From positions 7,021,501 to 7,085,500 of the forward strand of contig NZ_CP063849.1 of the NCBI RefSeq assembly GCF_015277775.1: DNA of 64,000 nt, read 5' to 3'. Below are positions 1 to 64,000 of the stretch, one piece after another. The notes under the pieces are model-generated. The model was not told the origin of the DNA, ran no database searches, and saw only the letters and a program-made list of their open reading frames with translations. This stretch comes from Paludibaculum fermentans. GTDB taxonomy: Bacteria; Acidobacteriota; Terriglobia; Bryobacterales; Bryobacteraceae. The translations under genes and the position numbers were made by a program. Each line of letters starts with the position of its first letter. Position 1 is the stretch's first letter.

Positions 1-432
1 CTGGTGGAGGCGACGCGGATCCTGGCCAAGGAAGGGTTCGTCGTGCTGCCGTATACGAATGATGATCTGATCACGGCCCGGCGGCTGATCGATGCAGGCG
101 CCGCGGCTGTCATGCCGTTGGCCGCGCCGATCGGTAGCGGCTTGGGTATCCAGAATCACGCCGCGCTGCGGATTATGCGGGAACAGATCACGGAAGTGCC
201 GCTGATTGTGGATGCGGGCGTGGGTACGGCTTCGGATGCGTGTGTCGCGCTGGAGATGGGTTTCGACGGAATCCTGATGAACACGGCGGTGGCCGCGGCG
301 CAGGATGCGGAGAAGATGGCGCTGGCCATGAATCGCGGGGTGGAAGCGGGCCGGTTGGCGTTCCTCGCCGGACGCATGGAGCGGAAGCTGTACGCTTCGG
401 CCAGTTCGCCGCTCACGGGCGTTATCCGCTAG
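1..432 (+). CDS. thiG: Thiazole synthase ThiG, C-terminal part
   Basis: ThiG condenses 1-deoxy-xylulose 5-phosphate, dehydroglycine and the ThiS thiocarboxylate into the thiazole phosphate of thiamine, in the cytoplasm. The reading frame is open from base 1, so the N-terminal part with the Schiff-base lysine lies outside the window; 143 C-terminal residues remain. Recognisable family segments are [25 protein letters not shown] and the phosphate-binding stretch [12 protein letters not shown], followed by [12 protein letters not shown]. Other thiamine genes would be expected upstream. A perfect GC hairpin follows the stop. The call is secure; only the missing start limits it. Confidence 0.95.
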
Positions 433-440
433 GTGGGATT

Positions 441-458
441 GGGGCGCCGCGGCGCCCC
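441..458. terminator. GC hairpin between convergent genes
   Basis: A perfect 8-bp inverted repeat (GGGGCGCC, 2-base loop, GGCGCCCC) lies between the thiG stop and the stop of the convergent barrel gene. There is no clear T-tract, so it is a likely but unproven bidirectional terminator. Confidence 0.5.
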
Positions 459-465
459 AGTTGGA

Positions 466-1029
466 CTAGAAAGTCACGCCGACGAGGAACTCGATCTGGT
501 TTCGCTTCGAGTTCAAGGTGTTGCCAGAGGCGGCGCTGACGTTGAAGACATCATTATTCCAGCGGGTATAGCGGAGTTCCGGGCTGATCTTGATCAGCCG
601 TAGATCGTAACGGATCCCGCCGCCCATGACGAAGCCCTGGGAGCTGTTCTTGTCCAGCCGCAGGACATCGGTGAGCGCGCGGAAGGAATAACCCGCATCG
701 ACATAGACCCGTGCCAGTTTGCCGGGGAACTTGTACTTCACCAGCAGCGGGAATGACCAGGCGCTGGAGTCGAAGACGCCGCCATTGGTGAGGCTGGTGT
801 CCGTATAGCCGATTTTGCGGTAGAGCATATCGGCCTCGATTCCGAAGCCGGCGGGCAGGTTGAGTTCCACCATGGGCCCGAGGGTCCAGCGATGGAATTC
901 GGGGTTGAAGGTGCCAGCGGCCTTCACCGCATCATTCAAGGGCACGCCGCCCTTCACACCCCAATTGAGGAGTTGAGCGGAGAGCGGCGCCCCCGCGATG
1001 AAAAGGAGAAATGTACAGAGTTTTAGCAT
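466..1029 (-). CDS. Small outer-membrane beta-barrel protein
   Basis: 187 residues with an N-terminal signal peptide (hydrophobic run ending near APLSAQ, residues 1-19). The remainder alternates polar and hydrophobic residues in short strands rich in Gly, Tyr and Phe (LLVKYKFPGKLARVYVDAGYSFRA, then LRLIKISPELRYTRW) and ends in VGVTF, a terminal aromatic residue typical of barrels recognised by the BAM machinery. It resembles the OmpA/OprF-like porin-family barrels of about eight strands. No substrate can be inferred. The ATG start has no obvious Shine-Dalgarno sequence but places the signal peptide correctly. Confidence 0.72.
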   Translation of the reverse strand: MLKLCTFLLFIAGAPLSAQLLNWGVKGGVPLNDAVKAAGTFNPEFHRWTLGPMVELNLPAGFGIEADMLYRKIGYTDTSLTNGGVFDSSAWSFPLLVKYKFPGKLARVYVDAGYSFRALTDVLRLDKNSSQGFVMGGGIRYDLRLIKISPELRYTRWNNDVFNVSAASGNTLNSKRNQIEFLVGVTF

Positions 1030-1102
1030 GAGTTTCCGCAGCCAGTCTGTGCCTAAGACCCTGTGATTCCCTGAACTGCTACACGCGGACAGGATCCCGG
1101 TA

Positions 1103-2272
1103 TCAGGAGACGGTCACCATGTCATCGGCCAACTTCGCGAGCCGGCCTTCCGACATAGCTATATTCCCGAGATGCGGCCCGGCGACGGCGCGTTGCGCGA
1201 TCTCGACGGGGCAGTTCGGTTGTTTACGGCTGACGATGCAATCCAGGAAGTTCTGGATGTGGGTTTCGATGGGTACAGGGGCCTGTTCCTGGATGATGGG
1301 CTCGCGGTTGTCCTTCCACTGTTCCTTCCAGACGACGAAGCCGGCGTCGTTGAGGCGCATGGTGGCCTGGTCGCCCATGAAGAGGATCGACCAGCTGTCC
1401 TCGAAGTCGTTGCAGTAATTTAAAGTCCATGTGGTCATGAACTTGCCGTGGTCGAAGATGGTGGAGAAGATCTCCGGATGCTCGGCGCCTTCGTTCTTGG
1501 CGACATAGCCCATCGCCAAGGCGGACTTGGGCGGCGGGGCGTTGGTGAACCACTGCACCACATCCATGAGGTGGGTGCCCTGGTCGGTCATATTGCCGCC
1601 AGCGTAGTCGCGGAAGAGGCGCCAGTAGCGCAGGCGCATGGGCTCGATGTCGCGTTTGGGGGCGTTGCCCAGGAAGCGGTCCCAGTCAACCTTGCCGGTG
1701 AGGGGCGAATTGTTGAGCGGCTTGGCGACGTTCCAATGCCACTGCGCCTTGACCATGGTGATGCGGCCGAGCATGCCGTCGTCGACCAACTTCTTTGCTT
1801 TCATGATCATGGGTGCGCTGCGGCGCTGCATGCCGACCTGTACGACCTTGCCGCTCTTCTTCACGGCGTCGACCATGAGGGCGCTCTCTTTGAGGGACTT
1901 CGAAAGAGGCTTCTCGGTGTAGACGTCTTTTCCGGCTTTCAAACCGTCTAAGAGATGTTGGCAATGCCAGTGATCGGGACCCGCACACACGACAAAGTCG
2001 ATGCCCTTCTGGGCCAGCAGCTCTTCGTGATGGAAGTAGGACCTTGCGCCCGGGTTGAGCTGCAGCGCCTGTTGGATATTGGGTTCGTAGACGTCGCAGA
2101 CGGCCACGCACTGCGCACCCAACTTATTGAAATTAGTACTCAAATACCGGCCGCGCCCACCGGAGGCAATCAGCCCGTACGTGGGGCGGTCGTTGGCGCT
2201 CAAACGGCTCGTGATCAGGGGTGCAGCCATGGCAGCGGCCCCGCGTAGAAAGGATCTTCGGTCGGAACTCAT
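1103..2272 (-). CDS. Tat-exported Gfo/Idh/MocA oxidoreductase
   Basis: 389 residues. The N-terminus carries a twin-arginine signal (DRRSFLRGAA, residues 4-13), as is usual for secreted Gfo/Idh/MocA proteins of Acidobacteria and Planctomycetes. The Rossmann domain follows (GLIASGGRGRY) with the family motif YTEKPLSKS near residue 120, which holds the substrate-binding lysine; the C-terminal alpha/beta domain includes GNMTDQGTHLMDVVQW. These enzymes oxidise or epimerise sugars and polyols with NAD(P). The start was set at the ATG at 2272 because AGAGG lies 7 bases upstream; an upstream in-frame TTG at 2278 is less likely. The exact substrate is unknown. Confidence 0.88.
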   Translation of the reverse strand: MSSDRRSFLRGAAAMAAPLITSRLSANDRPTYGLIASGGRGRYLSTNFNKLGAQCVAVCDVYEPNIQQALQLNPGARSYFHHEELLAQKGIDFVVCAGPDHWHCQHLLDGLKAGKDVYTEKPLSKSLKESALMVDAVKKSGKVVQVGMQRRSAPMIMKAKKLVDDGMLGRITMVKAQWHWNVAKPLNNSPLTGKVDWDRFLGNAPKRDIEPMRLRYWRLFRDYAGGNMTDQGTHLMDVVQWFTNAPPPKSALAMGYVAKNEGAEHPEIFSTIFDHGKFMTTWTLNYCNDFEDSWSILFMGDQATMRLNDAGFVVWKEQWKDNREPIIQEQAPVPIETHIQNFLDCIVSRKQPNCPVEIAQRAVAGPHLGNIAMSEGRLAKLADDMVTVS

Positions 2273-2313
2273 GCACAAACCTCTGGGACTACTTTATCCG
2301 AATTCAAATCTGA

Positions 2314-2344
2314 TTGCGCCCGACCCTGAGGGTCATGGTATATT
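2314..2344 (+). promoter_or_regulatory. Possible tRNA-Gln promoter
   Basis: TTGCGC (2314-2319) and TATATT (2339-2344) are 19 bases apart, which would start transcription about 8 bases before the tRNA. The -10 is good but the spacing is long. Confidence 0.35.
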
Positions 2345-2359
2345 GAGATTTCGCCTCAC

Positions 2360-2433
2360 TGGGAGGTCGTCTAATGGTAAGACTGCAGTCTCTGGATCTG
2401 CGTATCGGGGTTCGAGTCCCTGCCTCCCAGCCA
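2360..2433 (+). tRNA. tRNA-Gln (anticodon CTG)
   Basis: A 74-base cloverleaf can be folded by hand. The acceptor stem TGGGAGG pairs perfectly with CCTCCCA, the D-arm is GTCT/AGAC, and the T-arm loop is TTCGAGT. The anticodon loop CTCTGGA has T33 and anticodon CTG (reads CAG). The discriminator is G and CCA is encoded. The U1-A72 end pair is typical of bacterial tRNA-Gln. The D- and T-arms are standard. One pair next to the anticodon loop is T-T. Confidence 0.95.
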
Positions 2434-2468
2434 ATCTAATTCCTCCTTCCCGTCTGAGAATCCCCTTC

Positions 2469-3320
2469 ATGATTGCCCATCGCCTAGTACTATCACTGGC
2501 CCTCATTCCGTTCGGGATCACGGCCGTTCATGGGCAGGACGCCGGCGCCGCCTTCAACCGGGCACCGGCGGGTGTTGAGGAGTCGCTGCGGGACCGTGTG
2601 AAGCAGTTCTACGCGCTGCACCTGGAGGGCAAGTTCAGGCAGGCCGAGGTGTTCGTCTGCGCGGACAGCAAAGACACCTTCTATGACAGCGACAAGCGCC
2701 GTTGGCAGAGCGCGGACATCCTCAAGATCAACTTCGAGAAGGACTTCAAGTCGGCCACGGTGGTGGTGACCCTGGGATCGGAAATGCGCACACGCGTGGG
2801 GACAATCCCGGCGGCGTTCCCCATGGCGACCTCGTGGAAGCAGGAAGGCGATTCCTGGTGCTATCACGTGCTGCCGCCGAACAAGGCGGTGGTGGCCAGT
2901 CCCTGGGGCGCGATGCAGCAGAAGGGCCCGGAAAAGGGTGACTCGGCGGCCGAGGCTCCGGTGCGGCCGGATCCGAGCAATCTGATCAATGCGTTCAAGT
3001 TATCCAAACGCGAATTCCTGTTGAAGGGGTATGAGGACTCCACGGACACGGTGGAGATCTACAACGGCATGCCGGGGCAGGTCCGTTTGGACGTGCAGGC
3101 CGCGCAGATGGGCGGTTTGAAGTGGGAGCTGTCCAAGAAGGTTCTGGAGAGCGGCGAGCACGGGACGCTGAAGCTCACCTACGCTCCGCCGGACAAGTCG
3201 CCGAAGTCGTTCTATAACATTAACCTGCTGGTGGAGCCGCTGGGTGCGGTGATCGCCCTGCGGGTGGTTTTCGACATCCCCGAAGACGTCAAAAAGCAGC
3301 TGCCGTTCATCCAGAAGTAG
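2469..3320 (+). CDS. Secreted protein of unknown function
   Basis: 283 residues. The open frame extends upstream through the tRNA gene, so the start was placed at the ATG at 2469, the first downstream of the tRNA; it gives a good signal peptide (MIAHRLVLSLALIPFGI, cleavage near VHGQ). The N-terminal half (residues about 30-130) has an NTF2/DUF-like look (LRDRVKQFYALHLEGKFRQA) common in small acidobacterial secreted proteins. The C-terminal half resembles an Ig-like beta-sandwich (SKREFLLKGYEDSTDTVEIYN; LKWELSKKVLESGEHGTLKL). No catalytic motif is visible. The function is unknown. Confidence 0.7.
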   Translation: MIAHRLVLSLALIPFGITAVHGQDAGAAFNRAPAGVEESLRDRVKQFYALHLEGKFRQAEVFVCADSKDTFYDSDKRRWQSADILKINFEKDFKSATVVVTLGSEMRTRVGTIPAAFPMATSWKQEGDSWCYHVLPPNKAVVASPWGAMQQKGPEKGDSAAEAPVRPDPSNLINAFKLSKREFLLKGYEDSTDTVEIYNGMPGQVRLDVQAAQMGGLKWELSKKVLESGEHGTLKLTYAPPDKSPKSFYNINLLVEPLGAVIALRVVFDIPEDVKKQLPFIQK

Positions 3321-3380
3321 GCTTCCGCGGAGAGAGCAGAGGAGTGGCCGGGGAAGTGCATCTACTTGTGTGGTTGTGCC

Positions 3381-4031
3381 ATGCGAGTAGACAATTCCAG
3401 CCACACATTGACGCGCTTTCTGGAAGCAGCCGCTTCCAGTCCTGGCGGCCGTTCCAGCACGTACGGGGCGCAAAGTACTGATTTCAGAGAAGAACTGGCG
3501 GTGTCCCGGCAAGCGGCCAGCCGTTCTGGCGGTGAATCCCGGCACGCATCGAGTGTGACCAGGCAGGCAGAGACGGTCAGTTCGCCCGACGAGTGTTCCG
3601 TTCCGGCACCGGGTGTACCGGAGTCCGGTACAGCGGCGAGTCCGGCCAAGACGGCTGATTCGAGTCCCCCCGCGCCGGCTGCCGAGCAGCCCAAGACCAT
3701 GGCGGCTACGGCATCCGCGGTTCAAACTGAGTTGGACCCGAGTCCGGCGGCACCCTGGCCCATGACGATTGTGACTCCGGCGAATCCGCCGGCACTGGCC
3801 GCGGACACGAAGTCGGCCCTGGCTTGCGCACTGACGCAAGCCGGCATCGATCCAGCGACAGTGAAGGTGTCCTACTGGGAGGAGTTGGTCTGGTTTCCCG
3901 GTGGGAACTGGATCAACCGCAGCATTACGGTGCAGACCCCGAATGGGCAGAAGATGGATTTCGACGCCGCCGCGACGCTCAGAAGTCCTTATGTCACTGC
4001 AAATTCCGTGCAGGAGATGTTGAACGCCTGA
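3381..4031 (+). CDS. Unknown protein, Pro/Ala/Ser-rich with ordered C-terminus
   Basis: 216 residues with the ATG at 3381; a TTG at 3366 in frame is an alternative and no strong Shine-Dalgarno sequence favours either. Residues 1-135 are low-complexity (Ser, Ala, Pro, Thr), probably a disordered linker. The last 80 residues look folded: ACALTQAGIDPATVKVSYWEE then LVWFPGGNWINRSITVQTPNG. No signal peptide or membrane segment is seen. The C-terminal domain resembles hypothetical proteins I associate with Acidobacteria, but I cannot name a family. Confidence 0.55.
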   Translation: MRVDNSSHTLTRFLEAAASSPGGRSSTYGAQSTDFREELAVSRQAASRSGGESRHASSVTRQAETVSSPDECSVPAPGVPESGTAASPAKTADSSPPAPAAEQPKTMAATASAVQTELDPSPAAPWPMTIVTPANPPALAADTKSALACALTQAGIDPATVKVSYWEELVWFPGGNWINRSITVQTPNGQKMDFDAAATLRSPYVTANSVQEMLNA

Positions 4032-4034
4032 GCG

Positions 4035-4047
4035 CCGGCGGCGCCGG
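4035..4047. terminator. Short GC hairpin between convergent genes
   Basis: CCGGC-GGC-GCCGG followed by TTT lies in the 17-base gap between two convergent stop codons. It is small; a shared terminator is plausible. Confidence 0.4.
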
Positions 4048-4048
4048 T

Positions 4049-4561
4049 TTAGACAGGCACGTTCAGCTTACGGGCGACTGCTTTGAGCAGTTCCCGGTCC
4101 TGGGGCGTGAAGCCCACTGGAGCGTTGCTTTCGATGAGCGTCTTGTTCCGGACGAGCACGATGCCGCCGAAATCGAAGAAGAGCTCCTCGTCGGGATCCA
4201 GTTCCCGGAGGGGAATCTGGGCCGCAGGCTTCTCCGTGCCCGGTTCGTTGGCAGCCATCTGCATGGGAATGTTAACGGTCCCCGCTTCCAGCTTCAACAT
4301 CACGACCGGTTCGAAGTAGGGGCGGCCGTTCTCATCCTGCAACGGCACCCCTTTCTCGTTCACGGCCAGGATGTTCTCGTAGATCACTGAGCGCTTCGTC
4401 GATTTGAGCGCCTCGGGATCGCACCAATATTGCGGCGGCCGCTGTTCGTCGAACGGCGGCGGCTCCTCACCCGTAGCCTGGGTGTACTGAGCCCGCGTCT
4501 GGTAGTAGGGGAACAAGTACAACTTGTCCAACCCGTATTTTGGCAATGGCAGTGCAGCCAT
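4049..4561 (-). CDS. Unknown cytoplasmic protein
   Basis: 170 residues, ATG at 4561 preceded by AGGAGG about 8 bases upstream, a strong ribosome site that supports expression. No signal peptide or transmembrane segment. The sequence begins with MAALPLPKYGLDKLYLFPYY and has a mid-region of beta character (AGTVNIPMQMAANEP) and an acidic segment (LRELDPDEELFFDFGGIVLV). The end (FTPQDRELLKAVARKLNV) is helical. I do not recognise a family. It converges on the preceding unknown gene, and nothing in the neighbourhood suggests a role. Confidence 0.6.
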   Translation of the reverse strand: MAALPLPKYGLDKLYLFPYYQTRAQYTQATGEEPPPFDEQRPPQYWCDPEALKSTKRSVIYENILAVNEKGVPLQDENGRPYFEPVVMLKLEAGTVNIPMQMAANEPGTEKPAAQIPLRELDPDEELFFDFGGIVLVRNKTLIESNAPVGFTPQDRELLKAVARKLNVPV

Positions 4562-4676
4562 ATAAACGCCTCCTGCGCGAGATCATCCACCACGATTTGC
4601 GCGCTACAGGGCCCATTGCTGCCAAACGGCTGAAAGCAAAGACAAAAAAAAGCCATTTCGATGGGTAATGAAGAAT

Positions 4677-5897
4677 TCATAATGCGCAAATTGGGGGAGA
4701 AGTGAGTCCGGGGCGGTTGGGATTGGGCGCCGGAGGGCCTGTGTTCCGTGGCCGGAACTGCCCGGCTAGCGCGTCGGACCCAGGCGCCGGTGTTGGCTTT
4801 GATCCCTCGCGGGGAGTGGATTGTTGAGGTGCGTTCGGTGCTTTGAGGTGCTGAGTCCGCGTTGCCGGTGAAGAGTCGCGGCTGGTGATTGGGCTTCGTG
4901 TGATTGCCGTTTGGAGCCTTGTCGTGGCTTCCCCGCTCCTTTTAGTTGAGGCTCCGAGCGCGGAACGGAACGCGGGGCCGTTTGTGTTCGCGGGGTGTTG
5001 GAGATTGCGGAGTTTGGTGGGTGGGGGAACGGGCGGCGATGCGGGATGGTTGGTTGGGGATTCTCGGTTGGCTAACCGCTCGTTGACACTCGTGGCTCTG
5101 TTTGCTCCGTTGGGTTCGTTTACCGGGGCGGGCTTGCGGGACTTGTTGAGAAAGCGGAGGCTTAGGCCGGGCACCGTGGGTGGACGGATGGCCTTTACGG
5201 GTTGCGGGGCTGGGACCGGGCGGACGGGGCGGCAGGCTCCTTTCCCCCTTTCGAGAAGTTGGAGGCCCGGGGACGGCGGAATGAACTGGCGATTGCCTGA
5301 CGCCGGCTCCTGGTCTTGCGCACTCACTGGGGTCGTGCGGGTTGTACCAGCTTGCACGGTTAACGCTATGGGTCTGGTGGAACCTGCGGCCGAGGCGAAG
5401 AGGGCCTGGACCCGGGCGGGGATGGCGGCTTGATGGGCCTTGTCTCCCGTCAGATAGGGGAAAGCGGATTTCTGGATGGCCCGGATGCGGACACAGATCC
5501 AGGCGTGGTAGCGGCCCAGGGCCTGCACGACTTCGCCCTGATTCTCGCGGATCCAGAGCGCCGCTTGAGGGATGGCCTGGTTGTTGATTCGGAGGGCTTC
5601 GGCCCAGAGCTTGCCTTCGAGTTGGAAGAGGCGGCGCTCGTGGCCCCGGAGGATCCAGCGGTGGACCAGGAGCGAGCGGAACTTTGGGTCGGCGATGTCC
5701 GCAGTCTGCTCCAGCGCCTGATGGTAGAGGCGCGCTTCGATGTCTTCCGGCAGGCGGTGCGGGCCGGAGTAGAGGTTGTGAAGGGTGGCGTTCCCTGAGA
5801 CCCGGAGCTTGCCTTCGGGGGTGCGGGGACCGGTCGATTTTTGGGCGTTGGCGCGGTTAGCGGCGAGGCGGCGCTCGGAGATGGGTGGTTTGGTCAT
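4677..5897 (-). CDS. STGPRTPEGK-motif protein of unknown function
   Basis: 406 residues. The N-terminus carries the widespread motif RLAANRANAQKSTGPRTPEG (residues 9-28) followed by SGNATLHNLYSG, found in many Acidobacteria and Planctomycetes proteins of unknown role. Residues 45-170 are helical (RSLLVHRWILRGHERRLFQL; ALRINNQAIPQAALWI). From about residue 190 the protein is disordered, rich in Pro, Thr, Asn and Arg. No membrane segment or signal is visible. A 74-residue gene ends 24 bases upstream on the same strand, so the two may be co-transcribed. In related proteins the motif is at the N-terminus too, which supports this start. Confidence 0.72.
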   Translation of the reverse strand: MTKPPISERRLAANRANAQKSTGPRTPEGKLRVSGNATLHNLYSGPHRLPEDIEARLYHQALEQTADIADPKFRSLLVHRWILRGHERRLFQLEGKLWAEALRINNQAIPQAALWIRENQGEVVQALGRYHAWICVRIRAIQKSAFPYLTGDKAHQAAIPARVQALFASAAGSTRPIALTVQAGTTRTTPVSAQDQEPASGNRQFIPPSPGLQLLERGKGACRPVRPVPAPQPVKAIRPPTVPGLSLRFLNKSRKPAPVNEPNGANRATSVNERLANRESPTNHPASPPVPPPTKLRNLQHPANTNGPAFRSALGASTKRSGEATTRLQTAITRSPITSRDSSPATRTQHLKAPNAPQQSTPREGSKPTPAPGSDALAGQFRPRNTGPPAPNPNRPGLTSPPICAL

Positions 5898-5921
5898 GGG
5901 TGTGGTTTCCCGCGCCGGGCC

Positions 5922-6146
5922 TCAGCGGGGTTTGCTCCTCAACGCCGGGAGGGCGGCGATGGAGCCGGTCCTGAACTGTTTGAGGCGCGTGGCGGGGGTG
6001 AAGTGGTGGTGGGCGTCGTCCCGCAGCCTCGAGGACAGGGACTGGTCCTCGACACACGTGATGAGGTTGGCGTTGCCGGCGCCGGCGGTTGTGAGGAAAC
6101 GGCGCAATCGTACCATGTCGTCCGCATTCTTATTGAAAATCTGCAT
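5922..6146 (-). CDS. Small protein upstream of the STGPRTPEGK gene
   Basis: 74 residues. The ATG at 6146 is preceded by ACAGGAGAACAACG, a textbook Shine-Dalgarno sequence (AGGAG with 7-base spacing), which is why this frame is chosen over the overlapping ones. The protein starts MQIFNKNADDMVRLRRFLTT and continues with GNANLITCVEDQSLSSRL; it is basic, has no membrane segment and no recognised domain. It lies immediately upstream of the 406-residue gene and probably shares its transcript. The function is unknown. Confidence 0.55.
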   Translation of the reverse strand: MQIFNKNADDMVRLRRFLTTAGAGNANLITCVEDQSLSSRLRDDAHHHFTPATRLKQFRTGSIAALPALRSKPR

Positions 6147-7564
6147 CGTTGTTCTCCTGTCGCAAAGTTATACACGCCGGACCTAGAGATTTTGGGCCTC
6201 TTTTCCGTAACCTATTGATTCGAAGGCGACGATAAACTTCGAACTCTTGAACTGCTTCTGGCGGAGGGGCGGAAATGGGGGAGAAGTCCAGCGGGTGGGG
6301 TGCTGCCGCGGGTTCGAACGACCGTTTCGGGTAGGGTGGCGAGAACTAGTCCCGAGGAGAAGATCCGAGTTGATCCAAGCTGCCGGTCTATGGGTGAGGA
6401 GGCCCAATCGGAACGCGGATTCGGATTGATTGCGGCGGGTCAGGGCTGAGTGCTTCCCTCTTACCGCCTGGCGTTTAGCTGATTCTGAGCAGGCGTTTTG
6501 GGAAACCGCGCACGAGGCGGTATGGCCGTCGAGTCGCGCGTAGTGTGGCCGATCAAACCCAGCCACTAAGTTCGAGGAGTGCCTGAGCCACTCGAACTCG
6601 ATTGATGCGATCCCGCTGGTGTGGGCGATTGAGCATGGCTTTGGCGATGGAGGCAAGGCCCAGCCGCCTGTCTTTGGCTGGGCGGCCCATGCGACTTTTC
6701 CAGAGCCGGGAGCTGTTTCTGTTGTGTGACTTGGACCAATTGCAGAAGAACTTGGCGAGAGGCCATTTCCTTTCCCCTAACTCCATTCCCTCCAGTGCCT
6801 TTGGTTTCAACGCGGAGTTTTGCAAACGGCTCTGGTGGCTGAAGAGAGCTGCCTGCGGGAGGTGGTGGGGCTGTGGCGACAGAGAGCGGGTCGTGGATAT
6901 TGATTCCAAATCTACTTAAAAGCCATGCAGGGAGTGGGTGTCAGTTATTCAGCATCTATTTTTCTGCCAGGTGCTGATTGTCGGAGCGAAGATCTTTCTA
7001 TGGCTTGTGTGAACAACGAATTTTAATGCAGGAGCAGACGCAATTCAGAGCGGCAGGAGGGAGTTCGGAGGATCGCCGATCTGCCATTTGGCGTCGAGCG
7101 GCATCGATGCCGTCCTAAATTGGAACTGCGCCGGTCCCGCTCAACGGGGCAAGCGAGACAGCCGGTGTGGAGTGCGATGATAGCGCAAGCGGTGAACGGA
7201 CAGTGTTTGCGAGAGTGAGATGGTGCCAGATTCTGCGTGGCGCTCTAAACGCTGACTCGCGCCAAAGCGACCGCTGAGCGAACCTGGCAACCAGAGAGCC
7301 GCTTCAAGGGCCTTGCCTGGCATACTTGGCGGACCTGGCAGTTGCGACTGATGATCGGGCAATCGGGGCAACGTAGCGAACCTGAAAACCTTGATTTGAG
7401 GCAAATGTTGGTAAAGTGCGCGGGGATAAAGCAAGCGATTACACTTTAGCTTCGTGTGGCGAGGGCTCTTTTGAGACACCAGTTAAAGGGAAAAATATTC
7501 CCGGGCGCAGTTCCTAAGTAAATTCCGCAACACAGCCGATTGATGCGCAGGTACACAAGAAGAA
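6147..7564. other. 1.4-kb stretch without a convincing gene
   Basis: Several overlapping open frames of 60-157 codons exist on both strands, but none shows a ribosome site, family motif or consistent codon use. The part from 6900 to 7140 is lower in GC than its surroundings. The best candidate, a minus-strand frame at 6553-6909, has a basic C-terminal half but no recognised relative. This may be decayed sequence plus the promoter of the kinase gene. Confidence 0.5.
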
Positions 7565-9055
7565 ATGAAGGGCGGGGTCATCCATGTGCTTCTCATTGAG
7601 GACAACGCTCTCGATGCGCTCTTTGTGCGGGGATCTCTCACTGGGACATCGAACCCCAAGTTCGAGTTGCGGCGAGCAGACGGGCTCGCCACCGGCCTGA
7701 GCCAGCTGGCGGCAGGGGGAGTGGACGCTCTTCTACTGGATCTTTGCCTCGCCGACAGCGAGGGGCTCGAAACATTTCGAAAGGTGCAAGCCGCTGCCCC
7801 AGAGATCCCTGTGGTGGTGCTGAGCAGCGAGGACAACGGCGAAATGGCCGTGGCCGCAGTGGCTGACGGCGCGCAAGACTATCTGGTGAAGGGCCACTAC
7901 AGTACGGACCTGCTCACGCGGTCTCTTCGCTATGCTATCGAGCGGAAGCGGTCTCAACGGACGTTGCATGAGTTAGCGGAACGGCTCACGCATCACGTTG
8001 AAAATTCCCCGATGGCGGTCATCGAATGGGGGGCCAATCTGGACATCATTCGCTGGGCCGGCGAGGCCGAGCGGATGTTCGGTTGGACGCCAGAGGAGGT
8101 ACTGGGGAAACAGCGGGGCGCTTTCCCGTTGGTCTACGCCGAAGACGAGGCGTCTGTGGCGGAGGTTTTCGCGAGGCTGTACTCGGGCGGAAATCAGAAG
8201 TGCTTCTCGGCCAACCGCAACTGCCGCAAGGACGGATCGGTGATTCATTGCGAATGGTATAACTCTTCACTCATGGACGCCCAGGGCAACCTGCGTTCGA
8301 TCCTGTCCCTGGCATTGGATGTGACCGAGCGGAAGCATGCGGAAAGTGGGCTCAGCCTGGCCAACCAACAACTTCAGCGGCTATCCACCGACCTGCTGCG
8401 TTCCCAGGATCATGAAAGGAGGCGAATCGCTCGAGAGCTGCACGACAGCACGGCCCAGATTCTCGCCGCCCTGAGCATGAACCTAATCCGGTTGCAGAAG
8501 TCCGGGGGCGAACCACTGAAGAAACAGGCGTTGCTCGCGGAATCCATCGAGTTGGCCGCCTCCAGTTCCAGAGAGATCCGGACGCTAACTTATCTGCTGC
8601 ATCCGCCGCTTTTGGACGAGATTGGGCTGGTGAGTGCCCTGCAGGCGTATGCGGAGGGGTTCAACCAGAGAACCGGAATCGATATTGAACTGATCCTGCC
8701 GTCTGATTTCGGGCGGCTTCACAGCGATCTGGAATCGGCTCTTCTCCGCATTGTGCAGGAGGGATTGGCCAATGTCCACAGGCATTCGGGCAGTCCGGTG
8801 GCGACTATCCAGCTTGAGCGAGATCTGACAGAGGTCTGCCTGGTCCTGCAAGATCGTGGCTGCGGCCTGCCCTCGAGCCTGACTGCCCCGGACAGCGGAT
8901 TTGTGGGGCTGGGCGTCGGCATCCTGGGGATGCGCGAACGAGCGGAACAACTCGGCGGGCGGCTCGAAATCACCTCAGCCGGGAAGGGCACGAGAGTGAC
9001 CGTAAAGTTTCCTTTGGCTGTACAAAATGAGCAACTTGCGCATATTAGTGGTTGA
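7565..9055 (+). CDS. Receiver-PAS-histidine kinase (NarX/DegS type)
   Basis: 496 residues, no membrane segment, so a cytoplasmic sensor. Residues 5-125 form a receiver domain (acidic pair near E12/D13, phosphoacceptor D59 in LLLDL, lysine in YLVKG). Residues about 140-260 are a PAS domain (WAGEAERMFGWTPEEVLG) with a PAC-like end (ALDVTERK). Residues 270-350 are HisKA_3 with the phosphorylated H293 in RRIARELHDSTAQ. A HATPase follows with QEGLANVHRHS, a DRGCGL loop and GLGILGM-type G-box (GVGILGMRERAEQLGG). Its last 29 bases overlap the response-regulator gene, so the pair is translationally coupled. The N-terminal receiver suggests that it takes phosphate input from another kinase. The signal is unknown. 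Confidence 0.93.
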   Translation: MKGGVIHVLLIEDNALDALFVRGSLTGTSNPKFELRRADGLATGLSQLAAGGVDALLLDLCLADSEGLETFRKVQAAAPEIPVVVLSSEDNGEMAVAAVADGAQDYLVKGHYSTDLLTRSLRYAIERKRSQRTLHELAERLTHHVENSPMAVIEWGANLDIIRWAGEAERMFGWTPEEVLGKQRGAFPLVYAEDEASVAEVFARLYSGGNQKCFSANRNCRKDGSVIHCEWYNSSLMDAQGNLRSILSLALDVTERKHAESGLSLANQQLQRLSTDLLRSQDHERRRIARELHDSTAQILAALSMNLIRLQKSGGEPLKKQALLAESIELAASSSREIRTLTYLLHPPLLDEIGLVSALQAYAEGFNQRTGIDIELILPSDFGRLHSDLESALLRIVQEGLANVHRHSGSPVATIQLERDLTEVCLVLQDRGCGLPSSLTAPDSGFVGLGVGILGMRERAEQLGGRLEITSAGKGTRVTVKFPLAVQNEQLAHISG

Positions 9056-9680
9056 TGATCACCAGCTTGTGAGAAGGGGAGTCGTAGCCGCCATTCGGGA
9101 CGAGCGACCGGAGTGGGAGATCTGCGGGGAAGCCTCGACCGGACGCGAGGCGGTGGCCGCAGCGGAACGGCTTGACCCCGACATCATTGTGATGGACATC
9201 TCCATGCCGGACATGAACGGATTGGATGCGACGCGGCAGATCCTGAAGGAAGGCCCACGACGGCAAGTATTGATCCTCTCGATGCATGAATCCGAACAAA
9301 TCCTGCATGACGTGCTCGAGTCCGGAGCGCGAGGTTACATTCTCAAGAGCGACGCGGGCACAGACTTGCTGGGCGCCCTGGATGCACTACGAAACAACAA
9401 GACGTTCTTCACCTCCAAGCTAGGGGATGTACTGCTACGCGGGTACCTGAAAGGCAACGGAGGAGAGAAGGCCAGTCCCAGCCGCATGGTAAGCCCTCGT
9501 GAGCGAGAGATCATTCAATTGATCGCAGAAGGCAAAGCCAACAAAGAAGTGGCGACAACACTGAGTATCAGCGTAAAGACCGTTGAAACCCACCGGGCGC
9601 GAGCCATGGCCAAGCTGGATCTCCACTCTGTGAGCGACCTGGTCCGCTACGCGATTCGAAACGGCATTGTTGAGTGCTGA
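9027..9680 (+). CDS. NarL/FixJ-family response regulator
   Basis: 217 residues. Residues 4-120 are a receiver domain (VVDDH acidic cluster, phosphoacceptor D57 in IIVMDISMPDMNG, K105-region YILKSDAG). A linker precedes a LuxR-type helix-turn-helix, residues about 150-210 (VSPREREIIQLIAEGKANKE, then SISVKTVETHRARAM). The gene starts inside the kinase gene (29-base overlap) and is almost certainly its cognate regulator. It is followed by a minus-strand lipoprotein gene and then by the subunit-chaperone-usher-like locus; whether it controls that locus is inference from position only. Confidence 0.94.
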   Translation: MSNLRILVVDDHQLVRRGVVAAIRDERPEWEICGEASTGREAVAAAERLDPDIIVMDISMPDMNGLDATRQILKEGPRRQVLILSMHESEQILHDVLESGARGYILKSDAGTDLLGALDALRNNKTFFTSKLGDVLLRGYLKGNGGEKASPSRMVSPREREIIQLIAEGKANKEVATTLSISVKTVETHRARAMAKLDLHSVSDLVRYAIRNGIVEC

Positions 9681-9999
9681 CTGAGCGCCGGGCTTCCTAT
9701 CCGGCGTAACACCAGGCCGCAGGAGGGTTCAGGGCGGGTCTGCTGTGCGAATTGGCCTCGCCTACTCGTCCCAGTCTCCCCGGATACGCCATGGACAAAG
9801 CCGCAGCGGCCGCGAGCCGGCATCCCTTCAAAGGCCAGGGCAATCTGGCGACCGGGTACAGGATCGCATCCGGAGGGATCCGGGTTTCCACTGATTGTGT
9901 GCAATGCGTGTTTGGATGAAACTGGCAGCAGAGAAGAAGACGGAACGGAATGAGCGAAGCAGCACGGAAAACTGGCTAGGTTCAACCCCTCTAGAAATC
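9681..9999. other. Gap after response regulator, no gene seen
   Basis: About 320 bases between convergent genes. Small open frames on the minus strand have no ribosome site or recognisable sequence. No hairpin with a T-tract was found. Confidence 0.5.
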
Positions 10000-10419
10000 T
10001 CAGTCGGGAATCACCAACAGAACCAGAGGCAGGCCAGAAATCGACTCCGGAATACGGATGGGGATGGTGGCCTCGTAGGGGAGACCGGGCATTCTGATGG
10101 TGTGTTCGCCAGCATTGACGACGACAATGTACTGCTTACTTCCGCTATTTGCTTTCAGAACACGGATGGCAATTGGTCCGGGTTTCACGGAGAGCCTGAG
10201 GCTGCCCCCTTCGGCCGTCCCTTGTCCAATGGTTAGGGATTGTTCCGAGGCCGCCTCGGCGTAATAGGACGCCTGGAGATTGCCGGAAATGGCGAGCCGG
10301 CCGGAGGCCTGTTGAGGGCATGCTGGTGAACAGCATCCGGCAATCAGCAAGGCTGCCAGAGACCTGAGGACGAAGGTTGCAATGTCCTCGTTGCTCGTTG
10401 CCGTCCTAATTGCCGCCAC
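10000..10419 (-). CDS. Putative lipoprotein with subunit-like segment
   Basis: 139 residues from a GTG at 10419, which has GGAGGG 4 bases upstream; a GTG at 10437 is an in-frame alternative. A hydrophobic stretch (FVLRSLAALL) ends in IAGC, a good lipobox, giving lipid attachment at that cysteine. The mature part begins SGRLAISGNLQASYYAE, which resembles the start of the two secreted subunits encoded on the other strand (SLALTGQVDGSI and SVAITGEVEGSI). The remainder is beta-rich (YIVVVNAGEHTIRMPGLPYEA). It could be an accessory or anchor for the adjacent assembly locus; the role is inferred only. Confidence 0.6.
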   Translation of the reverse strand: MAAIRTATSNEDIATFVLRSLAALLIAGCCSPACPQQASGRLAISGNLQASYYAEAASEQSLTIGQGTAEGGSLRLSVKPGPIAIRVLKANSGSKQYIVVVNAGEHTIRMPGLPYEATIPIRIPESISGLPLVLLVIPD

Positions 10420-10798
10420 AGTGCCCTCCGTTACCACGCAGTGTGCCTCAACACACTGCCATCAGCTCTCCCAGCCTATCAGGATCATGCCATGCCCTGG
10501 GATGTGGAAAGCCGGCATGGATAAGCATGATCGCCACCAAGTTCTTCCTCCACTCATCCGCCCGAGCGCTTTAAAGAGTTGGCCTAGCCGAGCTGCCATC
10601 GCGTGACAGGCTAAGCTGAACGACCTAGAGTTCCAAGGGGTGGACCCCACTCTTTGTAGAAGGCAGCCCTTCGGGCCAGATGCATATTGTCCCTCTAGAA
10701 GATCGTGGTTATCACTGATTGTAAGAAATACACAATCCTCCAACAATAGAAACATAGGCGCAATTGATTGCACCTAAATCGAAATTAGGAAAACAACA
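10420..10798. other. Divergent control region of the subunit locus
   Basis: About 380 bases between the minus-strand lipoprotein and the plus-strand major subunit. The last 120 bases are AT-rich and contain two inverted repeats, listed separately, and the ribosome site AGGAAA before the ATG at 10799. I see no gene here. Confidence 0.55.
10717..10771 (+). promoter_or_regulatory. Two inverted repeats upstream of the major subunit
   Basis: GATTGT-N9-ACAATC (10717-10737) and the near-continuous palindrome GCAAT-TG-ATTGC (10760-10771) lie 28-82 bases before the start codon at 10799. Their position fits operators; a NarL-type regulator gene is nearby but binding is not shown. Confidence 0.4.
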
Positions 10799-11341
10799 AT
10801 GAAAAAGACTTTAGCAATGGCGGCCACGATCGTGATGATGCTCACGGCCACTGCGGGCGCCCAGACCGCGAACACCGGCTCCCTGGCGCTGACCGGACAG
10901 GTTGATGGGTCCATCATCCTTTCGTTCCATCAGAACACCTCTGGTGGGTTTACCCTGACCTCCGGCGACGGCACGGCCGCCGCGGGCGCGAACCTCTCGA
11001 CTGTGTCCATGTACGGCACGGCCACCGGGATTGTTGCCGGCAGCAATTTTGTGAAGACCAACCAGGTTGACGGCTTCACGCTCAGCGGCCCAATGGATGT
11101 TCAGGTTGACAAGGCCAATATCACTTCGAGCGGCTATACCCTGTCGGCGCAGCTCACCAGTTCCGACAGCAGCGAGTGGAGCCTCGGCGGAGCTTCCCTG
11201 AACAGCACCAGCCCCGTGGTGGTCGTCAGCGAGGGTTCGTACGCCGCGAGGACTCCGCTGACTTTGTCCGTGAAATTTCCGACCAGCATGAACTCCGGCA
11301 GTGTCAGCAACACGATCAACTTTGTGGCCACTGCACAGTAA
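10799..11341 (+). CDS. Secreted subunit-like protein 1 (fimbrial type)
   Basis: 180 residues with a clear signal peptide (MKKTLAMAATIVMMLTATAGAQ). The mature protein is beta-rich, low in Cys and rich in Gly, Ser and Thr, starting SLALTGQVDGSIILSFHQN and ending VSNTINFVATAQ. The same opening and ending recur in the protein encoded at 16004-16537, so they are paralogues, and the ending recurs in the 11446 protein. A conserved C-terminal strand is what pilus subunits assembled by chaperone-usher systems display. A hairpin follows the stop, as often seen after a major subunit. I call it subunit-like; no named pilin family was recognised with certainty (spore-coat-U-like folds are the nearest idea). 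Confidence 0.7.
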   Translation: MKKTLAMAATIVMMLTATAGAQTANTGSLALTGQVDGSIILSFHQNTSGGFTLTSGDGTAAAGANLSTVSMYGTATGIVAGSNFVKTNQVDGFTLSGPMDVQVDKANITSSGYTLSAQLTSSDSSEWSLGGASLNSTSPVVVVSEGSYAARTPLTLSVKFPTSMNSGSVSNTINFVATAQ

Positions 11342-11365
11342 TGCGACGCAGGGACTGTACCCGCA

Positions 11366-11394
11366 GGCCCGATCGTCCTACTTGGGATCGGGCC
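11366..11394 (+). terminator. Hairpin after subunit 1
   Basis: A perfect 9-bp stem (GGCCCGATC / GATCGGGCC) with an 11-base loop lies 25 bases after the stop. There is no long T-tract, so it may be a partial terminator or an mRNA-stabilising structure that keeps the first gene of the operon more abundant than the rest. Confidence 0.5.
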
Positions 11395-11445
11395 TTGTGC
11401 GCTACCGGTTTGCTCTTCCAGTCCAGGCCAAGGCTGAACTAATCC

Positions 11446-11976
11446 ATGCACTCCCTTTTGCGGATCCCGGCGACACTAGCGCTGCTTGTGTTGCTTCCGT
11501 ATGCAGTTGCGGCCGAGCAGCGGCCCAGCACGCTGGCCCAGGCGATTGCGGCCGCCATCAACCGTGGAAGGCCGACGGTGACGATATTGGCCGCGGCATC
11601 CGGAGCATCGATGCAGGGGCTCGGCACGGCGAACCCTGCATTGTCGTTCGGCCGCACCTCCTACTATGCGGGGCGCGCCGCGCCAGGTGTATCCCAGCAA
11701 AGCAGCGGCGGCTCCATTGTTATGACAACGCAATTCGCGCTGAAAGTGGACTGCAGCGACCCGCAGTCGGCGCTGGTGGAAATTGAGATGACATTGAACT
11801 CCCAGGATGCTTCCTACACGGTGACCGTGGACGGCACTCCTTTGTCCACTGCGACGTCGGCGACCGTTCAGCGATGCGGTTCAGTGAGTGAACACCGAGT
11901 GGTGATTGAGGTACCAAGGACGAGGCCCGCGGGGCCGTTCGGGAGTACTGTTTCGTTTTCCGCGATTGCCAGATAG
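11446..11976 (+). CDS. Secreted subunit-like protein 2 (minor, predicted)
   Basis: 176 residues with a signal peptide (LLRIPATLALLVLLPYAVAAE). The mature protein is beta-rich with two cysteines (VDCSD and VQRCGS) that could form a disulfide. It ends FGSTVSFSAIAR, matching the ends of the other two subunit-like proteins (pattern S-T-[IV]-x-F-x-A-x-A). It sits between subunit 1 and the chaperone gene with only 20 bases before the latter, so it is probably co-transcribed. A tip or minor subunit is a reasonable guess; nothing identifies its ligand. Confidence 0.62.
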   Translation: MHSLLRIPATLALLVLLPYAVAAEQRPSTLAQAIAAAINRGRPTVTILAAASGASMQGLGTANPALSFGRTSYYAGRAAPGVSQQSSGGSIVMTTQFALKVDCSDPQSALVEIEMTLNSQDASYTVTVDGTPLSTATSATVQRCGSVSEHRVVIEVPRTRPAGPFGSTVSFSAIAR

Positions 11977-11996
11977 AGCTACACCGAGGTGTCCAG

Positions 11997-12821
11997 ATGA
12001 CCACGAGGCCGTTCCGATTCAGTGCCTTTTTCCAATGCCTGCTGCAGATTGCCGTTGCCGGGGTGCTCTACTCCCAGCCGGTTGGGGGTGACAAGCCAGA
12101 GGTTGCGCCGCAGCGGGCCACACTCGCGCTATCACCCGCCGTCTCCATGTTGCGGGTGAGGCCAGGCCAGAGTGTGACCCAAACCTTCACCCTTGCCAAT
12201 CAGTTACCAATCGAGATGCGCTTTGCCATTGAGACGCAGGACGTGGTTGTCCGAGACGGAAAGCGCACATTTGTCCCGGCGGGTCAGATTCCCCTGGGGA
12301 TCGCGTTCACCGCAATTGCCGCGCCTTCCTCAGTGGTGGTGCCGGCCGGGCAGACGGTGTCGGCGAGCGTGACGGTCACGGTTCCTCCCGAGACCGCCCA
12401 ACGTGCGGTAGTGGTGTTTTTTAAGGGGCAGATTGCTGCTCCAGACAAGGGTTCTGTCGGCTTCGGCGCATCGTTAGGTGCGCTGATCACCTTCAATATT
12501 TCCAATGATTCCAAGGTGTCGGCGAGCGCTTTGGCCGTTTCGCCGCAAACCAGCAGCGCCAACCTGGGGTTCTCGATGGCCCTGGTCAATAGCGGCGTCG
12601 AACCCGTGGTGCCCAAGGGCGTCATCGCGATTCTGGATGAGCAAGGGAAGCGCATAGCGAAGGCCACCTTCGAGCCACATCGTCTATTGCCGGGGGAGAG
12701 CGGCCAGTTCGCCACGTTATGCCCCGCGGTGCTGAAGCCGGGGCGCTACCGAACGCTATCGTCCTTTGAGTACGAAGGGAAAGTCCTGACCAATGCGGGG
12801 GAATTCACAGTTTCCGAGTAG
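11997..12821 (+). CDS. PapD-like periplasmic chaperone (predicted)
   Basis: 274 residues with an N-terminal signal (FFQCLLQIAVAGVLYSQ). Two Ig-like domains follow. The first (residues 40-150) has LALSPAVSMLRVRPGQSVTQ, FTLANQLPIEMRFAIE and VVVPAGQTVSASVTVTVPPE, the usual layout of the N-terminal domain of fimbrial chaperones and DUF916-like proteins. The second (residues 160-274) contains SANLGFSMALVNSGVEPVVP and GRYRTLSSFEYEGK. It sits after two subunit-like genes and overlaps the usher-like gene by 29 bases, the order expected in chaperone-usher operons. Family membership is by fold pattern, not by a diagnostic motif. Confidence 0.68.
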   Translation: MTTRPFRFSAFFQCLLQIAVAGVLYSQPVGGDKPEVAPQRATLALSPAVSMLRVRPGQSVTQTFTLANQLPIEMRFAIETQDVVVRDGKRTFVPAGQIPLGIAFTAIAAPSSVVVPAGQTVSASVTVTVPPETAQRAVVVFFKGQIAAPDKGSVGFGASLGALITFNISNDSKVSASALAVSPQTSSANLGFSMALVNSGVEPVVPKGVIAILDEQGKRIAKATFEPHRLLPGESGQFATLCPAVLKPGRYRTLSSFEYEGKVLTNAGEFTVSE

Positions 12822-15800
12822 ATGGGTGTCCCTTCTGTGGCTAGCCATAGGGTGTGTTGGGCTTGAAGCGCAAACATACAGGGTGGAGGCGCACAAGACC
12901 ATCACCATCAGCGTGGCCGGCGTGACTGCGGCATACTCCCTGGATTCGACATACGCCGAAGCCACCACGGAGAACGGCCTGGTCATCGTATCGGGAAGGA
13001 TTGCCGGAGCCACGCATGTGATGGTGGTAACGGCATCCGGCGCCCAGGCATTCGAAATCCTGGTGATCAATGCGCCCGCGAAGCCTAGAACAGATCCCCT
13101 GAACCCACTGAACATCAACTCAGGGATTGAGGATGGGTATTCGGAGTCGCGATACGCGTCATCGCCGAGCCAGTTTCAGAGCACGCTCGACCTCTCACGG
13201 CGCCAGGGTGACACTACGACTCACCTCCATTTGGTGGGAACCCGCCAACTGGGGTCGCTCTCGAGCGACCAGGACAGAACAGCACTCTCATCAGCCTCCT
13301 ACCAAATCTCGACGGCGCGCCGCGATGTCACACTCCTGGATCAATACGTGCAGGAATCACCCCTGGGCATCGCCGGCTCCATCGTGCGCGGAATACACAT
13401 TCGACAAGATGGATGGCTGCTGCACGCGGGCTATACGTCGGTAGCGTCCTTTGAAGGATTATTCCTTCCTACGCGCGCGGAGGGCGTGGTTGAGGTGGGC
13501 TACCGGAGGCCATTGACAGAACATTCGTCCCTCACCGCATCGTTCAACCACTTCAGCGTACCTTCCACAGATATGGTGGGCCGCACCGGCAGCGTAGGGG
13601 TGGCTACGTACGATTACAGTTCCGGGGAGACCCTGCGCGTGAGCGCGGATGTGGGGCTGAGCCGTGGCGTCGGGGCCTCCGCGCGGCTGGACTATCGCGG
13701 TGACCGGGATAGCGTCCGCGGCAGTTTTCGCTACGCGCCTTCGACCTTTGCGTCACTGGGAGCCAACAACATCAAGGGGTTCCATTCGGACCTTTCCTGG
13801 ACGCGTAAGCTCGTGGGTAAACTCTCAAGTGAAGTGACGCTTTACAGCAACCGCTTAGCGTTGCCCGGCCTGCAGCAAACTACCATGACGGCCTCCGCCA
13901 AATTGCAGTACCTGATAGGCGGCCATTGGTCGGTCTTTGGCGGTGCGACAGGCTCCACGTACAAAACCGCGATTCCTCCACGACCGCCGGTGAGCAATGT
14001 GAGTGCGCCAGCCGGGCTCAGCTTCAGCTCCCGTCATTTCGGGGCACAGGGGCAATACCAGTTCTCCGAGGTTTCCAAGCAGGATGCGGGGGGGCATCAG
14101 TTCCGCGCCTCGGTGCGCGGGGGCGCAGGCGCAATTTCAGTCTCCGCATTCGCCGAAAGGCAGACGCACGCCCCCACGCTCTCTTTTCTACTGGATCAGG
14201 CGCACGGTTTGCGACAGGCGATTGAATTGCTGGGCATACAGGCGACTACCATCGAACAGGTCGACAGCCTTCTCAGGGATAGCGCCTACCTGTTTGCCGC
14301 TGGTTACATTCAGGGCGCTACCGTCAATATCGCGCCCGTGCGAAGCCAGGTGGGTGGGACGCTGGCCTGGAACGGCCGCGGCCGCAAGCCTCAGGTGAGT
14401 TACAACTTCCTCTACAACGACAATCAAGATCTATTAGGCAGCACGAGGAGCACAATTCATTCGGTTGTGTGCACGCAGAGAATTGGCGCAGAGGAGCTTT
14501 CTGTCTCCTATTCCGCGGCTGGTATGAAGTTGCCCGGACTGACTCCGATTTACCGGCCGGTGTTCTCGGTAGCCTGGCGACACCCGCTGAATAACGTTCC
14601 TTCGTTCATAATTCCTGAGCACCACGGCTCGATCTCCGGCACGGTGTTTCGCGACGACAGCTCGAAGGGCGCCTACGAATCCGGGATGCAAGGCATAGCG
14701 GGTGTTCAGTTGGTGCTGGATGGTTCGCGGCGCACACGAACCGCTGCGGACGGATCATTCCGGTTCCTGCGAGTGCCGGTGGGCAAGCACAGTGTGGCCG
14801 TGTCCTACCGGACCGACCGGCCGACATTTTTCTCGACACAGTCGGATGTCGAGGTTGCTGAAAACGGGACGGTCAACTTCGGGATCGGATTCTCGCTTTC
14901 CGGCCTGATGGGCCGGGTCTCGAATGATGCCGGCGAAGGTGTGACGGGCGTAAACGTGGCGGTCCGGAGCCAGGGCGGGCAGTGGATGGCAACTACGAAC
15001 GGCGATGGCGGCTTCTTTGTGCGGCAGCTTTCCGAGGGTGTGTATGAGGTGGAAGTCGACGCGGACTCGATTCCGGCCGGCTATCTCACAGCGCAGTTGG
15101 AGGTCCAACGAGTTCAGGTCGGGCTCGCTGCGCCAGGCCGGGCGGAGTTCGCCGTGCGCGCGCTCCGATCGATTGGCGGGCGGGTGTTTGCCTTTGATAC
15201 AGCAGTTGCCAAGGCTCTTCCGGTTGCAGGCAAAGTGGTGACGCTGAAGGGGTCTGAGAAGACCAGCACGACGGATGCCGAGGGCCGGTATTTGTTCCGG
15301 GACTTGGCCGCCGGCTCATACACGGTGGCGGTCGAGGCAGGGGCACGAATGGTTAGCAGTACAGTGAAACTGCCGGCCTCCCCGATGACGCTCTCCAACA
15401 TCGATCTCCAGATCGTTGACGCCGCGCCGGGGCGAGTTGCCCCAACTCCAGCCTTGAAAGGTCCCGTCGAAGGCCCAATCCCAGCGAGTCCCTCACCGCG
15501 CGAGACGATATCCGCGACTCCCAAAACGGGCGCCGCGCAACCCGCAGCAAGCCAGCCGCCGCCAAGCGCCTCAGCGAAGCAGCATGATCGCCTGGGACGC
15601 CAGAAACTGGCATCCGGGCAATATCGGGAAGCGATTGCGGAACTAGGCGAAGCGATTCGGATGGAGCCGGGGTTTGCTCTTGCTTACAATGCCCGCGGCT
15701 TTGCCTGGTACCTACTGCACGACCTCAGCAGCGCCACCGCTGACCTAGACCGGGCGATTGCGCTCAACCCGAACTATGCGAATGCATATCGTAACCGGGC

Positions 15801-15912
15801 GGTTGTGCGAAGGGCCGCGGGGGACCTTCCAGGTGCTGAGGAGGATCGCCGCCGCGAGGCGATGCTCATGTCGGAAGGGTCTGATCTCGCGAGGAAGAAG
15901 AAAAAGAAGTGA
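12793..15912 (+). CDS. Usher-like outer-membrane protein with CpaC-type N-terminus and TPR tail
   Basis: 1039 residues. After a signal peptide (to about residue 26), residues 27-95 match the pilus-formation N-terminal domain of CpaC-type secretins (VEAHKTITISVAGV; GLVIVSGRIAGATHVMV). Residues about 110-620 are alternating beta strands typical of a large barrel (YTSVASFEGLF, LRVSADVGLSRGVGASARLDY). Residues 620-875 hold three carboxypeptidase-regulatory/SdrB-like Ig domains (SISGTVFRDDSSKG, LMGRVSNDAGEGV, GRVFAFDTAVAKA). A Pro/Ala linker follows, then three TPR units from about 935 (AIAELGEAIRMEPGFALAYN) and a Lys-rich end. It overlaps the chaperone gene by 29 bases. I infer an outer-membrane pore for the nearby subunits; TPRs on an usher are unusual. 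GTG at 12826 is an alternative start. Confidence 0.7.
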   Translation: MRGNSQFPSRWVSLLWLAIGCVGLEAQTYRVEAHKTITISVAGVTAAYSLDSTYAEATTENGLVIVSGRIAGATHVMVVTASGAQAFEILVINAPAKPRTDPLNPLNINSGIEDGYSESRYASSPSQFQSTLDLSRRQGDTTTHLHLVGTRQLGSLSSDQDRTALSSASYQISTARRDVTLLDQYVQESPLGIAGSIVRGIHIRQDGWLLHAGYTSVASFEGLFLPTRAEGVVEVGYRRPLTEHSSLTASFNHFSVPSTDMVGRTGSVGVATYDYSSGETLRVSADVGLSRGVGASARLDYRGDRDSVRGSFRYAPSTFASLGANNIKGFHSDLSWTRKLVGKLSSEVTLYSNRLALPGLQQTTMTASAKLQYLIGGHWSVFGGATGSTYKTAIPPRPPVSNVSAPAGLSFSSRHFGAQGQYQFSEVSKQDAGGHQFRASVRGGAGAISVSAFAERQTHAPTLSFLLDQAHGLRQAIELLGIQATTIEQVDSLLRDSAYLFAAGYIQGATVNIAPVRSQVGGTLAWNGRGRKPQVSYNFLYNDNQDLLGSTRSTIHSVVCTQRIGAEELSVSYSAAGMKLPGLTPIYRPVFSVAWRHPLNNVPSFIIPEHHGSISGTVFRDDSSKGAYESGMQGIAGVQLVLDGSRRTRTAADGSFRFLRVPVGKHSVAVSYRTDRPTFFSTQSDVEVAENGTVNFGIGFSLSGLMGRVSNDAGEGVTGVNVAVRSQGGQWMATTNGDGGFFVRQLSEGVYEVEVDADSIPAGYLTAQLEVQRVQVGLAAPGRAEFAVRALRSIGGRVFAFDTAVAKALPVAGKVVTLKGSEKTSTTDAEGRYLFRDLAAGSYTVAVEAGARMVSSTVKLPASPMTLSNIDLQIVDAAPGRVAPTPALKGPVEGPIPASPSPRETISATPKTGAAQPAASQPPPSASAKQHDRLGRQKLASGQYREAIAELGEAIRMEPGFALAYNARGFAWYLLHDLSSATADLDRAIALNPNYANAYRNRAVVRRAAGDLPGAEEDRRREAMLMSEGSDLARKKKKK

Positions 15913-16003
15913 AGACGCGGGCCGCGAGTTGCGGCTCAGTTTGTACGGCGAAGAAACGCGCAGCTCCGTGGCGGATACGGAGAATCGAAGTCAGGAGAGA
16001 ATC

Positions 16004-16537
16004 ATGACCAAAAGAAACCTGGTACTCATCGCGGTGTTCGCGTTGGGACTTGGAGCGGCGGCCGACGCGCAGCAGTCCAGCGGTGGGTCGGTTGCGATCA
16101 CCGGCGAGGTTGAGGGTTCCATCGCTTTGTATTTCTGGCAGGACCCAGCAGGGTATGCACTGAACGAAGGCGGGGCCAGCGCACTGGTCGAGATTGGCGA
16201 TGTATCGGCCTATGGAACTCCCAACGGCCTGCTGGCCAACAGGTTCACCAAAGGGATTCAGAGTGATGGTTTCTATCTAAGCACGCCATTTCTAGTGCAA
16301 GTTTTGCGCGCCAACCTTCCATCCAGCACCGGGTACACACTGACCGCCCAAGTGGGTGATAACGACGACACAATGTGGTTGATTGATGGCAACCTCCTCA
16401 GTACAACTCCGGTTTTGATTTCTGCCACTGAATCCTACACAACCAAACGCCAGCACGTTTTGATGGCGAAGTTTCCATTCACAAAGGCCGCCGGGGGGCT
16501 GAGTGATACGATCACGTTTACAGCCACAGCGAACTGA
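16004..16537 (+). CDS. Secreted subunit-like protein 3, paralogue of subunit 1
   Basis: 177 residues. ATG at 16004, preceded by AGGAGAG at 5-base spacing, which rules out the longer upstream frame. Signal peptide MTKRNLVLIAVFALGLGAAADAQ. The mature part begins SVAITGEVEGSIALYFWQD and ends LSDTITFTATAN, aligning along its length with the protein at 10799 (shared segments include the YG-T-x-G-L/I turn, a DGF-x-LS motif, SGYTL/TGYTL-x-AQ and a final SxTIxF strand). Its position after the usher-like gene suggests a second structural or terminating subunit. Confidence 0.7.
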   Translation: MTKRNLVLIAVFALGLGAAADAQQSSGGSVAITGEVEGSIALYFWQDPAGYALNEGGASALVEIGDVSAYGTPNGLLANRFTKGIQSDGFYLSTPFLVQVLRANLPSSTGYTLTAQVGDNDDTMWLIDGNLLSTTPVLISATESYTTKRQHVLMAKFPFTKAAGGLSDTITFTATAN

Positions 16538-17288
16538 TGGAGCGCCCGACGCCGATGGAGGCGCATCATGGGCGCTCGCCCTGGAGCGAATGCCCCTTCG
16601 CCTGACCGCGGCCGCACAGGGAGTCCAGCACAAGAAACGAGACGTCCTGAAGGCCCATGACCGGTCCTGCCGGCCCTCCGCACCAGTATTGCGTTTCGCC
16701 GGCAACCAACTGCTCTACACGATGACTCCTCCAGCCAGGTGACCTGTGTGCGGGCGTGGATGGCCGCCGAAGGGCATGCTCCCCGCGATCGAGGAGAGCG
16801 CGACCGTGTCCGCACTCGATTTCCCCTTGCGCGCGACTGCGCTGATTCAGATTCTCCCGACGATACCCCCGGCCCGGGCGCATGGGCGCTGGAGGCTCGC
16901 CACTTTGGGGGAAAAGCGTCTTGACACCGGCCGGACCAGAGGTGGGCGCGCCTCCCTCAAAAGTGGTAGCCGAAGACGAATGCATTGGGGGAGTGGATCG
17001 GACTCCATTGGGGGAGGCCCCGAAAGGGGAAAAGCATCAGAATCCAGGTAAGAAGAGAGCGAGCTTGCATTGATCGTAGAAAAGGCGAGGCCAGGGCCCT
17101 GGATTGTGCAATTTCAGAGGGACTTCATGCACCGACCTTTCCGCGACGTGAGGCTTGAGGCCGGCGGGACTTCAGTTATGTACGGCCAAGGCTGCGATCC
17201 AGCGGGATCTCGCTTTTACTGACAACGGGCAGCGATCTGTGCGCGCCCGCAAGGTTCAACGTCCGAAACTTCAGAGTGGAGCGCGACA
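16538..17288. other. 750-base stretch without a convincing gene
   Basis: Several overlapping frames of 60-140 codons on both strands have no ribosome site, no recognised motif and a composition that looks like shadow translation. The region separates the subunit locus from the enzyme cluster and probably holds the promoter of the latter. Confidence 0.5.
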
Positions 17289-17816
17289 GTGGAAGATAAC
17301 ATCCTGGTCCAATCCAGTTTCTCAGCGACCATCCACGCACCGATCGAGAAGATCGACATTCCGACGTGGTGTTTCACCCTGCCCGAGTCGGAGTACCAGG
17401 CGTGTTCGCCGGCTCACTGTTCCGCCGGTGCGACGACAGCGCCGGACGGCCGGCGGATGTCGATCAACGTGGAGATTCTTGGGGGCAGCATGATGGTGCA
17501 GCACTATGTGGAGGAGGTCGGCCAACCCGATCATCTCAGGCTCGTTTCCAATTCTGATGTGTTTACGCCGACCGGGCGGACGAAGGTCGGGGTGATCTGG
17601 GACCTGGCGGTCCGCAAAATCGACGACAAGACCTGCGAGTTCACCAATACGGTGCACAGCAGCGTGACGCCGGAGTTGGCGGAGTTTCTCGGGCAGCAGG
17701 GGATCCCGCTGGAGGTCTTCCGGGCCGGACGCAGGCCGATCTCTGAAGCGCACAACCAGCAGGAGACGCCGTTGTTTGCCAAGAGCATCGAGCGTCATGC
17801 ACTGCGGCAGGGCTGA
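17289..17816 (+). CDS. SRPBCC-like (START/Bet v 1 fold) protein
   Basis: 175 residues from a GTG at 17289 with GGAG 8 bases upstream. The start VQSSFSATIHAPIEKIDIPTW and the pattern MSINVEILGGSMMVQHYVEE, VGVIWDLAVRKIDDKTCEF fit the SRPBCC hydrophobic-ligand-binding fold. The end is helical (TPLFAKSIERHA). No catalytic residues can be pointed to. It leads a co-directional run of enzymes, with 18 bases to the next gene, so it is probably the first gene of that operon. The ligand is unknown. Confidence 0.65.
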   Translation: MEDNILVQSSFSATIHAPIEKIDIPTWCFTLPESEYQACSPAHCSAGATTAPDGRRMSINVEILGGSMMVQHYVEEVGQPDHLRLVSNSDVFTPTGRTKVGVIWDLAVRKIDDKTCEFTNTVHSSVTPELAEFLGQQGIPLEVFRAGRRPISEAHNQQETPLFAKSIERHALRQG

Positions 17817-17834
17817 AGATCCAGCGGAGGCACC

Positions 17835-18488
17835 ATGGGCGCGCTTACCTACGAAAAAGAGATCACCGGTCTTCTGGTGATCGACCCGTATAACGATTTC
17901 ATCTCAGAGGGCGGCAAGATATGGGACCGCCTCAAAGGGGTTGCGGAAGCCAACCAGTGCGTACCTCACATGAAGGAGGTGCTGGAGGCGGCACGCGAGG
18001 CGGGCGTTCGCGTGTTCTACGCCATGCATCACCGCTACCGGCCCGGCGATTACGAGAGCTGGAAGTACATCGCACCCATCCAGAGGGCGGCGTGGTCCCG
18101 TAAATCCTTCGAGTATGGGACGTGGGGCGGCCAGTTTCGCCAGGGGTTCGAGCCACAGCCCGGCGATATCGTGGCTTCGGAGCATTGGTGTTCGAGCGGC
18201 TTCGCCAACACGGACCTGGATCTGCAGCTCAAGAAACACGGAATACACAAGCTGATCGTCATCGGGCTGATTGCGCATACCTGTGTGGAGGCGACGGTCC
18301 GCTTTGCCGCCGAGCTTGGTTACGAAGTCACGATGGTGAAAGACGCCACGGCGGACTACTCCGATCGCGAGATGGAGGCCGCTCTCGAAATCAACATCCC
18401 CAACTACGCCAGTGCCGTGGTGACGACGCAGGAGATTGTGGCGCTGATTGGTGCCCCGGCGAGCGTGGCGGCCGCCACCAAAGCGTGA
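17835..18488 (+). CDS. Isochorismatase-family cysteine hydrolase
   Basis: 217 residues, ATG at 17835 with GGAGG immediately upstream. Catalytic Asp17 is in LLVIDPYNDF and the nucleophile C150 is in IGLIAHTCVEATVRFAAELG. The usual catalytic lysine segment (K-x-x-x-S-A-F) reads SEHWCSSGFANTDL here, so the canonical Asp-Lys-Cys triad is altered at Lys. The family hydrolyses isochorismate, nicotinamide, N-carbamoyl compounds and others, and the substrate cannot be chosen. Neighbours (SRPBCC, epoxide hydrolase, crotonase, OsmC) suggest catabolism or detoxification. Confidence 0.9.
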   Translation: MGALTYEKEITGLLVIDPYNDFISEGGKIWDRLKGVAEANQCVPHMKEVLEAAREAGVRVFYAMHHRYRPGDYESWKYIAPIQRAAWSRKSFEYGTWGGQFRQGFEPQPGDIVASEHWCSSGFANTDLDLQLKKHGIHKLIVIGLIAHTCVEATVRFAAELGYEVTMVKDATADYSDREMEAALEINIPNYASAVVTTQEIVALIGAPASVAAATKA

Positions 18489-18635
18489 TTCCCGAGACTG
18501 CGAGGCCCGCCCTGGAAAGATCGTTCCGTTAGTTCTTCAAGCCAGGCTGGTCTGTACCACCTGGAAGCATCTCGTGTGCTCCTGGGCAGCCAGAGGCGCG
18601 TCCCGAAACCATTTTTAGAGAAGGCTATCCAGCAA

Positions 18636-19964
18636 ATGACATTTTCCAAAGCACCATTTCGAAGTGGCCGACGCCTTTCGGGCGCAGCGACCATGACCAT
18701 GCTGATTCTCGCGGGCCCGCTCTGCTCCCAGACCAGCAAGGCCGTGAACCACTATGTTGAGCCCGCAAGCGGGGCAGCCCGGAGCGGCGAGAGCGGGATT
18801 CGCCCATTCCGGGTGCATGTTCCCGAAAAGGCGATTGCCGACCTGCGGCGGCGCCTGGCCGCAACAAACTGGCCGGAAGAGGAAACCGTCTCCGATCGCT
18901 CACAGGGCGTGCAACTGGCAACGATGAAGAACCTGGTGCGCTATTGGCAGAGCGGGTACGACTGGCGAAAGATCGAGGCGAAGCTGAATGCGCTGCCTCA
19001 GTTCACCACCAACATCGATGGACTGGACATTCATTTTATTCATGTCCGGTCGAAGCACCCGAATGCATTGCCGATCATCATCACGCACGGCTGGCCGGGG
19101 TCAGTGATTGAGCAGATGAAGATCATTGGACCATTGACGGACCCAACGGCGCATGGCGGTACCGCCGAGGACGCTTTTGATGTCGTGATTCCGTCGCTGC
19201 CCGGTCATGGATTTTCCGGCAAGCCGACGGAGACCGGCTGGGATCCCATTCGAATTGCGCGTGCCTGGACGGTGTTGATGAAGCGCCTGGGCTACACGCG
19301 CTTTGTGGCACAGGGTGGGGATTGGGGGAATGCCGTTACCGAGCAGATGGCACTGCAGGCTCCGCCGGAGTTGATCGGCATTCACACCAACATGCCCGCG
19401 ACCGTGCCCGCCGATGTTGCGGCTGCCTTGCAGTATGGCCAGCCGGCGCCAGACGGCCTGAGCGCGGAAGAGAAGGGCGCGTGGGACCAACTGGACTCGT
19501 TCTATAAGCACGGATTGGGCTATGCACTGGAGATGGCCAATCGCCCGCAGACGTTGTACGGGCTCGCCGATTCGCCGGCCGGCCTGGCCGCCTGGATGCT
19601 CGACCACGACGCCCGCAGCATGGAGCTGATCAGCCGGGTTTTCGCTGGCGAGCCGGAAGGATTGACGCGCGAGGACATTCTCGACAACATTTCGCTCTAC
19701 TGGTTCACCAACACCGCGGTGTCTTCCGCGAGGCTCTACTGGGAGAGCAAGCTGGCCTTCTTCGCTCCGAAGGGCGTGCGGGTTCCCACGGCAGTGAGTG
19801 TCTTCCCGGATGAGATCTACGCCGCTCCGAAGAGCTGGACCGAGAGGGCATACCCCAACCTGATCCACTTCAACCGGCTTCCGAAGGGCGGCCACTTTGC
19901 GGCGTGGGAACAGCCGGGGCTGCTCACTTCAGAGCTCCGCACGGCATTTCGTTCGCTGCGTTAG
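18636..19964 (+). CDS. Secreted epoxide hydrolase with EHN domain
   Basis: 442 residues. The start at 18636 gives a signal peptide ([17 protein letters not shown] around residues 20-36). Residues 60-170 are the epoxide hydrolase N-terminal domain ([39 protein letters not shown]). The alpha/beta hydrolase core has the oxyanion motif HGWPGS (residues 151-156) and nucleophile D229 in QGGDWGNAV, with the final His in [13 protein letters not shown]. The family opens epoxides to diols through an alkyl-enzyme ester. An export signal is unusual for the family but seen in soil Acidobacteria. The next gene starts 68 bases downstream. Confidence 0.9.
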
Positions 19965-20032
19965 CAGCCCGCGGCACAGGACGGCGTCGCATCGCTGCTG
20001 TTCCCATCACTCGTCACGAAGGAGAGTTCGAT

Positions 20033-20845
20033 ATGAATTTCGAAAAACTGAATGTCACGCGGGAAGGCGGAGTGTTGTTTGCAGAGATTGCCGCTCCGCC
20101 CATGAATCTTCTGGGGCCGGAACTGGTCGGTGACCTGGTTGCGCTGATCCAGCAAGCCGAGGCAGACGAAGCGATCCAGGTGCTGGTATTCAAGAGCGCG
20201 GATCCGGACTACTTCATCTCGCACGTTGACGTGACGCGGATCAATGAATACCGCGAACAGGTGATGAAGATGGAGGGCGCCACTTCGCTGGCGCTGCTGT
20301 TCCGCCGTATCAGCACGAGCCGCCTGGTGACCATCGCCCAGATCGAAGGCCGGGTACGCGCCGTCGGCAGTGAGTTCGTACTGGCGTGCGACATGCGGTT
20401 TGCGGCCCGCGAGTCGGCGATCTTCAGCCAGTTCGAGCCGGCGCTGGGGCTGCTGCCTGGCTCGGGCGGGGCTCAGCACCTGATCCGGCTGATGGGCCGA
20501 AGCCGGGCGATGGAAGTCCTGCTGAGTGCCGACGATTACGACGCCGAACTGGCTGAGAAATACGGCTGGATCAATCGAGCCTTGCCGGCCGCCGAGCTAA
20601 GCGCGTTCGTCGCCAGGCTGGCGCATCGAATCGCCCGGTTTCCGGCGGCCGGGCATGCCGTCGTGAAAGAGAGAGTCAACGCGGTGGCGCTGGCATCGGC
20701 CGAGGAATTCAACCGGGATGGGGACCTGTTCAGTGAAGGGGTCCGCAAGCGCGAGGCGCAAGGCATCATCCAGGCTGCGATGAAGAACGGCCTGCAGACC
20801 CGCAGTGGGGAACTGGCTTTGACGGCGATCCTGGGACGCGACTGA
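20033..20845 (+). CDS. Enoyl-CoA hydratase/isomerase family protein
   Basis: 270 residues. The ATG at 20033 has GGAGAG about 7 bases upstream, so the longer frame is rejected. The crotonase fold is clear: LFAEIAAPPMNLLGPELVGD, the CoA/oxyanion segment QIEGRVRAVGSEFVLACDMR, and FSQFEPALGLLPGSGGAQHL with the conserved acidic residue in QFEPALG. The second catalytic Glu position reads G-L-L-P-G, so hydratase activity is not assured; isomerase or other crotonase chemistry is possible. It belongs to the enzyme run between the epoxide hydrolase and the OsmC gene. Confidence 0.88.
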   Translation: MNFEKLNVTREGGVLFAEIAAPPMNLLGPELVGDLVALIQQAEADEAIQVLVFKSADPDYFISHVDVTRINEYREQVMKMEGATSLALLFRRISTSRLVTIAQIEGRVRAVGSEFVLACDMRFAARESAIFSQFEPALGLLPGSGGAQHLIRLMGRSRAMEVLLSADDYDAELAEKYGWINRALPAAELSAFVARLAHRIARFPAAGHAVVKERVNAVALASAEEFNRDGDLFSEGVRKREAQGIIQAAMKNGLQTRSGELALTAILGRD

Positions 20846-20879
20846 CAGACCGCAGATTTCACAAGAGGGAGTTCATCCA

Positions 20880-21338
20880 ATGACAAAGCTGGACAAGGTT
20901 CTCTATACGGCCAGGGCGCATACGACAGGTGGTCGAGACGGAGGCACCTCACGCACCGATGACGGCCGCCTGAGTGTTGCGTTCTCCACGCCGGGAGGGC
21001 CCGGGGGCGGCACGAATCCGGAACAATTGTTCGCCGCCGGCTGGTCTTCCTGTTTTCTCTCGGGACTCAAGCTGCTGGCCGGCAAGCGGAAGATTGTGCT
21101 TCCGGAGGATCTCGCCGTTGACGCGGAGGTGGACCTGGGCCTGGTGCATGGCGCGTTTCGCCTCGCGGCGCGCCTGAAGGTCACTCTGCCGGGCGTCGAT
21201 CGCCAGGTGGCGGAGGAACTGGTGGAGGCCGGGCACCAGGTGTGTCCGTACTCCCTGGCAACTCACGGCAACATCGATGTCGTGACAACGGTCGTGACTG
21301 AAGCCGCCATGGCAGCGGCCACGGCGGAGAGCCGGTAG
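20880..21338 (+). CDS. OsmC/Ohr-family peroxide-resistance protein
   Basis: 152 residues, ATG at 20880 after an AGAGGGAG ribosome site. The protein begins like Ohr (LDKVLYTARAHTTGGRDG). Both redox cysteines are present, in AAGWSSCFLSGL and in GHQVCPYSLATHGN. Ohr proteins reduce organic hydroperoxides using lipoylated partners. No MarR-type OhrR regulator gene is adjacent. Together with the next gene it gives this cluster a thiol-redox component. Confidence 0.92.
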   Translation: MTKLDKVLYTARAHTTGGRDGGTSRTDDGRLSVAFSTPGGPGGGTNPEQLFAAGWSSCFLSGLKLLAGKRKIVLPEDLAVDAEVDLGLVHGAFRLAARLKVTLPGVDRQVAEELVEAGHQVCPYSLATHGNIDVVTTVVTEAAMAAATAESR

Positions 21339-21358
21339 ACCCGCCCGGAACCGCCGCC

Positions 21359-22396
21359 ATGGGACGCCGAAGCTTCGTTTGGGTTCCGGCCGCGATTGCC
21401 GCGACCGGACTGTTCATGGCCGCCTCCGATACACGGGATGAGGGACGCATGCCGAACCTGGACGTGGTTCCGGGCTGGTTGAACTCCGCACCGCTGAACA
21501 GCAAAGCGCTGCGCGGCAAGGTGGTGCTGGTCAATTTCTGGACCTACTCCTGCATCAATAGTTTGCGGGAACTGCCTTACATGAAGGCCTGGGCGGAGAA
21601 GTATGGAGACAAAGGACTGGTGGTGGTGGGCGTCCATACCCCTGAGTTCGGCTTCGAGAAGGAGCAGCCGAATGTCCGGACAGCCGTTTCGGCCTTGAAG
21701 ATCGCCTACCCTATTGCGGTCGACAGCGATCATGCCATTTGGAACAGCTTTCGCAATGAATACTGGCCGGCGGACTACATCATCGACGGGAAAGGGCGAA
21801 TCCGCTATCACCACTTCGGCGAGGGCGAGTATGAGCGGGCCGAGCGCGTGATTCAAACGCTGCTACGGGAGAACGGTGCGACGGGTTTGGATGAGAGTCT
21901 AGTTCAGATCTCGGCGACGGGACCGGAGGCTCCTCCGAGCCGGGCAATCGGATCGCCGGAGACGTATGTGGGCTATGCCCGTGCGGAGAACTTCGTCTCC
22001 CCGGAACGGCTGGCGCGCGATGGCCGCAGGATCTACAGCCTGCCGGCGCATCTGGACCTTAACAAGTGGGGCTTCAGCGGGGCCTGGAATGCGGGTCCGG
22101 AGCGGTCGACTCTCGAGGTGGCGCCCGGCAAGATTGTGTTCCGATTCCACGGCCGGGATCTCCACATGGTTCTGGGTCCGTCCAAAGACGGGGCGCCGGT
22201 TCGTTTCAGGGTGAGGTTGAATGGCGTGCCGCCGGGCGAGCATCACGGGTCCGATTCCGCCGCTGATGGCTCTGGTGTGATTCGAGAGCCACGGATGTAC
22301 CAGTTGATCCGGCAGACGGGGCCGATCGAGGACGCGGTGTTCGTGATTGAGTTCCTGGATCGAGGGGCGGCTGCGTACTCGTTCACGTTTGGTTAG
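21359..22396 (+). CDS. Thioredoxin-like protein of DipZ C-terminal type, single cysteine
   Basis: 345 residues with an N-terminal hydrophobic stretch (SFVWVPAAIAATGLFMAAS) that is a signal or anchor. Residues 45-180 are a thioredoxin/AhpC-type domain (LRGKVVLVNFWTYSCINS, VVVGVHTPEFGFEKEQ, WPADYIIDGKGRIRYHHFGE). Residues 200-345 match the beta-rich C-terminal domain of DipZ-like proteins (ETYVGYARAENFVSPE). The redox motif reads C-I-N-S, lacking the resolving cysteine of CxxC, so oxidoreductase action would need a monothiol mechanism or another partner. It starts 20 bases after the OsmC gene. Confidence 0.88.
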   Translation: MGRRSFVWVPAAIAATGLFMAASDTRDEGRMPNLDVVPGWLNSAPLNSKALRGKVVLVNFWTYSCINSLRELPYMKAWAEKYGDKGLVVVGVHTPEFGFEKEQPNVRTAVSALKIAYPIAVDSDHAIWNSFRNEYWPADYIIDGKGRIRYHHFGEGEYERAERVIQTLLRENGATGLDESLVQISATGPEAPPSRAIGSPETYVGYARAENFVSPERLARDGRRIYSLPAHLDLNKWGFSGAWNAGPERSTLEVAPGKIVFRFHGRDLHMVLGPSKDGAPVRFRVRLNGVPPGEHHGSDSAADGSGVIREPRMYQLIRQTGPIEDAVFVIEFLDRGAAAYSFTFG

Positions 22397-22492
22397 CGGA
22401 GAATGCTGCTGGATTTCGGAGGGCAGTGATTTACCGTGGCGATCGGCTAACGGGCCGTGGCAGGGCAAGCGAACTAACAAAGGAAAATGTCG

Positions 22493-23503
22493 ATGACACA
22501 CGAAGAAAAAATGACTCCTTCGCGCCGGCGGTTTCTCGCCGAGACAGGATTGTCGGTGGGAGGGGCGCTGCTGGCCGTGGAGCCACTGCGGGCCGCCAGT
22601 TCCCCTGGAGAGATCAAGACCGTCGATGCCGGGGTTCTGAACGTGGCGTATGCGGAAGCCGGGCCTGCGAAGGGACCCGCGGTGATCCTGCTCCACGGGT
22701 GGCCTTACGATATCTACAGTTTTGCGGAGGTGTCCCCGCTGCTGGCAGCGGTCGGCTACCGAGTGATCACGCCGTACCTGCGCGGTTATGGGGCGACGCG
22801 CTTTCTGTCGTCCGAGACCCCTCGCAATGGGCAGCAGGCCGCGTTGGCTGCCGACACGATCGCCCTGATGGATGTGCTCGGCATCGAGTCGGCGATTCTG
22901 GGGGGCTTTGATTGGGGCGCGCGAACGGCGGACATCGTGGCGGCGTTGTGGCCGGAGCGTACGAAGGCTCTTGTGTCGGTGAGCGGGTATCTGATCGGCA
23001 GCCAGAGCGGCAACCGGCCTCCGCTGCCTCCGCAGGCTGAGCTCTCCTGGTGGTATCAGTTTTACTTTGCTACCGAGCGGGGCCAGGCCGGGTATGAGAA
23101 ATACCGGAAGGAGTTCTCGAGACTCATCTGGCAGACCGCCTCGCCAAAGTGGAAATTCGACGATGCTACGTTCGATCGCAGCGCCGCGGCCTTCGACAAT
23201 CCGGACCATGTGGCGATCGTGATTCACAACTACCGGTGGCGGCTGGGCCTGGCGGAAGGAGAGCCGAAGTTCGATGGGTTGGAGAAGCGGCTTGCCGAGG
23301 GTCCGGGCATTCCGGTGCCGAGCATTACCCTGGAAGGCGATGCGAATGGTGCGCCGCATCCGGATCCCGCGAGTTATGCGAAGAGGTTCACGGGCTGGTA
23401 CCGGCATCGGGTGGCGAGTGGAGGGATTGGCCACAATCTGCCGCAGGAAGCGCCGGAGGTGTTCGCGAAGGCGGTGCTGGATTTGGGGGCGCAGAAGAAT
23501 TGA
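22493..23503 (+). CDS. Tat-exported alpha/beta hydrolase, epoxide-hydrolase like
   Basis: 336 residues. The ATG at 22493 is preferred because AAGGA lies 8 bases upstream; ATG at 22487 is in frame. Twin-arginine signal RRRFLAETG near residue 11. The hydrolase core has LLHGWPYD (oxyanion hole) and nucleophile D140 in GGFDWGARTAD, with the general-base His in GGIGHNLPQEAP. The Asp nucleophile fits epoxide hydrolases or haloalkane dehalogenases rather than esterases. It is the second such enzyme in this cluster but is only distantly similar to the first, lacking the EHN domain. Confidence 0.88.
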   Translation: MTHEEKMTPSRRRFLAETGLSVGGALLAVEPLRAASSPGEIKTVDAGVLNVAYAEAGPAKGPAVILLHGWPYDIYSFAEVSPLLAAVGYRVITPYLRGYGATRFLSSETPRNGQQAALAADTIALMDVLGIESAILGGFDWGARTADIVAALWPERTKALVSVSGYLIGSQSGNRPPLPPQAELSWWYQFYFATERGQAGYEKYRKEFSRLIWQTASPKWKFDDATFDRSAAAFDNPDHVAIVIHNYRWRLGLAEGEPKFDGLEKRLAEGPGIPVPSITLEGDANGAPHPDPASYAKRFTGWYRHRVASGGIGHNLPQEAPEVFAKAVLDLGAQKN

Positions 23504-23585
23504 GGTGGGCCGCATGGGGGCTTTGCGATAACACCTTTCAGTTGCTGGGCCGCCGGATGTCCGCAACGAGATAGAATTGCGGGCG

Positions 23586-24170
23586 ATGGCCAATGTGCGG
23601 CTTTTTCTCGCCTTAACCTTACTCGTCCGCGTGGGGCTCCGCGCAGAGCCGCAAGATCAACCGCGAGTCCTTTCGGTCTGCGACGCGCTGAGGAGTGTGG
23701 AGCGGCTGAGCACTCGGATGGTAACGATCCGGGGCTTTGTTGGTTGGAGTCGTCCGCACGGTCTCCAAGTGATCGGGCAGGAGGGCATGGGCTCCGCTGA
23801 GCTGGTTTGCCCTGGCGCGCAGGGCCATAAGCGGTCCTGGATCCCTGCCATGCAGCTCACAACCCCCGAGGACCTGGAGGCTGACGAAGGATCGGTTTCT
23901 TTTCGCGAAAAAGCACCAACATTGTCGGATCTTGGCAGTGTTCTGTGCGAAGAGTTCATTCGTACCGGAACGAGCGGAGCGATTGTCATACTGACCGGCG
24001 AACTCAAGACTCGCAAGGGCATTCGGATTGAACGGCGCGGCGACGATATTATTGGAAACGGCTTCGGACAGGGCGGTGCATTTTCAGCACTGCTGGTTGT
24101 GCGTACCGTGGTCGCGGTGGAAGACGTGCGGACGCATGCTCCGCGCAGCCTTGAGCGGAAAGGGCCGTAG
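23586..24170 (+). CDS. Secreted protein of unknown function
   Basis: 194 residues with signal peptide (MANVRLFLALTLLVRVGLRA). The mature part starts VLSVCDALRSVERLSTRMVT IRG and later holds GWSRPHGLQVIGQE, a nucleic-acid-binding-like OB arrangement common in acidobacterial secreted unknown proteins. Two Cys (LVCPGAQG, SVLCEEF) may pair. TAGAAT ends 8 bases before the ATG, consistent with a transcript that begins almost at the start codon. The function is unknown. Confidence 0.65.
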   Translation: MANVRLFLALTLLVRVGLRAEPQDQPRVLSVCDALRSVERLSTRMVTIRGFVGWSRPHGLQVIGQEGMGSAELVCPGAQGHKRSWIPAMQLTTPEDLEADEGSVSFREKAPTLSDLGSVLCEEFIRTGTSGAIVILTGELKTRKGIRIERRGDDIIGNGFGQGGAFSALLVVRTVVAVEDVRTHAPRSLERKGP

Positions 24171-24647
24171 TCCAGACCGCGGTCGCGAGGGTGGTCGTTG
24201 AGGGCAAATCACTTCAACAACGAAGAGGCATATCGCACTTCTGCCGGGTAGAATTGGGGAGCGCCACGCCGTCGCGTTCGATGGCAGACTGGAAATGGTC
24301 TGTGAAATCGGACTCGATATGGAATCGATGGCCACCCGGTGCGATGCGTTCCCTGACACCACGACAGAAGAAGGCGCACGTGAGAGGCGGAGGAAGGTGA
24401 GAGTTCCTTAGTCCCGACACTCCGATGCTTGGCGGATGAATGGTGATCAGTGGCGAACGAGCGATGCAGCGGACCGGAATGTGGCTCCTGTTGAGTGACT
24501 GGTCTTGCTCGAATTCGAGATGTGGCTGTCCCGAGGACTCGGTGAGTAGGGGCTGGCGCGGCATTGCCCAGCATGCTTTCGGTTTCGACTGAGGCAGTGG
24601 GCCCGCCGGGCCTGGCGATGATAAGCTCTGAAACACCGAGAGCAACT
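24171..24647. other. 480-base stretch without a convincing gene
   Basis: Open frames of 70-180 codons on both strands overlap each other and show no ribosome site. One minus-strand frame contains APGGHRFHIESDFTDHFQ, which looks slightly protein-like and could be a relic, but I do not recognise it. The 3' end carries the leader of the glycosidase gene. Confidence 0.45.
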
Positions 24648-26150
24648 ATGAAACTGGATCGCAGTATGATTTCCGCGCTGATTTGCCTGGCTGCCAGCTT
24701 GAATGTGGGCCTGGCCCAGAATCGCGAGCCGGCGCAGATCGAGAGCTGGATCACAAGCCGGGACCGGTCTGCCTTGTTTGCGAAGCAGGCGAGCCCGGCG
24801 GCGTTCCAGGCGAATGCTCACGCCCGCGGGCCGGTGATTGTCGTGGATCCGGGCCAGCAGATGCAGTCTGTCGACGGCTTCGGGTTTGCGCTGACAGGTG
24901 GAAGCGCGGAACTGCTGTCAAAGATGAGTCCCCAGGCTCGGGCCGACGTGCTGCGGCGGACGTTTGCCACGGATGGCGATCACATCGGGGTCAGCTACCT
25001 GCGGCTCACGATCGGCGCGTCGGACCTGAACAGCTTCGTATTCTCCTATGACGACCTGGCGCCCGGCGAGACGGATTTTGAGCTGAAGAAGTTCGACCTG
25101 GGGCAGGACCGGAAGGACGTGATCCCGGTATTGAAGGAGATCCTGGCTATCGCTCCTGGGATCAAGATTCTGGGCTCGCCGTGGTCGGCGCCTGCCTGGA
25201 TGAAGACGAACAACAACGTCCGCGGGGGCGCTCTGGCGGAGCGGTGCTACGCGGTCTATGCGCAGTATCTCGTGCGGTATGTGGAGGAGATGCGGAAGGA
25301 GGGGATCGCGATCGATGCGATCACCATCCAGAATGAGCCGCTGAATTCCAAGAACACGCCCAGCATGCAGTGGCAGGTCAGCCAGCAACTGGTGTTCCTT
25401 CGGGATCATCTCTATCCGGCGTTCACCAAGGCGGGCTTGAAGACGAAGGTGATCCTGTTCGATCACAATTGCGATCGTCCCGACTATCCGCTGGCGCTGT
25501 TGAGCGATCCGGTGATTTCGCGCTTCGCCGATGGCTCGGGGTTCCACCACTACGGTGGAGACCTGGCGGCGATGAGCCTGATGCACCTGGCACGGCCCGA
25601 CAAGAACGTCTATTTCACCGAGCAGATGATCATCGAAAAACCCGGCAGCCCGACGATCGACATTGCGGCGACCGTCAAGCGGATGCTGATCGACACGACG
25701 CGGAACTGGAGCCGGAATGTGATTTTGTGGAACCTGGCCGCCGATCCGGAGAACAAGCCGCATACGGACAACGGAGGCTGTCCGATGTGCCAGGGCGGGG
25801 TCACCCTGGACAAGGACGCGGTGACGATCAATCTCGCCTACTACACGATTGCCCACGCTTCGAAATTCGTGCGTCCCGGTTCGGTGCGCATCGGATCGAC
25901 CGGCGCGGGAGACAGGGCGGTCGGGCTGACCGAGGATGAGGAGCGTCCGGGGGTGAAGCGAGTCGTGGTGATTGAGAGTGCGCAGGTCCTGCCCAATGTG
26001 GCTTTCCGGACGCCGGATGGAAAGATCGTTCTGGTTGTCGCGAACGATACGCAGTCGGTGAACGGTTTTGCCATCCAGTATCGAGGGGAAGTGGCCAACC
26101 TGCGGCTGAGCCCCGGCGGGGTGGGGACGTATATCTGGGCCGCCGAATGA
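24648..26150 (+). CDS. Glycoside hydrolase family 30 enzyme, secreted
   Basis: 500 residues. The ATG at 24648 gives a signal peptide (MISALICLAASLNVGLAQ). The TIM-barrel signature is clear: QSVDGFGFALTGGSAELLSK at the barrel entry, ILGSPWSAPAWMKTN, acid/base E230 in AITIQNEPLNSKN, and nucleophile E325 in NVYFTEQM. The C-terminal beta-sandwich ends TYIWAAE. GH30 enzymes retain configuration and cut beta-glucosyl or beta-1,6-glucan/xylan type linkages; the subfamily cannot be assigned by eye. It is a stand-alone gene and probably scavenges polysaccharide. Confidence 0.93.
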   Translation: MKLDRSMISALICLAASLNVGLAQNREPAQIESWITSRDRSALFAKQASPAAFQANAHARGPVIVVDPGQQMQSVDGFGFALTGGSAELLSKMSPQARADVLRRTFATDGDHIGVSYLRLTIGASDLNSFVFSYDDLAPGETDFELKKFDLGQDRKDVIPVLKEILAIAPGIKILGSPWSAPAWMKTNNNVRGGALAERCYAVYAQYLVRYVEEMRKEGIAIDAITIQNEPLNSKNTPSMQWQVSQQLVFLRDHLYPAFTKAGLKTKVILFDHNCDRPDYPLALLSDPVISRFADGSGFHHYGGDLAAMSLMHLARPDKNVYFTEQMIIEKPGSPTIDIAATVKRMLIDTTRNWSRNVILWNLAADPENKPHTDNGGCPMCQGGVTLDKDAVTINLAYYTIAHASKFVRPGSVRIGSTGAGDRAVGLTEDEERPGVKRVVVIESAQVLPNVAFRTPDGKIVLVVANDTQSVNGFAIQYRGEVANLRLSPGGVGTYIWAAE

Positions 26151-26179
26151 GGCGGTGATTCCCGTTGTCCGATGCCGCC

Positions 26180-26194
26180 GGGACCGCGGGTCCC
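26180..26194 (+). terminator. Small hairpin after the GH30 gene
   Basis: GGGACC-GCG-GGTCCC, a perfect 6-bp stem 29 bases after the stop, without a T-tract. Weak terminator candidate. Confidence 0.35.
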
Positions 26195-26276
26195 TGTGGG
26201 TCCAAATCGCTTAATATGCGCAGGCCGGTGTAGCCCACTACGGCCGCCGGACAGGCGTCGTCTTCGTATATATGCC

Positions 26277-26306
26277 TTGACAGGTATATGCGGCTCAGGG
26301 TATATC
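26277..26306 (+). promoter_or_regulatory. Consensus promoter of the ArsR operon
   Basis: TTGACA at 26277-26282 is a perfect -35; a -10 box lies 17-18 bases later (GTATAT at 26300-26305 or TATATC at 26301-26306). Transcription should start at about 26312-26314, which is the GTG start codon itself. The flanking TATAT repeats on both sides of the -35 may form an operator for the repressor. Confidence 0.6.
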
Positions 26307-26312
26307 AGGAGA

Positions 26313-26675
26313 GTGGAATCTGTTTTCGAAATCATCGCGGAGCCGAACCGCCGCGCGATCCTGAGCCTGCTGGTCTCGTCGCAACAGTCGGTGGGTGAGA
26401 TCGAGCGTCATCTGGGGATGCCGCAGCCGACCGTGTCTAAGCACTTGCGGGTGCTGCGGGAGGCCGGTTTCGTGGAATCGACGGTGGACGCGCAGCGCCG
26501 TCTGTACCGGCTGAAACCGGAACCGCTGCAGGAGATCGATGCGTGGCTGGCTCCGTTCCGCCGGTTCTGGTCTGTCCACCTGGATGCTCTCGAGCGCCAC
26601 TTGGATCGCATGGAGCAAGCCGCGCCGGCAGCAGTGAAGAAAAAGACTGGGCGAAGCACAAGGAGAGGAAGATGA
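26313..26675 (+). CDS. ArsR-family transcriptional repressor
   Basis: 120 residues. The GTG at 26313 gives VESVFEIIAEPNRRAILSLL, the standard start of these winged-helix regulators; AGGAG is only one base away, and the promoter position suggests a leaderless message. The recognition helix is in EIERHLGMPQPTVSKHLRVL and the wing in RRLYRLKPEPL. The C-terminus is helical and Lys/Arg-rich. No metal-binding cysteine motif is present, so it belongs to the non-metal group usually paired with AHSA1 proteins. It overlaps the next gene by four bases. Confidence 0.9.
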   Translation: MESVFEIIAEPNRRAILSLLVSSQQSVGEIERHLGMPQPTVSKHLRVLREAGFVESTVDAQRRLYRLKPEPLQEIDAWLAPFRRFWSVHLDALERHLDRMEQAAPAAVKKKTGRSTRRGR

Positions 26676-27241
26676 ACGATCGTGTGCAGTACACACCAGG
26701 CCCGGCGAGCGGAGCACGGGTAGAAAAGGACGGAGAGAAGTGGACGCTTGTCCTTGTCAGGGAACTCCGGCACTCACCGGAGAGAGTCTGGCAGGCGCTG
26801 ACCGAGCCGGCGCACTTGCGCGAGTGGGCGCCTTTCGACGCGGACGGGAGCATGGGTACGGCGGGATCCACAGTGAAGCTCACCACGGTGGGTGCGCCGA
26901 AGCCCATGGTTTCCGAGACAAGGGTGACGCGCGCCGAGGCTCCCAGGCTGCTGGAGTATAGCTGGGGCGGGCAGGACATTCGATGGCAGCTGGAAGCCCA
27001 GGGTGAAGGCACGCGCCTCACGCTCTGGCACAACATCGATCGCCGCTTCATCGCCTGGGGTGCCGCGGGCTGGCACCTGTGCTTCGATGTGCTGGACCGG
27101 CTTCTCGCGGGCGATCCGATGGGGCGCACGGTGGGCCCGGATGCCATGAAGTTCGAAGGCTGGCAGCGTTTGACCACGGAGTACGCGCAGCAATTTGGCG
27201 TGGAGTCCCCCGGTTGGCCGTCCGCGGCCCCAAAGTCCTGA
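26672..27241 (+). CDS. AHSA1/SRPBCC-family protein
   Basis: 189 residues, ATG at 26672 overlapping the regulator stop (ATGA), with AGGAGAG upstream. Activator-of-Hsp90-like SRPBCC fold: WTLVLVRELRHSPERVWQAL, LREWAPFDADG, LEYSWGGQDIRWQLEAQGEG and TRLTLWHNID. In bacteria these proteins are typically encoded with ArsR repressors and DoxX/DUF1801 genes, exactly as here. The ligand is unknown. Confidence 0.9.
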   Translation: MNDRVQYTPGPASGARVEKDGEKWTLVLVRELRHSPERVWQALTEPAHLREWAPFDADGSMGTAGSTVKLTTVGAPKPMVSETRVTRAEAPRLLEYSWGGQDIRWQLEAQGEGTRLTLWHNIDRRFIAWGAAGWHLCFDVLDRLLAGDPMGRTVGPDAMKFEGWQRLTTEYAQQFGVESPGWPSAAPKS

Positions 27242-27260
27242 GGAGTGAAAGGAGAGACCT

Positions 27261-27716
27261 ATGGAATCGACCCTGCGGAACCCGGCCCTGTTGGGCACTA
27301 GAAACATCCCAAGAACGATGACGATCCTCTATTGGACGGCCACCGCGATCTTCTGCCTGCAGATGAGCTTTACCGCCTACGCGCAACTCACCTTGCCGCA
27401 GGTGGCGGAGGCGTTCACCCACCTCGGGTTCCCCTCGTACTTCCGGGTGGAGCTCTCCTGCGCCAAGCTCCTCGGCGTCGTGCTGTTGCTGGCGCCAGTG
27501 CCGGCACGGCTGAAGGAGTGGGCCTATGCGGGTTTCGCCATTAACCTTGGCTCGGCGCTGATCGCTCATTTTGCGGTGGGCGATGGCTCGGAGGCGTGGG
27601 GCTGGGCAGCCGCCACTTCTGTGCTGTGGGGGCTCTCCTACTTCTCCTGGCGCCGCCGACCCGCCATGCGGGCAAGCGTCTGGCTGGGCACTGCCGGCCA
27701 TCCCGGTACAAACTGA
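27261..27716 (+). CDS. DoxX-like membrane protein
   Basis: 151 residues with four hydrophobic segments: TILYWTATAIFCLQMSFTAY, a short one at residues 60-85 (CAKLLGVVLLLAPV), AYAGFAINLGSALIAHFAV and WAAATSVLWGLSYF. The spacing and the LSCAKLLG-x-V-L-L segment fit the DoxX-like family. Start ATG at 27261 after AAGGAGAG. It is the third gene of the ArsR operon; its job there is unknown. Confidence 0.85.
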   Translation: MESTLRNPALLGTRNIPRTMTILYWTATAIFCLQMSFTAYAQLTLPQVAEAFTHLGFPSYFRVELSCAKLLGVVLLLAPVPARLKEWAYAGFAINLGSALIAHFAVGDGSEAWGWAAATSVLWGLSYFSWRRRPAMRASVWLGTAGHPGTN

Positions 27717-27741
27717 GTCCAGTGAAGAGAGGGGCTGTGGA

Positions 27742-28182
27742 ATGGAATCGAAGACGAAGAAGACTGAACTGGCGGAATCCGCCTCTGTGTTGATCGACGG
27801 GCGGATCCAGGAACTGGGCGACTGGCGCGGCGAAATGCTGGCGCGCGTGCGTGCCCTGATCCACGAAGCGGACCCCGAAGTCGTCGAAGAATGGAAGTGG
27901 ATGGGGACCCCGATCTGGTCCCACGCCGGCATCCTCTGCACAGGCGAGACGTACAAGAGCATCGTCAAGATGACGTTCGCCAAGGGCGCCGCGTTGAAGG
28001 ATCCGGCCGGCCTTTTCAATTCCAGCCTGGAAGGGAATGTCCGGCGCGCCATCGATATCCACGAGGGCGAGAAGGTGGATGAGGACGCGTTGAAGGACCT
28101 CATCCGCGCAGCGGTGGCGCTGAATCTCGAGACCAAGAATAGACCGAAGCCCCGGCGCGCGAGCGGCAAACGGGCCGGCTAG
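27742..28182 (+). CDS. DUF1801-family protein
   Basis: 146 residues. The start at 27742 follows GAAGAGAGGGG and gives MESKTKKTEL. Core motif VVEEWKWMGTPIWSHAGILC and the segment YKSIVKMTFAKGAALKDPAGLFNSS match DUF1801 (YdhG-like, bacterial frataxin-like fold). The C-terminal tail is basic. The gene is 25 bases after DoxX and closes the ArsR-AHSA1-DoxX-DUF1801 module, a frequent combination in soil bacteria. Biochemical role unknown. Confidence 0.88.
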   Translation: MESKTKKTELAESASVLIDGRIQELGDWRGEMLARVRALIHEADPEVVEEWKWMGTPIWSHAGILCTGETYKSIVKMTFAKGAALKDPAGLFNSSLEGNVRRAIDIHEGEKVDEDALKDLIRAAVALNLETKNRPKPRRASGKRAG

Positions 28183-28279
28183 ATCCTCGGGCAAGCACGT
28201 GTCCAGGTGCCGGTCCTGCCGCGTGTAGCGGATTCGGAGAATGGATGGATTCTCCCCGAAGCTGCGAGAATAGAGGGAA

Positions 28280-28792
28280 ATGGACTATTTTTCACCGGCG
28301 CAATGCGCCGGGTATGTGGCTTTGGTGTTGGGCGTAGGGGCGTTTCTGACCAGGGACGACCGGCGGATGAAGCTGCTGCTTTCGGCGGAGAGCGTGGTGT
28401 ACGGGGCGCATTTCCTCATGCTGGGCAACCTGCCCGCGGCTGGGTCGGCCGGGATCTCGGCCGGCAGGACCTATCTGTCGTTGCGCTCACGATCGCTTTG
28501 GCTGGCGGCGGCGGCCATCGCGTTGAACATCTGGGTGGGGTTGCGGGTGGCGCACAGTGGGCTGGGGTGGCTGCCGATTGTGGGGTCGTGCGTGGCGACG
28601 GTGGGATTCTTCACGCTGGATGGCATGCGGCTGCGGCTGGTGCTGCTGACGTCGACACTGATGTGGCTGGCGAACGGGTATATCAGCCGTTCCATCGGAG
28701 GGACGGTGCTGGAATCCCTGATCGCGACGGCCAATATTACGACTCTCGTGCGGATGGGGCTGGAGAAGGCGCGGCTGCGGGCGGCAGTTTAG
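28280..28792 (+). CDS. YgjV-like inner-membrane protein
   Basis: 170 residues, mostly hydrophobic with about five membrane segments (CAGYVALVLGVGAFL, LWLAAAAIALNIWVGL, WLPIVGSCVATVGFF, RLVLLTSTLMWLANG, then a final amphipathic helix). The arrangement, with a short DDRRMK loop after the first segment and SAGRTYLSLRS before the third, fits the YgjV/Imp family, whose function is unknown. No ribosome site stands out, GGGAA being the best. It is a single gene. Confidence 0.72.
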   Translation: MDYFSPAQCAGYVALVLGVGAFLTRDDRRMKLLLSAESVVYGAHFLMLGNLPAAGSAGISAGRTYLSLRSRSLWLAAAAIALNIWVGLRVAHSGLGWLPIVGSCVATVGFFTLDGMRLRLVLLTSTLMWLANGYISRSIGGTVLESLIATANITTLVRMGLEKARLRAAV

Positions 28793-28955
28793 CTCGTCTC
28801 CCTGGCCGCATGATCTCATGTGGCCCCTGGAATGCAGCTACCATTCTCCTGCCGGGCCCCTGGTTGGGCCTGGCGTGTCAGCCTTTGGCGTGGTGTCCGC
28901 CTTCCGCGCGGGGCAGAGCAACGCACCCGACAGCATCAGCAAGGAGTTTCCTGGA

Positions 28956-29651
28956 ATGCCCATAGGTCCTAGAGAACGGCACCGTATCGGACGCATTGGA
29001 TGGCTGCGCGCGGCCGTGCTGGGCGCGAATGACGGCATTCTGTCCACAGCGAGCCTGATGCTGGGGGTGGCCACCTCGCATGCGACCCAAGCCAACGTTG
29101 TGGTGGCCGGCGTCGCGGGGTTGGTAGCCGGCGCAATGTCCATGGCCGCCGGTGAGTACGTATCGGTGCACTCACAGGCGGACACGGAGAAAGCGGAACT
29201 TGAGCTGGAGAAGACCGAGCTGAGAGCAGACAGCGCAGCCGAACATGCCGAACTGGCGGCCATCTACGTTGCTCGCGGGCTGGAGCCAGAGCTGGCCAAG
29301 GAAGTGGCGATACAGTTGATGGCCCACGATGCGTTGGGTTCCCATGCCCGTGACGAGCTGGGTATCTCGGACGCGTTCAGTGCACGTCCGGTTCAGGCCG
29401 CATTGGCTTCTGCGGGTAGCTTTGCCGTTGGGGCGGCGATGCCGCTGCTGGTGACCGTCTTCGCTCCGGAGGCGATGCTACTCCCGCTGATCGCAGGCAC
29501 TTCTCTGATATTCCTGACTTCGCTTGGGGCCTTGGCGGCACGGGCGGGCGGCGCGGGTGTCGCAATGGGGGCGCTGAGGGTAGGGTTCTGGGGTGCATTG
29601 GCGATGGCGGTCACTTCCGGTGCCGGGGCGCTGTTCGGAACCAGTGTGTGA
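28956..29651 (+). CDS. VIT1/CCC1-family Fe/Mn transporter
   Basis: 231 residues. The ATG at 28956 follows AAGGAG, so the upstream extension is rejected. N-terminal RIGWLRAAVLGANDGILSTA is the family signature, followed by a first membrane pair (VVVAGVAGLVAGAMSMAAGE) and a cytosolic helical hairpin with acidic metal-binding residues (ELEKTELRADSAAEHAELAA). Three C-terminal helices end the protein. The family moves Fe(II) or Mn(II) across membranes by proton exchange. Confidence 0.93.
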   Translation: MPIGPRERHRIGRIGWLRAAVLGANDGILSTASLMLGVATSHATQANVVVAGVAGLVAGAMSMAAGEYVSVHSQADTEKAELELEKTELRADSAAEHAELAAIYVARGLEPELAKEVAIQLMAHDALGSHARDELGISDAFSARPVQAALASAGSFAVGAAMPLLVTVFAPEAMLLPLIAGTSLIFLTSLGALAARAGGAGVAMGALRVGFWGALAMAVTSGAGALFGTSV

Positions 29652-29794
29652 CCGGGCGGGGGGCGCAGTGCATCGAGTGACAGCGCGTGGTCACCTGGCA
29701 TCCGAGCGTCATAACCGCCGCTGCGCCGGTAATCCTGATCCGCCTGCACGACGCGCCAGGCGGCTGCGTCTAGCAGTCACAGGAGCATTGGACG

Positions 29795-32260
29795 ATGCAT
29801 GCTTGGGCTGGGGCAGTCGAATCCGCATGGCGGGATCTCGTTGTGGGGTTCCGGGTTCTTCGCCGCAGCCCGTCGATCCTCTTCAGTGCATTGGCCGTCC
29901 TAAGCCTGACGATGGGCGCATCCATGGCGCTCGTGTCACTATCAGACCGGCTGCTGCTCAAGCCTCTGCCGATTGAGCACCCGGATCGCCTCTTTCAACT
30001 GGTGCGTCCCGCAGCCCAAGGCGGATTGACCCAGGACTCGTTTCCCGGCTCGCTCATTGCCCAACTCGAAGGTGCAACGAAAGGGGTTGGCACCATCCTC
30101 ACGGTGGGCTTTCCGAACGACGAATTCGTGTCCTTTGGAAGCGGAGCGTTCCTGCCAGAGCCGGCCCGGCTCCAGTCCTTGGATGTCAAAGGTTTCGCTC
30201 TGCTCGGAGTCCAGCCCGCGCTGGGCAGAGGGTTCGAAGCGGGCGACAGTGAGCCTGGCGCTGAGCCTGTGGCGATTCTCAGCCACGAGTACTGGCAGCG
30301 GCGCTTTGGAGGAGCACCCGACGTACTCGGCACACTGCTGCGGCGGCGGGACAAGATCGTCAGGATCGTCGGTGTGCTGCCGGGCGGGTGTCCAGAGCTG
30401 GATCTCGGTAGTAGTCCGGATGCATGGTTGCCCGCCGGACGGGGGCAGGGCGGGCGCCTGCTGGTGGTGCTGCGGGAGAACACCGGCCCCCTTCAGTTGG
30501 AGGCGGCGCTGCGCCCCGCGTGGGAAGAGTACCTGCGGAGCCAGCCGCCCACCCAAACCCGCCAGGAGAACGCGCGCCTCGCGCGGATGCGCCTTCAGGC
30601 CGTGGACGCCTCGAAGGGCCTACGGTCGGACATCCGGAACCGGTTCACAACCCCACTGGCGGCCCTGACGGTAGGGGCCCTGCTTTTGTTGCTGACTGGC
30701 TGTGGCAACTCGGGCCTGCTGCTGGCCGCGCTGCACGACCGGCGGCGCGGTGAGATCGCCATTCGAATGGCTCTTGGTGCGAGCCGGTGGCGTCTTGTCC
30801 GGCAGGTAGTGGTGGAGACCACGGCCTTGCCGGTCATCGCGTGTCTGCCCGGTGCCATGCTGGCCCCCCTCATTGCCGGAATGTTGGTAGGGTTGGCCTC
30901 AGATCCGGACCGGCCGATGCGGTTAGCGTGGCAATGGGACTGGCGGTTCGCCGTGATGGCGGCTGCCTGCTGCGGCATTGCCGCGGCCGTTTCCGCGGCT
31001 CTGCCTGCGTGGCGCTTGTCGGGGATTCAACGGCAGGATGCAGGACACAGTCGGCTTTCCTTCCGGCACCGGAATCACTCTGGATTTCAGCCCGCCTGGT
31101 TGTTCATCGCGGTGCAAGCGGGGTTGGCTGTCATCCTGCTGGCCGGAGGCGGGCTGCTGCAGACAACCTGGTACAACCTGGAGCGGTTGAACCCCGGCTT
31201 TGACCAGCAGCGGCTCTCGATTGCGGAGTTACAGTGGGCACGCGAGGGAAGCCGGGCGTACACAAACTCCGTATACCGGTTGCTGCTCGCACGCATTGCG
31301 GAACTCCCTGGAGTGGCGAGGGTCAGCCTGTCGGGCTGGAGCTACTTCGGAGGCAACTCCCGTCGTGCCGCCATTGTTCCCGAGCACCCGCAAGGCGAGG
31401 GCGCCACCGAGCCGGCTGAGTTCCTGTCTGTTGCGCCCGGCTTCTTCCGGACGATGGGTGTCCGGCTGATGCGTGGACGAGACTTCAGCCCCGCGGATAC
31501 CGAGGCGGCACCGCTAGCCGCCATTTTGAATGAATCCGCAACGCGTCTCTATTTTGGCAATGGCCTGGCGTTGGGCCACAGATTCTCCATCTTCGATCCG
31601 AAGCAGAAGATTGAAGTTGTGGGAATCGTTGAAGACACCAAGTTAAACGGCCTGCGAGGGCCTGCGCCTCCGTTGGTTTATCTCCCCTTCTTCCAATCCG
31701 AGTTTCGAGGGACCAGCGACATGCCGGCCTCGATTGAGATTCAGTCCTTACCCGGGGCTCGCTTGGACGTGCCGGAGTTAACCCGAGTCATACGCACTGC
31801 CGCACCCGGTTTGGCGGTCCGCCGTGTACGGACACAGCGCGACCTGGTTGAGCGCTCCCTGTTGCGTGAGCGGCTGCTTGCCGTCGTTGCGGTGGCGCTG
31901 GGTTTGTGTGCGTTGCTTCTGGCGGGGCTCGGCCTGAGCGGAGCGATCGCGCACTCAGTCGCCAGCCGGCAGAAGGAGTTCGGCATCCGGCTCGCCTTGG
32001 GGGCGACTGCCCGTCATCTAGTTGGAGGTGGCATCTTGCGCGCGCTGGCGCCGGTAGGGATGGGTACTCTCGCCGGAGCCATCGCGGCGTTGTTCCTGGC
32101 ACGGTTCCTGAAGTCGATGCTGTATGGCATCGAGCCTGCCAACCCTTTCGTACTGGGAGGCGCGGCGCTGGTGTTATTGGCTGCTTCGGCGGTTGCCGCG
32201 CTGGTTCCTTTGACGCGTACCCTCAGGGTGAAACCTGCCGTAGCCCTCCGGCAGGAATAG
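29795..32260 (+). CDS. Acidobacteria-type duplicated orphan permease (ADOP)
   Basis: 821 residues. Two MacB/FtsX-like halves: N-terminal helix (residues 25-55) plus periplasmic core, three helices near residues 290-400, then a second core starting near WLFIAVQAGLAVILLAGGGL and three terminal helices (AVVAVALGLCALLLAGLGLS; LGAT; LVLLAASAVAALVPLTR). Both halves carry the FtsX loop (GEIAIRMALGASRWRLV and KEFGIRLALGATARHLV). It lacks the N-terminal permease prefix domain of its relative at 47497 and has no PadR neighbour. No ATPase gene is adjacent. These permeases probably export a small molecule or peptide; that is inference. Confidence 0.9.
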   Translation: MHAWAGAVESAWRDLVVGFRVLRRSPSILFSALAVLSLTMGASMALVSLSDRLLLKPLPIEHPDRLFQLVRPAAQGGLTQDSFPGSLIAQLEGATKGVGTILTVGFPNDEFVSFGSGAFLPEPARLQSLDVKGFALLGVQPALGRGFEAGDSEPGAEPVAILSHEYWQRRFGGAPDVLGTLLRRRDKIVRIVGVLPGGCPELDLGSSPDAWLPAGRGQGGRLLVVLRENTGPLQLEAALRPAWEEYLRSQPPTQTRQENARLARMRLQAVDASKGLRSDIRNRFTTPLAALTVGALLLLLTGCGNSGLLLAALHDRRRGEIAIRMALGASRWRLVRQVVVETTALPVIACLPGAMLAPLIAGMLVGLASDPDRPMRLAWQWDWRFAVMAAACCGIAAAVSAALPAWRLSGIQRQDAGHSRLSFRHRNHSGFQPAWLFIAVQAGLAVILLAGGGLLQTTWYNLERLNPGFDQQRLSIAELQWAREGSRAYTNSVYRLLLARIAELPGVARVSLSGWSYFGGNSRRAAIVPEHPQGEGATEPAEFLSVAPGFFRTMGVRLMRGRDFSPADTEAAPLAAILNESATRLYFGNGLALGHRFSIFDPKQKIEVVGIVEDTKLNGLRGPAPPLVYLPFFQSEFRGTSDMPASIEIQSLPGARLDVPELTRVIRTAAPGLAVRRVRTQRDLVERSLLRERLLAVVAVALGLCALLLAGLGLSGAIAHSVASRQKEFGIRLALGATARHLVGGGILRALAPVGMGTLAGAIAALFLARFLKSMLYGIEPANPFVLGGAALVLLAASAVAALVPLTRTLRVKPAVALRQE

Positions 32261-32450
32261 CTGCATCACGGCGCGCGGTGGCCAGTCCACCTGAACATGT
32301 GGCTGTGTAGGCAACCACACTCCAGCCCCATCGGATGGATGCCACACGGAGCTCTTCCCGGTGCTGGTGCAAATCTCCTACCGATCGATTCGCTCAAATT
32401 GGTGGTGCTCGTTGATTGCGGAACAGCAGCAAGAGAAGACGAAGTTTAAT

Positions 32451-32479
32451 TTGACTGCGAACGTAAGATGACCTACAGT
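32451..32479 (+). promoter_or_regulatory. Promoter of the giant RCC1 gene
   Basis: TTGACT (32451-32456), a 17-base spacer and TACAGT (32474-32479). Transcription would begin near 32486, giving a 16-base leader that contains AAGGA six bases before the ATG at 32502. Confidence 0.6.
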
Positions 32480-32501
32480 TTCTCAAGATAAAGGAACCTG
32501 T

Positions 32502-35500
32502 ATGTCCTCTTCATTTAGTCCCCGAATTAGTGTACTGGGTGCTCTGTCCTTTTCGATTGCACTTGGCGGCATCACGACAGCCGCAGTGGCACAGCCCGGC
32601 CGTATCCGGGTGATTGAAGAGTCCGCTGGAGCGGGCTACCAGAGCAGGGAGCTTGGTGCGATCGCGGGGGCGGCGCGAATTGCGATGCCGTCGCAAGGCG
32701 CGCACCTGCTGGTGCTTACGAGTTCGCGCCGGGTGTGGGCCTGGGGCGACAATGCCTCAGGTCAGTTGGGGACGGGTGATGTGGAGCGGGTCGAGGGCTG
32801 GCATCTGGTGGAAGGGCTGGAGGATGTGGTGGCCGTGGCAGCGGGCACGCAGCATTCCGTCGCTTTGAAGCGAGACGGCACGGTGTGGACATGGGGCTGC
32901 AACTATGAGGGTCAGTTGGGTGATGGGTCGTTGCTATGCCATGCCCAGCCGCGCATGGTGGAGGGCCTGTCGGAGGTACAGTCCATTGCGGCGGATGGGG
33001 CCTTCACGGCGGCGCTGCGGAGCGACGGTTCCGTGGTGGTATTTGGCGCCAACTGGACGGGGATCGCACCCGGTGAGGCCCGCGGCTTGCTGCTGCGTCC
33101 GACCCTGGTGCGCGGTCTCCGACTGAAGGAGGAGTTGGCCGTGCAGGCCGGACGCATCGTCGGATTGGAGAAGAGGCCCGAGGGAGCCTCGGTTTGGCCG
33201 GGCAGGATCGGACTGGACCGCAGGGTGTTGGTGACGGACGAGGCGATCTCCGTGGAGGAGGGCGGCCGGGCGGTCTTTACCCTGCCGTTGGAAGAGAAAG
33301 CGACTGCGTGGGCGGCTGGTTGGGCGTTGGCCTGGATTGAGGGCGGAGCGGAGATGGAGAGCGGCGACGGCGCAGCCGAACAGGCCGCCTCGGGCAGCGG
33401 CCAGAAAGCGGCCGCGGGGATAGCGGCGGCGCGTTTGGCGACTGCGGCGTTGACGGGGGGATTGTCGCGCGCGGCCGTGGGTCCGGGTTGGGTCGCGGCC
33501 GGACAGTCTCACAGCTTGAAGCTCAATGCCGATGGCACGGTTTGGGCGTGGGGGCGGAACTCGGCCGGGCAACTGGGAGACGGCACCACCGCACAGCGGA
33601 GCCGGGCCGTGCAGGTCTATGGACTCACTGGGGTGGTGGCGCTTTCCGGGGGCAGCGGGCATAGCCTTGCGCTGAAGAGCGATGGGACCGTCTGGTCGTG
33701 GGGCCAGAACTGGGCGGGCCAGCTTGGTGATGGCACGACCACCACGCGTCTCACTCCGGTGCAGGTGCAGGGGCTGTCGGGAATCACTGCGATCGCCAGC
33801 GGCATGGAGCACAACCTGGCCCGGAAGAACGATGGCACGGTTTGGGCCTGGGGCTACAACTCCGACGGGCAGATTGGAGACGGCAGCAACACAAATCGGA
33901 CTGTACCGGTGCAGGTGCCGGCGATGACGAATGCGGCCGCGGTGGGCGCCGGCTCCTATTTCTCGCTGGTGGTGAAGAGTGACGGCAGCGTGTGGGGCTG
34001 GGGCGCCAACCTGCAGGGGCAGTTGGGCGATGGCACGACGACGTCCCGAGTCTCGCCGGTGCAGGCATCTGGAGTATCCGGAGCCACGGCGGTGGCCGGC
34101 GGCAGCAGCCATACGCTGGCTCTGAAGAGCAATGGCACCGTCCTGGCCTGGGGTGCGAACTACTCCGGGTCGCTGGGCGACACGACGTCGGCGCAGCGGC
34201 TGACGGCGGTTGCGGTGAGCGGCGTGAGTTCTGCTGTCGCCATCGCCGCTGCCCAGAATCACAGTGAGGCGGTGAAAGCCGATGGCACGCTCTGGATCTG
34301 GGGCGAGAACCCACAGGGCCAGTTGGGCAACGGCACTGTGTTTGACCAGTTCACTCCCTTTGCAGTGAACGGCCTAAGCGGAGTGGCCGCGGCCGCCACC
34401 GGGCGTTACCACACGCTGGCGATGAAGGCGGACGGCAGCATCGTGTCCTGGGGCTTCGACGAGGAAGGCCAGTTGGGCACCGGCGCGACGACTGTCCGGA
34501 TGTCTGCAATCAGCCCGGCCGGACTGACCAACGTGACGAGAATCGCATTGAACAACACGCATGCCCTGGCGCTGCGCAGCGACGGGTCTGTATGGTCGTG
34601 GGGGCAGAATGCCTTTGGGCAGTTGGGGAATGGGTCGAACGGGATTGCGGCTAATGTGCCGGGCGCGATCAGCGGGCTGAGCGGGATCACAGCGGTTGCG
34701 GTGGGTTATGCGCATAGCCTCGCACTCAAGAACGATGGAACGGTGTGGGCTTGGGGCCAGAATTGGGGTGGACACCTGGGAGACGGAACGAACACGAACA
34801 GGAATGCTCCAGTGCAGGTGGTGGGACTGAGTACGGTGACGGCCATTGCCGCTGGCATCAACCATAGCCTGGCGGTGAAGGCTGATGGCACGGTCTGGGC
34901 GATGGGCTACAACGGCAACGGCCAGTTGGGCGACGGCAGCACCACTAACCGCAATACGGCGGTCCAGGTGTCCGGCCTGACGGGGATCGTGGCAGTGGCG
35001 GGCGGCAACGCCTCCAGTTACGCGCTGAAGAACGACGGGACGGTGTGGGCGTGGGGCTCGAACGGCCAAGGGCAACTCGGTGACGGTACGAACACGCAAC
35101 GGACGACCCCTGTGCAGGTGACCGGACTCACCGGCATCGTTGCCATCTCGTCCGACAACAACCACACCCTCGCGCTGAAGAACGACGGTACCGTGTGGGG
35201 ATGGGGCCAGAACGGCAGCGGCCAACTCGGCGACGGAAGCACCACGAACCGGAAGTCTCCGGTGCAGGTGACCGGGCTCACGAGTGTGGCCGGCATTTCG
35301 GCCGGGCAGACGCACTCCCTGGCCGTCCTGACGAATGGGACGTTGTGGGCGTGGGGCTATAACGGCTTCGGGCAACTGGGCGACGGCAGCCTGACGCAGC
35401 GGACTGTGCCGGTGCAGATTGCCGGGTTCAGCGGCGTGAGTTCCGTCACTGCAGGAGTGAACCAGAGCATGGCCGTGCTGACGAACGGCACCGTGCTGTC

Positions 35501-38500
35501 CTGGGGGTCGGTTGGCTGCGGGCAACTCGGGGAAGGGTCCACGCTGCTTTCGGCCGGGGGGGCAGCGGTCCTGAACGCCGCCGCGTCCGATCTGGTGCTT
35601 ACCAAGACGGCGGCGCGGCCGTTCCGGCTGAGTGCCTATGCGGCATACACGCTTTCGGTCACCAATGCGGGCGGGCTGGCCAGCAGCGGGGTCACTACGT
35701 TGACCGATGTGCTGCCGGCGGGCCTGACCTACGTTTCCGCATTCGGGCCGGGCTGGTCATGCGGGGCTTCGGGGCAAACCGTCACCTGCGTTTCTGTGAA
35801 TCCCGTCTATTCGGGAGTGGGGACCAGTGTCGCGATTCTGGTCGGTGTGAGCCCGTCGGCATCGGCGACGCTCAGCAATACCGCGACCCTGGTGAATGCC
35901 TCCGATTCAAATACGGCAAACAATACTTCCACCACGGTGACGAATGTGACCCCGCAGTTGCCGGGCACGGGTTTGATCGCGGCCGGCCGCAATGCGGGTT
36001 TCCGGGTCAACGGCAGCGGCGCAATTTTCTCCTGGGGCGACAACTCCAGCGCCCAGTTGGGCGACGGAACACAGGCAGGCCGCTCTACGCCGATGCAGGT
36101 GCTGGGGAATCTCAGCGGTGTGATCGCGATGGCGAGCGGTTCGGGCCACGCGCTGGCGCTGAAGAGTGACGGGACGGTGTGGGGGTGGGGCAACAACGGG
36201 TCCGGTCAACTGGGTGACGCCAGCAACGCCCTGCGGTACCTGCCGGTGCAGGCGAGCGGGCTGACCAATGTGATCAGCATCTCGGCCGGCGAGCAGTTCA
36301 GCATGGCGCTGAAGTCCGACGGGACAGTCTGGTGCTGGGGATCCAACAGCAACGGGCAACTCGGCGACGGCACCACGACTTCGCGCAATACACCGGTGCA
36401 GGTAACCGGCCTCACCGGAGTGGTGGGGATCTCGGCCGGAAACTACTTCGCGCTGGCGGTGAAGAGCGACGGAACCGTGCTGAGCTGGGGCTATAACAAC
36501 GCAGGGCAGCTGGGCGACGGAGGGACGACTTCTCGCAGTACGGCGTTGCCGGTGAGCGGGCTTTCCGGGGCGATCGCCGTCTCGGCGGGCGGCAGCCACT
36601 CCCTGGCCCTGATGGGCGACGGCAGTGTCCGCGGGTGGGGCCAGAACTGGGGTGGCCACCTCGGCGATGGGACCACCACGCAACGCCTCACACCCGTGCA
36701 GGCGCTTGGCCTCAATGGCGTGATCGTCCTGGTTTCAGGCCGCGATCACAATCTGGCGCTGAGGAGCGACGGAACGGTTTGGGGTTGGGGATCGGCCAAC
36801 GACGGCCAACTCGGCAACAACAACATGCAGAATGTGACGACACCCACCTTGATTGCGAGCGCCGGGCCGGCCGCCGGCCTGGCCGCGGGTGATCTTCACA
36901 GCCTGATTCTGCGCACGGACGGCAGCGTGTACTCCATGGGGTATAACGGCCTGGGGCAGTTGGGCAACGGTGCGGCTTTGCTGCGCGCGGCACCCGGCTC
37001 GGCCGGCGGGCTGACCGGTATTGTTTCCGCCTCCGTCAGCGTCAGTTTTGGGATTGCATCCAGGAACGACGGGACGGTGTGGACGTGGGGCCGCAACTTC
37101 AACGGGCAGTTGGGCAATGGCGCCATGGGCTGGGGCACGGGCGTGCCGGCCCAGGTGGCCGGCCTGGCCGGGTTCACGGCGGTGGCGGCGGGCGATGGCC
37201 ATGCGCTGGCTTTGAAGAGCGACGGAACCGTCTGGGCCTGGGGCCAGAATTACTATGGGCAGTTGGGTGATGGCACCACCACCACGCGCGGGACGCCGGC
37301 CCAGGTGACCGGACTGACGAGCATAGTCGCGGTGGCGGCCGGCCAGGGCTTCAGTCTCGCTCTGAGAAACGATGGAGCCGTGTGGGCATGGGGCCTGAAT
37401 AACAACGGCCAGTTGGGTGACGGAACTACCACCAACCGGTCGACGCCTTACCAGGCGTTCTCGAGCGCGATAGCTATCTCCGCGGGCACAAGCCATTCCC
37501 TCGTCGTGAAGAGCGACGGGACTGCCTGGGCTTGGGGCTGGAATGGAAACGGGCAATTGGGTGACGGGACGACGGCGAACCGCACCAATCCGATCCAGGT
37601 GCCCGGCCTGACGGGCATGTCGAAGATCTCAGCGGGCAACTCCTCCAGCGCCGCTTTGAAATCCGATGGGACGGTGTGGACGTGGGGATGGAACGGCAAC
37701 GGGCAGTTGGGCGACGGGACGACGACGAGCCACACCAGCCCGGTCCAGGTATCCGGACTGACCTCAGTGACGGCCCTGAGCGCGGGCACCAATCACGTGG
37801 CCGCGCTCCGGAACGACGGCACGCTCTGGGCCTGGGGCTTCAATCTGTACGGCCAATTGGGCGACGGGACGACCGTCAACCGCACGGTTCCGGTCCAGGT
37901 GAACGGTTTCAGCGGGGTGGCCGCAGTGGCCGCGGGCGGCTTTGAGACGCTCGCAATCAAGACAGACACATCGCTCTGGAGTTGGGGCTCCTTCAGCTAC
38001 GGGCAACTGGGGAATGGAGCGACCCTCACCGTTTTCGCTCCCACGGCGATCGCCGCCGTGCCGCCGCCGGACTTGGCCTTGAGCAATACGGCCAGCATCC
38101 AGTTCGCGGTGGGCGCCAAGGCGTCCTATCTATTCTCCGTGACGAATGTTGGCGGATCCGCGACCAGCGGAACAATTACGCTTTCAGACACTCTGCCGGC
38201 GGGGCTGAGTTATGCGTCCGCATCGGGCGCAGGCTGGAGTTGCTCCGCGAACGGACAGACGGTGACCTGCACCAGCGGCACTGTGATCTACCCCAACTTC
38301 AGCAGCAACCTCTCGATCCAGGTGAACGTGGCGCAGGCCGCGTATCCGTCCGTTTCGAACACGGCTAGCGTCGCCCTGGCGGCCGACGTGAATGCGGTAA
38401 ACAACTCCTCGACGGTGGTGAAGCCGGTCAGCCAGCAGGCCAGTGCGCAGTCTCACATGCTCATCGCCATGGGTGTCGGACACACTCTGCGTGTCGCGCC

Positions 38501-41500
38501 CAATGGCACGGTGTGGGCATGGGGCTATAACGGCATGGGCCAGTTGGGGGACGGCACACTCATTCAGAGGAACGGGCCAGCGCCGGTGCCCGGCCTGACG
38601 GGCATCACGGATGTGGCCGCCGGCAACTATCACAGCCTGGCGTTGAAGTCCGATGGCACGGTCTGGACATGGGGCTATAACGCCAAAGGCCAACTGGGCG
38701 ATGGGACTTCGGCCAACCGGGGTACCGCCCAGCAGGTCGCGGGTTTGAGCGGAGTGGTCGCCATTGCGGCCGGTCCGTCCGCGAGCATGGCGCTGAAGTC
38801 TGACGGTACGGTGTGGACATGGGGCTACAACAATGCCGGCCAGTTAGGCGACGGGACGATGATAGATCGCCCCACGCCGGTTCAGGTGACGGGACTTGTA
38901 GGAGCCGCCGCGATCGCCATGGGCAATCAAGGCGGGCTTGCGGCGCGGGCGGACGGTTCCGTCTGGGCTTGGGGTTCCAATAGCTACGGACAGTTGGGTG
39001 ACGGCACAACCGCCGCCAGGCTGACGCCCGCGGCCGTGAAGAATGCCAGCAATGTCACTTCCGTCGGCAGCGGGCTCTATCACTACCTCGCCCTACGTTC
39101 GGACGGGACGGTCCTGGCGTGGGGCTACAACGGTTACGGCCAATTGGGGGATGGCTCCACGGCGAACCGCTCCCTGCCTGGCCAGGTGGCGGGCCTGTCG
39201 AATGTGGCGCAGGTAGGTGCCGCACGGTATAGCACCTTCGCCCTGCTGAAGGACGGAACGCTAGTGGCTTGGGGTGACAACTCGAGCGGACAGCTCGGAG
39301 ATGGGACCATGACGGAGCGGCATACGCCCGTCGCGGTGAGCGGCTTGACCGGGGTGACCGGTATCGCCGCGATCTGTCTGTCCTCCTACGGGAACGCAAT
39401 CGCCATCAAGGCCGACGGAAGTTCATGGGCCTGGGGCTCCAATACCAACGGACAGTTAGGGAATGGACTGCTGTTGTTCCGCCCCTGGCCTGGGGTGGTG
39501 AGCGGACTCAACGGAGTCTCGTCCGCGTCGGGACGAGAGAATCATTTCCTGGCGCTGCGAACTGACGCTACGGTCAGGGCGTGGGGCAACAACAGCAATG
39601 GGGAACTGGGTGACGGCACCTGGATTGCGCGGGCTACCCCAGTGACGGTATCCGGATTGTCCGGCGTGAAGCAGGTATCCGCAGGGATGTCCCACAGTGT
39701 GGTCCTGAAGAATGACGGGACCGTCTGGACCTGGGGCTACAACGGCTCCGGCGAGTTGGGTGACGGCAGCACGAATGATCGGGCGGTCCCCGCGCAGGTG
39801 GCCGGCCTGAGCGGCGTCGCCTCCGTGGCGGCCGGCATGGAGCACAGTGTGGCGGTGCTCGCCAATGGCACTGTCTGGACCTGGGGCTACAACAATCAAG
39901 GGCAGCTCGGCGACGGAACCACCAACACTCGCTCACTGCCGGTACAAGTGCCCGGGCTCACGGGTGTGGCGCGTGTTGCTGGCGGCGACCTCTTTACCCT
40001 GGCGCTCAAGACTGACGGAACCGTGTGGGCCTGGGGCGACAATTCCGTGGGGGCCCTGGGAGACGGCACCACCACGGTGCGAATGTCGCCGATACAGGTG
40101 CCCGGTCTCAGCGGGATCCAGGCCATTACGACCGGCTACCGCCACAGCACTGCTCTGGGCTCGGATGGCAGCGTTTGGGTCTGGGGCAACAACGACTCTT
40201 CCGGGATGGGCGATGGGACCACCGCCGCGCACCTGAGCCCGACAAAGCTCCCGGGGCTGACGGGCATCGTCGCAATCTCAGGCGGCGGGCAGCACACCCT
40301 GGCGCTCAAGAACGACGGCACCGTCTGGGCTTGGGGGCGGAATGTCTCCGGGCAGTTGGGTGACGGCACCACCTTCAACCGGGCGACGCCCGTACCCGTG
40401 GCCATGCTGACAGGCGTTGCCGCCGTCTCAGCGGGCGGCGAGAACAGCGTCGCCATCCTGGGTGACGGCACGGTGCTCGCTTGGGGCACAGAGGACTCGG
40501 GCAAGTCGGGCGACGGGCAGTCCAGCCTGGCCATCGTCCCGGTCCAGTCGCTGCCCAACGGTTACGCCGACCTGACCATTTCGATGACGGACGGCGGCGC
40601 ACTTACCATCGGTGCGCAGGCCACCTACACCCTGACAGTCACCAACATTGGGCAGAATGCCAGCAGTGGGGTGATCACCGTGACGGATCCTCTGCCGGCT
40701 GGCCTGAGCTATCTCAGCGCAACCGGCTCGGGCTGGAGTTGTTCGGCCGTGGGACAGTTGGTCACCTGCACCAACCCCAACTCACTGGCTCCCGGTGCCG
40801 CTTCCGTCATCTCTCTCAATGCGACGGTGCTGGCGGCTGCCTATCCGGCCGTGAGCAACATTGCCGCACTCTCCAATGCCAGCGATCTCAATCTGGCGAA
40901 CAACACCACGGGCGATCCCCTGAGTGTCAGCGGCACAGCGGCAGTGAGCATCACACCCGCGTCCGGCAGCGGCGCGCAGCAGGTGTTCCAGGCTGTCTAT
41001 AGCGGCGCCCAGGGATACCAGAAGATTCGCTGGGTACAACTTCTGTTCGCGGTGGCCCCCAATGGTGGCGGACAGGCCTTCTGCTTCCTCCACTATGACG
41101 TGCAAGGCAACGCCTTCTGGCTCTACTCCGATGTCTTCGGCTTCTTCGTAGGGCCGGTGACGCCCGGAGTCGCCTCGAGCGCATTGCAGGGTTCGCATTG
41201 CGCTCTCAACACAGCCGGCTCCAATGTCTCCGGTAATGGCGCGAACCTGACCCTGAACATGGCCGTGGTCTTCAAAGCCGCGGCGGTCCGCAACGTCTAC
41301 ATGCGTGCGATGGACATGACGGACTTCGATACGGGCACCGTGCAGCGCGGTACCTGGACGCAGGTGGCCGCCCCGCTTTCCAATCTGACGGTGAGCCCGG
41401 CCAGCGGAAACGGAGCAAGTCCGACGTTCACCCTCACCTTCCCAGACCCGCCCGGCTTCACCGGCTCGGCTCTCGGTTGGGAGGAGTTCCTGGTCGCCGC

Positions 41501-41822
41501 GGCAACGGACGGCGGCGGGCAGCCCTTCTGCTTCGTGCACTACGACCGGGCGGGCAACGGGTTGTGGATGTACTCTTCCGACGTCGGCTTCTTCCTGGGG
41601 CCGGTGGCGCCCGGAGCGAGCTCGAATGCGTTGAGTAGCTCGGCGTGTTCCGTCAACACCGCCGGAACTACATACCAGAACGTCAGTGGCAACCTGCTTC
41701 TGAATGTTCCATTAACCCTGAAGGCACCCATGAGCGGCACCAAACAGATGTATTTGCGGACCATGGATGCGCTCAGCCGTGACACCGGCTGGCAGCAGAA
41801 AGGAGCGTGGACGATTCCATAG
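32502..41822 (+). CDS. Giant secreted RCC1-repeat/DUF11 protein
   Basis: 3106 residues with a signal peptide (residues 1-30, cleavage near VAQ). I count 45 RCC1-type repeats of about 50 residues (core W-x-WG-x-N-x-x-GQLGDGT). Three lie at residues 60-205, then a non-repetitive insert at about 207-326. The other 42 form three blocks of exactly 14, each followed by one DUF11 domain (near residues 1027-1150, 1855-1971 and 2686-2800). Two related domains of about 150 residues end the protein (each with GGGQ[AP]FCF[LV]HYD and GFF[VL]GPV). No membrane anchor, LPXTG or T9SS signal is seen. 14 repeats would make two seven-bladed propellers. Probably a cell-surface or extracellular binding protein. 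Confidence 0.92.
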   Translation: MSSSFSPRISVLGALSFSIALGGITTAAVAQPGRIRVIEESAGAGYQSRELGAIAGAARIAMPSQGAHLLVLTSSRRVWAWGDNASGQLGTGDVERVEGWHLVEGLEDVVAVAAGTQHSVALKRDGTVWTWGCNYEGQLGDGSLLCHAQPRMVEGLSEVQSIAADGAFTAALRSDGSVVVFGANWTGIAPGEARGLLLRPTLVRGLRLKEELAVQAGRIVGLEKRPEGASVWPGRIGLDRRVLVTDEAISVEEGGRAVFTLPLEEKATAWAAGWALAWIEGGAEMESGDGAAEQAASGSGQKAAAGIAAARLATAALTGGLSRAAVGPGWVAAGQSHSLKLNADGTVWAWGRNSAGQLGDGTTAQRSRAVQVYGLTGVVALSGGSGHSLALKSDGTVWSWGQNWAGQLGDGTTTTRLTPVQVQGLSGITAIASGMEHNLARKNDGTVWAWGYNSDGQIGDGSNTNRTVPVQVPAMTNAAAVGAGSYFSLVVKSDGSVWGWGANLQGQLGDGTTTSRVSPVQASGVSGATAVAGGSSHTLALKSNGTVLAWGANYSGSLGDTTSAQRLTAVAVSGVSSAVAIAAAQNHSEAVKADGTLWIWGENPQGQLGNGTVFDQFTPFAVNGLSGVAAAATGRYHTLAMKADGSIVSWGFDEEGQLGTGATTVRMSAISPAGLTNVTRIALNNTHALALRSDGSVWSWGQNAFGQLGNGSNGIAANVPGAISGLSGITAVAVGYAHSLALKNDGTVWAWGQNWGGHLGDGTNTNRNAPVQVVGLSTVTAIAAGINHSLAVKADGTVWAMGYNGNGQLGDGSTTNRNTAVQVSGLTGIVAVAGGNASSYALKNDGTVWAWGSNGQGQLGDGTNTQRTTPVQVTGLTGIVAISSDNNHTLALKNDGTVWGWGQNGSGQLGDGSTTNRKSPVQVTGLTSVAGISAGQTHSLAVLTNGTLWAWGYNGFGQLGDGSLTQRTVPVQIAGFSGVSSVTAGVNQSMAVLTNGTVLSWGSVGCGQLGEGSTLLSAGGAAVLNAAASDLVLTKTAARPFRLSAYAAYTLSVTNAGGLASSGVTTLTDVLPAGLTYVSAFGPGWSCGASGQTVTCVSVNPVYSGVGTSVAILVGVSPSASATLSNTATLVNASDSNTANNTSTTVTNVTPQLPGTGLIAAGRNAGFRVNGSGAIFSWGDNSSAQLGDGTQAGRSTPMQVLGNLSGVIAMASGSGHALALKSDGTVWGWGNNGSGQLGDASNALRYLPVQASGLTNVISISAGEQFSMALKSDGTVWCWGSNSNGQLGDGTTTSRNTPVQVTGLTGVVGISAGNYFALAVKSDGTVLSWGYNNAGQLGDGGTTSRSTALPVSGLSGAIAVSAGGSHSLALMGDGSVRGWGQNWGGHLGDGTTTQRLTPVQALGLNGVIVLVSGRDHNLALRSDGTVWGWGSANDGQLGNNNMQNVTTPTLIASAGPAAGLAAGDLHSLILRTDGSVYSMGYNGLGQLGNGAALLRAAPGSAGGLTGIVSASVSVSFGIASRNDGTVWTWGRNFNGQLGNGAMGWGTGVPAQVAGLAGFTAVAAGDGHALALKSDGTVWAWGQNYYGQLGDGTTTTRGTPAQVTGLTSIVAVAAGQGFSLALRNDGAVWAWGLNNNGQLGDGTTTNRSTPYQAFSSAIAISAGTSHSLVVKSDGTAWAWGWNGNGQLGDGTTANRTNPIQVPGLTGMSKISAGNSSSAALKSDGTVWTWGWNGNGQLGDGTTTSHTSPVQVSGLTSVTALSAGTNHVAALRNDGTLWAWGFNLYGQLGDGTTVNRTVPVQVNGFSGVAAVAAGGFETLAIKTDTSLWSWGSFSYGQLGNGATLTVFAPTAIAAVPPPDLALSNTASIQFAVGAKASYLFSVTNVGGSATSGTITLSDTLPAGLSYASASGAGWSCSANGQTVTCTSGTVIYPNFSSNLSIQVNVAQAAYPSVSNTASVALAADVNAVNNSSTVVKPVSQQASAQSHMLIAMGVGHTLRVAPNGTVWAWGYNGMGQLGDGTLIQRNGPAPVPGLTGITDVAAGNYHSLALKSDGTVWTWGYNAKGQLGDGTSANRGTAQQVAGLSGVVAIAAGPSASMALKSDGTVWTWGYNNAGQLGDGTMIDRPTPVQVTGLVGAAAIAMGNQGGLAARADGSVWAWGSNSYGQLGDGTTAARLTPAAVKNASNVTSVGSGLYHYLALRSDGTVLAWGYNGYGQLGDGSTANRSLPGQVAGLSNVAQVGAARYSTFALLKDGTLVAWGDNSSGQLGDGTMTERHTPVAVSGLTGVTGIAAICLSSYGNAIAIKADGSSWAWGSNTNGQLGNGLLLFRPWPGVVSGLNGVSSASGRENHFLALRTDATVRAWGNNSNGELGDGTWIARATPVTVSGLSGVKQVSAGMSHSVVLKNDGTVWTWGYNGSGELGDGSTNDRAVPAQVAGLSGVASVAAGMEHSVAVLANGTVWTWGYNNQGQLGDGTTNTRSLPVQVPGLTGVARVAGGDLFTLALKTDGTVWAWGDNSVGALGDGTTTVRMSPIQVPGLSGIQAITTGYRHSTALGSDGSVWVWGNNDSSGMGDGTTAAHLSPTKLPGLTGIVAISGGGQHTLALKNDGTVWAWGRNVSGQLGDGTTFNRATPVPVAMLTGVAAVSAGGENSVAILGDGTVLAWGTEDSGKSGDGQSSLAIVPVQSLPNGYADLTISMTDGGALTIGAQATYTLTVTNIGQNASSGVITVTDPLPAGLSYLSATGSGWSCSAVGQLVTCTNPNSLAPGAASVISLNATVLAAAYPAVSNIAALSNASDLNLANNTTGDPLSVSGTAAVSITPASGSGAQQVFQAVYSGAQGYQKIRWVQLLFAVAPNGGGQAFCFLHYDVQGNAFWLYSDVFGFFVGPVTPGVASSALQGSHCALNTAGSNVSGNGANLTLNMAVVFKAAAVRNVYMRAMDMTDFDTGTVQRGTWTQVAAPLSNLTVSPASGNGASPTFTLTFPDPPGFTGSALGWEEFLVAAATDGGGQPFCFVHYDRAGNGLWMYSSDVGFFLGPVAPGASSNALSSSACSVNTAGTTYQNVSGNLLLNVPLTLKAPMSGTKQMYLRTMDALSRDTGWQQKGAWTIP
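33480..35560 (+). repeat. RCC1 block A, 14 tandem units of about 150 bases
   Basis: DNA-level tandem repeat inside the giant gene. Units are diverged but share runs such as GATGGCACGGTTTGGGC and GGGCAACTGGGAGACGG. They follow three leading units and an insert, and end at the first DUF11 coding segment. Confidence 0.85.
35970..38050 (+). repeat. RCC1 block B, 14 tandem units
   Basis: Same unit length as block A. Several neighbouring units differ by only a few codons (for example those around 37500-37740), suggesting recent duplication or gene conversion. Ends at the second DUF11 segment. Confidence 0.85.
38455..40550 (+). repeat. RCC1 block C, 14 tandem units
   Basis: Third block, with the same count and unit length. 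The last unit (GTEDSGKSGDGQ) is degenerate at its core, as is the last unit of block A. Ends at the third DUF11 segment. Confidence 0.85.
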
Positions 41823-41842
41823 CCACGGCTCACCGCAATGAG

Positions 41843-41874
41843 GGCCGCGCCGGTTACAGGGGGCCGGCGCGGCC
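41843..41874 (+). terminator. Long GC hairpin after the giant gene
   Basis: Perfect 11-bp stem (GGCCGCGCCGG / CCGGCGCGGCC) with a 10-base loop, starting 21 bases after the stop. No T-tract follows, but stem strength suggests a terminator or a 3' stabiliser. Confidence 0.55.
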
Positions 41875-42092
41875 AGCAACCTGGCCGAAGTTCTCGACGC
41901 CTGCGGATCGAAGCCGGATTCATCCGCCTGAGCATCGCGTGTGCAAACAAAGTGCCCGGCATCGTGGCTGGCGCGGTCGTTCCAGTCCTTCCTCCTCCAT
42001 TCCGCGACCACGCGCAAATCGGTTGGTGCCCGCATGCTACGATCTTCTTGCGCCGGTGAGCCTGGACTGCTGATTGCGGCGTGGCCAGGACT

Positions 42093-42980
42093 ATGCGGAT
42101 CACTCATTTCCTGACGATTGACGGCGATGACACGGCGATGGTTGCCCGCTTGGAAGGCCTGGGGCTGGACCTCTCCGATGCCGGGTCTCGAATTCGTCTG
42201 CGCTTCTTCCAGGTGGCCGAGGATGATGTGCGCTGGCATGAGGTATCGCGGTTGCTGGCGGAGCTCGAGGCGAACCAGCACTTCGTCGGCCGGCGGATTG
42301 AGACATCCTTCACCAGGCAGGAACTGGCTGCTGCGGACTTCCTCGCCTTGGCCAACTGCTGGACGAGTGGATACCCTGAGCCTTCCGATCTCACCGCGGT
42401 CCCCGGCCTGCGTTGTTTGCCCTTCGAACTCGTGAACTACGACTTCGCCGACCGGTGTATCGCCTGCGGCATGGGTTCCCGGCAGAAGGCGCCGTTCCGG
42501 ATGAAGAAAGAGCCGGCCTGGGGCCGCAGGTCGATTCTCAAGCTGAACTGGGTGCCGGATGAGGTGTTTGTCCGGAGGGATTGTTGGGAGGCCGTCTTCC
42601 GCCCTTTCGGAGTCGAGTGCGATCCAGTGTTGCACCATCAATCCGGCGCGGTGCTGGAAACAGTGGTCCAGCTGAGATTGGAAAAGACGGCCAGCCTGCA
42701 TAGGGAGGGCGTAACGCCCATCATCTGCACGAGGTGTGGCCGCCATAAGTACGCGCCGAATCAGCGAGGCCCGTTTCCGGCTGTCCTCGGCGCAGGGCCG
42801 GAGATGACCAAGACCCAAGAGTATTTCGGGCATGACGGAACGGCCTACAACGAGATCCTGGTGACTGCGGCACTTTTCGAAAGCATCCGGTCGGCCGGCT
42901 TGAGAGGCGCCGAGTTTCGTCCTTGCGCCAGCCAGGGGAACGCGCGCCCTGCCTCCTCCGGGACGCCATTCCCTGGCTGA
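42093..42980 (+). CDS. Double-CXXCG-motif protein
   Basis: 295 residues from the ATG at 42093; a GTG at 42081 is an in-frame alternative. Two CXXCG pairs are present, C122-I-A-C125-G and C212-T-R-C215-G, probably binding one zinc. This motif pair defines a family expanded in Myxococcales, where members serve as SitI6-type immunity proteins. Between them lies WGRRSILKLNWVPDEVFVRR and a VLETVVQLRLEKT segment. No signal peptide. It follows the giant gene by 270 bases; whether the two are linked is unknown. Assignment to the family is by motif only. Confidence 0.6.
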   Translation: MRITHFLTIDGDDTAMVARLEGLGLDLSDAGSRIRLRFFQVAEDDVRWHEVSRLLAELEANQHFVGRRIETSFTRQELAAADFLALANCWTSGYPEPSDLTAVPGLRCLPFELVNYDFADRCIACGMGSRQKAPFRMKKEPAWGRRSILKLNWVPDEVFVRRDCWEAVFRPFGVECDPVLHHQSGAVLETVVQLRLEKTASLHREGVTPIICTRCGRHKYAPNQRGPFPAVLGAGPEMTKTQEYFGHDGTAYNEILVTAALFESIRSAGLRGAEFRPCASQGNARPASSGTPFPG

Positions 42981-42996
42981 AGCCGCGCGGGCGGCT
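42981..42996. terminator. Hairpin between convergent genes
   Basis: AGCCGC-GCGG-GCGGCT spans the 14-base gap between the convergent stop codons at 42980 and 42995. Plausible shared terminator, no T-tract. Confidence 0.35.
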
Positions 42997-45373
42997 AGAA
43001 CGACCAGCGGACGGTCACCCGCCCGGAACGCGGCGCTCCGGGCTTCACGTAGAGGTTGTCGTAGGAGCCCGTGAAGTAGCGCGTGTTGGTCAGGTTGTAG
43101 GCATTGAACTGAATGCCGAAGTGCCCCACCCGGTAGGACAGCGAGCCTTCCAGTAGCCCGTAGCCCGGCAGGTGGAACGTATTGAAGAGGTCGCCCGACT
43201 GGTCCCCGTAACGCCGGCCGCCCAGGCCGATGCCCAGGCCCTTGGCCCAGCCGCGCTGGATCTCGTAGCGCGTCCAAAGATTGAAAGCATGCCGCGGTGC
43301 GTTCTGCGTGGGCGTGCCAACAGGAATCGTGTTGTCCTCAGTGACCTTCGCGTTGTTAAAGGCGTAAGCCGTGGTGAGGCTCCAGCCGCCGCGCAGCAGG
43401 AAGGTGCTCTCCGCCTCCACGCCCCGGCTGCGCTGTTGGCCGGTGACGATGGAGAAGTTGGGGTGGCCGAGGTCGGCCGTGAGCACATTGCCGCGCCGCA
43501 GGTCGTAGAGGGCGAGTGTAGACATCAGCCGGCCATTCAGCAGGCTGGACTTCAGGCCGCCTTCCCATTGACGGCCCTTCTCCGGCGGAGCGAATGTCCC
43601 GTTCTCAGCGCCTGCCTCATAAACGCGGCCGGACTGCGGCAGGAAGGAACGGCTATAGCTGCCGTACAAGGCAAGGCCGGGCAGTAGCTGATAGTTCGCG
43701 CCGATGCGCGGAGTGAAGGTGGAACTGCTGTGGCCGGGGTCCGGCAGGTCGCGGTTGGAGGTGAAGTTCATGCGTCCTCCGGCGGTCACCGTGAGCCGTT
43801 GGCCCAGGCGCAGGTGGTCCTGGAAGTAGAGGCCCGTGAACTGCATTAGCGTATGGCCGGCGTAAGCGGGGATCAATGCGGACGTCTTCGACTGTCCATA
43901 GACTGGCCGGAACAGATCGATGGGCGTGTACTGTGACATGTCGCTGAAGTCGATGGATTCGCCGCTGAAGACGGTGGGGTTGCGGAAGTAGTCCACGCCC
44001 ACCACCACTTCGTGACGGATGGCCCCGGTGTGGAAGACTCCATCCGCGGAGGTGTCGATCGCGTAGTTCTTCCAGTTCTGGTCGTAGCTGAGCGGGTAGC
44101 GGTATAGAGTGCGTTCGTCCACGTCCATAAAGCCGGGATAGAGCAGGTTCTTCCAGATCTGGCGGTAGGCGGCGACACGCCCGTTCTGGCGGACCCGGAA
44201 GCCTTCGCGGAACTGATGCGTGAACTCCCAGCCGAGCTGGCGGTTGTCCTCGTGCACTGAATTGTCGTCGTTGCCGGTCTCGCCGACATAGCGGCTGACG
44301 GGGATTTCGCCGTTGATGTTCGGCAGGACAGTGCCCTGGGCGGGCAGCGGGAAGGCGTGGCGGCCGTTGTCCTGCTGGTAGCGGCCCAGCAGTGTCAGCG
44401 AGGTGGCCGGGGTGATGCGCCATGTGACCGAGGGCGCGACATAGGCGCGGTGCAGGCGGGCGTAGTCGACAAATGAATCCTGCCGGCGGTCCAGGGCAAA
44501 GACGCGGCCGTACAGCGTGCGTGACCGGTTCAGCGAGCCGCCGAAGTCCACGCTGGGGCTGTTGAAGGCGAAGGATCCGCCAGTGTATTCCAGGTTGAGG
44601 AATGCATCGGACTTGGGCCGTTTGCTGCGCAGGTTTACCAGTCCGCCCAGCACGCCCTGGCCGTAGAGGGCGGAAGACGGGCCCTTCATGACTTCCACGG
44701 TCTCCAGGCCGCCGATCTCGTCGGCCGTGCCGTTGCCGCCGCGCAGGCCGTCGAGATAGGTGGTGAACGACGAGTCGAAACCGCGAATGCGGTAGTAATC
44801 CCAGCCATCGTAGTAGCCGCCGGGCATGATGCCGGCGACATTCCTCAAGGCGTCGTCGAGTCTGACGGCACCCTGGTCGTCGAGCACCTTGCGTGTCACC
44901 ACTGTGATGCTCTGTGGGATCTCCAGGAGGGGCAAGTCGAGCTTGGCGCCGGAGTTGGTCTCCTCGGCAATGTAGTCGATCTGCGCGACAACCGAGACAC
45001 TGCTGTGGACGTCTTCGGGGCGCAGGGTGAAGTCGGCCTGGGCGGTGGAGTCCGCCGCCAGGGTCACCGCGCGTTCCGTCGTGGCGAAGCGCGCCGATGA
45101 GACGCGGACGGGGAGCGTGCCCATGGGGAGCGCCAGCGTGTAGGCGCCATTGACTCCCGTTCGGGTCTCCACGCGGAAGGCTCCGCAGGAGACAGAGACG
45201 GTGGCTCCGGCCAGGGCTGCGCCGGAGGTGTCGGAGACCGTGCCCGAGAGAGTTGCCTCGAACTTCTGCGAGGCCAGGGTGCATGCGGGTGTAGCGGCGG
45301 TCTGGTGTTGCTGGGCGGGCGGTTGGGCCGCCAGTGGGATGAGAACGGTAAGTAGAGCTATCAGGTTACGCAT
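42995..45373 (-). CDS. TonB-dependent siderophore-type receptor
   Basis: 792 residues, signal peptide (MRNLIALLTVLIPLAAQ). Residues 40-115 are a carboxypeptidase-regulatory-like domain (LSGTVSDTSGAALAGATVSV), typical of acidobacterial receptors. The plug (residues 135-250) has LPLLEIPQSITVVTRKVLDD, YRIRGFDSSFTTYLDGLRGG and VEVMKGPSSALYGQGVLGGL, which match ferrichrome-type (FhuA/FhuE) receptors. The 22-strand barrel follows and ends VTVRWSF with a terminal Phe. It lies 39 bases after the PepSY gene on the same strand; together they suggest uptake of an iron chelate. Confidence 0.94.
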   Translation of the reverse strand: MRNLIALLTVLIPLAAQPPAQQHQTAATPACTLASQKFEATLSGTVSDTSGAALAGATVSVSCGAFRVETRTGVNGAYTLALPMGTLPVRVSSARFATTERAVTLAADSTAQADFTLRPEDVHSSVSVVAQIDYIAEETNSGAKLDLPLLEIPQSITVVTRKVLDDQGAVRLDDALRNVAGIMPGGYYDGWDYYRIRGFDSSFTTYLDGLRGGNGTADEIGGLETVEVMKGPSSALYGQGVLGGLVNLRSKRPKSDAFLNLEYTGGSFAFNSPSVDFGGSLNRSRTLYGRVFALDRRQDSFVDYARLHRAYVAPSVTWRITPATSLTLLGRYQQDNGRHAFPLPAQGTVLPNINGEIPVSRYVGETGNDDNSVHEDNRQLGWEFTHQFREGFRVRQNGRVAAYRQIWKNLLYPGFMDVDERTLYRYPLSYDQNWKNYAIDTSADGVFHTGAIRHEVVVGVDYFRNPTVFSGESIDFSDMSQYTPIDLFRPVYGQSKTSALIPAYAGHTLMQFTGLYFQDHLRLGQRLTVTAGGRMNFTSNRDLPDPGHSSSTFTPRIGANYQLLPGLALYGSYSRSFLPQSGRVYEAGAENGTFAPPEKGRQWEGGLKSSLLNGRLMSTLALYDLRRGNVLTADLGHPNFSIVTGQQRSRGVEAESTFLLRGGWSLTTAYAFNNAKVTEDNTIPVGTPTQNAPRHAFNLWTRYEIQRGWAKGLGIGLGGRRYGDQSGDLFNTFHLPGYGLLEGSLSYRVGHFGIQFNAYNLTNTRYFTGSYDNLYVKPGAPRSGRVTVRWSF

Positions 45374-45412
45374 CGGCGATCATGGACCTTTCCATTTGCA
45401 AAAAAGCGGTTT

Positions 45413-46579
45413 TCAGGCGACCGGGGCCTCGGATTTTGCGGCGGCGGAGCGCAGGCGCTTCCAGCGGCGTCCGAGGTAGCGGTTCCAATACATCAGCGCT
45501 CCGGTGACGGCGAGCGCGGGCAGGCTGAGTCCCAGCAGGGCCCAGAGCGTCTTGATGCCCTGGCCCCAATTCACGCCGAAGTGCAGCGGCGACAGCCAGA
45601 ACACAAAGGTGCTGCCCAGCGTGGGATTCACGCCGCTGTGCCACACCGCGAGCTGCCGGCCGCTCTCCGGGTGGAAGTAAACATAGTCCATCCGGGTGAA
45701 GTCGTTGCGGCGGCCGCGCGACAGGAAGACGGTGATGGGATGGTTGGCGTCCTCGCCCAGGTAGACGCCGGCGAGGCGGCCGGCCGGGAAGTTCCGGACG
45801 GCCTGTCCCAGCACGGCCGAGAGATCGGCGGAGCGGCGCTGTGCCTTGATGTGGATCTCCGGTTCGCGCCCGCCTTCCACGGAAGAGAAGACATTTACGA
45901 CGGCGGCCACCTGCTGGGGGAAGACGAAGTTGATGCCGGAGATGCTCCACATGACGACGAACGCGAGGGTGTAGAAGCCGGCGGCGCTATGCAGGTCGAA
46001 GTTGATGCGGCGCCAGCTGCGGCGAAAGTCGACTATCAGGGCCTGGGGCCAGCGCCGGATGCCGGGCCACCAGAGCACGAGACCGGTGAGCGACAGCAGC
46101 AACAGGAGCCCGGCTCCGATGGCGTTCACGACATAGCCGGGCAGGCCCAGCAGCAGGTGGATGTGGAGGTCCGAGACCCAGTGGAGCCAGGAGGACTCGA
46201 TATCGAGCGCGCCCAGCAGATGGCCGTCGGAAGGATCGGCCATGACGAAAAGTTCGCGCCCGCCATCGCCCTGCATGTAGACCAGAACGTTGTCACTCCC
46301 CACGCCGGGCAGGTAGCCGCCGCTCAGCCGGAAGTCGGGATAGGCGGTCCGGGCACGTACCATTACGGTGAAGAGGTCCGCGCGCTCAGGGCGGTCCGGA
46401 TTCGGGGCCCGCATCAGGTGGGGGTAAGTGAGTGCGGCGAGCTCCTGCTTGAAGACGAGAATGGAGCCGGAGATCCCAATGACGATGGCATAAAGGCCCG
46501 CAAACAGGCCGACCCAGAGGTGGATCTGGAACAGGGCCTTGCGCCACCAGAGGGGCTGGGGCTTGTCGAGGAAGCTCAT
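45413..46579 (-). CDS. PepSY-associated membrane protein (iron uptake type)
   Basis: 388 residues. N-terminal helix KALFQIHLWVGLFAGLYAIV and IGISGSILVFKQELAAL, then a PepSY-containing loop, helices at about 190-215 (GAGLLLLLSLTGLVLWWPG) and FDLHSAAGFYTLAFVVMWSI, and a last helix near 365 (LWALLGLSLPALAVTGALMY). The WWPG-IRRWP loop and conserved His residues (QIHLW, DLHSAAG) match PiuB-like proteins thought to reduce or release iron from siderophores in the periplasm. It is the first gene of the operon with the TonB receptor and is preceded by a long structured leader. Confidence 0.92.
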   Translation of the reverse strand: MSFLDKPQPLWWRKALFQIHLWVGLFAGLYAIVIGISGSILVFKQELAALTYPHLMRAPNPDRPERADLFTVMVRARTAYPDFRLSGGYLPGVGSDNVLVYMQGDGGRELFVMADPSDGHLLGALDIESSWLHWVSDLHIHLLLGLPGYVVNAIGAGLLLLLSLTGLVLWWPGIRRWPQALIVDFRRSWRRINFDLHSAAGFYTLAFVVMWSISGINFVFPQQVAAVVNVFSSVEGGREPEIHIKAQRRSADLSAVLGQAVRNFPAGRLAGVYLGEDANHPITVFLSRGRRNDFTRMDYVYFHPESGRQLAVWHSGVNPTLGSTFVFWLSPLHFGVNWGQGIKTLWALLGLSLPALAVTGALMYWNRYLGRRWKRLRSAAAKSEAPVA

Positions 46580-46729
46580 CGCCGGTGCGCACCTCGCCTG
46601 GTGCGGGTTCCGGGTAGATGCGCCGGGCCTGATGGGGACAACTCACCCGGGCCGCGCATGGGCAGCAGTTCTGTAGTCAAGCATCCTTCCTTCGCCGCGC
46701 GGGCTCCGCGCGCCGTTGTCAATGAAGGA

Positions 46730-46830
46730 CTGGCGACCTAGAATTGGGAGTGTCGCCAGCCTTCGGGTTGCCGATAGCCGGGTCTCCACGGTGCTTCGCC
46801 AAAAGTTAGCCGTGGAGACCTTTCTCTTTT
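46730..46830. other. Two strong stem-loops, possible structured leader or small RNA
   Basis: Stem 1 is CTGGCGAC (46730-46737) with GTCGCCAG (46752-46759). Stem 2 is an 11-bp perfect match, GGTCTCCACGG (46781-46791) with CCGTGGAGACC (46810-46820). Read on the plus strand, TTGTCA (46716-46721), 17 bases and TAGAAT (46739-46744) form a good promoter, and stem 2 followed by TTTCTCTTTT (46821-46830) forms an intrinsic terminator, so an RNA of about 80 bases is possible. Read on the minus strand, both stems lie in the leader of the PepSY-TonB operon. No known riboswitch class was recognised. Confidence 0.5.
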
Positions 46831-46947
46831 CGATGACGGTCTCGAGCGTGTGCCGGTTTAGGGGCCGCTGTGCTGCGTACGGCAGCGCTGGGATCGTATT
46901 TCCCGTGAGTGGAAGTCCGGCGGGCCGGACCTTCTTGTCCGCTTCAG

Positions 46948-46998
46948 AGTACATTCCCGTCGAGTTGAGTGTCAAGGTGTATCTGCAAATGACTTGCA
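46948..46998 (-). promoter_or_regulatory. Promoter and palindrome of the PepSY-TonB operon
   Basis: On the minus strand TTGACA (46970-46975), 16 bases and TGTACT (46948-46953) form a promoter; the leader to the PepSY ATG would be about 360 bases. Just upstream lies TGCAA-N5-TTGCA (46984-46998), a likely operator. An iron regulator is expected for these genes, but the site is not a clear Fur box. Confidence 0.5.
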
Positions 46999-47139
46999 AT
47001 TAACGGGCGTGTAAGCAGATTCAAATGGAGTTATGCGACTGGAATCGTGCAAGTGAATGACGACAGGTGCTCCTGCGCGTCCGGCGCGACGCAGACGTAA
47101 CATCTTCGAGAGACCGCTCAAAACCGATTGTTATGATGG

Positions 47140-47157
47140 CAGTCTTTATATAGACTG
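47140..47157 (+). promoter_or_regulatory. Palindrome over the PadR gene promoter
   Basis: CAGTCT-TTATAT-AGACTG lies 8 bases before the PadR start codon and includes a TATATA-like -10 box. This is where an autoregulatory PadR operator is expected. The short distance leaves no room for a normal ribosome site. Confidence 0.55.
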
Positions 47158-47164
47158 TCTCCAT

Positions 47165-47500
47165 ATGGACCTCCTGCAAGGAACCCTCGAGATGCTCGTG
47201 TTGCGGACCCTCCTGTTCGCGCCCCTGCATGGATACGGCATAGCCAAGGCCATCCGTAGCAGTTCGAACGAGGCGCTCGACATTGAATTCGGCTCGTTGT
47301 ACCCCGCGTTGAAGCGGCTGGAATTGAAGGGCTGGATCGAGTCGAGTTGGGAGGTCTCCGAACACAAACGGCGCGCGAAGTATTACCAGTTGACCGCGGA
47401 AGGCCGCAAACAGCTGCAACAGGAGCATTCGAAGTGGGCCGAGTTCGTGGCCGCCGTCGGCCATGTAATGGGACCCTTGCCGCAAGGAGGCAAGTCGTGA
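47165..47500 (+). CDS. PadR-family regulator (Acidobacteria type)
   Basis: 111 residues from the ATG at 47165; the longer frame starting at 47057 is rejected because it runs through the promoter palindrome. The protein starts MDLLQGTLEMLVLRTLL, typical of PadR, with FAPLHGYGIAKAIRSSS, the winged-helix turn EFGSLYPALKRLELKGWIES and the wing HKRRAKYYQLTAEGRKQL. A C-terminal helix provides dimerisation. The stop overlaps the start of the ADOP permease (GTGA), which it presumably represses along with itself. Confidence 0.93.
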   Translation: MDLLQGTLEMLVLRTLLFAPLHGYGIAKAIRSSSNEALDIEFGSLYPALKRLELKGWIESSWEVSEHKRRAKYYQLTAEGRKQLQQEHSKWAEFVAAVGHVMGPLPQGGKS

Positions 47501-50130
47501 ACCTGCGGCGACGGCTCAATTACCTGCTGCCCGCCTATCGGCGCGCGGAAGAGCGCGACATGCAGGAGGAACTGAACGCCCTGGCCGAGATGGCGGAACC
47601 GGGCGAACTGGGCAACCTGACGAGGGTAGCCGAAGAGGGGCGCGCGGCATGGAACTGGACCTGGCTGGAGCAACTGTACCGCGATGCGCAGTACGCGTTC
47701 CGGACCCTGCGGCGCAATCCCGCTTTCACGGCCACGGCCGTCCTCTCGCTGGCGTTGGGTATTGGCGCGAATACGGCCATCTTCAGCCTGGTGGATGCGT
47801 TGATGCTGCGCTGGCTGCCTGTGCGGGACCCGCAAGCGCTGGTCCAGGTCAAAATGGGAACCTCGAAGTCCGAATTTGCCGGTGACACCTTCTCTTACGC
47901 GATCGTCAACGCATTGGCGGAAGAGCGGACCCTTTTCGAGGGCGTCTGCGGCTTTAGCGGTACCGAGTTCACGATCGGCCCGGTAGGATCCCTGAGCCGC
48001 GTGCCTGGAGCGTGGGTGACCGGGGCCTACTATGAAACGCTGGGCCTGAATCCGGAGTTGGGCCGGCTGCTGACCAGAACGGACGATCAGCCTGGAGCCG
48101 CGCCGGCGGCCGTGATCAGCGATGGCTACTGGAGCCGTCAATATGCGCGGAGCCCCGGCGTAATCGGACAGACGATCCCGATGAATGGGAAAGCCGTCCC
48201 CATCGTGGGTGTGAGCCCGGCCGGCTTCACGGGCGCCAACGTCGGCTCTCCCGCCGATATCACCATCGCCGTGGCTGCACTGCCAAGCCTGCAGCCGGTG
48301 GATGAGCCGCTGTTGGGCCGGGGCAACTACTGGCTGCGCGTCCTCGCCCGGCCGCGGCCCGGCCTTTCAGTCCAGCAGGCCACGGCCCACCTGGCTGTGG
48401 TTTGGCCGCAGATCGCGGAACGCGAGGTCAGCCCGGCGTGGCCGGCGGCCCAACGAAAGGAGCTGAAGGAAACGCTGCTGCTGCTTGTGCCGGGCGGGAC
48501 CGGCTACACCTTCCTTCGCGCGATCTTCCAGAAACCGCTGATGGTGCTGATGGGCGTCACGGGGCTGGTGCTGCTGATCGCCTGCGCGAACGTGGCCAGC
48601 CTGCTGCTGGCGCGAGCCACGGCCCGCCGGCGCGAGATCTCCGTACGGCTGGCGATTGGCGCCGGGCGCGGGCGCATCATCCGCCAGTTGCTGACCGAGA
48701 GCACGCTGCTGGCTTCCATTGGCGCGGCCTTTGGCATTGGCGTGGCCTGGGTCACGGCCCGCTTCCTGTTGGGTACGCTGTCGGCCGGCGGGCATTTCCG
48801 CGGGCGGCAGGTGCAGTTCGACCTGACACCGAACTGGCGGGTGCTGGCCTTTACGAGCGCGGTGGCGCTGGCGACCGGTATACTGTTCGGCCTGGCTCCG
48901 GCGCTGCAGGCGACTGCGTTGGGCGGAGCGAACACCCTGCAGGAGGACGCACGCGGCGCCCGTTCGCGGTCCAGGCTGCTGTCGTCCCTGGTCAGCCTCC
49001 AGGTGGCGCTTTCCCTGATGCTGCTGATCGGCGCCGGCTTGTTCGCGCGGACGTTGCAGAATCTGCAGAATGTGGATCCGGGCTTCCGCCGCGAGGGGGT
49101 GCTGCTGGTGGACGTCGACGGGCGGAGCGAAGGCTACAAAGACGAGCGGTTACTGGCGCTCTACAAGGACCTGCCGGAGCGGGTCCGGCGGCTTCCCGGT
49201 GTTGCGTCGGCGAGCATTGCCAGCCACACCCCGCTGAGCGGCTCCACCTGGTCAGAGGCGGCCGTGCCCAAGGGACAGGTTCTGCCGGAGAAAGACAACG
49301 CCATCTTCGTGGCGGCGGGACCGCGGTTCTTTTCGACGATGCAGACGCGCCTCGTCGCGGGGCGCGAGTTCACTGAACGCGACGACGGCGAGGTCAGGGT
49401 GGCGATCGTCAACGAGGCCTACGCAGCCCGCCATTTTCCTGGCCGCAATCCCATCGGCGAGCATCTCATGGCCACGGTGGCCAAGCCGGCCAGGGACCTC
49501 GAGATCGTTGGAGTTGTCGCAAACGTAGCCGCCGGGGCTCTCCGACGAGCATCGCATCCGACGGTCTACGTCCCCTTCTTCCAGCAGCCGCCCCGATCGG
49601 CTGCCTTGGAGATCCGCGCCTCCGGCTCCCTCGCCCAGGTAGCCGAAGCACTTCGCAAAGAGCTTCAGCCCGCGTTTCCCAGCAGTCCGCTGGAGGTCCG
49701 GGCCCTGTCCGAGCAGGTGGAACAGACTCTCGTGCAGGAGCGGCTGATGGCCAGCCTGGCCGGCGGCTTTGGTGTGCTGGGCCTGTTGCTGGCGTGCGCC
49801 GGGCTCTACGGGTTGCTGGCCTACAGCGTGGCCCGGCGGACGAAGGAGATCGGTATCCGGGTGGCGCTGGGTGCTCGGCCGCAAGGCGTTCAGTGGATGG
49901 TGGCGCGGGGCGCGCTGCGCCTCATCGGGATTGGCGTGTTACTGGGCTTGCCCGCGGCCTGGGCTGCATCGCGATGGGTTGGTTCCATGCTGTTTGGCCT
50001 GAGCACAACGGATCCGAAGACCATCATGGTATCCGTCGTTCTGTTGGCCGCAGCGGGTCTCCTGGCCGCCTATCTGCCAGCGCAACGGGCAGCGCGTGTG
50101 GAGCCGATGACCGCGCTGCGGCACGAGTGA
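47497..50130 (+). CDS. Acidobacteria-type duplicated orphan permease (ADOP) with prefix domain
   Basis: 877 residues. The GTG at 47497 overlaps the PadR stop (GTGA), indicating translational coupling. An N-terminal prefix domain (residues 1-60, RRLNYLLPAYRRAEERDMQE) precedes two MacB/FtsX halves. First helix AVLSLALGIGANTAIFSLVD; FtsX helices near 395-490 with REISVRLAIGAGRGRIIRQL; second half from SLVSLQVALSLMLLIGAGLF; last helices near 770-870 with KEIGIRVALGARPQGVQWMV. It ends VEPMTALRHE, the usual ADOP end. No ATPase is nearby. Export of a compound sensed by PadR is the usual guess. Confidence 0.94.
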   Translation: MNLRRRLNYLLPAYRRAEERDMQEELNALAEMAEPGELGNLTRVAEEGRAAWNWTWLEQLYRDAQYAFRTLRRNPAFTATAVLSLALGIGANTAIFSLVDALMLRWLPVRDPQALVQVKMGTSKSEFAGDTFSYAIVNALAEERTLFEGVCGFSGTEFTIGPVGSLSRVPGAWVTGAYYETLGLNPELGRLLTRTDDQPGAAPAAVISDGYWSRQYARSPGVIGQTIPMNGKAVPIVGVSPAGFTGANVGSPADITIAVAALPSLQPVDEPLLGRGNYWLRVLARPRPGLSVQQATAHLAVVWPQIAEREVSPAWPAAQRKELKETLLLLVPGGTGYTFLRAIFQKPLMVLMGVTGLVLLIACANVASLLLARATARRREISVRLAIGAGRGRIIRQLLTESTLLASIGAAFGIGVAWVTARFLLGTLSAGGHFRGRQVQFDLTPNWRVLAFTSAVALATGILFGLAPALQATALGGANTLQEDARGARSRSRLLSSLVSLQVALSLMLLIGAGLFARTLQNLQNVDPGFRREGVLLVDVDGRSEGYKDERLLALYKDLPERVRRLPGVASASIASHTPLSGSTWSEAAVPKGQVLPEKDNAIFVAAGPRFFSTMQTRLVAGREFTERDDGEVRVAIVNEAYAARHFPGRNPIGEHLMATVAKPARDLEIVGVVANVAAGALRRASHPTVYVPFFQQPPRSAALEIRASGSLAQVAEALRKELQPAFPSSPLEVRALSEQVEQTLVQERLMASLAGGFGVLGLLLACAGLYGLLAYSVARRTKEIGIRVALGARPQGVQWMVARGALRLIGIGVLLGLPAAWAASRWVGSMLFGLSTTDPKTIMVSVVLLAAAGLLAAYLPAQRAARVEPMTALRHE

Positions 50131-50160
50131 GAGTAGCCTGGAGTTCCGCTGCGGGATCAG

Positions 50161-51804
50161 CTACGCCGTCTGCGTCCGCGTCAGGTGCGCCAGGCCCCGC
50201 TCTTCAATCTCGAGCTCGCGGATCCTGAACTTCTGCACTTTGCCTGTGACAGTCAGCGGGAACTCGTCGACAAAGCGGAGGTACGCGGGGATCTTGAAGT
50301 AAGCGATCTTGCCCTCGCAGTAGCTGCGGATCTCCTCCTCAGTGGCCGTGACGCCCGGTTTCAGGCGGACCCAGGCCAGTACCGCCTCGCCCAGGCGCGC
50401 GTCGGGCAGGCCTACCACCTGCGCTTCGGCCACCTTGGGATGCGTATAGAGGAACTCCTCGATCTCACGCGGATAGATGTTCTCTCCTCCGCGCAGGATC
50501 ATATCCTTCAGCCGTCCAGCCATGCGGAAGCAGCCGTCGGGCCGCATCACCGCCAGGTCGCCGGAGTGCAGCCAGCCATCGGCATCGATCACCTTGGCCG
50601 TGGCTGCGTCGTCGCCATCGTAGCCGCGCATCACGAGGTAGCCGCGTGTGCAGAGTTCGCCGGGTTCGCCGGCCGGCAGGGTTGCGCCGCTGGAAGGATC
50701 CACAATCTTCACCTGCGTAGCCGGCATGGCGCGCCCGACCGTGGTGCAGCGCAGCTCCAGCGGATCGTCGATGCTCGACATCGTGCTGACCGGCGAACTC
50801 TCGGTCTGCCCGTAGCAGATGGTGATCTGCGGGCAGTGCATCTCGTCGATGACGCGCCGCATGACCTCGATGGGACAGGGAGCTCCCGCCATCACGCCCG
50901 TGCGGAGCGAACTGAGGTCGAAGCGCGAAAATTCGGGGTGCGCCAGTTCGGCGATGAACATGGTGGGGACTCCGTACAGCGCCGTAGCGCGTTCGGCTTC
51001 GATCGCTTCCAACGTTTTGACGACATCGAAGGTGGCGGCGGGCAGGACAATGGCCGCTCCGGTGGCGGCGGCGACCTGTGTTCCGATCACGCAGCCGAAG
51101 CAGTGGTAGAGCGGCACCGGCAGGCAGATGCGGTCGAGTTCGCTGGCGCCCAGGCGTTCCCCGATGAAGCGGCCGTTGTTGATGAGGTTCCGGTGCGAGA
51201 GCAGCACGCCCTTGGGCGAGCCCGTGGTGCCGGAGGTGTACTGAATGTTGGCGACGTCTCCAGGCAGGATGAGCGGTGCCTGGAACGCTTCGCCCGCGTC
51301 CAGCATGGCCTGCCAGTCGCGGGTGCCCAGGTAAAGCGCACGTTCCAGTTCGCATTCAACCCCGGCCACGGATTCCGCCAGAATGGCCCGGTAGTTCGCG
51401 CGGGCATCGGACTCGTGGAGAAACAGGACTCGAATGCGGCTCTTCTTGAGCACATAGCGCAGTTCGTGCGACCGGTAGGCCGGGTTCACGTTGACCATCA
51501 CCAGGCCGGAGAGCGCGCAGGCGTACTGGAGCAGGACCCACTCGGCGCAGTTGGTGGACCAGACGCCCACACGATCGCCCGGGTTCAGGCCCAGGGCAAA
51601 GAGGCCGGCGCCGACGCGCTCGGCTTCATGGATAAGCTCATCCCAGGTGTAGCGGAGGCCCTGATGGCGCGAGACCAAAGCCAGGTGGTTTCCGCAGGCC
51701 TGGCGTGTCGACTGCAGCACCTCGCCAATGGATCTCTCCCAGACTTCCGCGTCCGGTCCGTGCGTATAGCTACGAAGGTCACACTCCATGGTGGTGCTGG
51801 TCAT
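50161..51804 (-). CDS. AMP-forming acyl-CoA synthetase
   Basis: 547 residues, ATG at 51804 with AGAGGT upstream. ANL-superfamily motifs: P-loop YTSGTTGSPKGVLLSH, ICYGQTESSP (A5), LHSGDLAVMRPDGCFRMAGRLKDMI split as the A7-A8 hinge, and the A10 lysine in PLTVTGKVQKFRIR. The sequence ENIYPREIEEFLYTHPKVAE is typical of medium/long-chain fatty-acyl-CoA synthetases (FadK/YngI-like). It activates a carboxylic acid to its CoA thioester using ATP; the chain length is unknown. It is a single gene, convergent with the ADOP permease. Confidence 0.94.
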   Translation of the reverse strand: MTSTTMECDLRSYTHGPDAEVWERSIGEVLQSTRQACGNHLALVSRHQGLRYTWDELIHEAERVGAGLFALGLNPGDRVGVWSTNCAEWVLLQYACALSGLVMVNVNPAYRSHELRYVLKKSRIRVLFLHESDARANYRAILAESVAGVECELERALYLGTRDWQAMLDAGEAFQAPLILPGDVANIQYTSGTTGSPKGVLLSHRNLINNGRFIGERLGASELDRICLPVPLYHCFGCVIGTQVAAATGAAIVLPAATFDVVKTLEAIEAERATALYGVPTMFIAELAHPEFSRFDLSSLRTGVMAGAPCPIEVMRRVIDEMHCPQITICYGQTESSPVSTMSSIDDPLELRCTTVGRAMPATQVKIVDPSSGATLPAGEPGELCTRGYLVMRGYDGDDAATAKVIDADGWLHSGDLAVMRPDGCFRMAGRLKDMILRGGENIYPREIEEFLYTHPKVAEAQVVGLPDARLGEAVLAWVRLKPGVTATEEEIRSYCEGKIAYFKIPAYLRFVDEFPLTVTGKVQKFRIRELEIEERGLAHLTRTQTA

Positions 51805-51885
51805 CTTACCTCTGCCCAAAGCCCCAATGTACTGCGCCCGGAGATAAACAGCGAATAGGTTCGATCTATTCAGGCATGAATATCG

Positions 51886-52374
51886 TTAATGGGTGGCCAT
51901 GGCTGTGAGCCGCTGCCAAAGCGTGCCGGCCTCGGGATCAAAGAGGATGGCTGTTTTGGCGGGCATGACACGCCACAGGCCTTGCCGGATCTCGTCCTTG
52001 AGCTGAGCGCTGGACCAGCCCGTATAGCCGGCGACGGTGCGCGAATCGGGGGATGCGGGCTGCGCCCGGTCAAGCAGGTAGACGCCGTCCACCAACTTGC
52101 TGCCAGCGGGCGGCTTCTGGCCGGCCCGGACCCGGAGCAGGGACCGGAAGCCGGAGGCCACGGGCCCGCCGGCGAAACGGCCATCGCCAAGAGGCCGGTT
52201 GAGCACCAGGCCGCGGACGGCCTGCCCGTCGTTCTGGATGATCAGGATGACCGTGCGGGTAAACCCTTCATCGCGGAGTTGCGGACTGGCGATGAGCAGG
52301 GTGCCGGGCTGCGGATCCTGGGCCGCGAGTACGGACGCTCCAATCAGACACAAAGTTGCCAGTTTGAACGGCAT
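51886..52374 (-). CDS. YqgE/AlgH-family protein with signal peptide
   Basis: 162 residues. After an N-terminal signal (MPFKLATLCLIGASVLAAQ) comes the family start PGTLLIASPQLRDEGFTRTV, then ILIIQNDGQAVRGLVLNRPL and the C-terminal signature VAGYTGWSSAQLKDEIRQG followed by LWRVMPA. Typical YqgE/AlgH proteins are cytoplasmic and about 185 residues, so an exported version is a departure. The molecular function of the family is not known. It lies 37 bases upstream of no other minus-strand gene; the acyl-CoA synthetase downstream is probably a separate transcript. Confidence 0.88.
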   Translation of the reverse strand: MPFKLATLCLIGASVLAAQDPQPGTLLIASPQLRDEGFTRTVILIIQNDGQAVRGLVLNRPLGDGRFAGGPVASGFRSLLRVRAGQKPPAGSKLVDGVYLLDRAQPASPDSRTVAGYTGWSSAQLKDEIRQGLWRVMPAKTAILFDPEAGTLWQRLTAMATH

Positions 52375-52411
52375 GGAGAATCGGTCCCCGGAGAGGGGCC
52401 TTCAGGGGTAT

Positions 52412-53311
52412 TCAGCGCTTAACCGGCGCGGGGGCCAGCAGTCCGCGCACCGCGCGCAGGTTGTCGTCGATCCTCTCCCAGGCGCCTTCGTAGAAGCAGA
52501 GGTCCGCGCACCACCACCCGATGTGGGGGATATTGAGCAGCTTCGGCGCCAGGAACGGCCACGGCACATGGCCCTCCCCGATGGGCAGATGCGTGCTGGT
52601 GTCGTCGTTCACCAAAGTGCCATCGGAATCAATGACATGCACCGCACCGATGGAGCCGTGGAGCTTGGCAATGAACTCGGCCACGCCGCCCTCCAGGATC
52701 TCCCGTTTCCCATGCTGCCGCGAACCCACCACACCACACATGTAGGCGTGGGCTGTGTCGAACAGGATCTGGAACCAGGGATGCCCGACCAGTTCATGCA
52801 TCTCAATGACTTCCGAGGGCTTATTGAACAGGAAGCCGGGTTCGAACTCCCAGGCCATCAGGACGTGGGCCTGGCGGGCGGCGTCGGCGCAATCGCGCCA
52901 GAGGTCGGCCAGGCGATGGAACGCAGTGTGATAGTCCTCGTCCGGGATGGAGCCGGGCGCGCCCACCGAATCGACCCGGATCATGGGGCTGCCCAGGTCG
53001 TGGCACAGGTCGAGCAGGCGCCGGAAGAGGTCGAGATAGGCGGTTCTGTTCTCGGGAATCGTCGGGTTGGCTGAGCCCAAGTCTGAGGAATAGCCCGATA
53101 TGCCCAGGCCAAGGTCGGAGAGGAGCGCCTTCAGTTCCGCTCGGGCCGCCGGGGTAGCGTAGGCCTCGGGCGTCACGTGCGGTGGATAGCCGCTGAGTTC
53201 AATGCCGTCGAATCCGGCCGCGGCGAGCCGTCTAGCAATCTCGGGAATGCTCTTCGGGTTCGCGGCATACGGCCCGAAAGCAAACGACCAGGTACCCATC
53301 GAGAGCTTCAT
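52412..53311 (-). CDS. Sugar phosphate isomerase/epimerase-like TIM barrel
   Basis: 299 residues. The ATG at 53311 is chosen because GAGAG lies 7 bases upstream and it gives MKLSMGTWSFAFGPYAA; an ATG at 53335 is in frame. Xylose-isomerase-like barrel: AAAGFDGIELSGYPPHVTPE, GSPMIRVDSVGAPG, LMAWEFEPGFLFNKPSEVIE, ILFDTAHAYM and AVHVIDSDGTL, with conserved metal-binding Glu, Asp and His residues (WEFEP, FDTAH, HVIDSD). Substrates of this family are varied (keto sugars, inosose), so no specific reaction is assigned. Confidence 0.88.
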   Translation of the reverse strand: MKLSMGTWSFAFGPYAANPKSIPEIARRLAAAGFDGIELSGYPPHVTPEAYATPAARAELKALLSDLGLGISGYSSDLGSANPTIPENRTAYLDLFRRLLDLCHDLGSPMIRVDSVGAPGSIPDEDYHTAFHRLADLWRDCADAARQAHVLMAWEFEPGFLFNKPSEVIEMHELVGHPWFQILFDTAHAYMCGVVGSRQHGKREILEGGVAEFIAKLHGSIGAVHVIDSDGTLVNDDTSTHLPIGEGHVPWPFLAPKLLNIPHIGWWCADLCFYEGAWERIDDNLRAVRGLLAPAPVKR

Positions 53312-53535
53312 CTGTTTACTCTCAGCACGCATCATTGTCGCGCAAATTCCGGTGCAAGTGGAGGGCGGAGTTCCCGCAGGGCTCTAGGGTCACTTGCTGA
53401 GGGTTTCGCCAAAAAACATCCCATGAATATGAAGCTTGACGGAACCCCTGCCGATACAACAAAATAGGGGAGTCTTATGGGGGCGCTTTGGTCGGCGTCT
53501 GGGGGGAGTTCAGATTTGGTTGACCGGAAGGCAGA

Positions 53536-54786
53536 ATGAAGCAGAACTTCCTTATCCCGCTTTGCATTATTTCCACACTGATCCTCTCTGCTGCTGTACC
53601 GGCGTTTGCAGTTACCGCCACCACACAGAAGAGCCCAACCGCTTCCACCAAACGATCGAAATCGAGGCGCGCAGGCGCAACTACCGTTTCGCGATCGACG
53701 ATCGTCAAGCGTAGCCCCGCCGCAAAATCGTTCGCCGGCACGGCCACGATCAAACCGGCAACCGCCCGGAGTACAGTCGCTCCGCGCCGTGTCAGGAAGT
53801 ATTACAGTCCCTGGGACACCCCGACCTTCGCCGACTCCACTTACGGTGACGTAGTGGATGGTGAGGATCTGGCGATCCGCCGCGCCGCCGTGCAGGCCCT
53901 TGGGCCGTATAACGGAAGTGTTGTGGTGGTAGATCCCACGACGGGCCGCGTGATGACGATGGTCAACCAGAAACTGGCTTTGACCGGCGCCTACCAGCCC
54001 TGCTCCACCATCAAGCTGGTGGCCGGCCTGGCCGGACTGAGCGAAGGCATCATCGAGCGCGAAACCCGCCTGCGGCTGTCGCGCCGCGAGTCGATCAACC
54101 TGACGACCGCCCTGGCCAAGTCTAACAACGCCTACTTTGCCAACGTGGGTGAGAAACTCGGCTTCGAGAAGATCAACTACTACGGCCGTCTGTTCGGCTT
54201 GGGCGAGAAGGCCGGCATCAATATCGAAGGCGAGAGCGCCGGGATCTTCCCGGAAGAGAAGCCGAAGGGCGTTCCGAACGGCATGATGACGAGCTTCGGC
54301 GAGGCGATCGGCCTGACGCCGCTGCAGCTAGCGGCCATCGTTTCGTCCATCGCCAACGGCGGAACCCTTTATTATCTGCAGTATCCGCGCACGCTGGCGG
54401 AAGTGAGCAGCCTGGTTCCGCAGGTTAAGCGGCAGCTCGATATCGCCCAGCAGATTCCTGAGATGCGCCCCGGCATGATGGGTGCCGTGGAGTTTGGCAC
54501 GGCCCGCCGCGCCAACTACGACACGAATGAGCCGATCTTCGGCAAGACCGGAACCTGCACCGACTCGCGTACGCACCTGGGCTGGTTCGGCAGCTTCAAC
54601 GAAGTGGGCAAGAGCAAGCTCGTGGTGGTGGTCCTGCTGACCGGCGGCAAGAGCGTCAACGGTCCCGTGGCGGCCGGCATCGCGGGGCAGGTTTACAAGA
54701 ACCTGTCGGAAGCTCAGTTCTTTACGACCCAGCAGCCGCACGCCACCGCCCCGACAGCGATGATCCACTCCGGCGACGTTCACTAG
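53536..54786 (+). CDS. Penicillin-binding transpeptidase-domain protein
   Basis: 416 residues, ATG at 53536 after GGAAGG. A signal peptide (IPLCIISTLILSAAVPAFA) is followed by a basic, Ser/Thr-rich linker to about residue 90. The transpeptidase domain carries all three motifs: S157-T-I-K160 in PCSTIKLVAGL, SNN at 196-198 in AKSNNAYFANVGE, and K337-T-G in IFGKTGTCTD. The lack of a pedestal domain and small size (for class B PBPs about 600) point to a short PBP2-like or class-D-like enzyme. It acts in the periplasm on peptidoglycan or could bind beta-lactams. Confidence 0.92.
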   Translation: MKQNFLIPLCIISTLILSAAVPAFAVTATTQKSPTASTKRSKSRRAGATTVSRSTIVKRSPAAKSFAGTATIKPATARSTVAPRRVRKYYSPWDTPTFADSTYGDVVDGEDLAIRRAAVQALGPYNGSVVVVDPTTGRVMTMVNQKLALTGAYQPCSTIKLVAGLAGLSEGIIERETRLRLSRRESINLTTALAKSNNAYFANVGEKLGFEKINYYGRLFGLGEKAGINIEGESAGIFPEEKPKGVPNGMMTSFGEAIGLTPLQLAAIVSSIANGGTLYYLQYPRTLAEVSSLVPQVKRQLDIAQQIPEMRPGMMGAVEFGTARRANYDTNEPIFGKTGTCTDSRTHLGWFGSFNEVGKSKLVVVVLLTGGKSVNGPVAAGIAGQVYKNLSEAQFFTTQQPHATAPTAMIHSGDVH

Positions 54787-54814
54787 TCCTCACACCTTCC
54801 ACTCGATTGCTATA

Positions 54815-54838
54815 GTTGGGGTAGTTCGCTACCCCGAC
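54815..54838 (+). promoter_or_regulatory. UUCG-capped hairpin with overlapping extended -10
   Basis: GTTGGGGTAG-TTCG-CTACCCCGAC (54815-54838) is a 10-bp stem with one G-T wobble and a UUCG tetraloop, ending one base before the next gene's ATG. TGC-TATAGT (54808-54816) is an extended -10. It may end the transpeptidase transcript, or control the start of the next one. Confidence 0.5.
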
Positions 54839-54839
54839 T

Positions 54840-55238
54840 ATGGGCATTGGCCTCTCACTCCGGCATCTGCGTGCAACCGTTGTCGCGCTTGCCTGCCTGG
54901 TATTGGGTCCCTACTCCTGGGGCTTTCTGCCCGCACTCTCTCAACAAGATGGACAATCCTGCGGGATGAGTTGCTGCCGGCGCAGCGGGACCTGCTGCTG
55001 CCGCAACACGCGAACAGCGGCTCCGGTTTCCAGCTGGCAGGCTGCTCGCGGATGCCCGCCCGGATGCCTGCAGCGGGCTGTGCTGCCCACTGCCCTGCCG
55101 GGCTTGGCCGCGAACTCAAGCCGGACCAATGTTGCTGAGGTCCCCGCCTCCAACGAGCCCGCACCGTTCGATGCAAGCCTGCCACGCCGTTCCGCGGAGT
55201 TCTCTCTCTTTCAACGCCCGCCTCCTCCTGCCATTTGA
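54840..55238 (+). CDS. Cys-rich secreted small protein
   Basis: 132 residues, signal-like N-terminus (ATVVALACLVLGPYSWGFL). The mature start holds a cysteine cluster: SCGMSCCRRSGTCCCRN (residues 40-56), plus GCPPGCLQ further on. Eight cysteines are packed into about 40 residues, which suggests metal or heme handling. The C-terminus is Pro-rich and disordered. It is directly upstream of a CcmH-like gene. No family is recognised; the ribosome site is weak and the start depends on the hairpin described above. Confidence 0.6.
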   Translation: MGIGLSLRHLRATVVALACLVLGPYSWGFLPALSQQDGQSCGMSCCRRSGTCCCRNTRTAAPVSSWQAARGCPPGCLQRAVLPTALPGLAANSSRTNVAEVPASNEPAPFDASLPRRSAEFSLFQRPPPPAI

Positions 55239-55307
55239 ATTCCGCCCTGACAGCCGCCTATCGTGGACGGCTGCCTCGTCGTCTTTTGATTGCTCAGGAG
55301 AATCTCT

Positions 55308-55739
55308 ATGTCACCCATATTCAAGGGCTTGGCGTTGGGCGCCACGGTCGTATTGATGGCCGGGAGTTTGAGGGCGGAAACACAGGATGAGGCCATCCAC
55401 CGCCTGCAGGAGAAATTCATCGCCCCCTGCTGCTGGGCGGAAAGCGTAGCCGTGCATCGGTCTGAGGCCGCGGCCGGGATGCGGGTCGAGATCGCCAGGC
55501 TCTATAAACAGGGAGTTTCGGAGCAGGAGATCACGCAGCGCTATGTCAGCCAGTACGGCGAGCGAATCCTGATGGTGCCGTCCGGAAGCAAGTTCACCTG
55601 GCTGATCGTGATCCCCGTGACGGTTACGCTGGTGGCCGGTTTCGCGCTGATGGTCTTCCTGCGACGCCGAGCCCACGCGGAGCCGGCTGCTGAGCCGGCA
55701 CGGCTGGCCACCGTTCCCGATGAGGAGATCGACTGGTGA
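55308..55739 (+). CDS. CcmH/CycL-like protein with CC motif
   Basis: 143 residues. The ATG at 55308 has AGGAG 7 bases upstream. A signal peptide ends near SLRAE. The body resembles the CcmH/NrfF/CycL domain: AIHRLQEKFIAPCCWAE, MRVEIARLYKQGVSEQEITQ and RYVSQYGERILMVPSG, followed by a membrane helix (WLIVIPVTVTLVAGFALMVF). The usual LRCxxCQ heme-lyase motif is replaced by adjacent C41-C42 followed by Trp, so classical CcmH thiol chemistry is unlikely. A metal- or thiol-handling role together with the Cys-rich neighbour is possible. Confidence 0.7.
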   Translation: MSPIFKGLALGATVVLMAGSLRAETQDEAIHRLQEKFIAPCCWAESVAVHRSEAAAGMRVEIARLYKQGVSEQEITQRYVSQYGERILMVPSGSKFTWLIVIPVTVTLVAGFALMVFLRRRAHAEPAAEPARLATVPDEEIDW

Positions 55740-55746
55740 AGGGGGA

Positions 55747-55795
55747 GGGCCGGCGTCAACCGGCCCTTGGCTCTGACACCCGGCCCCCAGCCGGG
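55747..55795. terminator. Two GC hairpins between convergent genes
   Basis: GGGCCGG-CGTCAA-CCGGCCC (55747-55766) is followed by CCCGGC-CCCCA-GCCGGG (55779-55795). They lie between the stops of the CcmH-like (+) and DinB (-) genes, and probably terminate both. Confidence 0.6.
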
Positions 55796-55805
55796 CAGGG
55801 AGGTG

Positions 55806-56309
55806 TTACTGTTCGTCGGCCGAGGGGCCGTAGACGGCCGGCACGGGGATGTCCAACAGCCGGTAGTAGACGCCCAATTGCGCCCGGTGATGGATGAGGT
55901 GGTTTAGGATCATCGACCGGATCACGGTGTAGCGGGACATCTTGAACATCACATTGCCGTTCATCTTCAGGGCCCACTCAGTTTGGAAGTCCTCGTCCGT
56001 CGCCGATGCCACCGCGGCGGTGATGTCGGCGGCGTGCTGATCGAAGCGGGCCAACGCGTCGGCGGCCGAGGTGATGCGCTTGGGCTGTTCCAGCGGTTTG
56101 CCCTCGGGGGCCAGGTCGAGTTCGGAGGACCCCATCGTCATCTTGCCCCACAACGGAATCGTGGCCAAGTGCGTGGCCAAAGCGCCCAATTCGAACGACT
56201 TGTCGTGCGGTTTGAAAGTCAGTTTGTCTTCAGGCAGACGTTCGAGCGTCTTCCGTGTCTTGGCGAGTTCCTGCTCAAGTTCAGGTTTCAATAGTTCGCT
56301 GATTGCCAT
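55806..56309 (-). CDS. DinB-family protein
   Basis: 167 residues. The ATG at 56309 gives MAISELLKPELEQELAKTRKT; a GTG/ATG further upstream is possible but the DinB fold begins here. Four-helix DinB pattern with conserved histidines for a metal site: ELGALATHLATIP (first His) and MILNHLIHHRAQLGVYYRLL (second and third). The related YfiT/DinB proteins act as thiol S-transferases or are of unknown function. The sequence lacks a motif that would choose the substrate. Confidence 0.92.
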   Translation of the reverse strand: MAISELLKPELEQELAKTRKTLERLPEDKLTFKPHDKSFELGALATHLATIPLWGKMTMGSSELDLAPEGKPLEQPKRITSAADALARFDQHAADITAAVASATDEDFQTEWALKMNGNVMFKMSRYTVIRSMILNHLIHHRAQLGVYYRLLDIPVPAVYGPSADEQ

Positions 56310-56434
56310 TGGGACTTTCCACTCCTGGATCAAGATAGCAGCCCCAGTGGGCTGCTTTAGATATCTTAATGGGAGAGATTCCCGAAGGCAAATAAAAAGC
56401 GAAAGTGAAACGCTGAGCCGGAGCGGAGTTTACA

Positions 56435-57607
<1,173 letters not shown>

Positions 57608-57625
57608 TCAAGGAGCGAAGAAAAA

Positions 57626-57886
57626 CTAGCCTTCGAGAGCGAAGACGCTAACCCACTTGCCCATCCGGCCGCGGTCTCTCCACTCGACACGGCCCGGGAC
57701 GGTGGCGAACAGGGTATCGTCCTTCCCGATGCCGACGTTTTCGCCGGCTTTGTAGCGCGTGCCGCGCTGCCGCACGATGATGGAGCCGCCGGTGACAACC
57801 TGGCCGCTGAAAACTTTGATGCCCAGACGTTGCGCGTTGGAATCACGCCCGTTCTTTGAGCTGCCGAGACCTTTTTTATGCGCCAT
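57626..57886 (-). CDS. rpmA: 50S ribosomal protein L27
   Basis: 86 residues, full length for the family. It begins [16 protein letters not shown] without the N-terminal extension that is cleaved in Firmicutes, and holds the core [21 protein letters not shown]27 reaches into the peptidyl-transferase centre and stabilises P-site tRNA. Lies 27 bases after rplU on the same strand. Confidence 0.98.
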
Positions 57887-57913
57887 TACTAATCTTCTCC
57901 TAGCTCAGAAGGC

Positions 57914-58225
57914 TTACGCCAAGATCTCGGCGATGGTCACCGATGTCTGGTTCTGCCGGTGGCCGATCGTCTTCTTGTACTGCTTCTTGCGCTTGAACTT
58001 GAAGACCAGGATCTTGGGCGCGCGATCGTGACCCTTGATGGAGCCCTTCACCTTCGCGCCGGCCACGTCTTTACCCACCACAAGCTCGCCGTCGTCCTTG
58101 CCAATAGCCAGAACTTTGTCGAACTCCACAGCCGCGCCGGCATCACCGGCCAGCGTTTCCACCACGATGGTGTCGCCCGGCGAGACGCGATACTGTTTTC
58201 CGCCCGTTTCGATCACTGCGTACAT
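57914..58225 (-). CDS. rplU: 50S ribosomal protein L21
   Basis: 103 residues, full length. Starts [21 protein letters not shown] and ends with the RNA-binding segment [27 protein letters not shown] at 58225 has AGAGGA upstream. It forms the usual L21-L27 pair with the next gene and precedes obg. Confidence 0.98.
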
Positions 58226-58386
58226 AGCTGGAATCCTCTTGAAGTCACGCGCGCTTTAAACAGCGACGCGGGAGGGAGTAACTTACGCGCATGCACACTG
58301 CTTGTGCGCTGCAAGTTCCGCAATCTCTAATATGGCACGGTTGGCCCGGCTGGCGCAAATCCGGGAAGCATTCCGCAGCCAGAAAC

Positions 58387-58587
58387 TCAGCCCTGGGCCA
58401 TGCGGTCGGCCCAGCGGAGAAAGCGCACCAATTCGGCGCGGTGCTGCCAGGAGAAGCGCCAGAAGTCGGCTGCGGTAATGCGTTCGGCGTGCAGGCCCCA
58501 ATAGGTCTCGATGCGCCACAGGAGGTAGGGCGACCGCCAGGGTGTCAGGCGGTAGCCGCGCGTCGATCTCCACAGGAAGCAAAGCAT
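58387..58587 (-). CDS. Small basic protein of unknown function
   Basis: 66 residues, ATG at 58587. Rich in Arg and Trp (FLWRSTRGYRLTPWRSPYL LWRIE; ADFWRFSWQHRAELVRFLRW), which fits a membrane-associated or nucleic-acid-binding helix. The start codon lies 5 bases after the stop of the VWFA gene at 58593 on the same strand, so it is probably the third gene of that operon. No family recognised; codon use and composition look coding. Confidence 0.55.
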   Translation of the reverse strand: MLCFLWRSTRGYRLTPWRSPYLLWRIETYWGLHAERITAADFWRFSWQHRAELVRFLRWADRMAQG

Positions 58588-58592
58588 CCGAT

Positions 58593-59561
58593 TTACTGGA
58601 GTGAGCCGTTGGCCGCGGTCGATTTCTTCCTGGGCGGTTCAGGAGAGGCGTAGTAGCCGCTGCGCGTGCGGACCGTGTAACGGCCGCCGTTGGCGGTGAC
58701 CTTGATCGTCCGGAAAGTTCCGTCCAGATTCTGATTGGTCGGCGAGTAGGCGATTACGTATTGGCTTCGAATGTCCTGCGCGACCTGTTCGGCCAGCGCT
58801 TCCACATCCGCCACGTCGCCGGGGTAGAAACTGGCGCCGCCGGAGGCCTTGGTGAGCGCGTCAATGGCCCGTTCCGCCTTCTTGCGGGACCGGGCGTCTT
58901 CCTTGCCCAGGATGCCGATGCCATAGATGATGACCTGGTCCAGTTTGTGGGCCTTCTCGACCAGTTTCTCGAGTGTGATGCCGGTGGAGGCGGTGTCGTC
59001 GCCGTCGGTGACCACCAGGATGACCTTTTTGTCCTTCTTGCCTTCCTGCTTCAAGTGGTCCATCGACATGGAAATCGCATCGCGCATGGCGGTGCCGCCG
59101 CGCGAATCGATGCGAGCCACGCCCTCTTCCATCTTGGCGATCTCATTGGTGAAAGGAACGTCCAGATAGGCATCGTCGTTGAAGTTGACGATGAAGACCT
59201 CATCCTGCCGGTTGGAGGCTTTGACGAGCTTGATGGCCGCGGCTTCCACACGCTGGCGTTTGTCGCGCATGCTGCCGCTGTTGTCGATGACCAGGCCCAT
59301 GGAGACGGGCACGTCTTCCCGGCGGAACAGCTTAACCGGCTGTTCTACTTTGTTCTCATAGACTTTAAAGGCGCCTTGGGGAAGGTTGGTGACGAGCCTG
59401 CCCTTGCTGTCGAGCACGGAGCAGTGCAGCACCACCAGGCGCGTATCGACGCGAATCACGCTTTGATCGTCCGGGGTCTCGGGCTTCACCTGAGCATCAA
59501 TGTGTCCAAGGAACAACGAGCCCAGGACGGCGAGAAGGCCGAACTTACTGCGTAGGTGCAT
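58593..59561 (-). CDS. Secreted VWFA-domain protein 2 (acidobacterial type)
   Basis: 322 residues with signal peptide (GLLAVLGSLFLGHIDAQ). An Ig-like N-terminal part (LVVLHCSVLDSKGRLVTNLP, FKVYENKVEQPVKLFRREDV) precedes a von Willebrand A domain with MIDAS residues D-N-S-G-S in GLVIDNSGSMRDKR and VVTDGDDTAS. The C-terminal IRSQYVIAYSPTNQNLDGTF and YTVRTRSGYYA are typical of the VWFA-related Acidobacterial family. Its start overlaps the stop of the upstream paralogue by 17 bases, so they are translationally coupled. Ligand unknown. Confidence 0.93.
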   Translation of the reverse strand: MHLRSKFGLLAVLGSLFLGHIDAQVKPETPDDQSVIRVDTRLVVLHCSVLDSKGRLVTNLPQGAFKVYENKVEQPVKLFRREDVPVSMGLVIDNSGSMRDKRQRVEAAAIKLVKASNRQDEVFIVNFNDDAYLDVPFTNEIAKMEEGVARIDSRGGTAMRDAISMSMDHLKQEGKKDKKVILVVTDGDDTASTGITLEKLVEKAHKLDQVIIYGIGILGKEDARSRKKAERAIDALTKASGGASFYPGDVADVEALAEQVAQDIRSQYVIAYSPTNQNLDGTFRTIKVTANGGRYTVRTRSGYYASPEPPRKKSTAANGSLQ

Positions 59562-60537
59562 AGTATCCCTGCCGGTGGAGCGGCTTTAACGGCGGCATCC
59601 CGCGCGGCTGGTTTAATTTTACCGTGACTCGCCGGTACTTCCCATCCCGGGTCTGGTTTTTCGACATGTAACCCAGAACGTACTGATTCCTGAGCTCAAT
59701 TCCAATCTTGGCGGCGATGTCGGGCAAGTCGTTGAGGTTGTCGACCGGGAAGTTGCGCCCGCCGGTCATCTCGGTGAGTTCGCTCAGCAGGCCCGGGCCG
59801 GAAAGCTCCTCGGCGCTGCGGCTGCGGGAGCCGATGGGTTCGTAGATGCCGATGGCATACATCTGGGCGTCTGCTTCCCGGAGGAGGGTGCGGACTTCAT
59901 TCTCGGTGTAGCGGCTGGAGTTGTCTCCGCCGTCGGAGATGATCAACAGGGCCTTGCGCGGGTTTTTGGCCTTCTTTAAGGTCTGCAGGGCCATATAGAT
60001 GCCGTCGAGCAGGGCGGTGCGGCCTTTGGCCTGGGTGAAGGTGAGGCGGCTTTGGATGTCCTCGGTGTTCTGGGTGAATGGCACGACGAGCTGCGGCCGG
60101 TCGTTGAACTGGATGAGGAAGAATTCATCTTCCGGATTCGCAGTTTTGAAGAACTGGGCGGAGGCCTGGCGGCTCTTGCTCAACTTGCTGCCCATGGAGC
60201 CGCTGGCGTCGAAAACGAGGCCAACGGAGAGCGGCGCGTCGAAGCTGGCGAAGTAGGTGATCTCCTGCTCGACCTTGTCTTCAAAGACGCGGAAGTTCTC
60301 CTTTTCCATGCCGGTGACGAACTGATTGAGCGGCGTGGTGACCGTCACCGGGATCAACACAACATTGGTGTCGATGCGCAGGTTCGGGGTGATGCGATCG
60401 CTCTCTGGCGTGTCGGCGCCCGGTTTGGGACGGGGTGTGATTTGAGGCCTCGGCTGTTGGCCCGAGAGGCCTCCCGGGATCGCCATGATCCCGCCTAAGA
60501 GACAGAAAATAAAACAGTTTCTGCTAAATTTAAACAT
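59545..60537 (-). CDS. Secreted VWFA-domain protein 1 (acidobacterial type)
   Basis: 330 residues. The ATG at 60537 has GGGAG 4-5 bases upstream and gives a signal peptide (FSRNCFIFCLLGGIMAIPGG). Same build as its neighbour: LIPVTVTTPLNQFVTGMEKE, FRVFEDKVEQEITYFASFDA, MIDAS in GLVFDASGSMGSK, LLIISDGGDNSSRY, then IELRNQYVLGYMSKNQTRDG and RQGYYAPTQ. It overlaps the second copy by 17 bases and is the first gene of that minus-strand group, divergent from kdsB. Confidence 0.93.
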   Translation of the reverse strand: MFKFSRNCFIFCLLGGIMAIPGGLSGQQPRPQITPRPKPGADTPESDRITPNLRIDTNVVLIPVTVTTPLNQFVTGMEKENFRVFEDKVEQEITYFASFDAPLSVGLVFDASGSMGSKLSKSRQASAQFFKTANPEDEFFLIQFNDRPQLVVPFTQNTEDIQSRLTFTQAKGRTALLDGIYMALQTLKKAKNPRKALLIISDGGDNSSRYTENEVRTLLREADAQMYAIGIYEPIGSRSRSAEELSGPGLLSELTEMTGGRNFPVDNLNDLPDIAAKIGIELRNQYVLGYMSKNQTRDGKYRRVTVKLNQPRGMPPLKPLHRQGYYAPTQ

Positions 60538-60582
60538 CTGTCTCCCGGTCTGGTGTCCCAAGTATATCATGCGGACTTTTTG

Positions 60583-60591
60583 TGCTATGCT
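60583..60591 (+). promoter_or_regulatory. Extended -10 of the kdsB operon
   Basis: TGC-TATGCT (60583-60591) is an extended -10 whose predicted start site falls at 60597-60599, the GTG start codon of kdsB. No -35 or ribosome site is visible. Confidence 0.45.
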
Positions 60592-60596
60592 CGATT

Positions 60597-62979
<2,383 letters not shown>

Positions 62980-63789
62980 ATGACACCGATCACTGTAATC
63001 CCGGGCGTGGTTTTCGGCGATGGTTCGCTGCAGTTCATTTGCGGTCCATGCGTGATCGAATCAGAGGAGAGCATTCACCGGTTGGCGGCCGGGATTGGCG
63101 CGAGCCTGGGCGCTCCCTATGTGTTCAAGGCGTCCTTCGACAAGGCGAACCGCTCGTCGGTGGATTCCTATCGAGGCCCGGGGATGAAGGCCGGCTTGAA
63201 GATCCTGGCGAGTGTGAAGAAGTCGATGGGGTTGCCCATCCTGACGGATATCCACGAGCCCAGCCAGTGCGCCAAGGTGGCGGAAGTGGCTGACGTCCTC
63301 CAGATTCCGGCATTCCTATGCAGGCAGACCGATCTGCTGCTGGAGGCGGGGAAGACGGGCCGTATCGTCAACATAAAGAAGGGCCAGTTCGTGGCTCCGT
63401 TGGATCTGCGGCATGCGGCGGACAAGGTGGCGTCGACCGGCAACACGAAGATCATCCTGACGGAGCGCGGCTCGTCGTTCGGCTACAACAACCTGGTGGT
63501 GGATATGCGCGGGTTGGTGATGATGCGCTCGATCGGGTACCCGGTGGTATTTGATGCGACGCATTCGGTGCAGTTGCCTGGAGCGGCCGGGTCGAAGTCG
63601 GGCGGATCGCCGGAGTTTATTGCTCCGCTGTCGCGGGCGGCGGTCGCGACCGGGATCGATGGTGTCTTTCTCGAGGTGCATGACAATCCGGCGGCGGCGC
63701 TTTCCGATGGTGCGAATGCGCTGAAACTGGACCTGTTACAATCTCTGGCGGAGACATTGCGCCGGTTGCACGCGGCACGAATCGGGTAA
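62980..63789 (+). CDS. kdsA: KDO-8-phosphate synthase KdsA
   Basis: 269 residues, starting at the base after the pyrG stop. Motifs: FICGPCVIESEES, FKASFDKANRSSVDSYRGPG, LPILTDIHEPSQC, LQIPAFLCRQTDLL, IVNIKKGQFVAP and FDATHSVQLPGA. The enzyme condenses PEP with arabinose 5-phosphate to KDO 8-phosphate. The Cys in FICGPCV and the DIHE segment are where metal-dependent and metal-independent types differ; with Cys present this is probably metal-dependent. Confidence 0.98.
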   Translation: MTPITVIPGVVFGDGSLQFICGPCVIESEESIHRLAAGIGASLGAPYVFKASFDKANRSSVDSYRGPGMKAGLKILASVKKSMGLPILTDIHEPSQCAKVAEVADVLQIPAFLCRQTDLLLEAGKTGRIVNIKKGQFVAPLDLRHAADKVASTGNTKIILTERGSSFGYNNLVVDMRGLVMMRSIGYPVVFDATHSVQLPGAAGSKSGGSPEFIAPLSRAAVATGIDGVFLEVHDNPAAALSDGANALKLDLLQSLAETLRRLHAARIG

Positions 63790-63863
63790 GATCTCTTGCA
63801 CGCCACGGGCCTGCCTTGCGTCTAGAATAGAGTCAAGAACAATTCTCAAAGGAGAGAGTAGCC

Positions 63864-64000
63864 ATGCGCCGTGTTCAGGACCGCCGCCGCCGGGGCTTTT
63901 CGCTGATCGAACTCTTAATCGTTATTGCCATCATCCTGGTGATTGCGGCAATCGCTGCTCCGAAACTGAACAATGCCCGTATGCACTCGCAGGAGATGGC
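63864..64000 (+). CDS. Type IV pilin-like protein, N-terminal part
   Basis: The first 45 codons are seen, running off the window. GGAGAGAG lies 8 bases before the ATG. A basic leader (MRRVQDRRRRG) is followed by the prepilin-peptidase site G-FSLIELLIVIAIILVIAA with the conserved Glu at +5, then a helix into KLNNARMHSQEM. This is a class III signal of type IV pilins or type II secretion pseudopilins. Which of the two cannot be told from the fragment. Confidence 0.9.
   Translation, partial: MRRVQDRRRRGFSLIELLIVIAIILVIAAIAAPKLNNARMHSQEM

Follow-up and report, generated by a model that had tools for sequence, protein, structure and literature searches.

A probable chaperone-usher-type locus with a divergent, apparently plug-less platform candidate in Paludibaculum fermentans

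Analysis of a stretch of 64,000 nucleotides of the genome of the soil bacterium Paludibaculum fermentans (NZ_CP063849.1, positions 7,021,501 to 7,085,500; hereafter the window) identified a locus that we consider likely to encode a pathway of the chaperone-usher type, which would build a linear surface fibre on a divergent and apparently plug-less usher-like platform. This assignment draws on computed gene company, homology of the chaperone to archaic chaperones, a pilin-like fold of subunit A, strand patterns and a predicted barrel of moderate model quality. It is the usher that defines the classes of chaperone-usher pathways. If the assignment is true, the same chaperone and pilin logic would be at work on another platform, offering a test of whether an usher needs its plug, its N-terminal domain and its C-terminal domains. 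In addition, proteins whose only present names are "molecular chaperone", "DUF4402" or "carboxypeptidase regulatory-like" would acquire a meaning, and the Acidobacteriota, one of the major phyla of soil, would gain a candidate adhesion fibre. A limited literature search, covering its sources only in part, found no published description of such a locus.

A preliminary description of this DNA had reported three small secreted proteins that share a C-terminal strand and flank a two-Ig chaperone-like gene and a 1039-residue barrel, and had read the locus as chaperone-usher-like. The observation was confirmed by gene calls and by the protein endings (Table 1), and the reading was supported by the homology of the chaperone, the pilin-like fold, the conserved gene neighbourhood and patterns resembling donor strands. 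The C-terminal pattern (..T[IV].F.A.A.), which was derived from the three subunit endings themselves, ended 3 of the 190 window ORFs of at least 100 residues and matched none of 40,737 internal positions. The genes are separated by 104 bases between A and B, 20 between B and the chaperone gene and 91 between the barrel gene and C, while the chaperone and barrel genes overlap by 29 bases (-29).

Table 1. Features of the locus and its surroundings, in window coordinates.
Feature	Position	Strand	Basis
Histidine kinase (REC-PAS-HisKA_3), possibly regulatory, link not shown	7565..9055	+	Pfam
Response regulator of NarL/LuxR type, possible regulator of the locus, link not shown	9027..9680	+	Pfam
Small putative lipoprotein, weakly subunit-like, membership uncertain	10000..10437	-	by eye and BLAST
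Subunit A, pilin-like, candidate major subunit, 180 aa	10799..11341	+	AF2 and Foldseek
N-terminal extension of subunit A, resembling a donor strand, with alternating hydrophobic residues	10877..10903	+	alignment of 17 rows
Inverted repeat in the A-B gap, perfect over 9 bp, without a T-run	11366..11394	+	
Subunit B, diverged second subunit, two cysteines, 176 aa	11446..11976	+	alignment, neighbourhoods
Periplasmic chaperone-like protein P0006, two Ig domains, 274 aa	11997..12821	+	profile comparison, alignment
Outer-membrane assembly-platform candidate P0007, usher-like barrel, 1039 aa	12793..15912	+	AF2, Foldseek, Pfam
P0007 N-terminal beta domain, PF13629-like in some relatives	12874..13068	+	AF2 model, Pfam
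P0007 barrel domain (112-599), about 26 strands	13126..14589	+	DSSP on model
P0007 helical insert (463-511) between barrel strands 21 and 22	14179..14325	+	low pLDDT in model
P0007, three transthyretin-like domains (CarboxypepD_reg/SdrD_B) where ushers have their C-terminal domains	14623..15393	+	Pfam, AF2
P0007 TPR tail (in some relatives SPOR or none)	15586..15840	+	Pfam
Subunit C, paralogue of A downstream of barrel, 177 aa	16004..16537	+	

The surroundings of the locus matched the preliminary description in part. The two-component pair said to precede it was real by Pfam, but 1118 bp separate the last gene of the pair from subunit A. The putative lipoprotein on the opposite strand had a lipobox-like LIAGC (by eye), but its supposed likeness to subunit A was weak, with 21% and E 4.5e-4 when the two sequences were compared by BLAST. 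The inverted repeat between A and B is a possible attenuator or RNA stabiliser; the 111-nt A-B region as a whole was not unusually structured (z -0.53), and the hairpin was not exceptional as a region.

A pilin fold was supported for subunit A only, and at low TM-scores. The AF2 model of this protein (pLDDT 83.8, pTM 0.77), which has a signal peptide at about residues 1-20 (by eye), was compared with the PDB by Foldseek, and the top 12 rows were all chaperone-usher pilins or adhesins (TMq 0.35-0.47), with E<=0.001 in only 2 of 698 matches. Its N-terminal extension carried a large hydrophobic residue at positions 9, 11 and 15 in 88-94% of the 17 aligned rows, and at positions 8, 10, 12 and 14 in 0%; in the model it was free or disordered (residues 2-5 and 7-11 at pLDDT <50). 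Subunit C is a paralogue of A (42%, E 2.6e-35), its start being taken as the ATG at 16004, not 15758, with a signal-peptide-like start by eye. Subunit B is far more diverged, and its relatives sit directly upstream of the chaperone. The subunit sequences had no significant homology to Fim pilins, and the subunit profile found no chaperone-usher pilin among PDB sequences.

Judged from sequence profiles, the chaperone family is homologous, at the family level, to the chaperones of archaic chaperone-usher pathways. The family (33 members) matched three Acidobacteriota chaperones that adjoin PF00577 ushers at E 1.2e-21, and the window's clade alone matched the same three at E 3.2e-6 (hhalign). Within a small set of ORFs, a profile built without these three (A1) gave them E 2.6e-14, 2.7e-14 and 9e-7, and at genome scale it found two of them (E 1.0e-11 and 1.5e-11). 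The three came from genomes picked for being on both the chaperone and the usher lists, as only the 3 of 10 usher genomes that were also on the chaperone list were opened; 7 of the 10 were absent from the chaperone matches, as was the usher-linked chaperone of genome G001. PapD_N matched 5 of the 33 family members (E<=0.01); Pfam gave no PapD_N match in P0006 itself, and the P0006 clade alone had no match to the K-12 chaperones (E 0.21, hhalign).

A lack of donor-strand residues in P0006 would have counted against the preliminary description. This was not found in the protein's own clade, where residues 154, 156, 158 and 160 were hydrophobic in 89-100% of close rows and residues 155, 157, 159 and 161 in 0-8%. 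The alternating hydrophobic pattern of a putative G1 donor strand is present there, as a pattern only and without a complex. Candidate carboxylate anchors R136, R229 and Y251 were kept in 12 of 12 close rows; in 21 distant rows R136 and R229 were mostly lost and the G1 alternation was blurred.

The best match of the chaperone profile among PDB sequences was a Gram-positive WxLIP (EfmWxLIP1, E 1.9e-6), with EcpB a weak match (E 0.0087). The former match, together with relatives in which a script detected only one candidate subunit, would be compatible with a chaperone and barrel whose exports are individual Ig-like proteins of the surface or periplasm (adhesins, matrix) and not a polymer. We regard this as improbable, since the presence of several paralogous subunits, namely A and C in this locus and four in relative L101, with alternating N-terminal extensions, suggests head-to-tail linkage.

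The preliminary description also held that the barrel was not a classical usher, and this was borne out: PF00577 matched neither P0007, nor any of 51 neighbour proteins (E<=1e-3), nor anything in the organism's own genome. The AF2 model of P0007 (pTM 0.48) comprised about 26 strands and three sandwich domains. In Foldseek, rows 1-9 were FimD/PapC, with FimD first and a best E of 9e-15, at TM-scores of only 0.23-0.36. By profile, the window's barrel clade had no homology to ushers (hhalign prob 1.2 or less), and a search of PDB sequences returned no usher, only the transthyretin-like tail being matched well. No plug-sized beta insert was present in the model; the largest in-barrel gap, of 49 residues, was helical and of low confidence. 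The helical insert is conserved in the window's barrel clade.

Pfam agreed with the SdrB-like domains and TPR tail noted earlier (CarboxypepD_reg and SdrD_B in three stretches each, plus TPR). The CpaC-type N-terminal domain was not matched in P0007 itself (E<=1), but PF13629 matched 4 of the 51 neighbour proteins (E<=1e-3). CooC_C matched 1 of the 51 (E 8e-4). A TonB-dependent receptor or secretin was rejected, there being no TonB plug/barrel or secretin Pfam match in P0007 (E<=1). Such a barrel without an usher plug had been named as an outcome that would refute the reading; the TonB or secretin part did not occur, but a recognisable usher plug was indeed absent. As the SdrD_B-type domains match staphylococcal adhesins too, P0007 could also be a porin or surface adhesin that bears SdrD-like stalks, its neighbours being accessory. 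We find this barely credible: SPOR tails, present in 6 of the 51 neighbour proteins, suggest a periplasmic C-terminus, and the barrel keeps company with a chaperone whose gene its own overlaps. The adhesin candidate was rejected on Pfam evidence including these tails.

The barrel belongs to a separate protein family, one without a name, whose members recur among related bacteria. Subunits, chaperone and platform lie in one cluster at the locus, and relatives usually keep the set together, so that relatives occurring without each other, a further outcome that would have told against the preliminary description, were mostly not seen in the neighbourhood survey. Among distinct chaperones examined, 44 of 50 precede such a barrel. 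The six misses were one at L070, two chaperones at L073, and one each at L068 (no large ORF behind the chaperone), L101 and L108 (both stop at a contig edge). The L070 and L073 candidates proved to be beta-helix/NosD proteins and were dropped as barrels, with both L073 chaperones. L026 was excluded from the count; L019 and L109, L020 and L110, L087 and L097, and L088 and L099 are the same contigs, each counted once, and two L088 chaperones share one barrel. Because neighbourhoods were taken mostly for the best-scoring matches (28 of 52 chaperone-matching places and 10 of 22 matching genomes of a second search), 44 of 50 is not an unbiased rate.

Searches of genome contigs gave 14 loci with the chaperone alignment and no match with the barrel query. 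In draws of 396 Acidobacteriota genomes, the chaperone profile matched 50 and PF00577 matched 10; at least two of the 50 matches were usher-linked and canonical (G098 and the second match of G029). Chaperone and barrel distances correlated over 44 loci (r 0.927, 0 of 2000 permutations). Shared descent alone would yield such a correlation.

The barrels of the window's clan (clan A) were compared with clan B barrels, which adjoin DUF4402 subunits, have similar C-terminal domains and occur also on proteobacterial plasmids (5 of 7 plasmids opened). A clan B segment, which we take to be the usher plug position, matched archaic ushers at E 6.6e-7 (7 members), 5e-9 to 7e-6 (leave-one-out) and 3.6e-9 (12 members), the archaic profile consisting of two sequences only; clan B against Fim ushers was not significant (prob 2.1). 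No such segment was detected in clan A (F1 prob 0.5; merged clan A prob 2.5, E 0.018). The window's barrel might be a very diverged archaic usher, its plug and N-terminal domain drifted beyond recognition, and the locus a distant archaic chaperone-usher operon. The clan B barrels, which retain the segment alongside same-family chaperones, favor this possibility. We consider it unlikely, though far from negligible, in view of the missing segment in clan A, the lack of a plug-sized beta insert in the P0007 model and a comparison of clans A and B that was not significant (prob 16.5, E 0.0015, not collinear).

Under the preferred reading, a chaperone-usher-type pathway with an apparently plug-less platform, A, B and C would be exported by Sec as pilin-fold domains, and each would be held by the two-Ig protein, which would lend its G1 strand and bind the carboxylate at the subunit's C-terminus. 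Chaperone-subunit complexes would pass to the barrel, which would help the next subunit's N-terminal extension to take the place of the chaperone strand and would thread the fibre out, with the transthyretin-like domains acting in the periplasm like usher C-terminal domains. Strand exchange, pore function, fibre and surface location are all inferred, without a predicted complex or expression data. More broadly, we speculate, with the case for and against evenly poised, that this is a further chaperone-usher class across Acidobacteriota, in which a barrel of about 26 strands, lacking a plug and gated by the conserved helical insert or by its periplasmic domains, either took the place of the plugged usher or was rebuilt from it, the DUF4402-linked clan B (Acidobacteriota, Proteobacteria) being an intermediate that keeps the plug.

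Several known systems resemble the locus in part. Gram-positive WxL/WxLIP clusters, in which we know of no outer membrane and no barrel, share the EfmWxLIP1 match, but the three window subunits had no WxL match in Pfam (E<=1). The letters W-x-L are present in 8 of 17 subunit rows. A predicted WxLIP strand is described as completing the WxL sandwich (PMC10599100). The classical type 1 pilus (Fim) has a similar operon logic, and FimD ranked first for the barrel model, but no sequence homology of the window's barrel or subunits to it was found. The alternative (alpha) pathway (CFA/I, ECP) provided CfaB, the best Foldseek match of subunit A, as well as the EcpB and CooC_C matches; the window's barrel had no detectable homology to EcpC. 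The archaic (sigma) pathway, e.g., Csu, shares a homologous chaperone family, the order subunits-chaperone-platform-subunit and, in other clades, G-[TS]-Y-type subunit ends. In addition, R136, R229 and Y251 of P0006 resemble the archaic anchor R89/R174/Y196 (PMC4654587). The locus differs from that pathway in having no PF00577 usher or recognisable plug, another N-terminal domain and transthyretin-like C-terminal domains. The DUF4402-chaperone-"carboxypeptidase regulatory-like" operons (e.g., on proteobacterial plasmids), to which loci L074 and L077, found by the chaperone profile, belong, have clan B barrel cores that match archaic ushers and show no detectable homology to the window's barrel, but their three-part layout and type of C-terminal domain are those of the present locus.

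Taken together, the components of the locus make a chaperone-usher-type pathway whose platform falls outside PF00577, the Pfam usher family; strand exchange, pore function and a fibre are inferred. The genes, in a host genome of 9.53 Mb, are spaced by 104 (A to B), 20 (B to the two-Ig protein), −29 (two-Ig protein to P0007) and 91 bases (P0007 to C). For the two-Ig protein and the three subunit candidates, no Pfam or NCBIfam match reached the cut-off; P0007 contained three CarboxypepD_reg/SdrD_B stretches and TPRs. The common C-terminal ending (..T[IV].F.A.A.), noted in the preliminary description of the subunit candidates, was carried by 3 of the 190 ORFs of the window and by none of 40,737 internal positions. 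Between the A and B genes there is also a perfect 9-bp inverted repeat (window 11366-11394), at a place where a major-pilin operon might carry an attenuating or stabilising hairpin.

Window positions of the genes of the locus
Feature	Positions
Subunit A	10799-11341
Subunit B	11446-11976
Two-Ig protein (P0006)	11997-12821
1039-aa protein (P0007)	12793-15912
Subunit C	16004-16537

The distribution of the chaperone family is patchy. P0006 searches of 297 phylum genomes found 10 matches, and the A1 profile, built from seven chaperones, matched in 50 of 396 phylum and 22 of 150 family genomes (own genome included throughout). Of the other genomes of the genus listed among the family genomes, one (G520) had a relative of a different subtype and three (G441, G493, G538) had none. 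The nearest of 14 named relatives were Bryobacterales-type Acidobacteriota MAGs (chaperone identity 51-60%). A large barrel lay behind the chaperone at 12 of the 14 named contig loci, with L101 and L108 stopping at a contig edge. Across all fetched loci a script found 55 chaperones, of which 52 had a same-strand ORF of at least 450 aa beginning −250 to 2500 bases away and 49 had, by a loose pattern, at least one small secreted-looking neighbor with a strand-like end. After five repeats and three false neighbors had been taken out, a barrel of this type followed 44 of 50 distinct chaperones. Chaperone and barrel distances were correlated over 44 loci (r = 0.927, reached by none of 2000 permutations), which indicates joint inheritance and not contact, because shared descent yields a correlation of this kind.

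Other arrangements were observed among these loci. L088/L099 had a tandem pair of chaperone genes with an additional subunit-like ORF of the same ending in between, and in g114 genomes (e.g., L022, L025) the chaperone was surrounded by four small secreted proteins, with a response regulator of NtrC-like appearance (by eye) upstream of the locus. Acidobacterial-type loci on contigs labelled Ramlibacter (L105) and Moraxellaceae (L107) are probably on misbinned MAG contigs.

The predicted structure of subunit A (AF2, 17 sequences; pLDDT 83.8, pTM 0.77) favored the earlier view of a pilus-type subunit, in that the top 12 PDB Foldseek rows (best 50 of 698 matches) were chaperone-usher pilins, pilin domains or tip adhesins, including CfaB, type 1 pilus subunits, CupB6 and PapG. 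For this model the rank order was striking and the fit loose, with TMq of 0.35-0.47 in those 12 rows and E ≤ 0.001 in only two of the 698 matches. Profile comparison of A gave a weak match to archaic subunits (E 3.2e-4 over 46 columns; Fim versus archaic subunits, 0.0037) and no sequence match to Fim pilins (prob 24.7, 23 columns). The mature N-terminus of A (GSLALTGQV in the window) lay ahead of the first strand at low model confidence. Over the 17 rows, positions 9, 11 and 15 were large hydrophobic in 88-94%, positions 8, 10, 12 and 14 never were, and position 13 was Gly in 7; judged from sequence, this alternation is what a donor-strand extension should show. W-x-L was seen in 8 of the 17 rows and W in 16.

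The barrel model (AF2, residues 28-880, 11 sequences; pLDDT 76.7, pTM 0.48) comprised a beta domain at the N-terminus, a barrel of about 26 strands in which a helical insert of low confidence separates strands 21 and 22, and C-terminal sandwiches that were better predicted. Foldseek placed FimD/PapC structures in rows 1-9 and 12-14 (best E 9e-15), one other protein, matched across about half the length, in rows 10-11, and LptD and TonB receptors from row 15 onward. TM-scores in rows 1-9 were 0.23-0.36, and the isolated FimD translocation domain was in row 28 (target TM 0.44). The usher-first ranking may have been helped by the common C-terminal sandwiches.

A Pfam scan of P0007 and 50 putative relatives (E ≤ 1e-3, complete list) matched CarboxypepD_reg in 48, SdrD_B in 46, SPOR in 6 and CooC_C in 1. 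The CpaC-type N-terminal domain (PF13629) matched in 4 of the 51 and the usher family in none. L070 and L073, included in this set, were rejected as barrels, being beta-helix proteins instead. In barrel-only profile comparisons, the window's clade was connected with L021 (E 1.2e-5) and with another Acidobacteriota clade (6e-7), which in turn was connected with the g114 clade (3e-18); the window's clade against g114 directly was not significant (0.35). For this set, termed clan A, profile comparison found nothing against FimD, EcpC, LptD, BtuB or archaic ushers, and the positive control, archaic versus Fim ushers, gave 2.3e-10. The platform, outside PF00577, appears to be without a plug.

The core of a second group, clan B (L074 and L077 plus five relatives on plasmids, each of them next to DUF4402 genes), matched archaic ushers across some 150 columns (E 6.6e-7; leave-one-out, 5e-9 to 7e-6), in a segment which we take to be the position of the usher plug. 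With five further Acidobacteriota barrels added, the 12 members gave E 3.6e-9; tested separately against archaic ushers, the further barrels (L066/L067, L069/L075, L071) were not significant, nor was clan B against Fim ushers. Clans A and B have the chaperone family and C-terminal domain type in common, and profile comparison detected no homology between their barrels (prob 16.5, E 0.0015, not collinear). Barrel and chaperone occurred together on seven plasmids. On each of the five inspected (Polaromonas (two), Sphingopyxis, Novosphingobium, Pseudoalteromonas), the large barrel was accompanied by DUF4402 genes, one or two in number, and by a gene in the chaperone position, annotated as a chaperone on four plasmids and as hypothetical on the fifth. 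These operons (L114-L118), in alpha-, beta- and gammaproteobacteria, were named only generically, and three of the five plasmids were typed conjugative.

No published description of the system was found by title or abstract start among the matches listed, and no mention of DUF4402 in the searched literature; as subscription papers and preprints were outside the search, our claim of novelty is limited to the searchable literature. The accessible parts of PMC4654587 and PMC9452303 place archaic systems in several phyla, and the word "Acidobacteria" does not occur in the main text of either. The chaperone-usher pathway was excluded from the survey of PMC4793230, according to its accessible part.

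Three Acidobacteriota PF00577-usher regions were inspected, selected because their genomes were on both the usher and chaperone match lists. Among the ORFs of these regions, the A1 profile matched the three chaperones, none of which had gone into it, at E 2.6e-14, 2.7e-14 and 9e-7. Among the 396 phylum genomes it matched two of them (1.0e-11 and 1.5e-11), the third was not found at E ≤ 1e-4, and the remaining 7 of 10 usher genomes were absent from the matches. In profile comparisons, the usher-linked (archaic) chaperones were matched by the 33 family members at E 1.2e-21 and by the window's clade alone at 3.2e-6 (K-12 versus archaic chaperones, 2.7e-6; negative control, window's clade versus subunits, 0.07). 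Against K-12 chaperones the window's clade reached only 0.21, and the 33-row profile 3.7e-6 (FimC/SfmC/EcpB). HMM searches at E ≤ 0.01 supported the chaperone assignment with PapD_N in 5 of 33 members; WxLIP_PGBD matched 6 and fn3_5 14. The top PDB sequences were EfmWxLIP1 (1.9e-6), five sialidase chains (about 0.001) and EcpB (0.0087).

The window's clade (n = 12) had a clean G1 alternation and invariant R136, R229 and Y251. In the distant rows (n = 21) the alternation was blurred, with R at 136 in 5, R at 229 in 1 and Y251 in 13 of 19. In one alignment the Arg of GEYR-type relatives was at least 2 columns off R136. Archaic chaperones, as described in the accessible part of PMC4654587, hold the subunit carboxylate via Arg89 (domain 1, strand F), Arg174 and Tyr196 (domain 2, strand F), to which the putative anchors of P0006 were matched by place in the sequence alone. 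Gram-positive WxL-interacting proteins are sequence relatives of the P0006 family; the accessible part of PMC10599100 describes a predicted insertion of a WxLIP strand into WxL, without mention of the term chaperone. The chaperone-subunit pairs may thus have a cell-wall cousin in WxL/WxLIP. The SPOR tails in 6 of the 51 proteins argue that the C-terminal domains face the periplasm, the same orientation as that of usher C-terminal domains.
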